A stretch of DNA of 51,164 bases from Modicisalibacter coralii (GTDB lineage: Bacteria; Pseudomonadota; Gammaproteobacteria; Pseudomonadales; Halomonadaceae), in assembly GCF_004117855.1 (NCBI RefSeq), contig NZ_QWBW01000009.1:1-51164 (forward strand), read 5' to 3'. How positions within the stretch are numbered: position 1 is the first letter of the stretch; the number at the start of each line of letters is the position of its first letter. Shown piece by piece: positions 1-51,164 of the stretch. The position numbers were made by a program, and so were the translations under genes. The notes under the pieces were generated by a model. That model worked only from the letters and a program-made list of their open reading frames with translations, made no database searches and was not told where the DNA came from.

Positions 1-2
1 GG

Positions 3-293
3 CCTCGGCCTCGCCGGCGTCCCGGCAAACTCCATGCGGACAAGGCGTACGATCATCGCCGTTGCCGCCGAGCCTGTCAGCGACGGGGCATTCAGCCCCG
101 TATTGCTCGTCGAGGTGTCGAGGATAGTCAGCGACTCGGCTGCCATCGCTGGGTTGTCGAACGAACCTTTGCGTGGCTGAGCCGGATGAGGCGACTTACC
201 ACGCGCTATGAGCGGCGAGTCGATATCCATTATGCCTTTACGCTGTTGGGCTGTTCCTTGGTCTGTCTGAACAAGCTTCAAGGCAGGTTTTGA
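3..293 (+). mobile_element. IS5-family transposase, C-terminal part (cut by window edge)
   Basis: This frame is open from the window edge to the TGA at 291-293 and has no start codon inside the window. The translation contains KLHADKAYD, RIARRG and RWVVERTFAWLSRMRRL, followed by RRVDIHYAF. These are the conserved DDE-domain C-terminal blocks of IS5-family (IS427/IS1031-like) transposases; the E of VVERTF is the usual catalytic glutamate. The insertion sequence probably ends just after the stop, near 294-306, where a short GGCGCTCTTAG-like end is visible. Whether the 5' part is intact cannot be seen. Confidence 0.85.
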
Positions 294-321
294 AAGGCGC
301 TCTTAGTACCACGGGGCGAGT

Positions 322-1503
322 TCACGAATCGGGGCAGACCATGCCGCGTGCATGAGCTTGCTTCCATAACCATGCCTGCATGCCCATGCCCGATAGCGCC
401 ACGAGCCCGGCGACGATGGAAAGCGTGTCGACAGGCATCTGCAGCGCCAGGGCGAACCCACCGAGCGAGGCGCCAAGGGCGCTGCCGAGATAGAGTGCGG
501 ATTCGTTCAAGGCCACCGCGAGAGTGCCGTCGCCCTGCGCTTCGCGGGCTTTCATCAACTCGTTGTTCTGGGGCACCTGCAGTGCCCAGCCCACTGCACC
601 CCAGAGTGCGATGGGGATCAGTGCCAGACAGGGGCTGATGCCGAGTAGCAGTGGCAGGGCGATCAGCGCGATACCCAGCAGCAGCATGATGGCGAAGGTG
701 AGTCTGGGGCCCGAAAAGTGGTCGACCAGCGTGCCGATCAAGAAGCTGCCGAGCACGCCGCCTACGCCCCACACCCATAGATAGGGCGTTACCGAGCGCT
801 CACCGTGCACATCGATCAGTGGCGCGATGAAGGTATACATGCCCAGACTGGCGATGGCGGCCAGCAGGGAGATGCCGAGCAGACCGATGACCCGGCGGTC
901 GGTCAGGATGGAGAGCTTGCGTCGCATCGGCACCACCTGGGCGGCGGGCATGGGCGGTAGGCGGAAGATCAGCCCAACCAGCGCCACCAGTCCGATCAAT
1001 GCAATCAACCACAGGGCGGCTTGCCAGCCCCAACGCTCTGCCAGCAGCAGGCCAAGCGGCACGCCGAGTACGGTGCCACTCGCCATACCGCCCATGATGA
1101 TCGAGATGGTTTTGCCGCGAGCCCCCGCCGGTGCCACGCCAACGGCCGCCGCAATGCCGATGGCGAGATAGGTGCCCGCCGCCATGCCGGCCAGTACACG
1201 CCAGGCCATCAGGGCGGCGAGGCTGGTCGTCAGCGCGCTCGCTGCGTTGGCGATCACGAACAACCCCAGCATCAGAAACAGGCCTCCGCGCTGGCGATGC
1301 GCGGGCAGCAGGGCGACACACAACGGCGAACCCAGTCCGTAAGCCAGCGTGAAGGCGGTGACCAACTGGGCGGCCACGGATACCGAGACCGTAAAGTCGG
1401 CCTGAATTATCGGGATCAGCCCGGCAGTGACGTAAGAGGCCATGCCCAGCGCGAAGGCGCCGATGGCCACCAGATAGGTGGTGCTATGTGTTCCGCGTGT
1501 CAT
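322..1503 (-). CDS. MFS transporter, DHA1 (drug:H+ antiporter-1) type
   Basis: This is a 393-residue inner-membrane protein with about 12 hydrophobic segments in two bundles of six, the usual size for a DHA1-type major facilitator exporter (AraJ/YdhP-like). The likely role is proton-driven efflux of small molecules; the substrate cannot be read from sequence. The start at 1503 has a good ribosome site (GAGGAAAG, six bases upstream). It is divergent from the XRE regulator at 1614 across a 110-bp gap, so that regulator probably controls it. The IS5 remnant ends only about 20 bp after its stop. Confidence 0.88.
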   Translation of the reverse strand: MTRGTHSTTYLVAIGAFALGMASYVTAGLIPIIQADFTVSVSVAAQLVTAFTLAYGLGSPLCVALLPAHRQRGGLFLMLGLFVIANAASALTTSLAALMAWRVLAGMAAGTYLAIGIAAAVGVAPAGARGKTISIIMGGMASGTVLGVPLGLLLAERWGWQAALWLIALIGLVALVGLIFRLPPMPAAQVVPMRRKLSILTDRRVIGLLGISLLAAIASLGMYTFIAPLIDVHGERSVTPYLWVWGVGGVLGSFLIGTLVDHFSGPRLTFAIMLLLGIALIALPLLLGISPCLALIPIALWGAVGWALQVPQNNELMKAREAQGDGTLAVALNESALYLGSALGASLGGFALALQMPVDTLSIVAGLVALSGMGMQAWLWKQAHARGMVCPDS

Positions 1504-1613
1504 CTGTACTTTCCTCGAGATGTCGAATGGCAGTGCAGGGAAGTACGCGGAGTGTGCGGTCGGCTTTAGAGGGTTACAATTTAACTGTTTATGCTATTAC
1601 TAGAGGCAACAGA

Positions 1614-2492
1614 ATGGCCCAGGAGAGAACGCTAGACCGCACGCGCCAGGAACTCGCCGAATTTCTGCGTACCCGACGTGAGCGGATCTCCCCCGAGTCG
1701 GTAGGCCTCCCGGCGGGATCACGTCGGCGCACGCCGGGGTTGCGGCGAGAGGAAGTCGCGGCGCTCTCGGGCGTGGGAGTGACCTGGTACACCTGGCTGG
1801 AGCAGGGGCGCGAGATCGGCGTCTCGTCGACCTTTCTCGATAACCTGTCCCGAGCACTGCAACTGGACGCAGCGGAGCGGCACCATCTGTTTCTGCTGAC
1901 TCACCAGCGCCCGCCGGTCGAGCCGGGCAAGACCTGGTGTCAGGTGCCGGCTCTGGTGAAGCGCCTGATGGACGACCTGACGACACGCCCCTGCTACGTA
2001 CTGAACCTGCGCTGGGACGTGTTGGCCTGGAACGACGCGGCGGCGCGGGTATTCGGCTTCGACCGCCAACCAGCCGAGTATCGCAACCTGCTGTGGATGC
2101 TGTTCACCGACCCCGAGCTGCGCCGGGTGATCGCCGATTGGCCGACCCAGGCGCCACGCATTCTCTCCAGCTTTCGCCGCGACTATGCGCGGGCGGACGA
2201 TGACCCTGCCATCGGCAACCTGGTGAAGGAGCTTTCAGCGCACTCCTCCGAATTTGGCCAATGGTGGCGTCGCCACGAAGTGGACGCCCCATGCCAGGGC
2301 GTGCGCGCGCTCGATCTCGATGGACTGGGCAAGGTCGACTTCGAGCACACCAGTCTCATCGTCGACGAAGGCCGGCATCTGCGCCTGGTGGTTTATGCCG
2401 TGCAGGAAGGCGATCCTCAGGCCGAGGCTTTCGGGCAGTGGGGCGGTAGCGGAAAGCTAGATGTGCGGTCCCGCGGAGTAATGATCCTCTAG
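1614..2492 (+). CDS. XRE-family regulator with MmyB-like ligand-binding domain
   Basis: The 292-residue product begins MAQERTLDRTRQELAEFLR. An N-terminal helix-turn-helix (about residues 10-75, with GLRREEVAALSGVGVTWYTWLEQGR) is typical of XRE/Cro DNA-binding domains. A C-terminal region (about 105-280) with NLLWMLFTDPELR and LVKELSAHSSEFGQWW matches the MmyB-like ligand-binding domain, thought to bind fatty-acid-like molecules. The ATG at 1614 fits the family's usual length, although the frame stays open upstream to 1488. It is divergent from the MFS exporter, which it likely regulates; this is inferred from position only. Confidence 0.87.
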   Translation: MAQERTLDRTRQELAEFLRTRRERISPESVGLPAGSRRRTPGLRREEVAALSGVGVTWYTWLEQGREIGVSSTFLDNLSRALQLDAAERHHLFLLTHQRPPVEPGKTWCQVPALVKRLMDDLTTRPCYVLNLRWDVLAWNDAAARVFGFDRQPAEYRNLLWMLFTDPELRRVIADWPTQAPRILSSFRRDYARADDDPAIGNLVKELSAHSSEFGQWWRRHEVDAPCQGVRALDLDGLGKVDFEHTSLIVDEGRHLRLVVYAVQEGDPQAEAFGQWGGSGKLDVRSRGVMIL

Positions 2493-2562
2493 TTTCTGCA
2501 CCCTACGCGGCTAATACTGGGTGTTCTCGGCTTGATCGCTGTTACCAAGCTATCTTGCAAAG

Positions 2563-2587
2563 CGGGCGCCTCAAGGGCGCCCGTTTT
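2563..2587 (+). terminator. Rho-independent terminator between convergent genes
   Basis: An 8-bp GC stem (CGGGCGCC / GGCGCCCG, 5-base loop) is followed by TTTT. It lies 70 bp after the XRE regulator stop and just past the stop of the convergent FAD oxidoreductase. The T run favours termination of plus-strand transcripts. Confidence 0.7.
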
Positions 2588-2602
2588 CGTGTTGCTTTGC
2601 AC

Positions 2603-3844
2603 TCAGAAGCGGTCGACCCGGAACGGGGTCATATCCAGCGCGGGCGCTTCGCCATCCATCATCTGGGCGAGCAGTTCGCCGGTGGCCGGGCCCAGGGTAA
2701 AGCCCTGATGGCCGTGGCCGAAGGCGAGCCACAGCCCTGCCTTGTCGGGGGCGGGGCCGATCACCGGTTTCATGTCGGGCAGGCAGGGGCGGGCGCCTTT
2801 CCAGGGTTGACTGTCGCGACGCTTGCCCAGCGGGAACAGCTTGCGTGCCACCTTCTCGGCGGCGGCCAGCTGCTTGTACTGGGGCGGCGAGTTCAGGTCG
2901 GCCAGCTCGGCGCCGGTGGTCAGGCGAATCCCGGCGCGCATGGGTTCGAGCAGGAATCCCTTCTCGGCGTCCATCACCCAGTGATTGAGCCTGGCCTCGT
3001 TTTCGGCGGAGTAGTGCATGTGGTAGCCGCGTTTCACGAACAGCGGCACCTTCATGCCCAGCCTCGACAGCAGTTCGCCGGTCCAGGGGCCCATGGCCAC
3101 CACGACTTCCTCTGCCTCCAGATCCCCTTCGCTGGTCTTGACCTGCCAGCCGCCCTCGACCTGAAGCACATCCTCGACGCTGGCCTGCTTCACCTGGCCG
3201 CCCTGGTCGGCAAAGCTGCGAGCGTAGGCCTGCACCAGGCCGCCGGGGTCCGAGACCATCCAGGGCTGCGTCCAGTGGATCGCCCCGATCAGCCCCTTGC
3301 CCAGGTGCGGCTCCTTGGCGTAGAGCGCCTCGGCGTCCAGCACCTCGTACTCGACCCCGAAGCGCTCGTGATTCTCCTGGGCCACTTGCTGGCGTTCCTC
3401 GAACTCCTTGCGGGTGCGGTAAAGCTCCAGCCAGCCGCCCTTGCGCACCAGTGCCTCGGCGCCGGCGGCTTCGATCATCGGCGCGTGGGCCTCCTGGCAG
3501 CGCATGATCAGCGAGGCCCACTCGCGCACGATGCGCGCGTAGCGCTCACCACTCGAGTTCAGCCAGTAGTCCAGAAGCGGACCCGCCGCGCTCATCATGC
3601 CGGTGGGGCGGTAGCGGATATCCACCTGGCGGTTGGGCAGCACCCGCAGCAGGGTGCCGATATCCTTGGGGAAGGCGTAGGGGCGCACGGCCTCGCGCTG
3701 GATGATGCCGGCATTGCCGAAGGAGGTCTCGAGCCCCGGCTCGCGGCGGTCCACCAGCGTGACGTCATGGCCGCGACGCACCAGGTGCCAGGCCACGGAT
3801 ACGCCGACCATGCCGGCACCCAGAACGATGATATTGCGGGCCAT
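2603..3844 (-). CDS. FAD-dependent D-amino-acid dehydrogenase-like oxidoreductase (DadA family)
   Basis: The 413-residue protein starts MARNIIVLGAGMVGVSVAWH. The GxGxxG dinucleotide-binding motif lies near residues 8-13 and an acidic residue (VDRREPG) ends the second strand of the Rossmann fold. TSFGNAGIIQ and a C-terminal block with GPAPDKAGLWLAFGHGHQGFTLGP are typical of DadA/DAO-type deaminating flavoenzymes. Family members oxidise D- or cyclic amino acids to oxo-acids and pass electrons to quinone at the inner membrane. The exact substrate is open: there is no dadX alanine racemase beside it, which weakens a D-alanine catabolism call. It stands alone, convergent with the XRE gene. Confidence 0.85.
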   Translation of the reverse strand: MARNIIVLGAGMVGVSVAWHLVRRGHDVTLVDRREPGLETSFGNAGIIQREAVRPYAFPKDIGTLLRVLPNRQVDIRYRPTGMMSAAGPLLDYWLNSSGERYARIVREWASLIMRCQEAHAPMIEAAGAEALVRKGGWLELYRTRKEFEERQQVAQENHERFGVEYEVLDAEALYAKEPHLGKGLIGAIHWTQPWMVSDPGGLVQAYARSFADQGGQVKQASVEDVLQVEGGWQVKTSEGDLEAEEVVVAMGPWTGELLSRLGMKVPLFVKRGYHMHYSAENEARLNHWVMDAEKGFLLEPMRAGIRLTTGAELADLNSPPQYKQLAAAEKVARKLFPLGKRRDSQPWKGARPCLPDMKPVIGPAPDKAGLWLAFGHGHQGFTLGPATGELLAQMMDGEAPALDMTPFRVDRF

Positions 3845-4059
3845 GAAAGTCTCCCTGCCGTTAATTATGGATAGCTTCGCCGCGTTGCGGGGCCTGTCAA
3901 ACCAGCGAGTGTATCAACACTTCCCATAAAATCGGCCAGGTGCTGATAATTAAGATTTTAATTCTGTATTGGAAGATTGATGCCGAGTATTTTCCCAATG
4001 GCATGGCGATGAAAAGGCGTTGTTTCCGTGGCCGGCGCCTGGGTCTGCACGCGCCATTA

Positions 4060-4285
4060 CCTGTTCCGTGATGCTATCTTCAGAGAGCCTGGTGGGGCCC
4101 AAGGGGGAAATCGTACACACCGACCGTAGCAGCCAATACGGCTCGACCCGGTACCCGTCGTGGCTGACACCCGTCACGCTCTCATGTGCAGCAGGCGTGC
4201 CAAGGGCAACTACTGCCATAACGCTTGTGTCGAGGGCTTCTTTCATAGCCTCAAGGTAGCCCTGAGGACCTCGAGGCTCGAATGA
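4060..4285 (+). pseudogene. IS3-family transposase (OrfB) remnant, frameshifted
   Basis: Around 4110-4150 one frame reads IVHTDRSSQYGS, matching the HSDRGSQY block of IS3-type DDE transposases. From about 4181 a different frame reads SRRAKGNYCHNACVEGFFHSLK, matching the usual SRRGNCWDNAVAESFFHSLK block, and stops at 4283-4285. The two conserved blocks lie in the right order but in different frames, and the rest of the gene is missing. This is a decayed fragment. The remaining bases of 3845-4440 hold no other gene I can support. Confidence 0.8.
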
Positions 4286-4440
4286 TCGCTCGGAGCGGTG
4301 TCCACGATTGCTGGGTAAGATCAGGGGAGCGCGTTGCCCGGATACCCAACGGAACCAGTAATCGGAATGATTCCCGGCATATCGATGTGATGATGTAACC
4401 CGAAGCGCTTCAAGAAACCCATGGACCGACAGGATCACGC

Positions 4441-5202
4441 ATGACGTTGAATATCGTACGACGATTGCTCCCCGAATGGGGTACGACCTACGGCCCGCCG
4501 GGTGACGGCCCATTTCCCGCGGTGATGATCCTGCACGGCTCGGAAGGCGCCTGGTCGGGCTGGAGCCATCGCAATGCGGTGATCCTGGCGGCGCACGGCT
4601 TCCTGGCCTTTCCCTTCGGCTATTCCCAGGGCGGCAATGTCTGGAACGCCGGCAGCATTCATGAGGTGTCGTTGGACCGCAGCGTCGCGGCACTGGAGGC
4701 CTTGCGGGGCTTCTGTGTTTCCTCCGGCCGCGTTGGCCTCTATGGCGTCTCGCGCGGGGCGGAACACGCCTTGCTGATGACCTCCTTGATGGTGCGGGAT
4801 GGCATGCCGGGCATTGCCGATGCCGTGGCCGCGCACAGCCCGCCGGACTGCATCTGCGGCGCGTTTGACGGGCGCACCTTCCGTGACGTGGGCGACCCCG
4901 GCTGGCAGGCGTGGGATGGCGCCAACCGCGCCTGGAACTGGCGCGGATCGTCCGAGACGTTGTTGCCGACCCAGCCGATCGAGATCGAGCGTTATGCCGG
5001 CCCGCTGTTCCTTAGCCACGGCACGGCGGATAGCGTCTGGTCGGTGGCGATGACCCGTCGGCTCGAGGCCCGCTTGCAGGCCCATGGCCGCACCCCGGAG
5101 GTTCACTACTACGAGGGGGAGGACCATGTGCCGCGCAGTGACGCGGAAAACACCCACCACACCCGATTGATCGACTTCTTCGCGCGCCACTTGTCTGGCT
5201 GA
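4441..5202 (+). CDS. Alpha/beta hydrolase (BAAT / dienelactone-hydrolase-like)
   Basis: The 253-residue protein has the alpha/beta-hydrolase pattern. MILHGSEG forms the oxyanion loop (about 29-36), the nucleophile elbow GVSRG (102-106) places Ser104, LSHGTADSVW gives Asp197 and EGEDHVPR gives His229. The triad spacing fits the acyl-CoA thioester hydrolase/BAAT C-terminal and dienelactone hydrolase groups. No signal peptide is visible, so it is probably cytoplasmic. The ATG at 4441 is preceded by AGGAT. It stands alone between an IS3 remnant and a degraded outer-membrane gene, a neighbourhood that looks like a decay region, although this gene itself appears intact. Confidence 0.8.
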   Translation: MTLNIVRRLLPEWGTTYGPPGDGPFPAVMILHGSEGAWSGWSHRNAVILAAHGFLAFPFGYSQGGNVWNAGSIHEVSLDRSVAALEALRGFCVSSGRVGLYGVSRGAEHALLMTSLMVRDGMPGIADAVAAHSPPDCICGAFDGRTFRDVGDPGWQAWDGANRAWNWRGSSETLLPTQPIEIERYAGPLFLSHGTADSVWSVAMTRRLEARLQAHGRTPEVHYYEGEDHVPRSDAENTHHTRLIDFFARHLSG

Positions 5203-5293
5203 GCGCCGTTGACCACGCCGTTGTCGGTGTCACGATGAGCCGGCGGAGGCCTGGGGGTGTCGCTAACGTGGTCCCTCGGCAGGCTGGTCACGG

Positions 5294-5331
5294 ACACCCC
5301 GGCGCCTCCATCAAGAGGCTTGCCGGGGTGT
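5294..5331 (+). terminator. Strong hairpin without T tract
   Basis: Ten-base arms ACACCCCGGC / GCCGGGGTGT enclose a second stem GCCTC / GAGGC with a 6-base loop. It begins 92 bp after the hydrolase stop. No T run follows, so it may be a factor-dependent terminator or a transcript-end stabiliser. Confidence 0.5.
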
Positions 5332-5372
5332 TCGCTCCCACTGGGTTAGCTCACGAGCATGAGGTCATCTGT

Positions 5373-5582
5373 TCAGAAGTTGACACCCATGCCGACGGTA
5401 TAGGCCCAGGCTCCGTCGTCATAGTTGTCCTGGGCGCTGTTGCTGCTGTCGAACAGAAACTGGTACTCGGCTCGACCCTGGATGAAGGTGGTCGGCAGCA
5501 TATAGTACTTGAGGCCGGTTTCCAGTCCGGCGATGCCGGTATCCTTCACGGCGTCACCATAAATGCCCCCAGCGAAGCCCCC
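5373..5582 (-). pseudogene. Outer-membrane beta-barrel protein, C-terminal remnant
   Basis: On the minus strand the last ~65 codons before the TGA at 5373 read as paired amphipathic strands (GLKYYMLPTTFIQGRAEYQF, then WAYTVGMGVNF). The terminal phenylalanine and alternating pattern are the outer-membrane insertion signature of small OMP beta-barrels. Upstream of about 5582 the frame loses this character and runs into the LysR gene, with no signal peptide or start. Only the last three or four strands remain. It is a truncated gene, probably cut by the same events that left the IS3 fragment. Confidence 0.72.
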
Positions 5583-5676
5583 ACGAAGGGGCGTAGCGCG
5601 GTCTGGCCCTGCGTGAGTCGATGCGGGCGGCCGCGCGCCAGTCACAGCGGTACCGGCAGTCAAGTCGCGTGATGGG

Positions 5677-6582
5677 TCACGATTTGCGGACTCGCGGTCC
5701 ACGTGAGGTTTTTGCGTTTTCCACATGCTGCCAGAAGGTGTGCAAGCAAGGAGCACTTTCCACGGGGGCCGCTGCGACCAGCCCGAAACAGCGCTCCACC
5801 CTCGGCCGCAAGGGCTGCACGCACAGGCCTTTCCTGTCTTCCGGCAGTACGGATTCAGGCACGATGGCGATTCCCATGTCTTCACGCACCAGGGCGCAAG
5901 CGCTGGCCCAGTCCCTCACGGTCACGCGGATATCCCTGAACGTCAGTCCTCTCGCTTCGGCCAGGCTGTGACCGTTGATATGGCAACCGCCACTGGCGTG
6001 GATGTAGGGCTGTGTGACCAATTCGGTCAGCTCGACGCCCTGCGCGCTGGCGCGCCGGGCAAGCCGATGTGAAGTCGGGATCAAGGCGACCCAGGCATCC
6101 CGGCCGAGTATCAGCGGGTGACGATCCGGTGTGGGGTTCAATACCACGCCAAGGTCGATGGTGCGGTCGGCCAGCCAGGATTCGACTTCCTCGTCGCTGC
6201 CTTCCAGCAGGACGATCTCGATCCCCGGGTGGCGCTGGCGGAAGGTCGAAAGCAGAGTGGGCAGCCAGCGCGAGAGGATCGAGGGGAAGCTGCCCAGGCG
6301 AAGTCGACCGCTGCCGATACCCTGGCGTTCATCGGCGAGCGCGCGAATGGCGTTCAGACTGGTGAGCATGGCGCGCGCGTGCTCGACGACCGACTCGCCA
6401 AAGGCGGTCAGGATCACCTCACGACGCAGGCGGGTGAACAGCGTGGCGCCCAGGGTTTTCTCCAACTGGGCGATCGCCTGACTGGCGGCGGACTGGGTCA
6501 TGCCGACGCGTTCGGCACCTTGCGACATCGTGCCGGTGTCCGCCACGGCCACGATCAAGCGCCAATGGGTGAGATTCATCAT
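5677..6582 (-). CDS. LysR-family transcriptional regulator
   Basis: The 301-residue protein has an N-terminal winged HTH (residues 1-62; MTQSAASQAIAQLEKTLG is the recognition-helix block) and a periplasmic-binding-like effector domain (about 90-290). It is a clear paralogue of the LysR gene at 11844: both have the same domain spacing, a GRLRLG(S/C)xPS linker, and a (S/T)GGC motif followed by VRDW. The cysteine in that motif may be part of the effector pocket (inference). It is divergent from the glutathione transferase at 6702 across 119 bp, so GST control is likely. Confidence 0.92.
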   Translation of the reverse strand: MMNLTHWRLIVAVADTGTMSQGAERVGMTQSAASQAIAQLEKTLGATLFTRLRREVILTAFGESVVEHARAMLTSLNAIRALADERQGIGSGRLRLGSFPSILSRWLPTLLSTFRQRHPGIEIVLLEGSDEEVESWLADRTIDLGVVLNPTPDRHPLILGRDAWVALIPTSHRLARRASAQGVELTELVTQPYIHASGGCHINGHSLAEARGLTFRDIRVTVRDWASACALVREDMGIAIVPESVLPEDRKGLCVQPLRPRVERCFGLVAAAPVESAPCLHTFWQHVENAKTSRGPRVRKS

Positions 6583-6609
6583 GGTAGTAGTTTAGCTAAT
6601 AGCTGAGCG

Positions 6610-6622
6610 ATCGAATATCGAT
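6610..6622. promoter_or_regulatory. Candidate LysR-type operator
   Basis: The dyad ATCG-AATAT-CGAT lies between the divergent LysR and GST genes. LysR proteins usually bind such short dyads in divergent intergenic regions. Position and symmetry are the only evidence. Confidence 0.35.
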
Positions 6623-6701
6623 TTTACGGATGCAAGAGCGAGACGCACCCTGGTGACCCGACGGCCAATGACGGCATGTCGCTACTCAGGGAGACGTTTC
6701 G

Positions 6702-7304
6702 ATGAAGCTCTATTACGCGCCGGTGACTTGCTCGCTTTCGCCGCACATCGTCCTGCGTGAGCTGGGCCTGCCATTCGAGCTGGTGCGCGTCGATAACCGC
6801 AAGAAAATGACCCAGGACGGTCGGGATTTCATGACCATCAACCCGAAGGGGTACGTCGCGGCGCTGGAACTCGACGATGGCACGATATTGACGGAAGGCC
6901 CGGCAATACTGCTGTACCTGGTCGATCTCGTTCCGCACACGGATCTGGCACCGCCGACAGCGAGCCGGGAACGCTACCGGCTGCAGGAATGGCTGGCATT
7001 CGTCAACAGCGAGATCCATGCCGGTCTGGCGCCGCTGTTCGATGCCTCATTGCCCGCGGCGGCCGGCGAGCGCTTCCGCGCCAAGATCCGCAAGCGTTTC
7101 GATTACCTCGAGGGCGTGCTGGCAAGGCAGGATTACTTGATGGGGGAGCGCTTCGGCGTCGCGGATGCCTATCTCTATACGGTGATGGACTGGTGCCGGT
7201 TGTTTGCCATCGATCTTGCCCACTGGCCGGCCCTGAGCCGTTACAGTGAACGGATCGGCGCAAGGCCTGCCGTTCGGGAGGCGCGTGACGCGGAGGGAAC
7301 TTAG
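6702..7304 (+). CDS. Beta-class glutathione S-transferase
   Basis: The 200-residue protein has an N-terminal thioredoxin-like domain (1-78) and an all-helical C-terminal domain (about 85-200). Cys10 (in VTCSLSPH) and His106 (in NSEIHAGL) sit at the positions of the catalytic cysteine and histidine that define bacterial beta-class GSTs. NPKGYVAAL supplies the cis-proline loop and LTEGPAILLYL the glutathione-binding Glu/Gly block. It probably conjugates or reduces electrophilic or oxidised substrates with glutathione in the cytoplasm. The ATG at 6702 follows GGGAGA. It is divergent from a LysR regulator, a common arrangement for inducible detoxification genes. Confidence 0.9.
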   Translation: MKLYYAPVTCSLSPHIVLRELGLPFELVRVDNRKKMTQDGRDFMTINPKGYVAALELDDGTILTEGPAILLYLVDLVPHTDLAPPTASRERYRLQEWLAFVNSEIHAGLAPLFDASLPAAAGERFRAKIRKRFDYLEGVLARQDYLMGERFGVADAYLYTVMDWCRLFAIDLAHWPALSRYSERIGARPAVREARDAEGT

Positions 7305-7384
7305 CCGCGGCATGGGGGCACCCGGCTTGTGCGCCCAATGCTACGCACCCCTCCCGCGAGTTTCAGGGCCGTGGCTGCTCCGTC

Positions 7385-8893
7385 TTATCGATGCGCCCAG
7401 TCCAGTTGCTCGAAGGCGCCCCGGGCGTGATCGTCCCGGAACAGGGCGTGGTCGCGGCGCACGCGGTCGGCGGCCTCGCCGGCGTATTCCACCATGTCCT
7501 CGACGAACAGTGCCGGTGGCCCGATGGCGTTGACGATCGCCGGTTCGACGTCGTGATCGATCCGGCCGGACTCGTCGGAGAGCGCATGCACATGGGCGAG
7601 CACGCGGCCGCAGATGCCGGCGTAGTCCTTCCATTGGCTCTTTGAAAGGTCGTCGAGGTCGATGTCGTCGCGAAACGGCGCACGCTCGCGCGACATGTAG
7701 CTCAGGCCGTCGAATGCGACGTGACCGTAGAAGACGTCGCCGCGCACCAGGTGAACGCTCTGTGCGTGGCTGATGCGCTCGGCACGGCTATCCATCTCGT
7801 AGGTCGAGGGCGGCACCAGGCCGGCCAGCGCCGAGCGTCGCGCCTGCTTGTATTCGATGATCAGGTCGTCGGTACCGTCGCCCCGAGGGCCTTCGATGAG
7901 CACGTAATAGCGGTTGAGCCCCAGCGAGGCGGTGCCCTGCCCGCGACGTATCGCCACGTCTTTCACGTGCATGGCCTTTTTACCTCGCCCCCGGGCGCGT
8001 TTCGGCACCTCGATGGTGTTCTCACTGACCAGGCGGTCGGTGATCGCCTGGAACTCGTCGCGCCGCGACGAGATCGGCACCAGTTCCTCGGTGGAGCGAA
8101 AACCGCTTCGCGTCTCGTCGAGGTAGTCGTCGGCCAGCCATTCGGCGCGCCGTTCGTCGGCGTCCTCGAGCAGCTTGCGGATCAGTTTCGGGGCGTTGTC
8201 GAAGCGCATCTCCTCGTCGCGTTCGGTCCCCTCGTGCGCTAGACGCTGCATGGCGTCGATGTAGCCCTGGACGAAGCGGCGGACGATCTTGGTGCGGTGC
8301 TTGCGCTTGAGCTCGCCTTCGGTTTCCGCGGCGATCATGAAGCCGACCGCGCCGCGCTTGATATCCCAGGTGAAGGGGGCGTAGTAGGCCTCGTCGAAGT
8401 CGTTGACCGAGAAGATCGGCACGTTGTCCACATTGGGCATGACGCCGAAATTCTCGGGATGAACGTCGCCCAGCGTGAGTACGGTGGGCATCCAGGCATC
8501 GTCGCCGGCCATGTCGCGATAGAACAGCAGTGCCGTGCCGCGAAAGAACGAGAACAGCGAGTCGGCCAGCTTGTCGAACTTGATCGCGGCCTCCTCGGAG
8601 GATGCCGCAATGCGTGTCTGGTGATCCTCGCGTAGCGTCTGGCGCACGTGCAGGCGGCGCTCGTGGCCGCTCAGCACGCGGGGTTGCAGCACGAATTCGC
8701 CGGCCGACACCGCCTCGGCCAGGCGGCGAAAGGTATCGACGCGCGTGGCCACCACCGGGCCCGCCTGATCGGCGGGCTCGCGTTCCAGCGCCGCCGCCAG
8801 TTCCGTCTTGCTCATCGTGGAGCGACCCGGTATCCCGCGTTCCTGGGCCTGTTCGTAGAGGGCCTGGCGTGTGTGTTTCTCGGTCTTCGACAT
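7385..8893 (-). CDS. DUF2252 family protein with Rho-N/SAP-like N-terminus
   Basis: The start is placed at 8893 (MSKTEKHTRQALYEQAQERG; ribosome site GGAAGGG), giving 502 residues. Residues 1-45 (TRQALYEQAQERGIPGRSTMSKTELAAAL) resemble a Rho N-terminal/SAP helix-extended-loop-helix. The remainder is a DUF2252 protein: LTLGDVHPENFGVM and VNDFDEAYYAPFTWDIKR look like the catalytic and metal-binding loops of the kinase-like aminoglycoside-phosphotransferase fold, to which this family is thought to be related. The substrate is unknown. No operon partner is visible, and it is divergent from the diguanylate cyclase with about 500 bp between. Confidence 0.82.
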   Translation of the reverse strand: MSKTEKHTRQALYEQAQERGIPGRSTMSKTELAAALEREPADQAGPVVATRVDTFRRLAEAVSAGEFVLQPRVLSGHERRLHVRQTLREDHQTRIAASSEEAAIKFDKLADSLFSFFRGTALLFYRDMAGDDAWMPTVLTLGDVHPENFGVMPNVDNVPIFSVNDFDEAYYAPFTWDIKRGAVGFMIAAETEGELKRKHRTKIVRRFVQGYIDAMQRLAHEGTERDEEMRFDNAPKLIRKLLEDADERRAEWLADDYLDETRSGFRSTEELVPISSRRDEFQAITDRLVSENTIEVPKRARGRGKKAMHVKDVAIRRGQGTASLGLNRYYVLIEGPRGDGTDDLIIEYKQARRSALAGLVPPSTYEMDSRAERISHAQSVHLVRGDVFYGHVAFDGLSYMSRERAPFRDDIDLDDLSKSQWKDYAGICGRVLAHVHALSDESGRIDHDVEPAIVNAIGPPALFVEDMVEYAGEAADRVRRDHALFRDDHARGAFEQLDWAHR

Positions 8894-9401
8894 GGGTCCC
8901 TTCCTGTCTCGTCTACACGTGAGCCCGGTGGGCAGCGATCCCTTCAGCATGGACGACTTGCGCCCGGGGTGCATGCTCAAAGGGGGTATTGTCGGCGCCA
9001 TCACGGGCTCGTTCCGGGGGCGGAAGGTACCGCGGCAGGTCGTTGCCATCGCGATGCGCGATCCTGAAAACGCTATGGACCTGTCGGGAGCGGGTAGCCA
9101 GCGCCGGTGCGACGCTGAAGCCAGCGGTGTTAAAGAAAGGCTTTGGTCTGCCGATAAGGACGGTGAAAATCCTGCATTATTCTTCGAATAATTCGTGTGA
9201 GCGGCGGTGCCGGGAGGGAAGCTTTTCTGAAAAAGCATCGGCCCGGTTTTTCGGTGATTCTTGATTTTGTTCTTAATGAATGGAGCCGTTTTCTATTAAA
9301 ATAATGTAGGAGTATGGGTCGAAAATTGATGGTAATCCAGGTCGTATGGTCGATTTATCTGGAAATTAGGGAACGGCATCCTGTGCAGGGGATAGAGACT
9401 T
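8894..9401. other. 508-bp intergenic region, no gene seen
   Basis: This gap separates the divergent DUF2252 and diguanylate cyclase starts. Open frames here lack a ribosome site and family-like sequence. The last 160 bases are AT-rich (TATTAAAATAATG near 9293-9305) and probably hold the cyclase promoter, but I could not pair a convincing -35 and -10. Confidence 0.5.
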
Positions 9402-10628
9402 TTGTCATCAATCAACAAGCAGTTCAGTGTACACTGGCTGACGGGCCAGTTCCGTGACGTCGACCAGGAGGCCGTGTATCGCCGGTCGATCGGTTCGCGA
9501 GTGCGGCTCGAAACCGCGCTTGCGTTGGTCGTGGCGGCGCTGATCTATGGCATGTTTGCGATTGCCGACTACCAGATCCTGGGCTTGAGCCGAGAGTATT
9601 ACCGGTTGATCACCATGCGTGCGGTGGTGGTCGGCCTCTGTCTGATTCTGGCAGTTCTCATTGCATGCAGGCACCGATACTCCCATGAAACCTGGTTGCA
9701 TGCCATGCCGTTATGGATACTGGCGACGGGTATCATACTGATCGTTCCCCTGCGTCCCGAGAGCCTTTCAACCCAGGTAACGGCGGTGGTCGTGGCCACC
9801 ATGGCCTTCTATCTTCTGATCCCCAATCGACTGACGGTCGTGACGTTCGCCAGCCTCTATTTGAGCATCGGCTTCTTGATCTCTGCAGCCCTGTTTGTTG
9901 ATGCTAAATCGATGGGGGTGGTGCGTGTCGCGTTATTGTTGATCATGGCCAACGGTGTTGGCTTCTTTGCCTTGCTGCGTCTGGAGAAATTACAGCGCCG
10001 GCAATTTTTCCTGCTCCATGAAGAGCGTGACCAGAATCGTCAATTACTCGGTGAGATAGCGCACCGCGAGTTGCTGGAGGAACAATTGCGTCGGGTCGCC
10101 GAGCGGGATGCCCTGACGGGTCTGAATAGCCGCCGTCATTTCATGAAGCTGGCCGAGGCGCTCTTGCAGGTTTCGCGCGTGGAAAAGACACCCTTCAGCC
10201 TGTTCATGATCGACGTGGATCATTTCAAGCGTATCAATGATACCTGGGGTCACAGTCAAGGGGACTGGGTCCTGGCCAGGATCTCGGAAGTCTGTGCGCA
10301 TTCGCTCCGGCCCACGGATGTGATAGGTCGTTTCGGGGGTGAAGAGTTCGTGGTGGCCCTGCCAGATACCGGCGCCGACGGGGCCTTGAGGGTTGCGGAG
10401 CGCTTGAGGAAACGGGTCGCCGAACTGCCCGCCGATGAAGAAATGCGTGAGCTGCGTCTGAGCATCACCATCGGCGTCGCGGTGGCTCATGGCGATGAGG
10501 TCGATCTGCAGGCCCTGATCACCCGCGCGGATCGGGCGCTTTACGTCGGCAAGCGCGAGGGCAGGGACCGGGTCGTGGCCTGTGGTGAAGGCAGTGATGC
10601 GGAGAATGAGGATAGTGGTCTGCAATGA
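9402..10628 (+). CDS. Membrane-bound diguanylate cyclase (GGDEF)
   Basis: The 408-residue protein has about six transmembrane helices (residues 38-195), a short coiled linker rich in Glu/Arg (196-232) and a C-terminal GGDEF domain (233-395). The active-site loop is GGEEF (312-316), an active variant. The RPTD motif at 303-306, five residues before it, is the product-inhibition I-site (RxxD). It should make c-di-GMP at the inner membrane in response to an unknown signal sensed by the membrane part. The start is a TTG at 9402 preceded by AGGGGA. No phosphodiesterase is nearby. Confidence 0.93.
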   Translation: MSSINKQFSVHWLTGQFRDVDQEAVYRRSIGSRVRLETALALVVAALIYGMFAIADYQILGLSREYYRLITMRAVVVGLCLILAVLIACRHRYSHETWLHAMPLWILATGIILIVPLRPESLSTQVTAVVVATMAFYLLIPNRLTVVTFASLYLSIGFLISAALFVDAKSMGVVRVALLLIMANGVGFFALLRLEKLQRRQFFLLHEERDQNRQLLGEIAHRELLEEQLRRVAERDALTGLNSRRHFMKLAEALLQVSRVEKTPFSLFMIDVDHFKRINDTWGHSQGDWVLARISEVCAHSLRPTDVIGRFGGEEFVVALPDTGADGALRVAERLRKRVAELPADEEMRELRLSITIGVAVAHGDEVDLQALITRADRALYVGKREGRDRVVACGEGSDAENEDSGLQ

Positions 10629-10718
10629 GACCGTCGTGGCCGGCCGACTGCGGCCGGATTCGCGATCTGTCGATTTCCTCGAGCCTGACATCCTGCGTTG
10701 CGGAGCCTGGCCTCGTAT

Positions 10719-11693
10719 TCACGTCTCTCGGCGAGTGGCCTGGCCACGGCCCGCCAGGATAACGCCCAACGCCGCGACGGCCATGCCGACCCAGCCCAGC
10801 ATGGGCATCGGCTCGTCGATCAGCAGCCACGCCAGTAGCGCCGCCGTCGGCGGAATCAGATAGAACAGTGCGGAGACCTGCGCCGCCGCGCCGCGGCGGA
10901 TCATCGCCAGCAGCAGCGTCAGCGCGATCAGCGAGTTGCCCACCACCAGGTAGCCCAACGAGGCGACCATCTCGACGGACCACACCAGCCGATACTGGCC
11001 GAACAGCAGCACCAGCGGCAGCGTGGTGACCAGACCGGTGGCGTACTGAATGGCGTTGGCGGTAACTGGGTGCAGCGGGCTGCCGAAGCGCTTCTCGTAG
11101 AGTGTGGCCGCACTGATGCCGAGCAGCGCGCCGACGGCGCAGACCAACCCTGCCAGCGAGTCACCGCCATGGGCCTCGCGTGCCACGATCACCAGCGCTG
11201 CCCCCGCCAGGCCCAGCCCCAGTCCCAGCCAGCGCCGGGCGTCGACCCGCTCACCCAGCAGGCGTGGTGCCAGCAGCGCGACCAGAATCGGCTGCAGCGA
11301 GATGATCAACGCCACCGTGGCTGCCGAGGCGCCTAGAGCGAAGCCGGTATAGCAGAATCCGAAGTAGAACGTCTGGATCAGCGCCCCGACCACGATCTGA
11401 TGACCCCATTCACGCCCCCGGGGCGGCAGCGGCGGGCGCAGCCAGAGCGCTGCCGGCAAGAGCACCAGGAGGACCAGCACGAAGCGCAGCGCCAGGAACA
11501 GCAGCGGATCGACGGCCTCGATACCGATCTTGGAGACCGGGAAGCCCAGCGACCAGAGCAGCAGGAAAAGCAGCGGCGCGCCGCGCGTCCACAGCGCACC
11601 GGGTGCCATGTCTTGCGGATCGGCCGCGGCAGCCTGAGCGGTTGGGTGCTGGTACCGGGGGTTGGGCTGGGGGGCGGAAGCGTGGCGCGACAT
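10719..11693 (-). CDS. DMT-superfamily transporter (EamA/RhaT type)
   Basis: This 324-residue membrane protein has about ten hydrophobic helices arranged as two EamA repeats (about 35-175 and 185-320), after a hydrophilic 30-residue N-terminal tail. GFPVSKIGIEAVDPLLFLALR and LIDEPMPMLGWVGMAVAALGV are typical repeat ends. Family members export or import metabolites such as amino acids; the substrate is not predictable here. It is divergent from a LysR gene across 150 bp, the classic transporter/LysR layout, so it is probably induced by that regulator's ligand. Its stop lies 90 bp from the convergent cyclase. Confidence 0.88.
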   Translation of the reverse strand: MSRHASAPQPNPRYQHPTAQAAAADPQDMAPGALWTRGAPLLFLLLWSLGFPVSKIGIEAVDPLLFLALRFVLVLLVLLPAALWLRPPLPPRGREWGHQIVVGALIQTFYFGFCYTGFALGASAATVALIISLQPILVALLAPRLLGERVDARRWLGLGLGLAGAALVIVAREAHGGDSLAGLVCAVGALLGISAATLYEKRFGSPLHPVTANAIQYATGLVTTLPLVLLFGQYRLVWSVEMVASLGYLVVGNSLIALTLLLAMIRRGAAAQVSALFYLIPPTAALLAWLLIDEPMPMLGWVGMAVAALGVILAGRGQATRRET

Positions 11694-11843
11694 GAGCTCT
11701 CTCCTCGGCCAGAAAACGCGAAACGGGCAGTCCCGCGGGACCGTACCGGCGCCGCTCGATCAGGACTTGCCCCAGTCTGGCGGGAAGCGCGAAGATAAGT
11801 CTCGTTACAGCAAAAGAATCCAGATATCACCCTGGCTTATGTC

Positions 11844-12725
11844 ATGAACCTGAACCAGATTCGCTTATTGGTCGCCCTGGGCGAGACCGGCAGTCTCTCG
11901 CGTGCCGCCGACCGGCTGGGCATGACCCAGTCTGGCGCCAGCCAGGCGCTGACCGCGTTGGAGGCCGATCTCGGCGCGTGCCTGGCCACGCGGCAGCGAC
12001 GCGGCATCGTGCTGACCCGGCTGGGTCAGCAGGTGCTCGAACAGGCCCACCGGGTGGTCGATGGGTTGACCACCATTCGCCAATTGGTCGACGCGTCTCA
12101 GGGTATCGCCCATGGCCGCCTGCGGTTGGGATGTCTGCCGTCGTTCGCGGCCACGCTGCTGCCGGAACTGCTGCGGGTCTTCGCCCAGCGCCACCCGGGG
12201 ATTCAGGTGGTCGCCATGGAGGGCACCGACGACGAGGTGGCGGCATGGCTGGCGGCGGGGCGCGTGGATATCGGCGTGGTCTGTGACCCCTCGCCGCTGC
12301 GTGGCGGGGTGACGCTGTGCCAGGACGAATGGCTCGCGGTGGTGCCCTCGCATCATCGCTGGGTGCGTCAGGGCCTCTCGCGGGTGGCGCTGGCGGCGGT
12401 GGCCGAGGAGCCGTTCGTGCTCGCCACCGGTGGCTGCTCCAGCAATGCCCGCACGCTGTTCGAAGCGGCGGGGCTTGCGCTTGACGATCTTCAGCTCGAG
12501 GTACGCGACTGGAACAGCGCGCTGACGCTGGTCGGCGAGGGGCTCGGCGTCGCGCTGGTGCCGTCGCTGCATCTGCCCCGGCAGCGCCAGGGCTGGCGCG
12601 CGCTGTCGCTGGAGGTCCCCTGTCGGCGTCAACTCGGGCTGGAGCTGGCCAACGGCGACACCCCGGCGCCCGGCGCTCATGCCTTTATCGATACGGCCGT
12701 GGAGGTGTTCGCGGAGCAGCGGTGA
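11844..12725 (+). CDS. LysR-family transcriptional regulator (paralogue of 5677-6582)
   Basis: The 293-residue protein has an N-terminal winged HTH (MTQSGASQALTALEADLG within residues 1-60) and an effector domain (about 88-285). It matches the LysR at 5677-6582 along its length, including the linker GRLRLGCLPS, HPGIQVVAMEGTDDEVAAWL and the (S/T)GGC motif, so the two derive from an old duplication. The likely target is the divergent DMT transporter at 11693, and probably its own promoter. An ATG start at 11844 gives the family's normal length. Confidence 0.92.
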   Translation: MNLNQIRLLVALGETGSLSRAADRLGMTQSGASQALTALEADLGACLATRQRRGIVLTRLGQQVLEQAHRVVDGLTTIRQLVDASQGIAHGRLRLGCLPSFAATLLPELLRVFAQRHPGIQVVAMEGTDDEVAAWLAAGRVDIGVVCDPSPLRGGVTLCQDEWLAVVPSHHRWVRQGLSRVALAAVAEEPFVLATGGCSSNARTLFEAAGLALDDLQLEVRDWNSALTLVGEGLGVALVPSLHLPRQRQGWRALSLEVPCRRQLGLELANGDTPAPGAHAFIDTAVEVFAEQR

Positions 12726-12901
12726 CCCGGGCGCTGGCTGACAGCCCCGTGGGCATCCAGACGTCAGCGTCGTCTACTGTGCCGAGCGCTCCCGCCGAGC
12801 CTTACCGTCTACGTGTGGCCCCGCTCTGCCAGGGTCTGATCCATCGTTGCGCGAGCCACTGTAAGGTGCCAGATTGGCTCGGCACATTCGAGGTTTGCCC
12901 T

Positions 12902-13453
12902 CTATTTCTGGTGGCTGAAGCTCATCAGGTAGATAGCGCCTGCCAGGGCCAGGACCGATACCGCCAGATAAATGGCATCCAATGGCGTCTGAAAGCGTAT
13001 ATCCACCACGGCGCGAAAAAACTCGATGATCACCGCCAGAATGACGACGCGAGCGATCTTGTCTTTCAACTGATCGAATGACTCGACATTGAAGGGATGC
13101 TTGGGCGCATAGTCTTCGGCCTGCTCGATCGGAGAGACAAAAAGCCGGTAGACGCCCAAGCCAAATACCAGCAGCACGATGGCTACCAGATAGATATCGA
13201 CGGCAATGACGATGTTCGGCACGACGGTTTCATGAATATCGACCCCCTGACCCAGGAAGTAGTATGCCGCCGCATCGATGACTATCTCGCAAATATCCAG
13301 CGTGCCGATGATGAAGAGCAGAAAGGCTCCCAGCAGGCTGGGAATCACGGCCGCCATGACCAGGAAGCGGGAGCCCCACAGGAATCGCTCGAAACGTTCC
13401 TCGAACCGGCGGTTTTGTCTTGTGGACGGTTCTCGCTTGTCCGGCGCTTGCAT
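12902..13453 (-). CDS. YqhA/UPF0114 family membrane protein
   Basis: The 183-residue protein has a charged N-terminal tail and four hydrophobic segments (about 28-52, 68-100, 130-150, 160-180). FERFLWGSRFLVMAAVIPSL and the segment with DQLKDKIARVVI and EFFRAVVDI match the UPF0114/YqhA family, inner-membrane proteins of unknown function. A strong ribosome site (AGGAGG) precedes the ATG at 13453. It is convergent with the LysR gene, with 176 bp between that hold nothing I recognise. There is no operon partner. Confidence 0.85.
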   Translation of the reverse strand: MQAPDKREPSTRQNRRFEERFERFLWGSRFLVMAAVIPSLLGAFLLFIIGTLDICEIVIDAAAYYFLGQGVDIHETVVPNIVIAVDIYLVAIVLLVFGLGVYRLFVSPIEQAEDYAPKHPFNVESFDQLKDKIARVVILAVIIEFFRAVVDIRFQTPLDAIYLAVSVLALAGAIYLMSFSHQK

Positions 13454-13810
13454 GATGCCTCCTGTCTGGTCGTTTGGCCTTCATCGTAGGTAATGCGAAG
13501 CACTTTACCCAGGTGTGTGGTTCCGCTCGGGCGCTTTTGAAAACATGTTTTCGATTTTCATCCGCTTGTCGCCCATCGCGTGCTTCTCCAGCTGGCTTCA
13601 CATGACGCTGGCAGCTGGCGTTGTTTAAGCGCCAGTTTGGATGATGCTGGCGTAAAAAACCGATGTCTGGCGTGCCGGTCCACGGGCGTGTACTCTTCCG
13701 GGCTGGATTTTAAACGCGAGATCTCGTTCGGCGTGGCTCATCCGCTATGAGGGGCTTATCGCTTAATACGCGTGATAGACGGCTATAAAAAGGATTTTAT
13801 TAAAGGAGCC
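13454..13810. promoter_or_regulatory. Intergenic region with palindrome and hairpin
   Basis: This 357-bp gap lies between the divergent YqhA-like and WG-repeat genes. At 13539-13552 is a perfect 14-bp palindrome, GAAAACATGTTTTC, which could be an operator. Near 13610-13635 CTGGCG and CGCCAG pair across an AT-rich loop, and GCTGGC/TCTGGC words repeat to about 13675. The last 40 bases are AT-rich and lead to the ribosome site AAAGGAG before 13811. No coding sequence is seen. Confidence 0.4.
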
Positions 13811-16603
13811 ATGATGTTTCGTGTCATTTCAATGTCTCTGGTCGGTGCGCTTGCCGCCGTTCTCTCTCCCGTTGCCCAGTCCGCGATCGTGCCCTGGCCC
13901 ACTCATTGTAACTGGCAGAGCGATCGTCTGAGCTGTTTCGGGGTCTTCCACGAGGGCTTGGCGCGCGCGCCACTGCTGGGAGACCTCGATGCGCGACGGC
14001 CGACCATAGGCTATGTCGACAAGTCCGGTGCGGTTGTGATCGAGCCACGGTTCGACGACGCGATGGATTTCGCCAACGGGCTGGCCGCCGTCTCCCTCGA
14101 CGGTAAGTGGGGATACATCGACGCCCGGGGCGAATGGGTCATTGCGCCGCAGTTCGAAGAGGCCAATCCGTTCGGCACGGGCGGCGCGGCGATGGTCAAG
14201 CAAGCGGGTCGCTATACGCTCATCGACCGTAATGGCGCGACCCTCAGGCGCCTGCCTTACGGGACATTCTATCGCTCCACGTTCCACCAGCCGGAAATAG
14301 CGCTGTTCCCGGTCAGAGTGCCGACGCCGCCCAAGGTCTGGCGGGTCGAGGATGGTGAGGGAGTGACGCTGCCCGAGAACACGGCCTTCTTGTCCGTCAG
14401 CGCCGAGGCGTCGGACGTCTTCGCCGTCCGGGTCAGGCAGTCGCCGGAGCGCGCGCGCTGGGGGATTCTCGACGCCAATGGGGAGTGGCGCCTGCCCCCG
14501 GCGGTGCTCGATGCCACGGACGAGCCGGTGACCGATGGCGAGCTGACGGCGGTCGAGGACGACGACACGTGGCGGCTGTACGACAACCAGGGCCGACTGC
14601 TGGGTACGCGCGACTACCGTTCGTTCAAGCCGTTGCTTACCGGTACCTGGGTCGCTGAAGGCGACGATCATGAACGGTGGCTGGTGGATGCGGCCGGCAA
14701 TGAGATCGAGACGCTCGAGCGCCGTGCCTCACCCTATGTTGAACGCGACGAGTTCGTCCTGTACGAGCTGGAGGATGCCGTCGTCATCGCCCGCCGCAAT
14801 GGCGAGACGCTTCGCATGGCCGCGCCCGGGCTCGAGACGCTCTATTACCGCGACGGTGTGCTCTGGCTGTATGACGAGGCCAGGAACGTCATGGATATCC
14901 GGGATCTCGCGGGTGACTCGTTGATCGACGACGCAACCCGCCAGCGTCTGAAGGAGTATCAAGTCGATCTGTTCACGCTGCCGGCGGATCTGAAGGCAGG
15001 CGATGGCGAGCGGTCGCTTCCTCTCGCCGCGCTGAAACCGCGCAAGGCTGGCCGGCCACTGGCGGTTCTGACCGCCGATGGAGAGATCGTCAGCAACGGG
15101 GACTGGGACGCATTCCCGGATACCGACGATGTGCTCGCGCCGGCCCTGGTGAAAACCCTCGAGGGGCGGATCGGCGCCATCGATGCCAACGGGGACTGGG
15201 TCATCCCTGCCGACTACGACGACATGGTGGCGTTCTCCGGTGACTATACGCTGGCCCAGCCCAACTTCGGTGGGCGGGTGGTCATCGTCGATCGAGACGG
15301 CGAGCGTTACCCGCTCAGCCCGCAAATCTTCGAGCACCAGCGCGGGTTCAACGCCGGTTTGCTCGAGTTCAGCGAACGCTCGTCGCAAGGGGATTCCCGA
15401 TGGGGACTCTGGAGTGTCGCCGAAGGTGCGGTAGTGGTGGAGCCCCGGTTCACGTCCATCTCCGAGTTCGTCGATGGCTATGCGCCGGCCGCGGTGCGAA
15501 CCGATGCCGGCGACGAACGCTGGGGGATCATCGACCGGCAGGGTGAGTGGGTCGTCGAGCCGTTGCACGAGGACCGGTCGTCGCCGGAGCGTATCGCCCC
15601 GGGTATCTACGAGATCAAGCGCCGTGCCGGTGAGGACGAACGCCGTAGCGACTGGCGTTACCAATTGGTCTCGACCGAGACCGGGGGACCGATCACCGAT
15701 CTGCTGTACGAGTCCGCGGAAGTGGCCGGGCCGGAGCGCCTGCTGGTCCAGCCAGTCGATGGCGGTGTCCGGCTCATCGATCACACGGGTAACACGCTGG
15801 CCAGCGGCGAGGGCCTGGTCGACCGTTTCGAGACCAACGGCACGCTGGCCCTCACGCTCTTCGAGGATCTCGATGGCGCCCTGGACAGTCACGGGGAGTG
15901 GCAGGTGGAGCCGGCCTATACGCAATCACTGGACTTCGTGCCGCCCCTGATGCAGGTGCGGGTCCATGATGGTCACGAGACCGTCGTGGTGGACGACGCG
16001 GGTAACGTTCAGCCGGTGGACAACCTGACGCCCATTCCCGGGATGATGCGCTACTCCCTGAACCTGGAGGACGACGATGCGACGGCGCTCGTCAACACCG
16101 ACGGTGAGGAACTGACGCGCATCCCGGGGCAGCGTGCCATCGATCAGGCTTCGGGGGCGAACGGCCTGGTCGCCTGGCGGGACGAGGGTGCGCGTCTCTA
16201 CGGCGTCATGAACGCGCAGGGCGAGAAGGTGACGGGGGCCCATTTCAGCAATTTGGGTCCCATGCGCGAGGATCGGGCGGCGTTCGAGCGTCGCAAGGTA
16301 TCGGGCGACCTTGTCGGCTTCATCGACCGGGCGGGTGAGATCGTCATCCCGGCCGCTTACGCTCGCGTCTCGACCTTCAGCGAGTCCCGGGCACTGGTTT
16401 TCGGCAACGGACAGGGGATGTTCTTCATCGATCCTCAGGGTCGGAAAACGTTTGGATTCGGCGTCCTCTGCAATCGGTTCGTGGTCACCAACCCCCAGGA
16501 TGAGGTGACCTGGCCGGCGGAACTCGATGAGACCACCTTCTCCTGTCTGGGAGAGGATTCCGGGGAAGAGAACGGTGCGCAAGACAAGGATGGTGCTCAA
16601 TGA
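13811..16603 (+). CDS. Exported WG-repeat protein, first of a tandem pair
   Basis: The start at 13811 (AAAGGAG eight bases upstream) gives 930 residues with a signal peptide ending near AQSA (about residue 24). The mature protein is built of degenerate WG repeats of 30-40 residues, for example KWGYIDARGEWVIAPQFEEA (99-118), RWGLW, RWGIIDRQGEWVVEP and GFIDRAGEIVIPAAY. A cysteine pair lies near the N-terminus (33 and 42) and another near the C-terminus (CNRFVV...WP...SC). The tail is acidic. WG repeats are thought to build beta-propeller or beta-rich interaction surfaces; no catalytic site is seen. It overlaps the next gene by four bases (ATGA), so the two are co-translated. A periplasmic or surface location is inferred. 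Confidence 0.85.
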   Translation: MMFRVISMSLVGALAAVLSPVAQSAIVPWPTHCNWQSDRLSCFGVFHEGLARAPLLGDLDARRPTIGYVDKSGAVVIEPRFDDAMDFANGLAAVSLDGKWGYIDARGEWVIAPQFEEANPFGTGGAAMVKQAGRYTLIDRNGATLRRLPYGTFYRSTFHQPEIALFPVRVPTPPKVWRVEDGEGVTLPENTAFLSVSAEASDVFAVRVRQSPERARWGILDANGEWRLPPAVLDATDEPVTDGELTAVEDDDTWRLYDNQGRLLGTRDYRSFKPLLTGTWVAEGDDHERWLVDAAGNEIETLERRASPYVERDEFVLYELEDAVVIARRNGETLRMAAPGLETLYYRDGVLWLYDEARNVMDIRDLAGDSLIDDATRQRLKEYQVDLFTLPADLKAGDGERSLPLAALKPRKAGRPLAVLTADGEIVSNGDWDAFPDTDDVLAPALVKTLEGRIGAIDANGDWVIPADYDDMVAFSGDYTLAQPNFGGRVVIVDRDGERYPLSPQIFEHQRGFNAGLLEFSERSSQGDSRWGLWSVAEGAVVVEPRFTSISEFVDGYAPAAVRTDAGDERWGIIDRQGEWVVEPLHEDRSSPERIAPGIYEIKRRAGEDERRSDWRYQLVSTETGGPITDLLYESAEVAGPERLLVQPVDGGVRLIDHTGNTLASGEGLVDRFETNGTLALTLFEDLDGALDSHGEWQVEPAYTQSLDFVPPLMQVRVHDGHETVVVDDAGNVQPVDNLTPIPGMMRYSLNLEDDDATALVNTDGEELTRIPGQRAIDQASGANGLVAWRDEGARLYGVMNAQGEKVTGAHFSNLGPMREDRAAFERRKVSGDLVGFIDRAGEIVIPAAYARVSTFSESRALVFGNGQGMFFIDPQGRKTFGFGVLCNRFVVTNPQDEVTWPAELDETTFSCLGEDSGEENGAQDKDGAQ

Positions 16604-19479
16604 TTGGACAAGGTGCGTTCCACTCCCTGGCGACACTGGCGATTGCCGCCAGCCTGTCGATCCTGATGCCGACAGACGCGGCGGCGCGGGATGCGGATCG
16701 TTGTTTTACGTCGAACCACGTCCGGAGTTTCGAGGCCTACCGACTGGACGGTCATGGGGGCCGGCGTGGCAGTTCTTGCCTGAGCGAATTGCACGATGGG
16801 CTGGCGGCGCTGCGGTTACCCGCCGAGGGGGAAGACATCGATGATGTCGCCACGGCCGGGGGGAGCAGCGCGTATCGTTGGGGCTTCATCAACGAGGCGG
16901 GAGAGCTGGCGATACCCCCGCGCTTCGAGCGGGTGGGGCATTTCCAGGCCGGGCTGGCTGCCGCTTACGACGGTGCCCATTGGGGGTACATCGATCGCCG
17001 GGGGGACTGGGCCATCGAACCCCGGTTCGACGAGGTGCAGTCGTTCGGGGACGGGGGCATCGCCGCTGTTGTCCTGGAGGGCGATTGGCGGCTCATCGAC
17101 CGTGCCGGCAAGCCGGTCGATGCCCCGCTGCAGGACCCTGTGGCGCGGTTTCGCGTCGGCGACGGTTCTCCTGTGCGCGTCGAGGTCGAGTACGAAGATA
17201 CCTACGAGAATGCCGACGGGGAGACGCTCGCCGTCCCCGAGGGAGTCACCCTGGTCGAGCCGCTCGGTTCATCGGGGCTGTTCATCGCGCGCCGCGATTA
17301 CCGCTATGGCTTGATCGACGCAGACCTTGAGTGGCAGGTCGAACCGGATTACCAGGATATCAGAGTCCCGTCGCAACCGGGGGCGGTCGCCGTGGCTTGG
17401 GACAGCCCGGCGGGTGATGCACTGATTCGCCAGGATGGCAGCATGGTCGTCAAGGGCGCTTCAGTCGCTCGGTTTAATGAGGCGCTATGGTATGCCAGGC
17501 GGCCCGATGGGACTTATGCGGCATTCGACTTGCAGGGCGAGCGGCTCGCCGAATTCGATGCTCAGGCCGGCCGTCGCGCCAGGGAAATGGGCGCCTTCCT
17601 GGTCGCTCCCGGTGATGAAAGCACGGAGGTCCTCGGGCCGGCATTCGCTGAGCCGGTCTCGCTCGCCCCCGAAGTCACTCTGAAAGAGGCGCCCGCCGCC
17701 GACTTCCTGGTGGTGTTCGACGGCGACACCCTGTCGGGCGTGATTCTCGAGTCCGGCACCTATCTCTCGGCCAAGGATAGCGGTGACTGGTTCCAGACGA
17801 TCGACTATGTCGAACGCCAAGGGGATTGGACATGGCTCCGCAACCAGCAAAAGACACTGCTCCAGATCGCCGGTCCCGATGGGCGCCCCCTGCTCGACAA
17901 GCCCACGCTCGAGCGCCTCGGCGAGTACAACGTCGAACCCCGGGAAGTGGAAGAGGGCGCCGCCGGGGACCAGCCGGTCGCCATTGCTCTGGTCAGTGAG
18001 TGCCCATACCACCACTGTAAGCCCGGCGCCGGCCTGTTGATGGCCGATGGCCAGCTTGTATTGCATGAAGACTGGCACAAGGTCGAGCCAGTCTATGCGG
18101 ACGAATTCGTGGACGAGCGGCGCTTCGTGTTCCACACGGATGAGGGGGTGGGCATCCTCGATGGAGCGGGTTCGGTCCTGCTCGCCGCGAAGCAGCAGCA
18201 TATCGACGACTTCCACAACGGCCATGCGCTGGTTTACGGCAATGGCGTGACGCGAGTCGTCGATCGTTCGGGGCAGCTCTTCGACGTGCCCAACGGGTTC
18301 GCCATGTCGGTGGTCGCCCCCGGGGTCGTACGCTACCGCAAGAGCGCGTCGGAGGAGGCATTGTTCAGCCTCTACGACCTTGTCGCGCAGCAGCCGATCA
18401 CCGAGCCTCGGTTCCAGGACGTGGGAGACTTTCAGGACGGCCAGGCCGTGGCGGTTTCATCGGACGGCAAGGCCGGCGTGATCGACAGGGCCGGTGAGTG
18501 GGTCCTGGCGCCGGCGTATGCCGCGGTCGAGCCGGTAAATGGCCGGCTGTGGATCGTCCAGCGGCGCCTTGGGAGCGACGCCTTCGAGGACGTGCCCCGG
18601 GCGTTGGTCGACGCCGAGGGCGAAATCGTCGTCCCCTATACCGAAGGCCGGCTTTCGGCGGAGCTGCTCGACAATGGCAACGTCGAGGCCGGGGCGCTCG
18701 GTAACGACGGCGTCCACAGGCTGCTGAGCCCCGCCGGGGAGATCCTTATCGACGGCCACGAGGTCGCGTTCAGCGTGATGGGCGACTGGATCAAGCGGCG
18801 GCATCGCACCGCTACCGGCTACCTCGACGACAACGGCGAATGGGCCGTTGCCCTCGAACCGGGCATGGGCAGTGACTTCCATGCCGAGTCGCAAAGGGCG
18901 TTGCGTTACACCGATGAGGGGACGGAAATCATCGATGCCGAGGGCGCCGTCGTCGCGACTCTGCCGGAGGGCGAATGGTATTGGCCGGCGGACGCCTCTC
19001 GCATCATCGGGCGTGTTCGCGAGGGCAGTTCGACGACGACGAAATACGCCGACCCGAGCGGCGAGATCACCCTCAGCGTCGACGGCGAGGCGGGCGTGTT
19101 CCACAACGATACGGCGCTGGTAAGCCGCTCCAATGGTCAGGACGGGTTTTGGATAAATGCGTCGGGGGAACGTCTGGCGATGCCGGAACGCTATTCGGAC
19201 CTCGGGCTGCCCGCGGATAACGGTCTGGCCTATGCAGCCCGCGAGGATCGTTACGGCTTCATCGACAAGGACGGACGCTACGTCATATCACCGGTCTACG
19301 ATCAGGTAACGGATTTCGAGAACGGACGCGCCATCGTCACGACGGCGCAAAGCGCGATGCTGATCGACCAGCAGGGCAGTACCATCGCCCGCGTGACGAA
19401 CGAGTGTGGCGTCAGGGTGCTCTATGGCCCCGACAAGGAGCGCCTGTGGCCGACGCGTTTGCCGCAGCGCTGCCGTTGA
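16600..19479 (+). CDS. Exported WG-repeat protein, second of the pair
   Basis: The 959-residue protein has a signal peptide (residues 1-29, ending DAAA) and WG-type repeats throughout, e.g. RWGFINEAGELAIPPRFERV, HWGYIDRRGDWAIEPRFDEV and RYGFIDKDGRYVISPVYDQV. It is a diverged paralogue of the upstream gene: both open with two cysteines followed by a H(E/D)GLA block, and both close with a cysteine, a V-x3-P-x5-WP segment and a last cysteine. A CPYHHC insertion at about 468-473 has no counterpart in the first protein and could bind a metal (inference). The ATGA overlap at 16600 implies coupling. The function is unknown. Confidence 0.85.
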   Translation: MIGQGAFHSLATLAIAASLSILMPTDAAARDADRCFTSNHVRSFEAYRLDGHGGRRGSSCLSELHDGLAALRLPAEGEDIDDVATAGGSSAYRWGFINEAGELAIPPRFERVGHFQAGLAAAYDGAHWGYIDRRGDWAIEPRFDEVQSFGDGGIAAVVLEGDWRLIDRAGKPVDAPLQDPVARFRVGDGSPVRVEVEYEDTYENADGETLAVPEGVTLVEPLGSSGLFIARRDYRYGLIDADLEWQVEPDYQDIRVPSQPGAVAVAWDSPAGDALIRQDGSMVVKGASVARFNEALWYARRPDGTYAAFDLQGERLAEFDAQAGRRAREMGAFLVAPGDESTEVLGPAFAEPVSLAPEVTLKEAPAADFLVVFDGDTLSGVILESGTYLSAKDSGDWFQTIDYVERQGDWTWLRNQQKTLLQIAGPDGRPLLDKPTLERLGEYNVEPREVEEGAAGDQPVAIALVSECPYHHCKPGAGLLMADGQLVLHEDWHKVEPVYADEFVDERRFVFHTDEGVGILDGAGSVLLAAKQQHIDDFHNGHALVYGNGVTRVVDRSGQLFDVPNGFAMSVVAPGVVRYRKSASEEALFSLYDLVAQQPITEPRFQDVGDFQDGQAVAVSSDGKAGVIDRAGEWVLAPAYAAVEPVNGRLWIVQRRLGSDAFEDVPRALVDAEGEIVVPYTEGRLSAELLDNGNVEAGALGNDGVHRLLSPAGEILIDGHEVAFSVMGDWIKRRHRTATGYLDDNGEWAVALEPGMGSDFHAESQRALRYTDEGTEIIDAEGAVVATLPEGEWYWPADASRIIGRVREGSSTTTKYADPSGEITLSVDGEAGVFHNDTALVSRSNGQDGFWINASGERLAMPERYSDLGLPADNGLAYAAREDRYGFIDKDGRYVISPVYDQVTDFENGRAIVTTAQSAMLIDQQGSTIARVTNECGVRVLYGPDKERLWPTRLPQRCR

Positions 19480-19498
19480 TGCCGTTGATGCCGTTGCC
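19470..19498 (+). repeat. Three-copy 9-bp tandem repeat after the WG operon
   Basis: The unit CCGTTGATG occurs about three times in a row across the stop codon of the second WG gene. The 278-bp gap that follows, up to 19757, holds no gene I can support. Confidence 0.6.
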
Positions 19499-19757
19499 CG
19501 GCGGTCCGAATAGCGACGAGGCATGGATGGCTTCGATGCTGGTATTCCAGTGCGTAATCCCACGAAGGACGTCATCGCAGAGAGGATTGGGAATAAGCCG
19601 CACCGTCTAACTCATGTTCTGGACGAGCGCCTGGCCGGCACGCTGTACTTGGCCGCGCTGCGGGCGGGAGTGCCCGCAGGCGAGGCCATTCGCCGGACCG
19701 GGATCGCGCCGGCGATAGGTGGTATACACGGAAGACCCCCTGAATCGGTAAGGACAC

Positions 19758-21452
19758 ATGAAGACGATAGGTTCATGGCGGCTGTGGCTGGTGGCCGCAG
19801 TGGCGCTGGTATTTTCCAGCCTGTGCGCGGCGCAGGAGGACGAGAGCCAGTCGGCGCTCTGGTTCTCCGTCGATTCGCTGAACACGGGGCTGGACGAGGC
19901 CCCCGAAGCGGTCAAGCAGACCACGCCCCGCGAGACGATCCGCAGCTTTCTGGAGCTGACCAAGCAGGAGAAATACGACGCGGCGGCGCATATCCTGAAT
20001 CTTTCCAACCTGGCCCCGGCGGAGCAGCGCCAGCGTGGCGGGGAGCTTGCCCGGCAACTGGCCCAGGTGCTCAAGCGCGGCGAGTGGCTGCAGGTCTCCA
20101 GCCTGCCCGGACGGCAGGACGGGGCCACCGAGCACCCGGCGGACAAGCGCCCCCACGCGGGGCAGCCGCGGCGCAACATCAAGCTGGCCTCGCTCACCGC
20201 CAAGGGGGAAGCCTACGACATTCGCCTGGGGCGCTATAAGGTGGGCGACGAGCAGCCGGTATGGCTGATCACGCCGGACAGCCTGACGTCGCTGCCGTTG
20301 CTGTACGAGGCGTACGGCCCCTCCCTGCTGGAGGAGTACATCCCTCCGTCGTTCAAGACCTCGCTGGGGATCCTCAAGGTCTGGGAGTGGATCGCCATCC
20401 CGCTGGTACTGCTGGCGGTGGGCCTGGTGGGATGGTGGGTCTACAAGCTGGTGGGCGTGATGACCCGCTGGCTGCCGGCCGGCGTGCCGAGCATCTTCGT
20501 CGGCCAGATCAAGCTGCCCGTGGCGCTCATCGTCATGTCGTTGGTGACCCAGACGCTGCTCGACTATGTGGTCTCGTTCTCGGCGGTGGCGACCACCTCC
20601 TTCCGGGTGCTGTTGATCGGCATTCTCGCCTGGGGCGCCGGGATGATCGCGATTCGCCTCGTCGACACCCTCATGCTGCGGTTGACGCGGCGGCTGATGG
20701 GCCAGATCGACGACTCCAAGCCCCGCGACCAGCGCAAGCTGCTGACCACGCTCTACGCCCTGCGGCGGATGATCATCCTGGTCACGGTCACCGCGGTCAC
20801 GGTCTACGTGCTGAGCCAGGTCCAGCTCTTCGAGACGCTGGGCATGTCGCTGCTGGCCTCGGCGAGTGTGCTGACGGTCCTGGTGGGTATCGCCGGTCAG
20901 GCGGTGCTGGGCAACATCCTGTCGTCGTTCCAGCTGTCACTGGCGAAGTCGATCCGCATCGGCGACCTGGTGATGTTCGAGGACCAGTGGTGCTATGTCG
21001 AGGGCATCTTCTATACCTTCATCCGCCTGCGCTGCTGGAACGAGCGTCGCGTGATCGTGCCGGTCACGTACTTCGTCTCCAAGCCCTTCGAGAACCTGTC
21101 GGTGAAGAGCACCAAGGAGTATCGGAGTCTGGCGTTGACGCTGCACCTGAGTGCGGACATCCAGTGCCTGCGGGAGAAGTTCCTGGAATATGCCCAGGAG
21201 GAGGACAACATCGTCGAGCATCACAAGCTGTGCTGTTACGTGACGGGGCAGACCGAGACGGCTCAGACGGTCGTCTGTTACCTGATGACCTCGGATCCGT
21301 TCGGCGGCTGGGTCGCGGAAATGAACGTCCGTGAGCGCCTGATGGCCTTCATCCGCGAACATCACCCGGAATGGTGGCCGCGCAGCGTGATGGTGGTCAC
21401 CCACGAGGATGTGGCGCGCGTCAATGACGCCGGGGGTGGCCAGACCCCGTGA
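19758..21452 (+). CDS. MscS-family mechanosensitive channel with periplasmic N-terminal domain
   Basis: The 564-residue protein has a signal peptide (to about residue 25), a soluble periplasmic domain (about 30-195), about four or five transmembrane helices (205-375) and an MscS domain. The pore-lining helix and beta domain are recognisable (VLTVLVGIAGQAVLGNILSS, IRIGDLVMF, VIVPVTYFVSKPFENLS). It should open under membrane tension during hypo-osmotic shock, which fits a halophile. The ATG at 19758 follows TAAGGA. The gene lies 278 bp after the WG operon on the same strand; co-transcription is possible but not shown. Several cysteines (WCYVEG, LRCWNE, KLCCYV) are unusual for this family. Confidence 0.88.
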   Translation: MKTIGSWRLWLVAAVALVFSSLCAAQEDESQSALWFSVDSLNTGLDEAPEAVKQTTPRETIRSFLELTKQEKYDAAAHILNLSNLAPAEQRQRGGELARQLAQVLKRGEWLQVSSLPGRQDGATEHPADKRPHAGQPRRNIKLASLTAKGEAYDIRLGRYKVGDEQPVWLITPDSLTSLPLLYEAYGPSLLEEYIPPSFKTSLGILKVWEWIAIPLVLLAVGLVGWWVYKLVGVMTRWLPAGVPSIFVGQIKLPVALIVMSLVTQTLLDYVVSFSAVATTSFRVLLIGILAWGAGMIAIRLVDTLMLRLTRRLMGQIDDSKPRDQRKLLTTLYALRRMIILVTVTAVTVYVLSQVQLFETLGMSLLASASVLTVLVGIAGQAVLGNILSSFQLSLAKSIRIGDLVMFEDQWCYVEGIFYTFIRLRCWNERRVIVPVTYFVSKPFENLSVKSTKEYRSLALTLHLSADIQCLREKFLEYAQEEDNIVEHHKLCCYVTGQTETAQTVVCYLMTSDPFGGWVAEMNVRERLMAFIREHHPEWWPRSVMVVTHEDVARVNDAGGGQTP

Positions 21453-21770
21453 CCGCCGGCATGCCGCGACTCGCGCTCCAGCGTTGGACGGCTGTCTGGC
21501 AGCACGGCCTCACCGCGCTAGCAAGGAAGGGGGGATAGCGACTACCCTATAGCCCGTCGACTCTGTATGGGTCCGGTACTTGCCGGGCCAGCCATCGCAC
21601 GATCGCCACTCGTCACCGCGTCGCCAGCAGGCGATGAGCGTTCGCGCGTCCCAGGGCAGGGAGGCCCGGGAAGTGAACGTGAACCGAGAGCCGGATCATC
21701 ACGCGCCCGCCGTTCAGACGGCGGGAGCAACCGCCAGCAAGAAGCCGGCGGAAGGAGAAAGGGAATTTTC
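21453..21770. other. 318-bp intergenic region, no gene seen
   Basis: The frame of the downstream cyclase is open back to 21567, but that extension is low-complexity (Arg/Gly/Ser-rich) and lacks a ribosome site, so I treat it as noncoding. No terminator with a T tract is visible after the channel gene. Confidence 0.5.
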
Positions 21771-22955
21771 ATGCGTGCTCGTCATCACCCGTTCGCGGCG
21801 TGGTTCAAGCGCAGTCTGCCGACTCGCCCCCTGCCGCCCGAGCGTCAGCGGTACTTTCAGACCCTGTCACGTCTTTATCTGATCGCCATCTTCACCTATG
21901 TCCTCGATCTGGTGCCGATGTTCTGGCTGCTGGGCGATAAAGCGCTGCTGGGCATCACCCTGGCCGGGCTGGCGGGGACACTGATCGCTCGCGAGGTACA
22001 CCGGCGTGGTTACATGGGCAGCGCCGTGCTGCTGCTGCTGACGATGATGACGGCGCACATGTTCACGGCGATCGGCGTCTACGGCAGCGGCCTGGGCTTC
22101 GAGCTCTACTTCGCGCTGATCATGCTGATCATCTACATCAGCGATCTGTCGCAAGGGGTCAAGTTGCTGGTCAGTGCCGGCCTGCTGGCACTGACCGCCT
22201 GGCAACTGATGACGGTGGGCGATGCCCCGGCCGCGAATGCGCTGTCGCCCTTGGCCGCCGACCTGTTGCTGGTCGCCAATCTGACCACGGTCAGCCTGCT
22301 GTTCGGAGTGATCCTGCGTCAGCTCGAGGGCATCACGGAACGTCTGGAGCTCAACTATCGCCGTCAGGCCAACCACGACGCCCTGACCGGCGTCTACAAT
22401 CGCCGGGCGATGCTGGCCGAGGTCGAAAGGGCTCAGGCCAGCGGTGCCCCATTCGCGCTGCTGATGCTGGATATCGATCACTTCAAGCGCATCAACGACC
22501 GTTACGGCCACAAGCGCGGCGATCGCGCCCTGTGCCACGTGGTTGAATGCCTGCGCCTCAATATGCGCGAGGAGGACATGCTGGGGCGTTATGGCGGCGA
22601 GGAATTCATCGCCGTACTGCGCGGCATGAGTCATGACGAGGCGATGGGCATCGCCAGGCGCCTGATCGCCGGCGTGCGCGAGACACCCTATTGGCTGGAT
22701 GTGCAGCGGGAGTTGACCCTGACGCTGAGCGCGGGAGTGGCGGTGAATGGCGAGGTCCAGGACATCGATGCCCTGGTGGCGATGGCCGACCGACGCCTCT
22801 ACGCGGCCAAGCGGAGCGGTCGCGACCGGGTCTGCGGTCGCGACGACGAGATGGCCGAAGATGGCGAGGGGGCGGCCGCCGAGGCGAGCCGAGCCATGAT
22901 GGGGCGCGCCGCCGAGGAGATGCGCCTGGCCTTGGGGAGCCCGGGCCGCTCCTGA
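21771..22955 (+). CDS. Membrane-bound diguanylate cyclase (GGDEF)
   Basis: The 394-residue protein has about six transmembrane helices (35-185) followed by a GGDEF domain (about 200-355). The signature is GGEEF (275-279), with the REED I-site at 266-269. LMLDIDHFKRINDRYGHKRG carries the Mg/GTP-binding residues. The start at 21771 is preceded by AAGGAGA. The C-terminal 40 residues are low-complexity. It should make c-di-GMP at the inner membrane. It lies on the same strand as the MscS channel but 318 bp away. The plasmid-like island begins about 30 bp after its stop. Confidence 0.92.
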   Translation: MRARHHPFAAWFKRSLPTRPLPPERQRYFQTLSRLYLIAIFTYVLDLVPMFWLLGDKALLGITLAGLAGTLIAREVHRRGYMGSAVLLLLTMMTAHMFTAIGVYGSGLGFELYFALIMLIIYISDLSQGVKLLVSAGLLALTAWQLMTVGDAPAANALSPLAADLLLVANLTTVSLLFGVILRQLEGITERLELNYRRQANHDALTGVYNRRAMLAEVERAQASGAPFALLMLDIDHFKRINDRYGHKRGDRALCHVVECLRLNMREEDMLGRYGGEEFIAVLRGMSHDEAMGIARRLIAGVRETPYWLDVQRELTLTLSAGVAVNGEVQDIDALVAMADRRLYAAKRSGRDRVCGRDDEMAEDGEGAAAEASRAMMGRAAEEMRLALGSPGRS

Positions 22956-22984
22956 CGGCGCCCCAGCGCGAACCGTCGTGTCAG

Positions 22985-23076
22985 AGAGTGTTTACAAAAT
23001 GCCTGCGCTCGACAATACGGCGTTAAAATCGGCCTCGTGCGCGAGCCCGGTCAAAATGCTCATTTAACCCGCGTAA
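22985..23076 (+). repeat. Left half of a MITE-like inverted-repeat element
   Basis: It starts GAGAGTGTTTACAAA. TGTTTACAAA, 26 bases, then AAAATCGGCC occurs here and again, inverted and with exactly the same 26-base spacing, at the right end (26891-26966). The half ends in CGCGTAA (23070-23076), which is repeated directly at 26891-26897. See the right-half entry. Confidence 0.7.
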
Positions 23077-23107
23077 TCTTGAGTTTACTGGGCTCTGTGG
23101 GACTGAG

Positions 23108-23164
23108 ACCGTAAATCTCTCCCCGGTACCGCAAATCCCTCCCTCTCAAACCGCAAAAACCTCC
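23108..23164 (+). repeat. Three iteron-like direct repeats beside an AT-rich stretch
   Basis: Three 15-bp copies of ACCGYAAATCYCTCC lie at 23108-23122, 23128-23142 and 23150-23164, a spacing of 20-22 bp or about two helical turns. They are followed at once by an AT-rich run (23165-23215). This is the layout of an iteron plasmid origin with its unwinding region. No rep gene is present. Confidence 0.6.
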
Positions 23165-23275
23165 TTTTTTCTCTACAAACACCTTATAATCAATGAGTTA
23201 TTAAAGATAAAAGGGGCAGAAAAGGAAAAAGAGACGGCTGAACAACTCGCTGGTGATTGCGGCGCGGGCGTCCTT

Positions 23276-23297
23276 GAGTTATATTTTTGTATAACTC
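23276..23297. promoter_or_regulatory. Palindromic operator of the toxin-antitoxin operon
   Basis: A perfect dyad GAGTTATA-TTTTTG-TATAACTC ends 34 bp before the antitoxin start. AbrB-fold antitoxins of the MazE/PemI type repress their own operon at such palindromes, so this is the probable autoregulatory site. A further GAGTTAT occurs upstream near 23195-23201. Confidence 0.65.
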
Positions 23298-23331
23298 ATG
23301 CTCTAGTGCGCTGCTGGTTAAGGAGGCCAAT

Positions 23332-23586
23332 ATGAGTACCACCAATCTCCGCCGCGTCGGCGGCTCTGTCATGATGGCGGTGCCGCGGGCACTGCTCGAT
23401 CAGTTGCACCTGCACGCCGGCTCTCAGGTTGATATCGAGGTCGATCACGGGCGTCTGATCGTGGAGCCGGCTAAGCCGCGGTATTCCCTTGAGGAGCTGC
23501 TGGCTCAGTGCGACACCACGGCAGATATGTCCGCTGGCGAGCGCGAGTGGCTGGATGCCGAGCCCGTCGGCCGTGAGCTGCTGTAA
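23332..23586 (+). CDS. PemI/ChpS-type antitoxin (AbrB fold)
   Basis: The 84-residue protein starts at 23332 with a near-perfect ribosome site (AAGGAGG). LRRVGGSVMMAVPRALLDQL and AGSQVDIEVDHGRLIVEP form the swapped-hairpin AbrB DNA-binding domain. The acidic C-terminus (SLEELLAQCDTTADMSAGER) is the segment that wraps and blocks the toxin in MazE-like antitoxins. It overlaps the toxin gene by one base (TAATG). It should neutralise the PemK-like toxin and repress the operon at the 23276 palindrome. Confidence 0.9.
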   Translation: MSTTNLRRVGGSVMMAVPRALLDQLHLHAGSQVDIEVDHGRLIVEPAKPRYSLEELLAQCDTTADMSAGEREWLDAEPVGRELL

Positions 23587-23918
23587 TGCAGCGCGGTGAC
23601 ATCTATTTCGTTTCGCACAACCCCACGCGGGGCCATGAACAGCAGGGCATGCGTCCGGTGCTAATCGTGTCACCGGACGCGTTCAATCTCGCCATGGGCA
23701 CACCCCTGGTTGCGCCGATCACCAACGGTGGCGACTTCGCGCGTTCCCGAGGCTTCACGGTATCGCTGGCCGAAGCGGGCACGACCACTACCGGCGTCGT
23801 GCTGTGCAGTCAGATCCGCACCCTGGACATCGAGGCCCGTCAGGGACGATGGGTGGAGAACGTGCCGCCAGAGATCATGGATGATGTGCTTGCCAAGCTG
23901 GCGACCTTGGTGAGCTGA
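23586..23918 (+). CDS. PemK/MazF/ChpB-type endoribonuclease toxin
   Basis: The 110-residue protein reads QRGDIYFVSHNPTRGHEQQG, RPVLIVSPDAFN, GVVLCSQIRTLD and a helical C-terminus, all in the order of the CcdB/PemK fold. Family toxins cleave mRNA at short sequences and stop growth when the antitoxin is lost. The length is normal and the conserved Arg and strand motifs are present, so it is likely active. The start overlaps the antitoxin stop, giving coupled translation. It lies on the plasmid-like island, where it would act as an addiction module. Confidence 0.92.
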   Translation: MQRGDIYFVSHNPTRGHEQQGMRPVLIVSPDAFNLAMGTPLVAPITNGGDFARSRGFTVSLAEAGTTTTGVVLCSQIRTLDIEARQGRWVENVPPEIMDDVLAKLATLVS

Positions 23919-23955
23919 GCCATACTGTCTTGCTTCCGTTAGGAGGCTATTAAGC

Positions 23956-23997
23956 ATGGAAACTCTAGGAACTGCGCTGGTGAAAAGTTATGGATGA
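23956..23997 (+). CDS. Possible 13-codon leader peptide
   Basis: The peptide METLGTALVKSYG has a strong ribosome site (TAGGAGGC) seven bases before its ATG and overlaps the start of the next gene by eight bases. The next gene's own ATG (23990) has no comparable site. It may be a coupling leader, or the true N-terminus of the next protein separated by a frameshift. Confidence 0.35.
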   Translation: METLGTALVKSYG

Positions 23998-24601
23998 CTT
24001 CAATTACCGAGGCAAGCGGGTACAGTTTTGGAAGCTTCAAGGGGAAGTTCTAGATTCAGATCGCTACAGCGAAACCCGCGTCACAGCCCGTAGTGGCGTG
24101 GGGAATGCCCGCGTACGGATGAGACAAAAAACATACCATGACTTCTGGATTCGCGGGGGTGATGGGCGTGAACAATCCATCCAGCTCGAGGATGTCAAAG
24201 TGCCACTGCGTGCTGGTCAGCAAGTCACCGTGGTTTGTGCTGGCCTCCCTCGCAGTGAGCGTGGCTGGTTATGCTCACTCGTGAATCACTCGACCGGTCG
24301 GTCGCACGACATTATCCCTGCGAAAACGTTGCAGAGGCGGCTTCGTCTAGAACGCATCACCGGTGTTTCACTCATTTTTGCGCTGGCTGTAGCTGCCTTG
24401 GTGGTGTATCTCACACTGCCGCCGAGTGGCTATTTCGCTCATCCTTGGAGAATGGCCAGGTGGGACTATGCGGCAATCGCTGGCGTTGTGGTGCTGGTCT
24501 TGGGAGCCTGGCGAAAATCACGCCGTGGAGGTCGTGCTGCCCGCGCCCTCAAAGCACACATCGGAGAGGCTGTCTCGCAAGCCCAGCAAGGCCATGCTTA
24601 G
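23990..24601 (+). CDS. Hypothetical protein with two C-terminal membrane helices
   Basis: I do not recognise this 203-residue protein. Residues 1-115 are hydrophilic and beta-rich (KRVQFWKLQGEVLDSDRY, then a run ending in QVTVVCAGLP), suggesting a small cytoplasmic domain. Two transmembrane helices follow (about 123-142 and 157-173), and the tail is basic. It sits between the toxin gene and an antitoxin on the opposite strand, within the plasmid-like island. The ATG at 23990 lacks a good ribosome site of its own; see the possible leader at 23956. Confidence 0.6.
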   Translation: MDDFNYRGKRVQFWKLQGEVLDSDRYSETRVTARSGVGNARVRMRQKTYHDFWIRGGDGREQSIQLEDVKVPLRAGQQVTVVCAGLPRSERGWLCSLVNHSTGRSHDIIPAKTLQRRLRLERITGVSLIFALAVAALVVYLTLPPSGYFAHPWRMARWDYAAIAGVVVLVLGAWRKSRRGGRAARALKAHIGEAVSQAQQGHA

Positions 24602-24660
24602 CCGCACTGGCATCCGTGAAGGATTATCTTCTTCTGCTCAGGAGTGTCGATGGGTATCTC

Positions 24661-24855
24661 CTAACCAGCGGTATGTTGGCGCTTCTTGGACTCCAAGAGG
24701 AGAGAGCGCAGTTTGGCCATTGCCTCATCATGGGGAATGTTGGGCCGCGGGCCGTTCAAGCTGCGCTGGACGCGCTCGCGAAACCAACGATCGTAGCTGT
24801 CGACCTGTTCCTGCGTCTCGAACTCGCTGATGCGTGGATTCAGTGGGGTGCTCAT
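24661..24855 (-). CDS. RelB/DinJ-like stability-determinant antitoxin, no toxin partner
   Basis: The 64-residue protein starts at 24855 (MSTPLNPRISEFETQEQ; ribosome site AGAGGAAG). EFETQEQVDSYDRWFRERVQ followed by RPNIPHDEAMAKLRSLL is the pattern of the plasmid 'stability determinant' family of RelB-like antitoxins, normally followed by a ParE-type toxin. Downstream (24600-24660) there is no toxin start or frame, so it is an orphan: the toxin may have been lost on integration. It lies 56 bp upstream of the end of the coupling-protein gene, on the same strand but downstream of it. Confidence 0.72.
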   Translation of the reverse strand: MSTPLNPRISEFETQEQVDSYDRWFRERVQRSLNGPRPNIPHDEAMAKLRSLLLESKKRQHTAG

Positions 24856-24911
24856 GCGATGGCTTCCTCTCGATGGCAATCCGCCAATATCGGGACTTTA
24901 TCCCCTTAAAG

Positions 24912-26795
24912 TCATCGCCGCTCAAACTCTGGCCAGCGGCGGTAATACGGTGTCGCGGTGCCACGCCACGCGAGCCCTTGATACGTGCAAACCGCCTCGC
25001 CCTGGGCGAGCTGCTGGAGTTGGTGGGGCCAGATGATCGGCTCACGCTCCAGGGACTGACTGTGCGTGTACGTGTACTCGGAGCTGAGGAAACCGGGGTC
25101 TTCACTGGCACTGACCGCTTCGATCAAGCGGTCCACGCTGCCGATCTTGTCGCTCACCCACTGGGCCGTGCCATTGTCATTGAGGCGGAACACCAGGTGG
25201 AGGTCGCAGGCCCCCATGATGATATTCGGCCCCTCGTCGTTTTTCGTCCCATACGGCTGCATCTGCTCCCGGCTCTGCCAATACAACCATGTCGGCAGCT
25301 CGCGGGACCGGATGGTGTTCAGCTTCTGCACGAGTCCCGCCACCTGGGGCACGTTGCCGATCTCATCGAGCAACAACAGCACCGGCGCCCGGTTGGTGTG
25401 CTCGATCAGATAGCGCAGGACGTGGCCCATCATCACCGAGAACAGTCGGGCCGTGGTCTGCTGCTGGGACTCCTCGAATTGCAGGAACAGCCCCACGCGG
25501 CCCCGGCAGAGGTCGGCCAGTGTGAAATCCGACGCCGCCAGGGCCTCGCGGATCGCCGGGAAGCGCAGGAAACGGAGATTCGACTGGAAGGTCGCAAAGA
25601 TCGAGCCCATCAGGCGCTCATTGTTGGCCATGATGCGCAGTCCGTTGGCCAGGTCGCGGGCGTCCGGCGACGGACTAGCGGCCAGCTCGCGCAGCAGCTC
25701 CCGGTGATCGCTGAATTGCGCAACATAGTCCCGCAGACTCGGCAGCGAAGCCCCGCCCGCAGCGTCGCGCAGGTGGCAGATGAGCGCGTCCAGGAGGTCG
25801 CGAGCCGACTCGATGAACACCGACTGTTCAGCATCATCTGTCGGCGGCACCAGGGCCGACGCCAGCTCGCCCACGGCTTCGGGGCTCTCCAGGTCATCGA
25901 GGGGGTTGTAACCCTCTCCACTCTGAGCCGTAGGGTTGAACGCCAGCAGGCGATAGCCCTTGGCCTCCAGGCGCTCGCGGACGATCTCGAGGATTTCGGG
26001 CTTGATGTCGTTGACGACGAACGAGCGGCCCGACTCGGCCCAGTCCAGCAGCTGAGCGACCAGGAAGGCCGTTTTGCCGGTGCCAGGCGGACCGATGACG
26101 CAGGCGCGGTCCTGGGTGCCGATATGCAGCGGCTGTCCTCCCACTTCGCCGGCGAGCACACCACCCGGCTGTGAGCGCCCCTGCACTGTTCGATGGATGG
26201 CGGGGTCAGCCAGCAGGTCCGGGCGATGCTTCTCCACCGAAGGTGTCGTGTCCCGAAGCCGCAGGAAAGCAGCGATCCCAGCCCCTACCAGGCCCACGAC
26301 GATCACCAGCTGCACCAGCACGATGATGCCCCCACCAACACTGCGCACCAGGTCATACCAGGGCACGACAATAGCCGCCCACCACATGGCGACGATGGCG
26401 ACGGGAGCCAAGAGCACCCAGCGCCGCGGGTCCGAGTCCGAATGGCGACGCTGCCACCAGGTCTGAGCACCCAGCAGCACCGCCACGGGCAGCAATACCG
26501 ACCACAGCACTTGACCCGGATCGGCCGCCAGCGTTGTCATCGCATCGCCCCCGGTCAACAGGATCACCCCCAGCACCAAGGCGAACGCCTGAGCTGAGTA
26601 AATCAGCCCCCGCACCCCCTGGCTCCGAGGCGAAGGCAGCCAGCCTGGCGCCGGCACGTACCGTCCCCCTCCGACCAAGGTGCGGCCGAGCGTCCTCAGC
26701 GGGGCCAATAGCGACGCCACGATTTTGCGGGCGCGGCGCCAGTGCTCGCCGGCCTTTTGGCCTTCTTGGTGCCAAGAGTTCTCGCGCTCATCCAT
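24912..26795 (-). CDS. Type IV coupling protein (TraG/TraD/VirD4-like ATPase)
   Basis: The 627-residue protein has about four transmembrane helices (62-82, 95-112, 125-147, 153-178) and a cytoplasmic ATPase domain. Walker A is GPPGTGKT (235-242) and Walker B is LLLLDEIGN (473-481). A motif near the C-terminus (FRLNDNGTAQWVSDKIG) matches the TraD/TraG DNA-transfer family. In conjugative plasmids this ATPase hands the relaxase-DNA complex to the type IV secretion channel. Here no relaxase or secretion genes accompany it, so it is an orphan, possibly able to serve a helper plasmid. The start at 26795 follows GGGAGA. Confidence 0.85.
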   Translation of the reverse strand: MDERENSWHQEGQKAGEHWRRARKIVASLLAPLRTLGRTLVGGGRYVPAPGWLPSPRSQGVRGLIYSAQAFALVLGVILLTGGDAMTTLAADPGQVLWSVLLPVAVLLGAQTWWQRRHSDSDPRRWVLLAPVAIVAMWWAAIVVPWYDLVRSVGGGIIVLVQLVIVVGLVGAGIAAFLRLRDTTPSVEKHRPDLLADPAIHRTVQGRSQPGGVLAGEVGGQPLHIGTQDRACVIGPPGTGKTAFLVAQLLDWAESGRSFVVNDIKPEILEIVRERLEAKGYRLLAFNPTAQSGEGYNPLDDLESPEAVGELASALVPPTDDAEQSVFIESARDLLDALICHLRDAAGGASLPSLRDYVAQFSDHRELLRELAASPSPDARDLANGLRIMANNERLMGSIFATFQSNLRFLRFPAIREALAASDFTLADLCRGRVGLFLQFEESQQQTTARLFSVMMGHVLRYLIEHTNRAPVLLLLDEIGNVPQVAGLVQKLNTIRSRELPTWLYWQSREQMQPYGTKNDEGPNIIMGACDLHLVFRLNDNGTAQWVSDKIGSVDRLIEAVSASEDPGFLSSEYTYTHSQSLEREPIIWPHQLQQLAQGEAVCTYQGLAWRGTATPYYRRWPEFERR

Positions 26796-26890
26796 GCGGC
26801 AGTTCTCCCTGTCGTCATCCTCCCCCGAACAGGGCAGACACGCCCCGCTGAGGGTTCAGCAATGTGCCGATTATTCAGTCAAGATAAAGG

Positions 26891-26961
26891 CGCGTAAACT
26901 CCGCTTTTTCGGCCGATTTTGCCTTGTCTTGCCTTCGCTCGCCTAATTTGTAAACACCCTC

Positions 26962-26966
<5 letters not shown>
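26891..26966 (-). repeat. Right half of the MITE-like element, abutting valS
   Basis: Read on the minus strand it begins GAGGGTGTTTACAAA and has AAAATCGGCC after the same 26-base spacing as the left half. It reaches into the valS stop codon (26962-26964). Joining left and right halves at the shared CGCGTAA would rebuild one element of about 160 bp with inverted ends. Confidence 0.7.
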
Positions 26967-29802
<2,836 letters not shown>

Positions 29803-29893
29803 GAGCGCTCTGCCTGACGGTGCCGGGTCGATCGCGGGCGTCGCGCATGTCGCGGCGCGCTGGCGATCGAAGGCGTGAGGAAAAATGGGCCCG

Positions 29894-29899
29894 ATTATA
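29894..29899 (-). promoter_or_regulatory. Candidate valS promoter (-10 box)
   Basis: On the minus strand a perfect TATAAT lies about 90 bp before the valS start, with a weak TTTATG 17 bp further upstream as -35. The rest of the 382-bp gap (29803-30184) shows no gene, repeat or clear terminator for holC. Confidence 0.45.
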
Positions 29900-30184
29900 G
29901 CGTTAGGAAAACACTGCATAAATGGCTGTGCGGGCAAATCACTTCGTTGTGCGGTGCTGGCGCGCCAGCCCGGTCGGAATCCTCACCTATACCCCATAGG
30001 CTCCGGTTCCTGTGCTCCGTACGCCTCGTGCTGTACGCCGCTCGCCGATTTATTCAGCGCTTCCTGAGCGACCGCGAACGTCATGGGCGGACGGGGCTGG
30101 CCTGGGGGCGATAGGGATAATGACCCCGGCGGTTTACGCGAAAAGTTGCCGACGTCCCTTGTCATGCCAGATGTCAGTCCTGGC

Positions 30185-30625
30185 TCAGAGCTTGTGGGCC
30201 TTGACCGGGTAGCCGCGCTGCTTGTAGGTCTGCCAGCAGTCGCGCTTGGCCTCGAGTACCGCCTGGTGCTGGTTGATGATCTCGGCGACCCGCTCGAAGC
30301 GCGAGAACCACTCGGGGATGCCGTCGTGCAGGTTGAGCAGGGCTTCGATGGGCGGGCTGTCGGTCCCCGGGTCCGGGGGCGCTTCCCAGCCCAGGGTCAC
30401 CGGCGGTGTGGGTGAGACGCCGTCGGCGAGCAGGCCGTGGGGCAGATAGCTCTCGGGCTTGAAGGTCCACAGGCGCTCGTCCATGTCGCGGGCCATGGCT
30501 TCGTCGCGGGTATGGACGTGCAGCCGGTAGCCCTTGCGATGGATGGTCTCGGCCAGCCGGCAGGCGAAGTCGAGGCGCGCCTCGAGCGTGGTGTCGGGGA
30601 GGATGTAGAAATCGACGTGGGTCAC
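30185..30625 (-). CDS. holC: DNA polymerase III subunit chi
   Basis: This 146-residue protein matches HolC: THVDFYIL, RLAETIHRKGYRLHVHT, LWTFKPESYLPHGL and RFERVAEIINQ are family blocks. Chi pairs with psi in the clamp loader and contacts single-strand-binding protein at the replication fork. The start is GTG at 30625. In many gammaproteobacteria the order is pepA-holC-valS; here an aminotransferase and repeats separate pepA from holC. The heptamer tandem repeat begins 16 bases upstream of the start, inside the likely leader or promoter. Confidence 0.93.
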   Translation of the reverse strand: MTHVDFYILPDTTLEARLDFACRLAETIHRKGYRLHVHTRDEAMARDMDERLWTFKPESYLPHGLLADGVSPTPPVTLGWEAPPDPGTDSPPIEALLNLHDGIPEWFSRFERVAEIINQHQAVLEAKRDCWQTYKQRGYPVKAHKL

Positions 30626-30640
30626 GGTCAGGACCTGATA

Positions 30641-30692
30641 ACGGGCTACGGGCTACGGGCTACGGGCTACGGGCTACGGGCTACGGGCTACG
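30641..30692. repeat. Heptamer tandem repeat (ACGGGCT), 7.4 copies
   Basis: Fifty-two bases are made of perfect ACGGGCT units (minus strand: AGCCCGT), 16 bases upstream of the holC start. The copy number of such perfect short repeats can change by slippage; each step would move upstream sequences by 7 bp. Confidence 0.9.
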
Positions 30693-30736
30693 CGGAGCCC
30701 GTGGTCAGTGTCCACGCCCCCCAAGACCGAGGAGCC

Positions 30737-30800
30737 GTGGGAGCGAATTCATTCGCGACAGAAATGGCTAAATTTCATCGGGAACGAGTTCCCTCCCACA
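30737..30800. repeat. REP/BIME-like inverted repeat
   Basis: GTGGGAGCGAATTCATTCGC at the left and GAGTTCCCTCCCAC at the right form an inverted pair about 64 bp long, just after the aminotransferase stop. The head sequence resembles Pseudomonas-type REP elements, which often sit at transcript ends. Confidence 0.6.
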
Positions 30801-30821
30801 AAAGCCTTCGATCTTGATGAC

Positions 30822-31919
30822 TTAGGCCAGCCGGGTAAGCCAGCCACGCTTGTCCTCGGCGCGGCCGTACTGCAGGTCGAGCAGCCGGGTGCGCAGGCGC
30901 TTGGCGTATTCGCCGCCGTTGTCGCCGGTCAGCCGCAGGCGTTCGTCGTCGCTGACCAGTTCGCCGACCGGGGTGACCACCGCGGCGGTGCCGCAGGCGA
31001 AGACCTCGGCCAGCTCGCCGGACGCGGCGCCTTGGCGCCACTCGTCGATGCTGATGTGGCGCTCCTCCGGGGTCAGGCCCTCCTCGCGGGCGAGCTCGAT
31101 GATCGAATCGCGGGTCACGCCCTCGAGGATGGTGCCGGTCAGTTCGGGGGTGACGATGCGCCCGTCCTTGAAGACGAAGAACAGGTTCATGCCGCCGAGC
31201 TCCTCGATCCAGCGGTTCTCGACCGCGTCGAGGAAGGCCACCTGGTCGCAGCCGTGGGCCTCGGCTTCCTTCTGGGCGGCCAGCGAGGCGGCGTAGTTGC
31301 CACCGCACTTGGCGTAGCCGGTGCCCCCCGGCGCGGCGCGCTTGTAGTTCGATGACAGCCAGATCGAGACCGGCTTGACGCCGCCCTTGAAGTAGGCCGC
31401 CGCGGGGGAGGCGATCACGTAGTAGTCGACCTCCTTGGACGGGCGCACGCCGAGGAAGGTCTCGCTGGCGATCATGAACGGGCGCAGGTAGAGGCTGGTC
31501 TCCTCGCCATCCCGCGGGGTCGGGACCCAGGCGCTGTCCTGGGCGAGCAGTGCCTTCAGCGAGCCGATGAAGTCCTCGTCGGAGAGTTCGGGCAGTGCCA
31601 GACGGCGTGCCGAGGCGCGAAAGCGCGCGGCGTTCTTCTCGGGGCGGAAGGTCCACACCGACCCGTCGGCGTGACGGTAGGCCTTGATGCCTTCGAAGAT
31701 CTCCTGGCCGTAGTGCAGTACCGCGGCGGCCGGGTCGAGGGTCAGCGGCCCGTACGGGCGGACTTCGCGACCGTGCCAGCCGGCATCCGGCGTCCAGCGG
31801 ATGTGGGCCATGTGATCCGTGAAATGGCGGCCGAAACCGGCGTTGCCGAGAATCTGTTCGCGGATGGCGGGATCCGTGGGATGGGCGGTCGGCCGGACAT
31901 CGAAGCCTGAAGTGGTCAC
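30822..31919 (-). CDS. ilvE: Branched-chain amino acid aminotransferase (class IV, type II)
   Basis: The start is taken at the GTG at 31919 (ribosome site GGAGAC), giving 365 residues. This PLP enzyme transfers amino groups between leucine, isoleucine or valine and 2-oxoglutarate. GGTGYAKCGGNYAAS carries the PLP lysine, EIFEGIKAYR and YLRPFMIASE the substrate and phosphate sites, and the C-terminal FACGTAAVVTPVG is a type II (eukaryote-like) BCAT block. It lies between pepA and holC on the same strand, an insertion in an otherwise common gene order. The frame is open back to 32000, but that part lacks family similarity. Confidence 0.92.
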   Translation of the reverse strand: MTTSGFDVRPTAHPTDPAIREQILGNAGFGRHFTDHMAHIRWTPDAGWHGREVRPYGPLTLDPAAAVLHYGQEIFEGIKAYRHADGSVWTFRPEKNAARFRASARRLALPELSDEDFIGSLKALLAQDSAWVPTPRDGEETSLYLRPFMIASETFLGVRPSKEVDYYVIASPAAAYFKGGVKPVSIWLSSNYKRAAPGGTGYAKCGGNYAASLAAQKEAEAHGCDQVAFLDAVENRWIEELGGMNLFFVFKDGRIVTPELTGTILEGVTRDSIIELAREEGLTPEERHISIDEWRQGAASGELAEVFACGTAAVVTPVGELVSDDERLRLTGDNGGEYAKRLRTRLLDLQYGRAEDKRGWLTRLA

Positions 31920-32155
31920 CGGGAGTCTCCGTAGCTGATAGGCGGTCGGCGCACAGTGGGTCCGACTCGTCGTTAGACGTCGTTCGTTTCGCGCGGACAC
32001 CGCTCGAGACTGGCCGGGGAGGGCCGGACGGGCGGTGCCGGGGGTTGTGTCGAGAATGACACAAACGCCACGGGCCGGGAAAGCCCGGCCCGTGAATCGT
32101 CGACTTTTCGCACAACCCCTAAGACGTTAGCATGCAAATGGCTGCTTGCGAAGCC

Positions 32156-33673
32156 TCAGGCGTCGTCGGTCGCCACCACCTCGGCCTCGCGATCCAGCAG
32201 GTACTGGGTCAGCAGGCCCACCGGACGGCCGCTGGCCCCCTTCTCCTTGCCGCTGGTCCAGGCGGTACCGGCGATGTCCAGGTGCGCCCAGGGGAAGGTA
32301 TCGGCGAAGCGCGACAGGTAGCAGGCCGCGGTGATCGACCCCGCCGGGCGGCCGCCGATGTTGGCCAGATCGGCGAAGTTGGAGTCGAGCTGGCTCTGGT
32401 AGTCGTCCCACAACGGCATGTGCCAGGCGCGGTCCCAGGCGGTCTCGCCGGCGTCGAGCAGGTCGAGGGCGAGGTCGTCGTCGTTGGCGAACAGCGCGCT
32501 GGCGTGATGGCCGAGGGCGATGATGCAGGCCCCGGTGAGCGTGGCGATGTCGACCACACTGGCCGGCTGGTAGCGCTCGGCGTAGGTCAGGGCGTCGCAC
32601 AGTGCCAGGCGACCCTCGGCGTCGGTGTTGAGTATCTCGACGGTGAGCCCCTTGAGGGTCTTGATGATGTCGCCGGGCTTGGTGGCGTGGCCGTCGGGCA
32701 TGTTCTCGGCGCTGGCGACGATCGCCACCATGTTGATGCGGGGCTTGAGGCCGAGCACCGACTTGACGGTACCGAACACGCTGGCGGCGCCGCACATGTC
32801 GAACTTCATCTCGTCCATCTCGGCGCCGGGCTTGAGCGAGATGCCGCCGGTGTCGAAGGTGATGCCCTTGCCCACCAGCACGTGCGGGGCCTCGTCAGGG
32901 TCCTCGGCGCCCTGATAGCGCATCACGATCAGCCGCGAGGGCTCGGCGCTGCCGCGACCCACCGAGAGCAGGGTGTTGGCGCCCAGGGCCTCGAGCGCTT
33001 CCTCGTCGAGGATCTCCACGCTCAGCGCACCGCCGGAATCGCGACCGAGCTCCTCGGCCTGGGCGGCCAGATAGCTGGGCGTGCAGACATTGCCCGGCAG
33101 GTTGCCCAGGGTGCGCGCGTAGTTGACGCCATCGCCGACCGCCTGGCCGACCCGTGCGCCGCGCTCGCTGGCCTCGGCGTCGCCGGCTTCGCTGACCAGC
33201 TGGCTGACCTTGGCCAGGCGCGGCGCCGGGGCGGGCTCGGACTTGAACTCGGTGAAGCGATAGACCGCACGCAGCGCCGCCTCGGCGGTCATACGGGCCT
33301 TCCAGTCGGCGCCACGGTCGGGAACCGGCACGTCGTTGAAGGCGGTCACCGCCTCGTCGATGGGCAGCTTGGCCAGGGCGTTGAAGGTGGCGTCGAGGGC
33401 CTTGCGGAAATTGCCTTCGTTGCACTTGGCGCGCTCGCCCAGCCCGACCAGCAGCAGGCGCTCGCCAGCCAGCCCCGGGGCGAACGGGACCAGTTGCACG
33501 TTGCCGAGCCCGGCATCGAAGTCGCCGCGCTCGATCAGCTGGCCGATCAGGCGTTCGCTGGCATCGTCGAGCTTGGCGGCCACCGGGAGCAGGTCACCAT
33601 CCTTGAACACCGGGATCACGAAGCAGGCCGTTTCGACCTTGGCCGGATTGACGGTGAGAACGGGAAATTCCAT
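32156..33673 (-). CDS. pepA: Leucyl aminopeptidase (M17)
   Basis: The 505-residue protein (start at 33673, MEFPVLTVNPAKVETACFVI) is a two-zinc cytosolic aminopeptidase. VGKGITFDTGGISLKPG and NTDAEGRLALCDAL hold the metal ligands and catalytic Lys/Arg of the M17 family. The N-terminal alpha/beta domain (1-160) is present, as in E. coli PepA (503 residues), which also binds DNA as a repressor and Xer-recombination accessory factor. It is divergent from lptF with 265 bp between, the standard order in gammaproteobacteria. Confidence 0.95.
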   Translation of the reverse strand: MEFPVLTVNPAKVETACFVIPVFKDGDLLPVAAKLDDASERLIGQLIERGDFDAGLGNVQLVPFAPGLAGERLLLVGLGERAKCNEGNFRKALDATFNALAKLPIDEAVTAFNDVPVPDRGADWKARMTAEAALRAVYRFTEFKSEPAPAPRLAKVSQLVSEAGDAEASERGARVGQAVGDGVNYARTLGNLPGNVCTPSYLAAQAEELGRDSGGALSVEILDEEALEALGANTLLSVGRGSAEPSRLIVMRYQGAEDPDEAPHVLVGKGITFDTGGISLKPGAEMDEMKFDMCGAASVFGTVKSVLGLKPRINMVAIVASAENMPDGHATKPGDIIKTLKGLTVEILNTDAEGRLALCDALTYAERYQPASVVDIATLTGACIIALGHHASALFANDDDLALDLLDAGETAWDRAWHMPLWDDYQSQLDSNFADLANIGGRPAGSITAACYLSRFADTFPWAHLDIAGTAWTSGKEKGASGRPVGLLTQYLLDREAEVVATDDA

Positions 33674-33938
33674 GGCGTCTCCACAGGACATGAGAGTGGT
33701 CCTCGCGACCGTGCGTCGCTTGGCGAGACAGCGGTCCGGGGAATCTGGATAATGCCGGCATCGAGCGTGGCCGGCTGGCTTTCCAGTGTACGCAAAGCAT
33801 GGCGGCATTGCATGGCACGCAGGCGTCGTCGACGGCCCCAGGCTGCGGCCACTCCGGCGCGGCGTGCTATCGTGAACGCGCCAGGCCCGCCCGCTGCGCC
33901 ACGGAAGGGGGCGCTGACCGGCCCCAGGGAGACCGCTT

Positions 33939-35018
33939 TTGATTATCTTTCGTTACCTGACCCGCGAGATCCTGATCACCATGGCCGCCGTCGCCGGCGT
34001 ACTGCTGCTGGTGATCATGGGCAGTCGTTTCATCCGCTATTTCTCGGACGCCGCCGCCGGCGAGATCCCGGTCAGCATGCTGGGTACCCTGATGCTGCTG
34101 CACATGCCGGGCTTTCTCGAACTGATCCTGCCGCTGGCGTTCTTCCTGGGCATTCTGCTCGCCTACGGCCAGCTATATCTCAACAGCGAGATCACCGTGC
34201 TCGTCGCCTGCGGGGTCGGCCCCAATCGGCTGCTCAAGGTGACCATGCTGCCGGCGCTGGTGGTCACCGTGCTGGTCGCGACTTGCAGCCTGTGGCTGAC
34301 CCCGTCCGGCAAGCGTCAGAACGACACCCTGATCGCCGAGCAGGAGAGCCGGCTGGATTTCTCGGCCCTGCAGCCCGGGCGCTTTCAGGATTTCGGCGAC
34401 GGGCGCACCGCCTACACCGAATCGCTCAACGACGACAAGACGCGCATGCAGGAGGTGTTCATCAGCGAGCGCCAGCGGCGCGATGACGGCGGGCCGGAGA
34501 CCGTGGTGACCCGCGCCGAGGGCGGCTACCAGACCGTCGATCCCGAGACGGGCAGCCGCTTTCTGGTGCTCAACGACGGGCAACGCTACGGCGTCGACCC
34601 GGGGCGCAACGTCGCCGAGCGGCTCGTGTTCGGGACCTATGCGGTGCGCCTGTCGCGCGCCGCCGACATGGCCCAGCTCGACGATGCCGAATACCGGCCC
34701 ACCGCCGAGCTGTTCGGACGCGACACCCCCGAGGCGATGGCGCAACTGCAGTGGCGCTTCAGCATGCCGCTGATGATCCCCATCCTGACCCTGCTGGCGT
34801 TTCCGCTGTCGCGGGTCAACCCGCGCCAGGGGCGCTTCGCCAAGCTGTTGCCGGCGATCTTCCTGCACATCAGCTACTTGAGCCTGCTGCTCGCCGCGCT
34901 CGACGCCATCGGTCGCGGTGCCCTGGCGCCGGCGATCGGCATGTGGCCGATTCACCTCGGCTACCTGCTGCTGGGGCTGTGGCTGACCCGACGTTCGCAA
35001 CTGGTGGGGGGCCGCTGA
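33939..35018 (+). CDS. lptF: LPS export ABC transporter permease LptF
   Basis: The 359-residue inner-membrane protein has three N-terminal and three C-terminal helices flanking a periplasmic beta-jellyroll domain (about 130-265). The start MIIFRYLTREILITMAAV, the length (E. coli 366) and the position before lptG identify LptF. With LptG and the LptB2 ATPase it extracts lipopolysaccharide from the inner membrane and passes it to LptC. The start codon is TTG at 33939 after AGGGAGA. It overlaps lptG by one base (TGATG). Confidence 0.95.
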   Translation: MIIFRYLTREILITMAAVAGVLLLVIMGSRFIRYFSDAAAGEIPVSMLGTLMLLHMPGFLELILPLAFFLGILLAYGQLYLNSEITVLVACGVGPNRLLKVTMLPALVVTVLVATCSLWLTPSGKRQNDTLIAEQESRLDFSALQPGRFQDFGDGRTAYTESLNDDKTRMQEVFISERQRRDDGGPETVVTRAEGGYQTVDPETGSRFLVLNDGQRYGVDPGRNVAERLVFGTYAVRLSRAADMAQLDDAEYRPTAELFGRDTPEAMAQLQWRFSMPLMIPILTLLAFPLSRVNPRQGRFAKLLPAIFLHISYLSLLLAALDAIGRGALAPAIGMWPIHLGYLLLGLWLTRRSQLVGGR

Positions 35019-36082
35019 TGTTCGGCGATCGTTTCGACCGTTACCTGGCCCGCAACGTGCTGGCCGCCATCCTGGTGGTCCAGCTGGTGCTGCTGGGCCT
35101 GGACATGGTGATCAGCTTCATCAACGATCTGAGCGACGTCGAGGGGGGCTACACGGCCTTCGACGTGCTGCTCTACCAGGGGCTGCACATGCCCTGGCGC
35201 TTCTATCAGTACGCTCCGGTGGCGGTGCTGATCGGCTCGCTGATCGGCCTGGGCAGCATGGCCTCGAGCAATGAATTGACGGTCATGCGCGCCGCGGGGC
35301 GTTCGCTCACGCGGATCATCTGGGGGGTACTCAAGCCGGTCGCGCTGGTGGTCGTTGCGGTGTTGTTGATCGCCGAATTCGTCAGCCCGCGGACCGAGCA
35401 GTTCGCCCTGGCCTGGCGGCTCGAGCAGATGGAGGGGGCCGGCGCCGTGCTCAGCGAGCGTGGCGGCTGGCAGCGCGAGGGCGACAGTTACTACCGGTTC
35501 GGCGCGATCCGCGCCGACGACACCGTGGTCGACGTGACGCGTTACCGTTTCGAGGGCCACCGGCTGGTCAGTGCCACCCATGCCCGCCGCGCGGTATGGC
35601 AGGACGACCACTGGGTGCTCGAGGACGTCGACGTGACCCGCTTCGACGACGAGGCCACCCACGCCGAGCACAGGGCCAGCGCCACCTGGGACACCCAGCT
35701 CTCTCCGACTCAGCTCAACCGCCTGCTGCGCGACATCGACAGTCAGGCGCCCAGCGAACTCTGGGCCTACGCCCGGTATCTGCACTCCCAGGGCCTCTCG
35801 GCGACCCAGCCGCTGCTCTACTTCTGGCAGAAGATGCTGATGCCGCTGACCATGGCCTCGCTGGTGCTGGTCGCTGCCTCCTTCGTGTTCGGCCCGCTGC
35901 GCACCGTGGCCGCCGGCACCCGGGTGTTCTACGGGGTGATCGTCGGGCTGTCGTTCAAGTACCTCCAGGACCTGCTGGCGCCGGCGTCGACGCTGTTCGG
36001 CTTCTCGCCGGTGTGGGCGGTGCTGGTGCCCACGCTGGCCTGCGTGTTGCTGGGGTTGTATCTGCTGCGACGCAGTGGCTGA
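35018..36082 (+). CDS. lptG: LPS export ABC transporter permease LptG
   Basis: The 354-residue partner of LptF (E. coli 360) has the same topology: three helices (about 15-120), a periplasmic jellyroll (130-265) and three C-terminal helices (275-350). MFGDRFDRYLARNVLAAIL and ASSNELTVMRAAGRSL (the coupling helix that contacts LptB) are diagnostic. It completes the LptB2FG extraction machine. The start at 35018 overlaps the lptF stop, so the two are translationally coupled. The small RDD gene starts immediately after or slightly within its 3' end. Confidence 0.95.
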   Translation: MFGDRFDRYLARNVLAAILVVQLVLLGLDMVISFINDLSDVEGGYTAFDVLLYQGLHMPWRFYQYAPVAVLIGSLIGLGSMASSNELTVMRAAGRSLTRIIWGVLKPVALVVVAVLLIAEFVSPRTEQFALAWRLEQMEGAGAVLSERGGWQREGDSYYRFGAIRADDTVVDVTRYRFEGHRLVSATHARRAVWQDDHWVLEDVDVTRFDDEATHAEHRASATWDTQLSPTQLNRLLRDIDSQAPSELWAYARYLHSQGLSATQPLLYFWQKMLMPLTMASLVLVAASFVFGPLRTVAAGTRVFYGVIVGLSFKYLQDLLAPASTLFGFSPVWAVLVPTLACVLLGLYLLRRSG

Positions 36083-36092
36083 AGACGCCGCC

Positions 36093-36542
36093 ATGCCGCG
36101 TCGTCGCTGCGTGCCGTCCGATGGGCGCCAACCGGCCGGACTGGCGCGACGCCTGGCGGCGATGGGCTACGACACCCTGGTGTTGATCGCGCTGTGGATG
36201 CTGGTGGCGTTCATCGGCGTCGCCGCCAACGGCGGCGAGGCGGTCACGGGACCGTCGTTCCGTCTGATACTGCTGCTGGTTACCTTGCTGTTCTTCATCG
36301 TCTGCTGGCGGCGCGGTGGCATGACGCTGGGCATGCAGGCCTGGCGGTTGCGGCTCGAGACCCGTGACGGGCGCAGGCCGTCCATCGGCCAGTGCCTGAT
36401 TCGCCTGGGGGTCGCCGGGGTGTCGCTGCTGGCTCTGGGGCTCGGCCATGGGTGGGTGCTCATCGACCGCGAGCGGCGCAGCTGGGCGGACATCGCCTCG
36501 CACACCCGTGTGGTGGTGCAGCCACGGCGCCGGCAAGACTGA
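36093..36542 (+). CDS. RDD-family membrane protein
   Basis: The 149-residue protein is taken from the ATG at 36093; a GTG at 36075 inside lptG is an alternative. PAGLARRLAAMGYDTLVLI is the Arg-Asp start of an RDD domain, with hydrophobic segments about 25-45, 60-78 and 110-128 and a conserved GMTLGMQAWRLRLE between the second and third. RDD proteins are inner-membrane proteins of mostly unknown role; some affect sodium or proton exchange. The gene is tightly packed behind lptFG, so it is probably in that operon. Confidence 0.85.
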   Translation: MPRRRCVPSDGRQPAGLARRLAAMGYDTLVLIALWMLVAFIGVAANGGEAVTGPSFRLILLLVTLLFFIVCWRRGGMTLGMQAWRLRLETRDGRRPSIGQCLIRLGVAGVSLLALGLGHGWVLIDRERRSWADIASHTRVVVQPRRRQD

Positions 36543-36644
36543 GCCCGGCGTGTCGGGAAACCTGTCGTGAGGGAGGCTGTCACATTGGGGCGGCTGTAAC
36601 ACTATTGATACGATAGTTTTTGGTGTATCGGGTTGCGGCAACAT

Positions 36645-36665
36645 ATGCGAATCATTTACATTCGA
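36645..36665. promoter_or_regulatory. Probable Fur box upstream of bfd
   Basis: The sequence ATGCGAATCATTTACATTCGA, in either orientation, resembles gammaproteobacterial Fur boxes (AATGATTCGCAT core). It ends 27 bp before the bfd start. bfd is iron-repressed through Fur in related bacteria, so the site fits the gene. Confidence 0.6.
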
Positions 36666-36692
36666 ACTCGCGTTACCAAGCGAGGTGCTCCA

Positions 36693-36896
36693 ATGTACGT
36701 ATGTCTCTGCAAGGGTGTTTCGGATCATGCCATCCGTCGGGCCGTCGAGGAGGGCGCGCGTAGCTGGCGCGATGTCCGCGAGCAGACCGGCTGCGCCACC
36801 CAGTGCGGCAAGTGCGCCTGCGTGGGCAAGACCATCGCCCGCGATGCCATCGCCCGTCAGACCACCCCCGATTACGACCTCGCCTACGCGGTCTGA
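36693..36896 (+). CDS. bfd: Bacterioferritin-associated ferredoxin
   Basis: The 67-residue [2Fe-2S] protein starts MYVCLCKGVSDHAIRRAV. Cysteines at 4 and 6 and the pair in TQCGKCACVG bind the cluster. Bfd docks on bacterioferritin and passes electrons to its haem so that stored Fe(III) is released as Fe(II). The ATG at 36693 gives the normal family length. The next gene, 183 bp on, is bfr, its partner. The Fur box just upstream suggests induction in iron starvation. Confidence 0.95.
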   Translation: MYVCLCKGVSDHAIRRAVEEGARSWRDVREQTGCATQCGKCACVGKTIARDAIARQTTPDYDLAYAV

Positions 36897-37079
36897 AACG
36901 CCTCCGAGCTGCACCTCGTTGCTATCCGTCACTCGCTGGCGGATGCGATATGTTCAACGTAACTCATTGCTCTGATTGGACTTTTTTGAAATCTTGGGCA
37001 ATACTCTCCGAATCGGCAGCGCCGACGTCGGGCCACGTCGTGCGCAATCACGCAGAACAAGGCTGACGAGGAGATTTTC

Positions 37080-37562
37080 ATGAAGGGTGATCCGAAGGTC
37101 ATCGAGTACCTCAACCGCGGGTTGGGCAACGAGCTGGTGGCGATCAACCAGTACTTCCTGCATGCCAGGATGTACAAGGATTGGGGCTTGAAGGTTCTGG
37201 CCGACTGGGAGTACGAGGAGTCGATCGAGGAGATGCGTCACGCCGATTCCTACATCGAGCGCATCCTGTTTCTCGAGGGCGTGCCCAACCTTCAGGATCT
37301 GGGCAAGCTGCACATCGGCGAGAATACCCGCGAAATGCTCGAGAGCGATCTCAAGATCGAGCACCAGGGGCGTGACGATCTGCTCGAGGCGATCGCCTAC
37401 TGTGAGCAGGTTCGCGACTACGTCAGCCGTGACCTGTTCCGTCGCATCCTCGACGACGAGGAAGAGCACATCGATACCATCGAGACCGAGCTGGGTCTGA
37501 TCGACAAGGTGGGTATCGAGAACTACCTGCAGAAGAAGATGCACGCGGAAGCCGGCGACTGA
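37080..37562 (+). CDS. bfr: Bacterioferritin
   Basis: The 160-residue four-helix-bundle protein has all ferroxidase ligands (Glu18, Glu51, His54, Glu94, Glu127, His130) and the haem ligand Met52, numbered as in E. coli Bfr. It should form a 24-subunit shell that oxidises and stores iron. [19 protein letters not shown] is a family hallmark. The start at 37080 follows GAGGAGA. The 183-bp gap after bfd leaves room for its own promoter, useful because bfd and bfr are normally needed under opposite iron states. A strong terminator follows. Confidence 0.97.
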
Positions 37563-37591
37563 GTCCGACTCCCGTTGCCGAGGCATATCGA

Positions 37592-37627
37592 CGCCGAGGG
37601 CGCCCCAGGGGCGCCCTCGGCGTTTTT
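37592..37627 (+). terminator. Rho-independent terminator of bfr
   Basis: A 15-bp perfect stem (CGCCGAGGGCGCCCC and its complement, one-base apex) is followed by TTTTT. It lies 30 bp after the bfr stop and ahead of the convergent purK gene. Confidence 0.9.
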
Positions 37628-37656
37628 GCGTGTCTGCTGCGAAGGGAAGGGCGTCG

Positions 37657-38748
37657 TCAGCCCAGATCGTTGACCAGCAGTTCCTCGACCGCGGCGATAC
37701 GCTCGCGAAGCTGGGTCTCGTTGGGCGCCAGCACGGTGATGTGGCCGATCTTGCGGCCCGGCCGGGGGGCCTTGCCGTAGTCGTGCCAGCGAGTGCCGGG
37801 GATGGCGAGTACCGCATCGCGCTCGGGCAGGGCACCGATCACGTTGAGCATCGCACAGGGAACCAGGCGCTCGGTGTCGCCCAGCGGCAGACCGGCGATC
37901 GCCCGCAGGTGGTTCTCGAACTGGCTGGTCACCGCGCCCTCGATGCTCCAGTGGCCGGAGTTGTGGACCCGGGGCGCGATCTCGTTGGCCAGCAGGGCGT
38001 CGTCGGCGACGAAGAACTCGAAGGCCATCACGCCGACGTAGTCGAGCCGATCGAGAACCCGGCGGGCGTAGTCGCCGGCCAGCGCCTGCAACGGGTGATC
38101 GGCCAGCGGCACCGAGCAGTGCAGCATGCCCTGGCGGTGTTCGTTCTGCACCAGTGGCCAGACGCGGGTCTCGCCGACCCGATCGCGCACGGCGATCACC
38201 GAGACCTCGTGATCGAAGTCGACGAAGCCTTCCAGCACCATCGGCACCTCGCCCAGCTCGGCGAAGGCGCCCGCGACATCGCCGGCCTCGCGGAGCACCT
38301 TCTGGCCCTTGCCGTCGTAGCCCAGGGTGCGGGTCTTGAGCACTGCGGGCAGGCCGATCTCGGCCACCGCGGCGTCGAGGTCGGCCTGACCGTCGATCGC
38401 CGCCACCGGCGGCAGCGGGATGTCGAGATCGCGGAACAGGGTCTTCTCGGCCCAGCGGTCGCGGGCCGTGGCCAGCGCCTGGGCGGGGGGAAAGGCCGGG
38501 CGCTGGTCGGCGAGACGGGCGACCACGTCGGCGTCGATGTTCTCGAACTCGAAGGTCACCACGTCGCTTTCGGCGATCAGCCGCTCGCGGGCCGCAGCGT
38601 CGTCCCAGGCGGCGCGGATGTGCGCGCCGTGCAGCGCGGCGCAGGGCGCCTCACCCGGGTCGAGAAAGGTGAAGCGGGCGTCGAAGCCGGCGCCGGCCTC
38701 GGCGAGCATGCGACCGAGCTGGCCGCCTCCGACGATACCGATACGCAT
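37657..38748 (-). CDS. purK: 5-(carboxyamino)imidazole ribonucleotide synthase
   Basis: The 363-residue ATP-grasp enzyme carboxylates aminoimidazole ribonucleotide using ATP and bicarbonate, the step before PurE in purine synthesis. MRIGIVGGGQLGRMLAEA, VVTFEFENIDAD, LKTRTLGYDGKGQ, LEGFVDFDHEVSVI and NEIAPRVHNSGHW are the family blocks in order. The ATG at 38748 is chosen; a GTG at 38754 overlapping the purE stop is also possible. purE lies directly upstream, with only two bases between stop and start, so they form one operon. It is convergent with bfr. Confidence 0.95.
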   Translation of the reverse strand: MRIGIVGGGQLGRMLAEAGAGFDARFTFLDPGEAPCAALHGAHIRAAWDDAAARERLIAESDVVTFEFENIDADVVARLADQRPAFPPAQALATARDRWAEKTLFRDLDIPLPPVAAIDGQADLDAAVAEIGLPAVLKTRTLGYDGKGQKVLREAGDVAGAFAELGEVPMVLEGFVDFDHEVSVIAVRDRVGETRVWPLVQNEHRQGMLHCSVPLADHPLQALAGDYARRVLDRLDYVGVMAFEFFVADDALLANEIAPRVHNSGHWSIEGAVTSQFENHLRAIAGLPLGDTERLVPCAMLNVIGALPERDAVLAIPGTRWHDYGKAPRPGRKIGHITVLAPNETQLRERIAAVEELLVNDLG

Positions 38749-38750
38749 GG

Positions 38751-39257
38751 TCACTGGCCTCCCTGGTCCTGCGCTCGCGGGTCCGGGGCGTCGAGCACGG
38801 CCCGGGTCTGCTCGGCGCGGAACGCCTCGAGGCGCTCGCGGATCTCGGGGTACTTGTTGCCGAGCATCGCCGCCGCCAGCAGGGCGGCGTTCACGGCACC
38901 CGCGCGACCGATCGCCAGGGTGCCGGTGGGGATGCCGGCGGGCATCTGGACGATCGACAGCAGCGAGTCGACGCCGCTGAGCATGCTCGACTGCACCGGC
39001 ACGCCGAGTACCGGCAACACGGTCTTGGCGGCGGCCATGCCGGGCAGGTGGGCGGCGCCCCCGGCACCGGCGATGATCACCTCGAGGCCGCGCTCGGCGG
39101 CGCTGCCGGCGTAGTCGAACAGCAGATCCGGGGTGCGGTGGGCGGAAACCACCTGCACTTCATGCTCGATGCCCAGCTTGTCGAGGGTCTCGGTGGTGTG
39201 GCACAGGGTCGACCAGTCGGACTTCGACCCCATGATGACGCCTACCAGTGCGCTCAT
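38751..39257 (-). CDS. purE: N5-carboxyaminoimidazole ribonucleotide mutase
   Basis: The 168-residue class I PurE moves the carboxyl group of N5-CAIR to carbon 4. [13 protein letters not shown] binds the phosphate, VVSAHRTPD carries the catalytic histidine, and [18 protein letters not shown] and [19 protein letters not shown] complete the active site. The length is normal. It is first in the purEK operon. A -10-like TATACT on the minus strand at 39384-39389 is a candidate promoter, but no PurR-like box is evident. Confidence 0.96.
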
Positions 39258-39426
39258 GCGTTTTCCCCTTGCGTCGCCGGACCGTGGCCCGAGACGGCCC
39301 GCTCGGGGTCTGGCGGCCAGGACGCGCTTGCTCGTCGATGGATTGCCGGGCGGGCCGCGATGCCCCCGGCGAGAAAGCGCCGGAGTATACCATCGACGCC
39401 CCTCGCCGGCAGCCGCCCGCCGGCGG

Positions 39427-39660
39427 TTACTTGAAGGCCGCCTCGAGCTCGAAGCGTGGCACCGGCTCGCCGGCGACCTCGACGGTCTCGCTGAACATCG
39501 TCAGCGGCCGGACCCACAGCCCGTAGTCGCCGTACAGGGCGCGATAGACCACCAGCGGCTCCTCGGTCTCGCTGTGATGGGCCAGGCCCAGGACCTCGTA
39601 GCTCTGCCCCTTGTAGTGGCGATAGATGCCCGGTACCGGCCGGGAGGCTTCATGATGCAT
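39427..39660 (-). CDS. DUF1653 family small protein
   Basis: The 77-residue protein reads [40 protein letters not shown] and [16 protein letters not shown], the complete DUF1653 pattern. The family is small and cytoplasmic, probably an SH3-like barrel, of unknown function. Its start overlaps the end of tcdA by 11 bases, so it is translated with the tRNA modification genes upstream. Confidence 0.9.
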
Positions 39661-40471
39661 CGGAGGACTCCTCGCTGAGAGAGATGCGCGCCGGACGCGC
39701 CGCCAGCCTGGCCAGCGTGCGCGAGGCGGCGACGAAGCCGAAGCTGCCGGTGACGAAGGTGGCCGCGCCGAAGCCGCTGGCGCAGTCGAGCCGGGTGGCC
39801 TCGCCGCTGCCCGGCTTCTGCAGGCAGACCTCGCCGTCGCTGCCCGGATAGACCAGTTGCTCGTCAGAATAGACGCATTCGACGCCGAACCGGCGCTTGG
39901 GGTTGCGCGAGAAGCCGAAATCGCGCCGCAGCCGGGCGCGGACCTTGGCCAGCAGCGGGTCGTGCTCGGTGCGCGTCAGGTCGGCGACGCGGATCCGCGT
40001 GGGATCGGTCTGGCCGCCCGCGGCACCGGTCACGGTCAGCCCCAGCTTGCGCCGCTTGCACCAGTGGATCAGCGCGGCCTTGGCGACGACGCTGTCGATG
40101 GCGTCGATCACGTGATCGGCGTCGTCCGGGATGCGCTCGGCGAGGTTGGTCGGGGTGACGAAGGCGCTGTCGGCGATGACCTCGATGCCCGGATGGATGG
40201 CCCGACAGCGCTCGGCCAGCACCTCGACCTTGGGCCGACCGATGGTGCCGTCCAGGGCGTGCAACTGGCGGTTGACGTTGGACACGCAGACGTCGTCGAG
40301 ATCGATCAGCGTCAGCCGGCCGATCCCGGCCCGGGCCAGCGCCTCCACGGCCCAGCTGCCCACGCCGCCGACGCCGACCACCACCACGTGGGCGCGACGG
40401 AACCGTTCGGCGGCCCGGGCGCCGTAGAGGCGGCGGATGCCGCCGAAGCGAAAGGCGTAGTCGTCGGTCAT
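39650..40471 (-). CDS. tcdA: tRNA threonylcarbamoyladenosine dehydratase
   Basis: The 273-residue E1/ThiF-like enzyme (also called CsdL; E. coli 268) uses ATP to cyclise t6A37 of tRNA to ct6A. VVVGVGGVGSWAVEALARAG is the nucleotide-binding loop, LDDVCVSNVNRQLHAL contains the conserved Arg/Asn block, and DAIDSVVAKAALIHWC and VTGAAGGQTDPTRI follow in family order. The start at 40471 overlaps the truC stop by four bases (ATGA). The truC-tcdA-DUF1653 set is a compact translation-related operon. Confidence 0.95.
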   Translation of the reverse strand: MTDDYAFRFGGIRRLYGARAAERFRRAHVVVVGVGGVGSWAVEALARAGIGRLTLIDLDDVCVSNVNRQLHALDGTIGRPKVEVLAERCRAIHPGIEVIADSAFVTPTNLAERIPDDADHVIDAIDSVVAKAALIHWCKRRKLGLTVTGAAGGQTDPTRIRVADLTRTEHDPLLAKVRARLRRDFGFSRNPKRRFGVECVYSDEQLVYPGSDGEVCLQKPGSGEATRLDCASGFGAATFVTGSFGFVAASRTLARLAARPARISLSEESSDAS

Positions 40472-41262
40472 GGCGATTCCTCGCAGGCGTCCTGGGTCGT
40501 GTGGGGGGCTGTCGCATCGGCGAGCCAGCGGTAGCCGTCGCGGGGGGCGTGACCGGCCCAGCCGAAGCGCATGAAGAGTGTCTGCATGTCCGGCTCCAGC
40601 GCACCGCTCAGCTCGAGCATCGCCTGGCGACGGGGATGCCACAGGCGCAGCCCGATGGCGGCGAGCAGCAGTCGATCGCAATCCAGCCGCTCGCGAAAGA
40701 ATCGATTGTGCACGCCCTTGCCATGCTTGGCGTCGCCGATGATCGGGTAACCGCGCCGCGACAGGTGGCGGCGGATCTGGTGACGGCGGCCGGTCTGCGG
40801 GCGGGCTTCCATCAACGAGTAGCGCGCCGTGGGGTAACGGTCGACCGTCACCGGCAGCTCGACGCTGTCGAGCCGGCGTACCACGGTGCGCGCCGGTTGG
40901 GCGGGCATCTCGGCCTTGGGGCGGCGGGCGTCCTCCTCGCGCAGGGCGGCATCGAGCACGTCGTGCTCGGGGCCGAGACCGCGCACCACCGCCAGATAGC
41001 GCTTCGCCACGCGCTGGGCGGTGAAGGCCTCGCCGAGTTCCCGGGCCGTGTCGGCGTCGAGGGCGAACAGCAGAAGGCCCGAGGTCGGCCGGTCGAGACG
41101 GTGCACGGGATGGACGTGTCGGCCCAGCTGGTCGCGCAGCGTCTGCAGCGCGAAGCGGGTCTCGCCGCGCGCCAGTGCCGTGCGGTGGACGAGCAGGCCC
41201 GAAGGCTTGCGCACCGCGACGAGGCTCTCATCCTGGTAGACGATCGGCAGTGGCTCGCTCAC
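40468..41262 (-). CDS. truC: tRNA pseudouridine(65) synthase (RluA family)
   Basis: The 264-residue protein has the RluA-family catalytic block HRLDRPTSGLLLFAL, with the catalytic Asp, and RPQTGRRHQIRRHLS further on. KAEMPAQPARTVVRRL, GLRLWHPRR and the compact size without an S4 domain favour TruC, which modifies U65 in tRNA, over RluC or RluD. The GTG at 41262 (VSEPLPIVYQDESLVAV) fits the family; an ATG at 41325 would add 21 unlike residues. It is first in the operon with tcdA and the DUF1653 gene. Confidence 0.85.
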   Translation of the reverse strand: MSEPLPIVYQDESLVAVRKPSGLLVHRTALARGETRFALQTLRDQLGRHVHPVHRLDRPTSGLLLFALDADTARELGEAFTAQRVAKRYLAVVRGLGPEHDVLDAALREEDARRPKAEMPAQPARTVVRRLDSVELPVTVDRYPTARYSLMEARPQTGRRHQIRRHLSRRGYPIIGDAKHGKGVHNRFFRERLDCDRLLLAAIGLRLWHPRRQAMLELSGALEPDMQTLFMRFGWAGHAPRDGYRWLADATAPHTTQDACEESP

Positions 41263-41359
41263 GGTCGATGGGGTCCTGTCTCGAAAGGGGCGGGCATTGT
41301 CGCCGTTCCGGGGGTGGGCTGTCATCCCGGCGGCTTGCCGTGTGCCGCCGGAGCGGTGC

Positions 41360-41365
41360 TATAGT
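41360..41365 (+). promoter_or_regulatory. Candidate promoter for the sirtuin gene
   Basis: A TATAGT -10 box lies 33 bp upstream of the ATG at 41398, with TTGCCG upstream (19-bp spacer, slightly long) as a possible -35. Confidence 0.4.
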
Positions 41366-41397
41366 CGATGCCCTTCTCTTGCGACGGAGCCAGCGAC

Positions 41398-42117
41398 ATG
41401 AGCGAGACCCGCCCACGGCGCCTGGTGGTGCTGACCGGGGCCGGCATCAGTGCCGAGAGTGGCCTGAAGACCTTTCGCGACGGTAACGGCCTGTGGGAGG
41501 ACCACGCCGTCGAGGACGTCGCCACCCCCGAAGCCTGGGCGCGCGACCCCGGGCTGGTGCTGCGCTTCTACGACGCGCGCCGCGACCAGGTACGCCGGGC
41601 CCGACCCAACCCGGCGCATCAGGCGCTGGCGCGGCTCGAGCAGGCCGGCTTCGCGGTGCATATCGTTACTCAGAACATCGACGACCTCCACGAGCGTGCC
41701 GGCTCCTCGGACGTGCTCCATCTGCACGGCGAGGTACTCAAAGCGCGCTCCAGCGTCGATCCGCGGCTGGTCTACCCGCTGGCCCGCGGCGGCATCCGGC
41801 TGGGCGATCTGTGCGACAAGGGCAGCCAGTTGCGCCCCCACGTGGTGTGGTTCGGCGAGGCAGTGCCCGCCTATCCGCAAGCCTGCGACATCGTCGCCGA
41901 GGCCGATCTGCTGCTGGTGGTCGGCACCTCGCTGGCGGTGATGCCGGCGGCGATGCTGATCGATGCCGCCCCCGTCGAATGTCCCTGTCTGCTGGTCGAC
42001 CCCAAGGCCAGCGAGGTCTCGCCGCGTTGGGTCACCGCCGTCGACGAGCCGGCGAGCACCGGGGTGCCGCGGCTGGTCGATCACTGGTTGCAGGCCGGCG
42101 CCCTGAGCGCACCGTAG
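41398..42117 (+). CDS. cobB: Sirtuin NAD-dependent protein deacylase
   Basis: The 239-residue Sir2 protein has the NAD site GAGISAESGLKTFRD (14-28), TQNIDDLHERAG (91-102) and the catalytic His110 in LHLHGEV. Tyr58 and Arg61 (FYDAR) match the Tyr-x-x-Arg pair of class III sirtuins that lets them remove succinyl groups as well as acetyl. The zinc ribbon is odd: only one cysteine remains between His110 and HVVWFGE where E. coli CobB has a zinc-binding cysteine set, so this may be a zinc-free sirtuin. ATG at 41398. It is divergent from truC. Confidence 0.9.
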   Translation: MSETRPRRLVVLTGAGISAESGLKTFRDGNGLWEDHAVEDVATPEAWARDPGLVLRFYDARRDQVRRARPNPAHQALARLEQAGFAVHIVTQNIDDLHERAGSSDVLHLHGEVLKARSSVDPRLVYPLARGGIRLGDLCDKGSQLRPHVVWFGEAVPAYPQACDIVAEADLLLVVGTSLAVMPAAMLIDAAPVECPCLLVDPKASEVSPRWVTAVDEPASTGVPRLVDHWLQAGALSAP

Positions 42118-42129
42118 GCAAGGCAGGCG

Positions 42130-42654
42130 TCAGTTCGGCGACTTCACCTCGGCGCGCAGCCTGGCGCCGGCCTGGCAGCTCAGCCGGTCGCTGACGATGG
42201 TCCCCTCGACCACGGCGCACGACAGCAATTCCACCTGTCGGATCGCCTGCAGACGGCCGGATACCCGACCGTCGACCACCACGTGCCGGGCCGCGATGCC
42301 CTCCTGGACCTCGCCACCGGCGGCGACCGTGACACGCTGCCCGGTCGCCTCGATGTCGCCCGCGACGTGGCCGCAGACGGTCACCGGCTCATCGGCGAGG
42401 ATGCGGCCGCGGACCCGCAGCGACGCGCCCACCAGGGTTCCCGGCGGCTCGGGGAGCATCACGCTGGTCTCCGGCGACGACGCGGCGGAGATCGCGGGCA
42501 GCGTGGCCGGTCGGGCACCGCCGTGTGATCCGCCGGTCGACGCGCTCGGCCGCGTCGCGTCGTGATGGGCCTGCCGACGCCGCCCATCCAGCAGGATGAG
42601 CAGCACGCCGATCAGCCCGAGCAGGATCAACCAGCCACTGACTTCCATTGGCAT
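42130..42654 (-). CDS. Membrane-anchored bactofilin-like protein
   Basis: The 174-residue protein (start at 42654, MPMEVSGWLILLG) has one N-terminal transmembrane helix (about 6-22), a low-complexity linker (23-75) and a bactofilin (DUF583) domain (about 76-165) of short right-handed beta-helix repeats: RVRGRILADEPVTVCGHVAG, GEVQEGIAARHVVVDGRVSG, VVEGTIVSDRL. Bactofilins polymerise without nucleotides and organise envelope processes. It is divergent from a second bactofilin at 42826 with 171 bp between, and convergent with cobB (12-bp gap). Confidence 0.82.
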   Translation of the reverse strand: MPMEVSGWLILLGLIGVLLILLDGRRRQAHHDATRPSASTGGSHGGARPATLPAISAASSPETSVMLPEPPGTLVGASLRVRGRILADEPVTVCGHVAGDIEATGQRVTVAAGGEVQEGIAARHVVVDGRVSGRLQAIRQVELLSCAVVEGTIVSDRLSCQAGARLRAEVKSPN

Positions 42655-42825
42655 GTCTGCATTCCAAGACGTTTCAGGGCGTACTGTGCCGCAAAGCCGG
42701 CGCGCTGAACACCGGCCAGCGTTTGCCCAACGTTTGCCAGTGCCATGTGATGACGACGGCGGAAGGCGTTTCAATGGCGGGTGCTGCCATGGCGCAGCTC
42801 GTCCCCCTGCACGGAGTCCCGAAAC

Positions 42826-43350
42826 ATGTTCAACAAGTCCCACCGTGGCGGTGCGGCGGAGACGCCGGACGTCGCCCCGCCGGAACGCCCGGCGCCGCCC
42901 AGCGGCAAGACGCGACGCATCGCCACGATCGGCGCGGCAACGCGGGTCGAGGGTGACATCGTCGGTGACGAGGACCTGCACATCGAAGGCCGGGTGACGG
43001 GCCGCGTCGAGTGCAAGCAGAGCACGGTCACGATCGGTGGCGAGGGTGAGGTAAACGGCGATGTCTTCGCCCATGCGATGAGCGTGGCCGGCCGCGTGGA
43101 GGGCCGGTTGATCGTCGCCCACAAGGTGACGCTGCGGGACAGCGCGCGGGTCACCGGCACGATCATCTGTCCGTGCCTGGTGCTCGAGGATGGCGGCGTC
43201 TTCCACGGCAGTGTCGACATGGACCCCGACAACGCCATTCTCGCCGAGGCTTTCGACGATGACCACGCCGCGTCGGCTTCCACGCCGGCGATGAGCGTGC
43301 CGGTGGCTGCCGACGATGGCGGTGATGACGAGGTCGACGAGCGTTCCTGA
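42826..43350 (+). CDS. Bactofilin (polymer-forming cytoskeletal protein)
   Basis: The 174-residue protein has a disordered Pro/Lys-rich N-terminus (1-30), a bactofilin core (about 31-130: ATIGAATRVEGDIVGDEDLH, IEGRVTGRVECKQSTVTIGG, MSVAGRVEGRLIVAHKV, ARVTGTIICPCLVLEDGG) and an acidic tail (140-174). Most family members have disordered ends, as here. It is soluble, unlike its membrane-anchored neighbour on the other strand, so the two could co-polymerise or anchor one another (inference). The ATG at 42826 gives the usual size. Confidence 0.9.
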   Translation: MFNKSHRGGAAETPDVAPPERPAPPSGKTRRIATIGAATRVEGDIVGDEDLHIEGRVTGRVECKQSTVTIGGEGEVNGDVFAHAMSVAGRVEGRLIVAHKVTLRDSARVTGTIICPCLVLEDGGVFHGSVDMDPDNAILAEAFDDDHAASASTPAMSVPVAADDGGDDEVDERS

Positions 43351-43518
43351 GTATACGGTGCCGCGGATTGGGTCGCCCCGGCGCGGGGCGCGAAGGTCGG
43401 CTTTCGCGGTCGAGGGCGTTGCGGCATGATAGCCGGCTAAGCAAGGCCCGTGGGCCATTACGCCAAGAGCCGTGCTCAGCGGCCGTCTTCGACCCTCCAA
43501 CGCCAGGACACATAACGC

Positions 43519-44469
43519 ATGTCGATCTTCGAACGCATCAACCGTCTGTTTCCCCTGTGGGCCGTGCTGCTCGCGGTCATCGCCGCCTTCGTGCCCGACC
43601 TGTTCACCGGGCTGGCCGGTTACATCAAGACCCTGCTGGTGGTGATCATGTTCGCCATGGGGCTGACCCTCACCAAGGGCGATTTCGCGCGGGTGGTGAA
43701 AGCGCCCAAGCCGATCGCCGTGGGTGTGGTGCTGCAGTTTCTGATCATGCCGCTGGCGGCGCTGCTGGTGTCCAAGCTCCTGGGGCTCTCGCCCGAGCTG
43801 ACCATCGGCATGGTGCTGGTCGGCGCCACCGCCGGCGGTACCTCGTCCAACGTCATGACCTGGCTGGCCGGTGGCCATGTGGCGCTGTCGGTATCGATGA
43901 CCATGGTCTCGACGCTGATCTCGGTGTTCGCCACGCCGCTGCTCACCCTGCTGCTGGTCGGCCAGAGCGTCGATGTGCCGGTGGCCGGCATGCTGATGAG
44001 CATCGCGCAACTGGTAGTGGCGCCGATCGCCCTGGGCGTGGTGATCCACCATCTGCTCGGCGAGCGCATCCAGGCCGTCGAACCGGCGCTGGCGACGCTG
44101 GCCATGGCGGCCATCGTGCTGATCATCGCCATCGTCGTGGCGCTCAACGCCGGACGCCTGGCGACGCTGGGGCCGATCGTCGCGCTGGCGGTGATCGCCC
44201 ACAACGGCATCGGTCTGGCCGCCGGCTACGGCCTGGCGCGGGCGCTGCGCTTCGACACCCGCACCGCGCGGACCATCGCCTTCGAGGTGGGCCTGCAGAA
44301 CTCCGGCCTGGCGGTGACGCTGGCCAACCAGTTCTTCACCGCCACGTCGGCGCTGCCCGGGGCGCTGTTCTCGGTCTGGCACAACGTCTCCGGCTCGCTG
44401 CTGGCGGGCTACTGGAAGCGTCGCCCGGTGGACGACGGGGCCCGTAAGCCGGCTCTCGGCACGGACTGA
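43519..44469 (+). CDS. Bile acid:sodium symporter (BASS) family transporter
   Basis: The 316-residue inner-membrane protein has nine or ten helices. FAMGLTLTKGDFARVVKAPK, GATAGGTSSNVMTWLAGG and FEVGLQNSGLAVTLANQFF are the conserved sodium and substrate-site blocks of the BASS family (SBF, YocS/PanS-like). Bacterial members import or export organic acids such as pantoate or 2-keto acids with sodium; bile acid is not implied. Sodium coupling suits a halophile. It stands alone, 168 bp after the bactofilin, with a clear terminator downstream. Confidence 0.9.
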   Translation: MSIFERINRLFPLWAVLLAVIAAFVPDLFTGLAGYIKTLLVVIMFAMGLTLTKGDFARVVKAPKPIAVGVVLQFLIMPLAALLVSKLLGLSPELTIGMVLVGATAGGTSSNVMTWLAGGHVALSVSMTMVSTLISVFATPLLTLLLVGQSVDVPVAGMLMSIAQLVVAPIALGVVIHHLLGERIQAVEPALATLAMAAIVLIIAIVVALNAGRLATLGPIVALAVIAHNGIGLAAGYGLARALRFDTRTARTIAFEVGLQNSGLAVTLANQFFTATSALPGALFSVWHNVSGSLLAGYWKRRPVDDGARKPALGTD

Positions 44470-44486
44470 CCTCTCCGCTGAGGACG

Positions 44487-44521
44487 ACGGGCCGGGCATG
44501 CTAGAATGCCCGGCCCGTTTC
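44487..44521 (+). terminator. Rho-independent terminator after the BASS gene
   Basis: A 13-bp perfect stem (ACGGGCCGGGCAT and its complement) with a 6-base loop is followed by TTTC. It begins 18 bp after the transporter stop and ends 20 bp before the next start. Confidence 0.8.
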
Positions 44522-44540
44522 GTTGGTGACCCGATTCCCG

Positions 44541-45278
44541 ATGAGAGATGCCCTGCACGACACCACCGCTTCCAGCGGTGAGGCCGACCCGCCGCGCAAG
44601 CCCTTCAAGGCGCGCGGGAGCTTCGTCGAGCGCTGTGATACCTGCCGTCTGCCAGCGCTCAACTGCCTGTGCCCCTACCGGGTCTCTGCCGGGAGCCGGA
44701 CCCGGGTCTGGCTGCTGACCCACCCGCTGGAGCACTACAAGCCCACCAACACCGGGCGGCTGATCGGTCACGTACTGCCCACCACCGAGGTGTTCACCTG
44801 GTATCGCACCGAGCCGGACGAACGCCTGCTGGCGCTGCTCGACGATCCGCGCTTCGCGCCCTTCGTGGTGTTCCCCGACGACCAGCCGGACTATGCCGAG
44901 CGGGTGGTGGGGCCCGAAGCGGTCGTCGCCGTCGGCGAGCAGGGACGCATTCCGGTGCTGATCCTGCTCGATGGCACCTGGCGCCAGGCCCGGCGGATCT
45001 TCCGCAAGAGTCCTTATCTCGCCGCGTTGCCGGTATTGCCGCTGCACACGCAGCGACACACCCGCTATCACCTGCGCAAGCCGGCCTCGGCGTCGCATCT
45101 GTGCACCGCCGAGGTCGCCGCCGAACTGCTGCGTCAGGTCGGCGACACGGCGGCGGCGGACGTGCTCGACGACTATTTCGACGCCTTCAACGACAGCTAT
45201 GCCGCCAGCCGGCGGCACAGCAAGCTGGAGGGGCCGACGCCGGCAATGCGGCGTCTGCGCTCGCGGCGTCGCGACTGA
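44541..45278 (+). CDS. tapT: DTW-domain tRNA-uridine aminocarboxypropyltransferase
   Basis: The 245-residue protein has an N-terminal cysteine cluster (CDTCRLPALNCLCPY) and the DTW signature DGTWRQARRI, with HPLEHYKPTNTGRLI and LRKPASASHLCTAEVAAELL in the expected places. DTW enzymes (TapT/TuaA) transfer the aminocarboxypropyl group of S-adenosylmethionine to uridine in tRNA (acp3U47). The ATG at 44541 is used; an upstream TTG in frame lies within the terminator region. The length is normal. It is convergent with the diguanylate cyclase. Confidence 0.88.
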   Translation: MRDALHDTTASSGEADPPRKPFKARGSFVERCDTCRLPALNCLCPYRVSAGSRTRVWLLTHPLEHYKPTNTGRLIGHVLPTTEVFTWYRTEPDERLLALLDDPRFAPFVVFPDDQPDYAERVVGPEAVVAVGEQGRIPVLILLDGTWRQARRIFRKSPYLAALPVLPLHTQRHTRYHLRKPASASHLCTAEVAAELLRQVGDTAAADVLDDYFDAFNDSYAASRRHSKLEGPTPAMRRLRSRRRD

Positions 45279-45306
45279 CGGACCGCACGCGGCTCGACCC
45301 GGAGGC

Positions 45307-46464
45307 TCACACGTCGCGGGCTTCCTGGAACCGTCCCTTGCCGTCCTGCTTGGCCCGGTAGAGCGCCTGATCCGCCCGGGCGATCAACTGCTCGATACGC
45401 TCGCGGTTCGCGCCCCGCCAATCCTCGCAGTGGACGAGTCCGATGCTCAGCCCGAATTCCGTATGGACCCGACCGAGATCGGCGGTGATCTCTATCAGGC
45501 GTTGCGCGACCGTCCGGCTCGCGTCGGCGTCGGCGCCCGGCAGCAGGATCACGAATTCATCGCCGCCCCAGCGTGCCAGGATGTCATCGGCGCGCAGGGC
45601 GTCGCTCATGAGGGTGGCGATCTGATGCAGCAACTGGTCACCCTTCAGGTGCCCATGGGTGTCATTGATGCGCTTGAAGCCGTCGAGATCGATGAACAGC
45701 AGGCCGGCCGGCATCGGCGCCCGACCCGGGCCGCGCACCGCCAGTGCCTCGCGAAACCAGCCTTCCCGGTTCAAGAGTTCGGTCAACGGATCCCGGTGCG
45801 CCTTTTGCCGGCTCTGATACTCGTCGAGCAGCAACTGGGCCGACATTTTGTGAAGCGTGCGGGTCATCATGTGCAGCGCCACCCAGAAGAAGGGGCCCTG
45901 CAGCAGGAGCACCCAGAACCAGGGTTCGGGCTGAAAGGGGACCGCAAGTTTGAGCGGCAGATCCAGCAGCAGGACCTGCAGCATGGCGTAACGGGGTGTG
46001 CCATGCGAGAACCCCGCTGCGATCGAGGCCAGGGCGACCATGCTGGAGATGGTCAATACCTGCAGGACGGTGTCGCCACTGAGCAGGCAGAGCGCGGTGC
46101 CGAGACCGGTGACGGCGCTCCATAGCAGGTTGGCCAGGTAGGCCTGGTCGGCCGGCGTCGCGATATGCTGCCTGTCCCAGCGTCGCTTGATCAGGTACTG
46201 CAGCCAGATGCGGTAAGCCGAGACTGACAGCGTGGCCAGACACCACACCCAGAACGCCGGTGTCGGATTGCGGTATACCGCGATCAGTGTCAGCAGGAGA
46301 ATCGTGATCGTCCCCGACCACATGAAAGACGTCTGGATGGTGGGGCCGATCAGCAGGCTTTGCTGGATCGGCTTGGGCAGACGAGGGTCGCAGAGCAGCC
46401 AGTACATGCAGCGCCAGCGCGGCAGCGAGTAGGCACGAGGACGCGCGAAGAAGTTTGTCAGCAT
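45307..46464 (-). CDS. Membrane-bound diguanylate cyclase (GGDEF)
   Basis: The 385-residue protein (start at 46464, MLTNFFARPRAYSL) has about five or six membrane helices (35-205) and a GGDEF domain (about 220-380). The signature is a canonical GGDEF (300-304), and RADD at 291-294 is the I-site. LLFIDLDGFKRINDTHGHLKGD binds metal and GTP. The membrane part is unlike those of the two other cyclases in the window. A long upstream region (46465-46771) holds a possible structured leader. It is convergent with the DTW gene. Confidence 0.93.
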   Translation of the reverse strand: MLTNFFARPRAYSLPRWRCMYWLLCDPRLPKPIQQSLLIGPTIQTSFMWSGTITILLLTLIAVYRNPTPAFWVWCLATLSVSAYRIWLQYLIKRRWDRQHIATPADQAYLANLLWSAVTGLGTALCLLSGDTVLQVLTISSMVALASIAAGFSHGTPRYAMLQVLLLDLPLKLAVPFQPEPWFWVLLLQGPFFWVALHMMTRTLHKMSAQLLLDEYQSRQKAHRDPLTELLNREGWFREALAVRGPGRAPMPAGLLFIDLDGFKRINDTHGHLKGDQLLHQIATLMSDALRADDILARWGGDEFVILLPGADADASRTVAQRLIEITADLGRVHTEFGLSIGLVHCEDWRGANRERIEQLIARADQALYRAKQDGKGRFQEARDV

Positions 46465-46771
46465 GGGCGGCTGGCCTTTTTGCGTGCAGGACGACGTCGT
46501 ATGGCGATAGCCCCGTCTACCGTATCCTCGGATAGTCGTGACCGCCGTGTCAGGGGTGTTTGGTTTTTTTAAGGCCCTAGCCGTCTTATCGGCCGGCATA
46601 GGTTTGCCCTGAAGCGTTGCCGGCGCCGGTGGCACGGATTGCGAGCAGTGGCGGGGGAGGAGAGCACATCGGCCCGCCCCATGGCGGGGAGGGCCCAGTG
46701 GCGTCGCTGAGAGTGGTGACCGCCGTGTCAGATGGCAGGCGGCGCGATGACGCCAGTGCGGCAGGGCCGGG
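46465..46771. promoter_or_regulatory. 307-bp gap: leader hairpin and 16-bp direct repeat
   Basis: On the minus strand, about 115-145 bases before the cyclase start, CAGGGCAAACC (46601-46611) is followed by a short hairpin (GCCG...CGGC, 46580-46597). Separately, GTGACCGCCGTGTCAG occurs twice as a direct repeat (46538-46553 and 46716-46731). No gene is seen. Confidence 0.4.
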
Positions 46772-47998
46772 TCAGTGGCCCAGCAGTTGCTCGGCGATGC
46801 GCAGCCCGGCGATCCAGGTACCCGCCGCCGAGCCGATGGTGGCGAGCAGGAAGACCAGCAGGGTGCGCGAGACGCGGTTTCGCCACCAGCCCTTCACCGA
46901 GCTGACGTCGTGGCGCAGCCGCGAGAAGTCGCGGACCTTGGGCTTGCGCAGCGCCAGCTCGACGCCGGCGGCGACGAACCCGGCGCCGATGGTCGGGTTG
47001 AGCGAGGTCAGCGGCGCGGCGACGAAGGTCGCCGCCACGGTCAGCGGGTGGGCCAGGGCGATCGCCGAGCCCAGCGCCGAGAGCACGCCGTTGATCAGGA
47101 ACCACTCGCCGATCAACTGCCAGCCGAGCTGGGTGTCCCGCGAGAAGCCCAGCGCGAAGCCCGCCAGCACCAGCGCCGTGATCAGCCACGGAATGACCTT
47201 CCACCAGCGCGCCCGGGGCCGGGTGGCTTCCAGCGTGGCGCGCTCCTCGCCCGGCGCCTCGGGCAGCGGCTGCGAGAGATGCTCGGCGAGCCCCTTGAGG
47301 TGGCCGGCGCCGATCACCACCAGCACGTTGCGGTAGCGGGGCGGCGTGTTCTCCTCGGCCAGGCGTAATGCCATGTAGCGGTCGCGCTCGCGAATCAGCG
47401 GGGTGTAGAGCGCCTCGGACTGCTCGGCGAACTCGGCGAAGGTGGATTCCAGCACATCGCCCTGCTTGAGCCGTTCGATCTCCTCGCTGGACACCTTCTG
47501 GCGCGACAGCAGGCTGCCCAACAGCCCGCCGATCAGCCCGGCGCGCTGCCACCAGGGCACCCTGGCGTAGACGCGCTTGAGGGTCACGCCGATGTCGCGA
47601 TCGATCAGCTGCAGCGGCAGGTCGGCGCGGCGGCAGGCCTTGACGGCCTCGCGCATCTCGGCGCCGGGCTCGATGCCGGACTGCTCGGCGACGCGCTGCT
47701 GGAAGGCCCCCAGCGCCAGGCTCGCCATGACCATGCCCGCCTTGCCCTGGCGGAATACCTGGAACAGGTCCTGATCGCCCATGGCGTTGGGTTGGGTGAG
47801 GCTCTGGTGGCGCGAGGGGCAGAGCTCGATCGCCACGGCGTCGAAGTCACCGGAGGCGATCAACTCGCGAACCTCGTCGGCGCTGGCGCGCGAGACGTGG
47901 GCGGTGCCCAGCAGGGTGTAGCGGGTATCGCCGACCTCGACCACCTGGCGGGGGCCTTGGGTGGTGTCCGGCGCGGCGGTGTCCTGAGTGTCGGTCAT
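46772..47998 (-). CDS. TraB/PrgY-family membrane protein
   Basis: The 408-residue protein has an N-terminal TraB/PrgY domain (about 20-250), with TLLGTAHVSRASADEV, DAVAIELCPSRHQSL and VVIGAGHLKGL carrying the conserved Gly-His and Glu residues of the TIKI/TraB metal-hydrolase-like fold. Four hydrophobic helices follow (270-290, 300-345, 350-370, 385-402). PrgY of enterococcal plasmids limits pheromone activity; the role in proteobacteria is unknown. It is a single gene, 307 bp from the cyclase and about 150 bp from trkH. Confidence 0.85.
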   Translation of the reverse strand: MTDTQDTAAPDTTQGPRQVVEVGDTRYTLLGTAHVSRASADEVRELIASGDFDAVAIELCPSRHQSLTQPNAMGDQDLFQVFRQGKAGMVMASLALGAFQQRVAEQSGIEPGAEMREAVKACRRADLPLQLIDRDIGVTLKRVYARVPWWQRAGLIGGLLGSLLSRQKVSSEEIERLKQGDVLESTFAEFAEQSEALYTPLIRERDRYMALRLAEENTPPRYRNVLVVIGAGHLKGLAEHLSQPLPEAPGEERATLEATRPRARWWKVIPWLITALVLAGFALGFSRDTQLGWQLIGEWFLINGVLSALGSAIALAHPLTVAATFVAAPLTSLNPTIGAGFVAAGVELALRKPKVRDFSRLRHDVSSVKGWWRNRVSRTLLVFLLATIGSAAGTWIAGLRIAEQLLGH

Positions 47999-48145
47999 GA
48001 AGGCTCGCTATCTCGGGCAGAAGCTCGATTATCCACGTCATGGCCGGGCGGGCAAACGCCAGTGGCGATTGCTGCCATCTTGCTGTCCCGGGCAACCAGG
48101 GCTGGCGCGAAACCTCGGCGAGCGCAGACCATCTTCGTAGAAAGC

Positions 48146-49594
48146 CTAGCGTCGCCAGAAGGCCGGCATGAAAAGCACCAGCACCGTGAAGATCTCCAGG
48201 CGTCCCAGCACCATCGCCACCACCAGGATCCACTTGGCCAGCCCCGGAATGTCGCCGTAGTCGTTGGCCACCTCGCCGAGCCCGGGGCCCAGGTTGTTGA
48301 GCGCCGCGCCCACCGCCGACCAGGCGGTGACCTGATCGAGCCCGGTGGCCAGCATGCCGATCAGCATCAGGAAGAACAGCATCACGTAGACGGCGAAGAA
48401 GCCCCACACCGCCTGGGAGACGCCGTCGGTGACGCGGACCTTGCCGACCTTGATGGCGATCACCGCGTTGGGGTGGATCAGGCGCATCACCTCGCGCATG
48501 CCCTGCTTGATGATCAGCAGGATGCGGATCACCTTCATGCCGCCGCCGGCGGAGCCCGAGCAGGCGCCGACGAAGGCGGCGACGAACAGCATGAACGGCA
48601 GGGCGCCCGGCCACAGCGAGAAGTCGGCGACGCCGAAGCCGGTGGTGGTGGCTACCGACACCGTTTCGAACAACCCGTGGCGCAGCGCCTTCCACTGGGT
48701 GTAGTTGGGATCAAGGAGGAGCGTGACCATGCTGATCAGGCAGAGCAGGGCGAGGAAGGTGATGAAGAAGCGGAATTCCGAGTCCTGCACGTAGTGAAGC
48801 AGGCGCTTCTCGCGCCACACGGCGAAGTGCAGGCCGAAGCTGGCCGACGAGATCACCATGAACACCACGCAGATCATCTCGATGGCGGGGCTGTCGAAAT
48901 AGCCGATGCTGGCGTCGTAGGTCGAGAAGCCGCCGATCGCCACCGTCGAGAAGCTGTGGCCCAGGGCGTCGAACCAGTTCATGCCGGCCAGCCAGTAGGC
49001 GCCGAAGCAGGCCAGCGTCAGCGCCGCGTAGATGTACCACAGCGCCTTGGCGGTCTCGGTGATGCGCGGGGTGAGCTTGGAATCCTTGAGCGGGCCGGGA
49101 ATCTCGGTGCGGTAGAGCTGCATGCCGCCGATGCCCAGCGTTGGCAGGATCGCCACCGCCAGCACCACGATCCCCATGCCGCCCAGCCACTGCAGCTGCT
49201 GACGGTAGTAGCGAATGCCCTCGGGCAGCAGGTCGATGCCGGTGAGCACGGTGGCGCCGGTGGTGGTCAGCCCCGAGAAGGACTCGAATACCGCGTCGGT
49301 CCACGACAGCGCCGGATCGCTGGCGAGCATCAGCGGCAGCGAGCCGAACAGCCCCAGTACGCTCCAGAACAGGACCGTGATCAGGAAGCCGTCGCGGGTA
49401 CGCAATTCCTTGTGGGCACGGCGGTTGGGCCAGTAGAGCAGCGCACCGGTGCCCGCGGTGATCGCCATGGCGATGGCGAAGGCCTCCCACACGCCGTCGG
49501 CGAACAGCCAGGAGATCAGGATCGGTGGCACCAGGGTCAGGCTGAACAGCATCAGCAGCAGGCCGAGGATGCGCAGTGTGACGCGCGGGCTCAC
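48146..49594 (-). CDS. trkH: Trk-type potassium uptake channel subunit
   Basis: The 482-residue inner-membrane protein has four membrane-pore-membrane repeats; ESFSGLTTTGATVLTGIDLLP and SVATTTGFGVADFSLWPG are two selectivity-filter loops. LGGMGIVVLAVAILPTLGIGGMQLY is conserved in TrkH/KtrB proteins. It takes up potassium, the first response of halophiles to high salt. Halomonas has two such subunits, TrkH and TrkI; adjacency to trkA favours trkH, but TrkI cannot be excluded. trkA lies 67 bp upstream on the same strand, so one operon is likely. Confidence 0.92.
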   Translation of the reverse strand: MSPRVTLRILGLLLMLFSLTLVPPILISWLFADGVWEAFAIAMAITAGTGALLYWPNRRAHKELRTRDGFLITVLFWSVLGLFGSLPLMLASDPALSWTDAVFESFSGLTTTGATVLTGIDLLPEGIRYYRQQLQWLGGMGIVVLAVAILPTLGIGGMQLYRTEIPGPLKDSKLTPRITETAKALWYIYAALTLACFGAYWLAGMNWFDALGHSFSTVAIGGFSTYDASIGYFDSPAIEMICVVFMVISSASFGLHFAVWREKRLLHYVQDSEFRFFITFLALLCLISMVTLLLDPNYTQWKALRHGLFETVSVATTTGFGVADFSLWPGALPFMLFVAAFVGACSGSAGGGMKVIRILLIIKQGMREVMRLIHPNAVIAIKVGKVRVTDGVSQAVWGFFAVYVMLFFLMLIGMLATGLDQVTAWSAVGAALNNLGPGLGEVANDYGDIPGLAKWILVVAMVLGRLEIFTVLVLFMPAFWRR

Positions 49595-49661
49595 GGCGCG
49601 GGGTTCCTTGCGTGGTACGGCATTGTCGTTGTCTGTCGGTGGTTGGTGTGCGCCGGTGGTC

Positions 49662-51035
49662 TCAGAAGAACGTCAGGCCGACCTGGAACAGGCGCTCGAC
49701 GTCGCGGATGCGGCGCTTGTCGATGACGAACAGGATGACGTGGTCGCCGGATTCGACCACCACGTCGTCGTGGGCGATCAGCACTTCCTTGCCGCGCACC
49801 ACGGCGCCGATGGTGGTGCCCGCCGGCAGGTCGATCTCGTCGATCGCCCGCCCCACCACTTTGGAGGAGCGCGAGTCGCCGTGGGCGATCGCCTCGATCG
49901 CCTCGGCCGCGCCGCGACGCAGCGAGTGGACGTTGACGATGTCGCCGCGACGCACGTGGGTGAGCAGCCCGCCGATGGTCGCCTGCTGGGGCGAGATGGC
50001 GATATCGATCTCGCCGCCCTGGACCAGATCGACGTAGGCGGCGTTGTTGATCAGCGTCAGCACCTTCTTGGCCCCCAGCCGCTTGGCCAGCATCGACGAC
50101 ATGATGTTGACCTCGTCGTCGTTGGTCAGTGCGCAGAAGATGTCGCAGTCCTCGATGTTCTCCTCGATCAGCAGGCGCTTGCTGGTCGCGCTGCCGTGCA
50201 GCACCACGGTGCGGTCGAGCCGCTCCGAGAGCACCGTGCAGCGGTTCAGGTCGTGCTCGATGATCTTGACCTGATGGCTGTGCTCGAGCTGCTCGGCGAG
50301 GCGCTGGCCGATGTTGCCACCGCCGGCGATCAGCACCCGGCGGAAGTCGCGCTCGACCTTGCGCAGTTCGCTCATCACCGCACGGATGTCCTTGCGGGCG
50401 GCGATGAAGAACACCTCGTCGTCGGCCTCGATCACCGTGTCGCCGCGCGGAATGATCGCCCGGTTGCGGCGGTAGATGGCCGCCACACGGGTATCGACGT
50501 TGGGCATGTGGCGCCGCAGGAAACCCAGTTCCTGCCCCACCAGCGGGCCGCCGTAGTAGGCCTTGACCGCCACCAGCTGGACCTGACCGCCGGCGAATTC
50601 GAGCACCTGCAGCGCACCGGGGTAGACGATCAGCCGGCGGATGTGGTCGGTGACCACCTGTTCGGGACTGATCAGCACGTCCACCGGCACCGCATCGTGG
50701 GAAAACAGCCCCTTGCGGGTCAGGTAGGCGGCGGCGCGCACCCGGGCGATCTTGGTCGGCGTGCGGAACAGGGTGTGCGCGACCTGGCAGGCGACCATGT
50801 TGACTTCGTCGGAGTTGGTCACCGCGATCAGCATGTCGGCATCCTCGCCGCCGGCCTGGCGCAACACCATCGGGTAGGAAGCGGGACCGGTCACGGTGCG
50901 GATGTCGAGCCGGTTGTGCAGCTCGCGAAGCCGTTCGGTGTCGGTGTCGACCACCGTGATGTCGTTCTCTTCATGGGCCAGATGTTCGGCCAGGGTGCCG
51001 CCGACCTGGCCGGCGCCGAGAATGATGATCTTCAT
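49662..51035 (-). CDS. trkA: Trk system potassium transporter regulatory subunit TrkA
   Basis: The 457-residue cytoplasmic protein has two RCK_N/RCK_C modules. [20 protein letters not shown] and [20 protein letters not shown] are the two Rossmann GxGxxG NAD(H)-binding motifs, each followed by a TrkA-C domain (about 140-220 and 370-455). TrkA forms a ring under TrkH and gates it in response to nucleotides. The length equals that of E. coli TrkA (458). The start at 51035 gives a clean N-terminus. It is first in the trkA-trkH operon. No convincing promoter was found in 51036-51164. Confidence 0.96.
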
Positions 51036-51164
51036 CGATGTCGCGTCCGCAGGGTTCGCTGGGTGGGGCGGATTCGCCGCAAATGCGCGCTAGCATAAAC
51101 CAGTCGGGCGGTAGGGGGACAGGTGCGGGATGGATGGGGGCGTCGTCCGGCGTGCTCGCCGGGC

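Follow-up and report, generated by a model that had tools for sequence, protein, structure and literature searches.

In the window analysed here, the whole stretch of 51,164 nucleotides from Modicisalibacter coralii, a MITE of 157 bp is split into two halves by plasmid-like DNA. Over its whole length the repeat forms a single hairpin with strong covariation, and the cargo sits in the apical loop of this hairpin, with the 7-bp duplication CGCGTAA on both sides. A tiny parasite repeat has thereby come to carry genes, among them those of a toxin-antitoxin pair and one for DNA transfer. Its empty form occurs in dozens of copies in the same genome and its filled form has both ends, which makes it a clean example of a gene-less repeat gaining passengers. 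We favour a reading, to which we give about an even chance, in which the tip of the hairpin broke and captured a plasmid fragment; the product would be a MITE loaded with passengers, similar to a mobile insertion cassette.

Two halves of one repeat around unique cargo

The composite element spans 22984-26961 (Table 1). The element proper reads GAG(A/G)GTGTTTACAAA ... TTTGTAAACACCCTC and is bounded by the 3-bp duplication TCA; its 15-bp terminal inverted repeats are both intact. The motifs TGTTTACAAA and AAAATCGGCC start at 22989 and 23025 in the left half, and GGCCGATTTT and TTTGTAAACA at 26911 and 26947 in the right half. The first-pass annotation had reported this motif pair at the left end and, inverted, at the right end with identical spacing; both occurrences are present and 26 bases separate the motifs on either side, although its left start, 22990, was one base off. 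CGCGTAA does lie at both inner edges, as had been described, and occurs in the window only at 23070 and 26891, where the frequency of a chance match between two random 7-mers is 0.00016.

Table 1. Features of the composite element and its cargo, in window coordinates.
Feature	Position	Strand	Evidence or remark
Left target duplication TCA of the MITE/composite, 3 bp	22981..22983	.	TCA/TCA flanks identical
Left terminal inverted repeat GAGAGTGTTTACAAA	22984..22998	+	
MITE left half, with CGCGTAA at its end	22984..23076	+	Half-query matches, joined alignment
Optional 16-bp module TCGTGCGCGAGCCCGG, small hairpin	23035..23050	+	Near-identical in L017 (alignment)
Left 7-bp direct repeat CGCGTAA, inner edge	23070..23076	+	
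Plasmid-derived cargo, inserted, 3814 bp	23077..26890	.	
Degenerate iterons of Rep_3-type origin, without rep gene	23108..23170	+	77-78% identity to L099 iterons beside rep
MazE-like antitoxin gene	23332..23586	+	PF04014, E 3e-8
PemK/MazF-like toxin gene	23586..23918	+	PF02452, E 6e-29
203-aa protein, no Pfam match	23990..24601	+	Four weak plasmid matches, 26-33% identity
PaaA2-like stability determinant, 72 aa	24661..24879	-	PF21217, E 6e-16
VirD4/TraG-like type IV coupling protein, 627 aa	24912..26795	-	PF02534, E 1e-35
Right 7-bp direct repeat CGCGTAA	26891..26897	+	
MITE right half	26891..26961	+	Half-query matches, joined alignment
Right terminal inverted repeat GAGGGTGTTTACAAA	26947..26961	-	Sequence given for the minus strand
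Right target duplication TCA	26962..26964	.	Minus strand: valS stop codon TGA

Joining the halves at CGCGTAA had been predicted to rebuild an element of about 160 bp. The joined sequence aligned best with an intact copy on the same contig (L017; C29:207,688-207,849), over 162 bp without gaps and with 93.8% identity, and intact copies of about 160 bp, on whose existence the prediction hung, were abundant. CGCGTAA was absent from all 19 other aligned copies that have the composite's terminal repeat and was found in only 1 of 36 overall (L030), and it differs from the consensus centre of the family. Because it is rare in other copies yet stands on both halves, insertion of the cargo into a pre-existing repeat with duplication of 7 bp, as the first-pass annotation had proposed, is the most economical reading. 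A check for an intact repeat behind valS in 13 relatives of the genus, which are different species, found none, and thus the empty site of the valS copy itself was not observed.

The genome is a draft of 74 contigs in which the repeat has at least 40 copies, so that repeat copies might have falsely joined a plasmid to the chromosome during assembly. A join of that kind would be expected to keep each repeat copy whole; instead, two halves abut unique cargo, both at the same duplicated 7-mer. The genes flanking the composite, dgc and valS, are neighbours in several relatives. We consider an artefact very improbable.

A modular, covarying hairpin family

Beyond the earlier annotation, the repeat proved to belong to a family of hairpins that are built of modules and covary. 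The left half used as query gave at least 63 matching pieces in the own genome and the right half at least 52; both counts are lower bounds because 40 of 56 and 40 of 46 candidates, respectively, were scored. Near-full-length alignable copies were obtained from 36 of 40 fetched loci, the other four (L038, L042, L052, L055) being left out of the alignment as truncated or scrambled, and four more copies (L102-L105) were found; the genome thus holds at least 40 near-full-length copies without cargo. The 36 aligned copies are 142-175 bp long, counting one flank base on each side, and are therefore not long enough to encode a transposase. Terminal inverted repeats of 15-16 bp, a target-site duplication and many dispersed copies complete the picture of a MITE. 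Identical 3-bp flanks were seen in 15 of 37 copies, namely the composite and 14 of the 19 others with its terminal-repeat type, and in none of the 17 copies with other ends, where the alignment ends are possibly one base off.

Several terminal-repeat types occur on one conserved core, small hairpin modules stand at fixed internal places, and other genomes have different modules at the position of the 16-bp module. An alignment of 29 copies, from which 7 of the 36 were left out for extra modules or long indels, has a full-length hairpin in common, with 45 pairs and 96.0% of cells paired. Changes on both sides were observed at 20 of the hairpin pairs. The covariation was 0.306, against 0.118 in shuffles, none of 500 of which reached 0.306, and against at most 0.057 when the pairing was slid; the count of further pair types was not above shuffles (319/500). 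DNA folding of three copies gave z values of -7.4, -5.8 and -3.8, each with a loop of the form TTTAC-5 nt-GTAAA. CGCGTAA falls on this apical loop and on the 3' arm of the stem below it. A family with covariation over its full length and with exchangeable mini-hairpins is well suited to asking what selects hairpin shape in MITEs.

The repeat was present in 90 of 121 sampled genomes of the bacterial family, across 18 of 24 genera. This distribution bears on the reverse reading, in which the MITEs descend from the island by internal deletion between the CGCGTAA copies. MITEs and mobile insertion cassettes have been described as internal-deletion derivatives of insertion sequences (PMC5444012). 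The cargo, however, was not found in the 13 genus relatives, with 21 candidates per genome scored, except that 5 of them have a PaaA2-like stretch, and the island copy is closest to the single copy L017 and has a 7-mer other than the consensus centre. A parental island is therefore hardly credible.

Four loci holding copies had no Rfam match up to E 1. No pair of the composite's ends at the spacing of an autonomous IS was found in eight genomes with at most one mismatch; TNA duplications may point to a link with the IS5 family (IS1031/ISL2). Among 177 terminal repeats in these eight genomes, the own and seven others, ends 300 bp to 30 kb apart formed a single credible pair, that of the island. 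Ends without a partner numbered 39 of the 177, of which a few were inspected; an isolated end in the own genome, at C17:47025, looks by eye like a truncated right half and lies behind a metF-like gene. A far pair of 24.8 kb in genome G490 starts within L127, a complete copy in its own right, and it was thus not counted as cargo-bearing. Literature searches on this repeat, its hosts and related systems, which reached few subscription journals, listed no paper on the repeat, and a term search of a paper on Halomonas mobile DNA (PMC3606827) did not find the word MITE.

Plasmid relatives of the cargo and its possible route of entry

The cargo had been called plasmid-like, and this is supported by the iterons and coupling protein that it has in common with a 6.6-kb plasmid-like contig of Kushneria pakistanensis (NZ_BMZM01000007.1, locus L099). 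That contig has four iteron copies and a Rep_3 gene, which the island lacks. The coupling protein, whose open reading frame has no internal stop, has its relative there at 78% identity (76-78%), and further relatives on a Pleionea plasmid (57%) and on Vibrio pSIO1 (48%). A search of 390 sampled genomes of the order at E 1e-80 gave two matches, the own genome and one other, evidently the Kushneria contig; 369 sampled genomes of the class at E 1e-60 gave only the own genome. One locus was found in genome_contigs and none in viral_contigs. Against plasmid records, identity was at most 57% among the best 30 of 1886 matches for the coupling protein and about 68% among the best 30 of 1016 for the pemIK DNA, and the two cargo edges gave two chance-like matches or none.

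No inverted repeat of at least 12 bp was found between the cargo ends and no transposase was recognised, so the cargo does not have the features of a DDE transposon. The earlier statement that no recombinase is present agrees with the Pfam scan of the five proteins, one of which (203 aa) had no match: no integrase, replication or relaxase gene was named, so that the cargo lacks the recognisable gene set of an integrative plasmid or integrative mobilizable element.

The mechanism of insertion is uncertain. In the reading that we favour, a 157-bp hairpin MITE would have inserted at the valS stop codon, duplicating the 3-bp TCA. The apical loop would then have received a 3.8-kb fragment from a small plasmid of the Rep_3 type, probably a mobilizable one, with iterons, toxin-antitoxin genes and coupling protein, and the 7-bp CGCGTAA would have been duplicated. 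Hairpin nucleases such as SbcCD cut such loops. The loop of an extruded cruciform or of a single-strand hairpin may have been cut in this way, and the staggered break may have been repaired by capture of the linear fragment. In line with this, the host genome has an SbcD_C match, and the cargo seems to stop at arbitrary points of a plasmid, with iterons that lack rep and a coupling protein that lacks its usual neighbour. Counting against capture, no Ku match was found in the genome, and ordinary non-homologous end joining was thus probably unavailable.

The main rival, possible though rather unlikely, is integration of a plasmid circle by a tyrosine recombinase in trans, acting between a plasmid site and the dyad at the MITE centre, with CGCGTAA as the crossover overlap. 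Seven base pairs is a typical overlap length for such recombination. If the cargo ends were joined, a 7-bp inverted repeat, TCAAGAT-11-ATCTTGA (P 0.0225), would stand around CGCGTAA. This speaks mildly for a circular intermediate, although the repeat is not centred on CGCGTAA. On the Kushneria contig and both plasmids, the coupling protein relative stands behind a tyrosine-recombinase-like gene, with one small ORF between the two on pSIO1; in the Kushneria and pSIO1 genes the N-terminal part matches Phage_int_SAM_2, which makes them look like true recombinases. A whole plasmid should, however, have brought both rep and this recombinase, and neither was recognised in the cargo. Each of the three frames of the 102 bp between the coupling protein start and the end of the right CGCGTAA has stops, and a recombinase tail was accordingly not recognised. 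In a survey confined to relatives of the Kushneria recombinase, the own genome had none at E 1e-5. A XerCD/dif-like site at the junction was also considered and rejected; by eye, one half-site was partly similar to the dif consensus and the other was not.

Fragment capture places the MITE at valS before the cargo. The composite may instead have been built elsewhere and moved behind valS whole by a transposase in trans, as a true mobile insertion cassette, which we judge slightly less probable than circle integration. The intact terminal repeats and 3-bp duplication, and the close adjoining of dgc and valS without the unit in four relatives' loci (L084-L086 and L091), agree with such a move; they fit equally well a MITE that came first and was loaded later, and the order cannot be told from them. 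A second cargo copy was not found in the own genome, and the search by terminal repeat pairs gave no other cargo-bearing unit there or in the seven other genomes.

The 4-kb unit has retained both terminal repeats and might therefore in principle be mobilised by a transposase supplied in trans; the toxin-antitoxin pair may help to keep it. A more general idea, which we put forward only tentatively and consider doubtful, is that the apical loop of a hairpin MITE is a fragile spot that captures incoming plasmid DNA without a recombinase; a single insertion was observed, and the preference for the loop therefore rests on one event. Hairpin MITEs would then be acceptors that make captured DNA into transposable cassettes, and, if hairpin tips are preferred sites of break and capture, bacterial repeats of this kind would be entry points for foreign genes.

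Comparison with known systems

In shape, the repeat presumably resembles the ERIC, Correia and RUP elements. Such MITEs are reviewed in PMC10969869. Like this repeat, they are short and intergenic, with terminal inverted repeats, a whole-element hairpin and internally inserted variants. This MITE differs in its sequence and in its occurrence in another bacterial family, and by having several terminal-repeat types on one core and mini-hairpin modules at fixed places.

IS1397, IS621 and ISKpn1 insert in palindromic REP units (PMC1525189). There, as in the island, foreign DNA lies inside a dispersed palindromic repeat; those inserts are insertion sequences with their own enzyme, whereas in the island, a single case, none was recognised. 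Also close to the composite are the mobile insertion cassettes (MIC/MICE), such as the qnrS2 MICE of Aeromonas pAC3, in which IS-type inverted repeats surround passengers (PMC5444012). Both enclose passenger genes between inverted repeats with no transposase gene, and the composite, with terminal repeats and a duplication around its passengers, has the structure of a mobile insertion cassette. The island differs in that a complete 157-bp MITE makes up its outer parts, divided at the hairpin loop by a 7-bp duplication, and in that its passengers are plasmid functions.

The split repeat behind valS

A MITE end pair clearly lies behind valS, with plasmid DNA either placed in the MITE loop or having arrived with it as one finished unit. 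The first-pass annotation had described inverted end motifs with equal spacing; the motif positions were correct to within one base, and the spacing of 26 bases was confirmed on either side. CGCGTAA, reported at both inner edges, occurs only at these two places in the 51-kb window. Fusing the halves there rebuilt the predicted compact element, and the joined repeat matched an intact copy on the same contig (L017) over 162 ungapped bp with 93.8% identity. At least 63 pieces of the genome matched the left half and at least 52 the right half (40 of 56 and 40 of 46 candidates scored). Because the split repeat belongs to a repeat family, chance is not at issue. The finding is real and was well read.

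The cargo occupies the hairpin loop: the left half spans the loop as far as GTAA, and CGCGTAA opens the right half. This heptamer was found in none of the 19 other aligned copies with GAGGGTGTTTACAAA ends and in one of the 36 aligned copies overall (L030). Its rarity among the copies, yet presence at both island edges, therefore favours a true duplication of the island copy's own centre rather than coincidence, and with it the proposed entry of cargo into a pre-existing repeat with a 7-bp duplication.

The valS region was present in all 14 genus genomes, including that of M. coralii. An intact repeat behind valS in relatives was not borne out: in none of the 13 relatives did the joined repeat match within ~1.5 kb of valS, and the valS-adjacent sequence was read in 12 of them. 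At four of these valS loci (L084, L085, L086, L091), the distance between the dgc and valS matches is 114-122 bp.

Positions of island features and types of internal MITE modules
Feature	Window position	Sequence type	Arm
Composite (157-bp MITE and cargo)	22984-26961
Left half	22984-23076
Hairpin module of the island copy	23035-23050
Cargo (3814 bp)	23077-26890
PaaA2-like stretch	24713-24877
Right half	26891-26961
Module, ~16 bp		CTGG-NNCG-CCAG-CCCGG or CTCG-NNCG-CGAG-CCCGG types	either
Module, mini-hairpin runs with short loops		TGAACGAAGTTCA, CGTCCGAAGGACG, GCCCGAAGGGC	left
Module		GCTACGCGCCCCG-like	right

The MITE family and its hairpin

The repeat occurs widely in the bacterial family, in 90 of the 121 genomes sampled and in 18 of 24 genera. 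It was aligned using 36 of 40 fetched copies and the joined window sequence, which have a core of some 115 bp in common. Ends of the GAGGGTGTTTACAAA type were present in 19 of the 36 copies. Identical 3-bp flanks were found in 14 of these 19, likewise in the window (TCA/TCA), and, as aligned, in none of the 17 copies with other ends. Because the duplicated TCA is the valS stop codon on the minus strand, the insertion preserved this stop. Among own-genome copies, a single conserved core is bounded by three or more end types (GAGGGTGTTTACAAA, GGCTCTGTACGAAAA and CGCTTTGTCTGAAAA), which might reflect movement of the core from one transposase specificity to another. Small hairpin modules occupy fixed internal places at L114-L121, L126 and L127 in other genomes of the bacterial family, at L017 and in the island copy (table).

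RNAalifold analysis of 29 copies, after exclusion of seven that had additional modules or long indels, gave a single hairpin spanning the whole element, with 40 pairs, 20 of them with double-sided changes, and 96.0% of cells paired when the apical stem was included. The covariation score was 0.306 versus 0.118 in shuffles (reached by 0 of 500) and at most 0.057 after sliding; the number of additional pair types was not above shuffles (319 of 500). The apical stem is nearly invariant and thus lacks support from covariation. Because one transposase reads both ends, the terminal repeats are expected to covary; this does not account for the covariation within the inner stem (columns 47-51 with 95-99). 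Single-strand DNA folding of three copies gave z values of -7.4, -5.8 and -3.8, all with the loop TTTAC-5 nt-GTAAA.

Plasmid relatives of the cargo

The cargo encodes a MazE-like antitoxin, a PemK-like toxin, a PaaA2-like stability determinant, a 203-aa protein with no Pfam match and a VirD4/TraG-like coupling protein of 627 aa. The PaaA2-like stretch was the sole cargo-proper DNA found in genus relatives (5 of 13: G001, G008, G009, G011 and G013; 70-85% identity). A 6.6-kb Kushneria pakistanensis contig carries the nearest relative of the coupling protein and also encodes a Rep_3 initiator with four adjoining iterons; no terminal overlap was detected, and the contig is plasmid-like rather than an established circle. 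A 63-bp stretch, starting 31 bp in from the left cargo edge, is 77-78% identical to these iterons, so the island has a plasmid origin but not the initiator that goes with it. Iterons and coupling protein together bear out the plasmid-like character of the cargo.

On the Kushneria contig and on a Pleionea plasmid, the coupling-protein gene follows a recombinase-like gene; in Vibrio pSIO1, one small ORF separates the two. The Kushneria and pSIO1 proteins have Phage_int_SAM_2 and Integrase_1 domains, and the Pleionea gene is so named by its annotation. In the island, the right MITE half starts 95 bp upstream of the coupling protein and this gene is absent, in agreement with the reported lack of a recombinase. 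The tyrosine-recombinase-like gene and the VirD4-like gene recur as a pair on these otherwise different plasmids or plasmid-like contigs, and may form a relaxase-coupling module or something else. Relaxases among recombinase-like proteins, namely MobK, TcpM and MpsA, are described as lacking the usual DNA-binding domains (PMC8152469), whereas the Kushneria and pSIO1 proteins carry a SAM-like domain at the N-terminus. In the 25 kb examined of the Pleionea plasmid, one gene block is annotated two times under identical protein accessions, so this plasmid carries a large internal duplication.

Origin of the composite and known elements

The insertion point at the exact centre, together with the duplicated 7 bp, suggests that the hairpin tip received a staggered cut. 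SbcCD cuts hairpins, and SbcD is present in the genome; a search for Ku found none, which weakens a simple end-joining story. A 7-bp inverted repeat formed by joining the cargo ends (P 0.0225) mildly favours the rival, recombination from a circle. However, long terminal repeats are missing from the cargo, rep and the recombinase-like gene have been lost at its ends, and the genome has no relative of the latter gene at E 1e-5; we therefore infer, from a single case, that a plasmid fragment would have been captured at the cut rather than integrated in an orderly way.

No autonomous element with the island's ends was found in eight genomes, whose 177 ends comprised 67 compact pairs, 39 unpaired ends, the island and a single 24.8-kb pair judged not real. 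IS1397, IS621 and ISKpn1 are described as inserting into palindromic repeats but, unlike the island, bring their own enzyme (PMC1525189). The composite, a MITE whose loop holds plasmid passengers, resembles a mobile insertion cassette as outlined in PMC5444012, its repeats and duplication enclosing passengers without a transposase.
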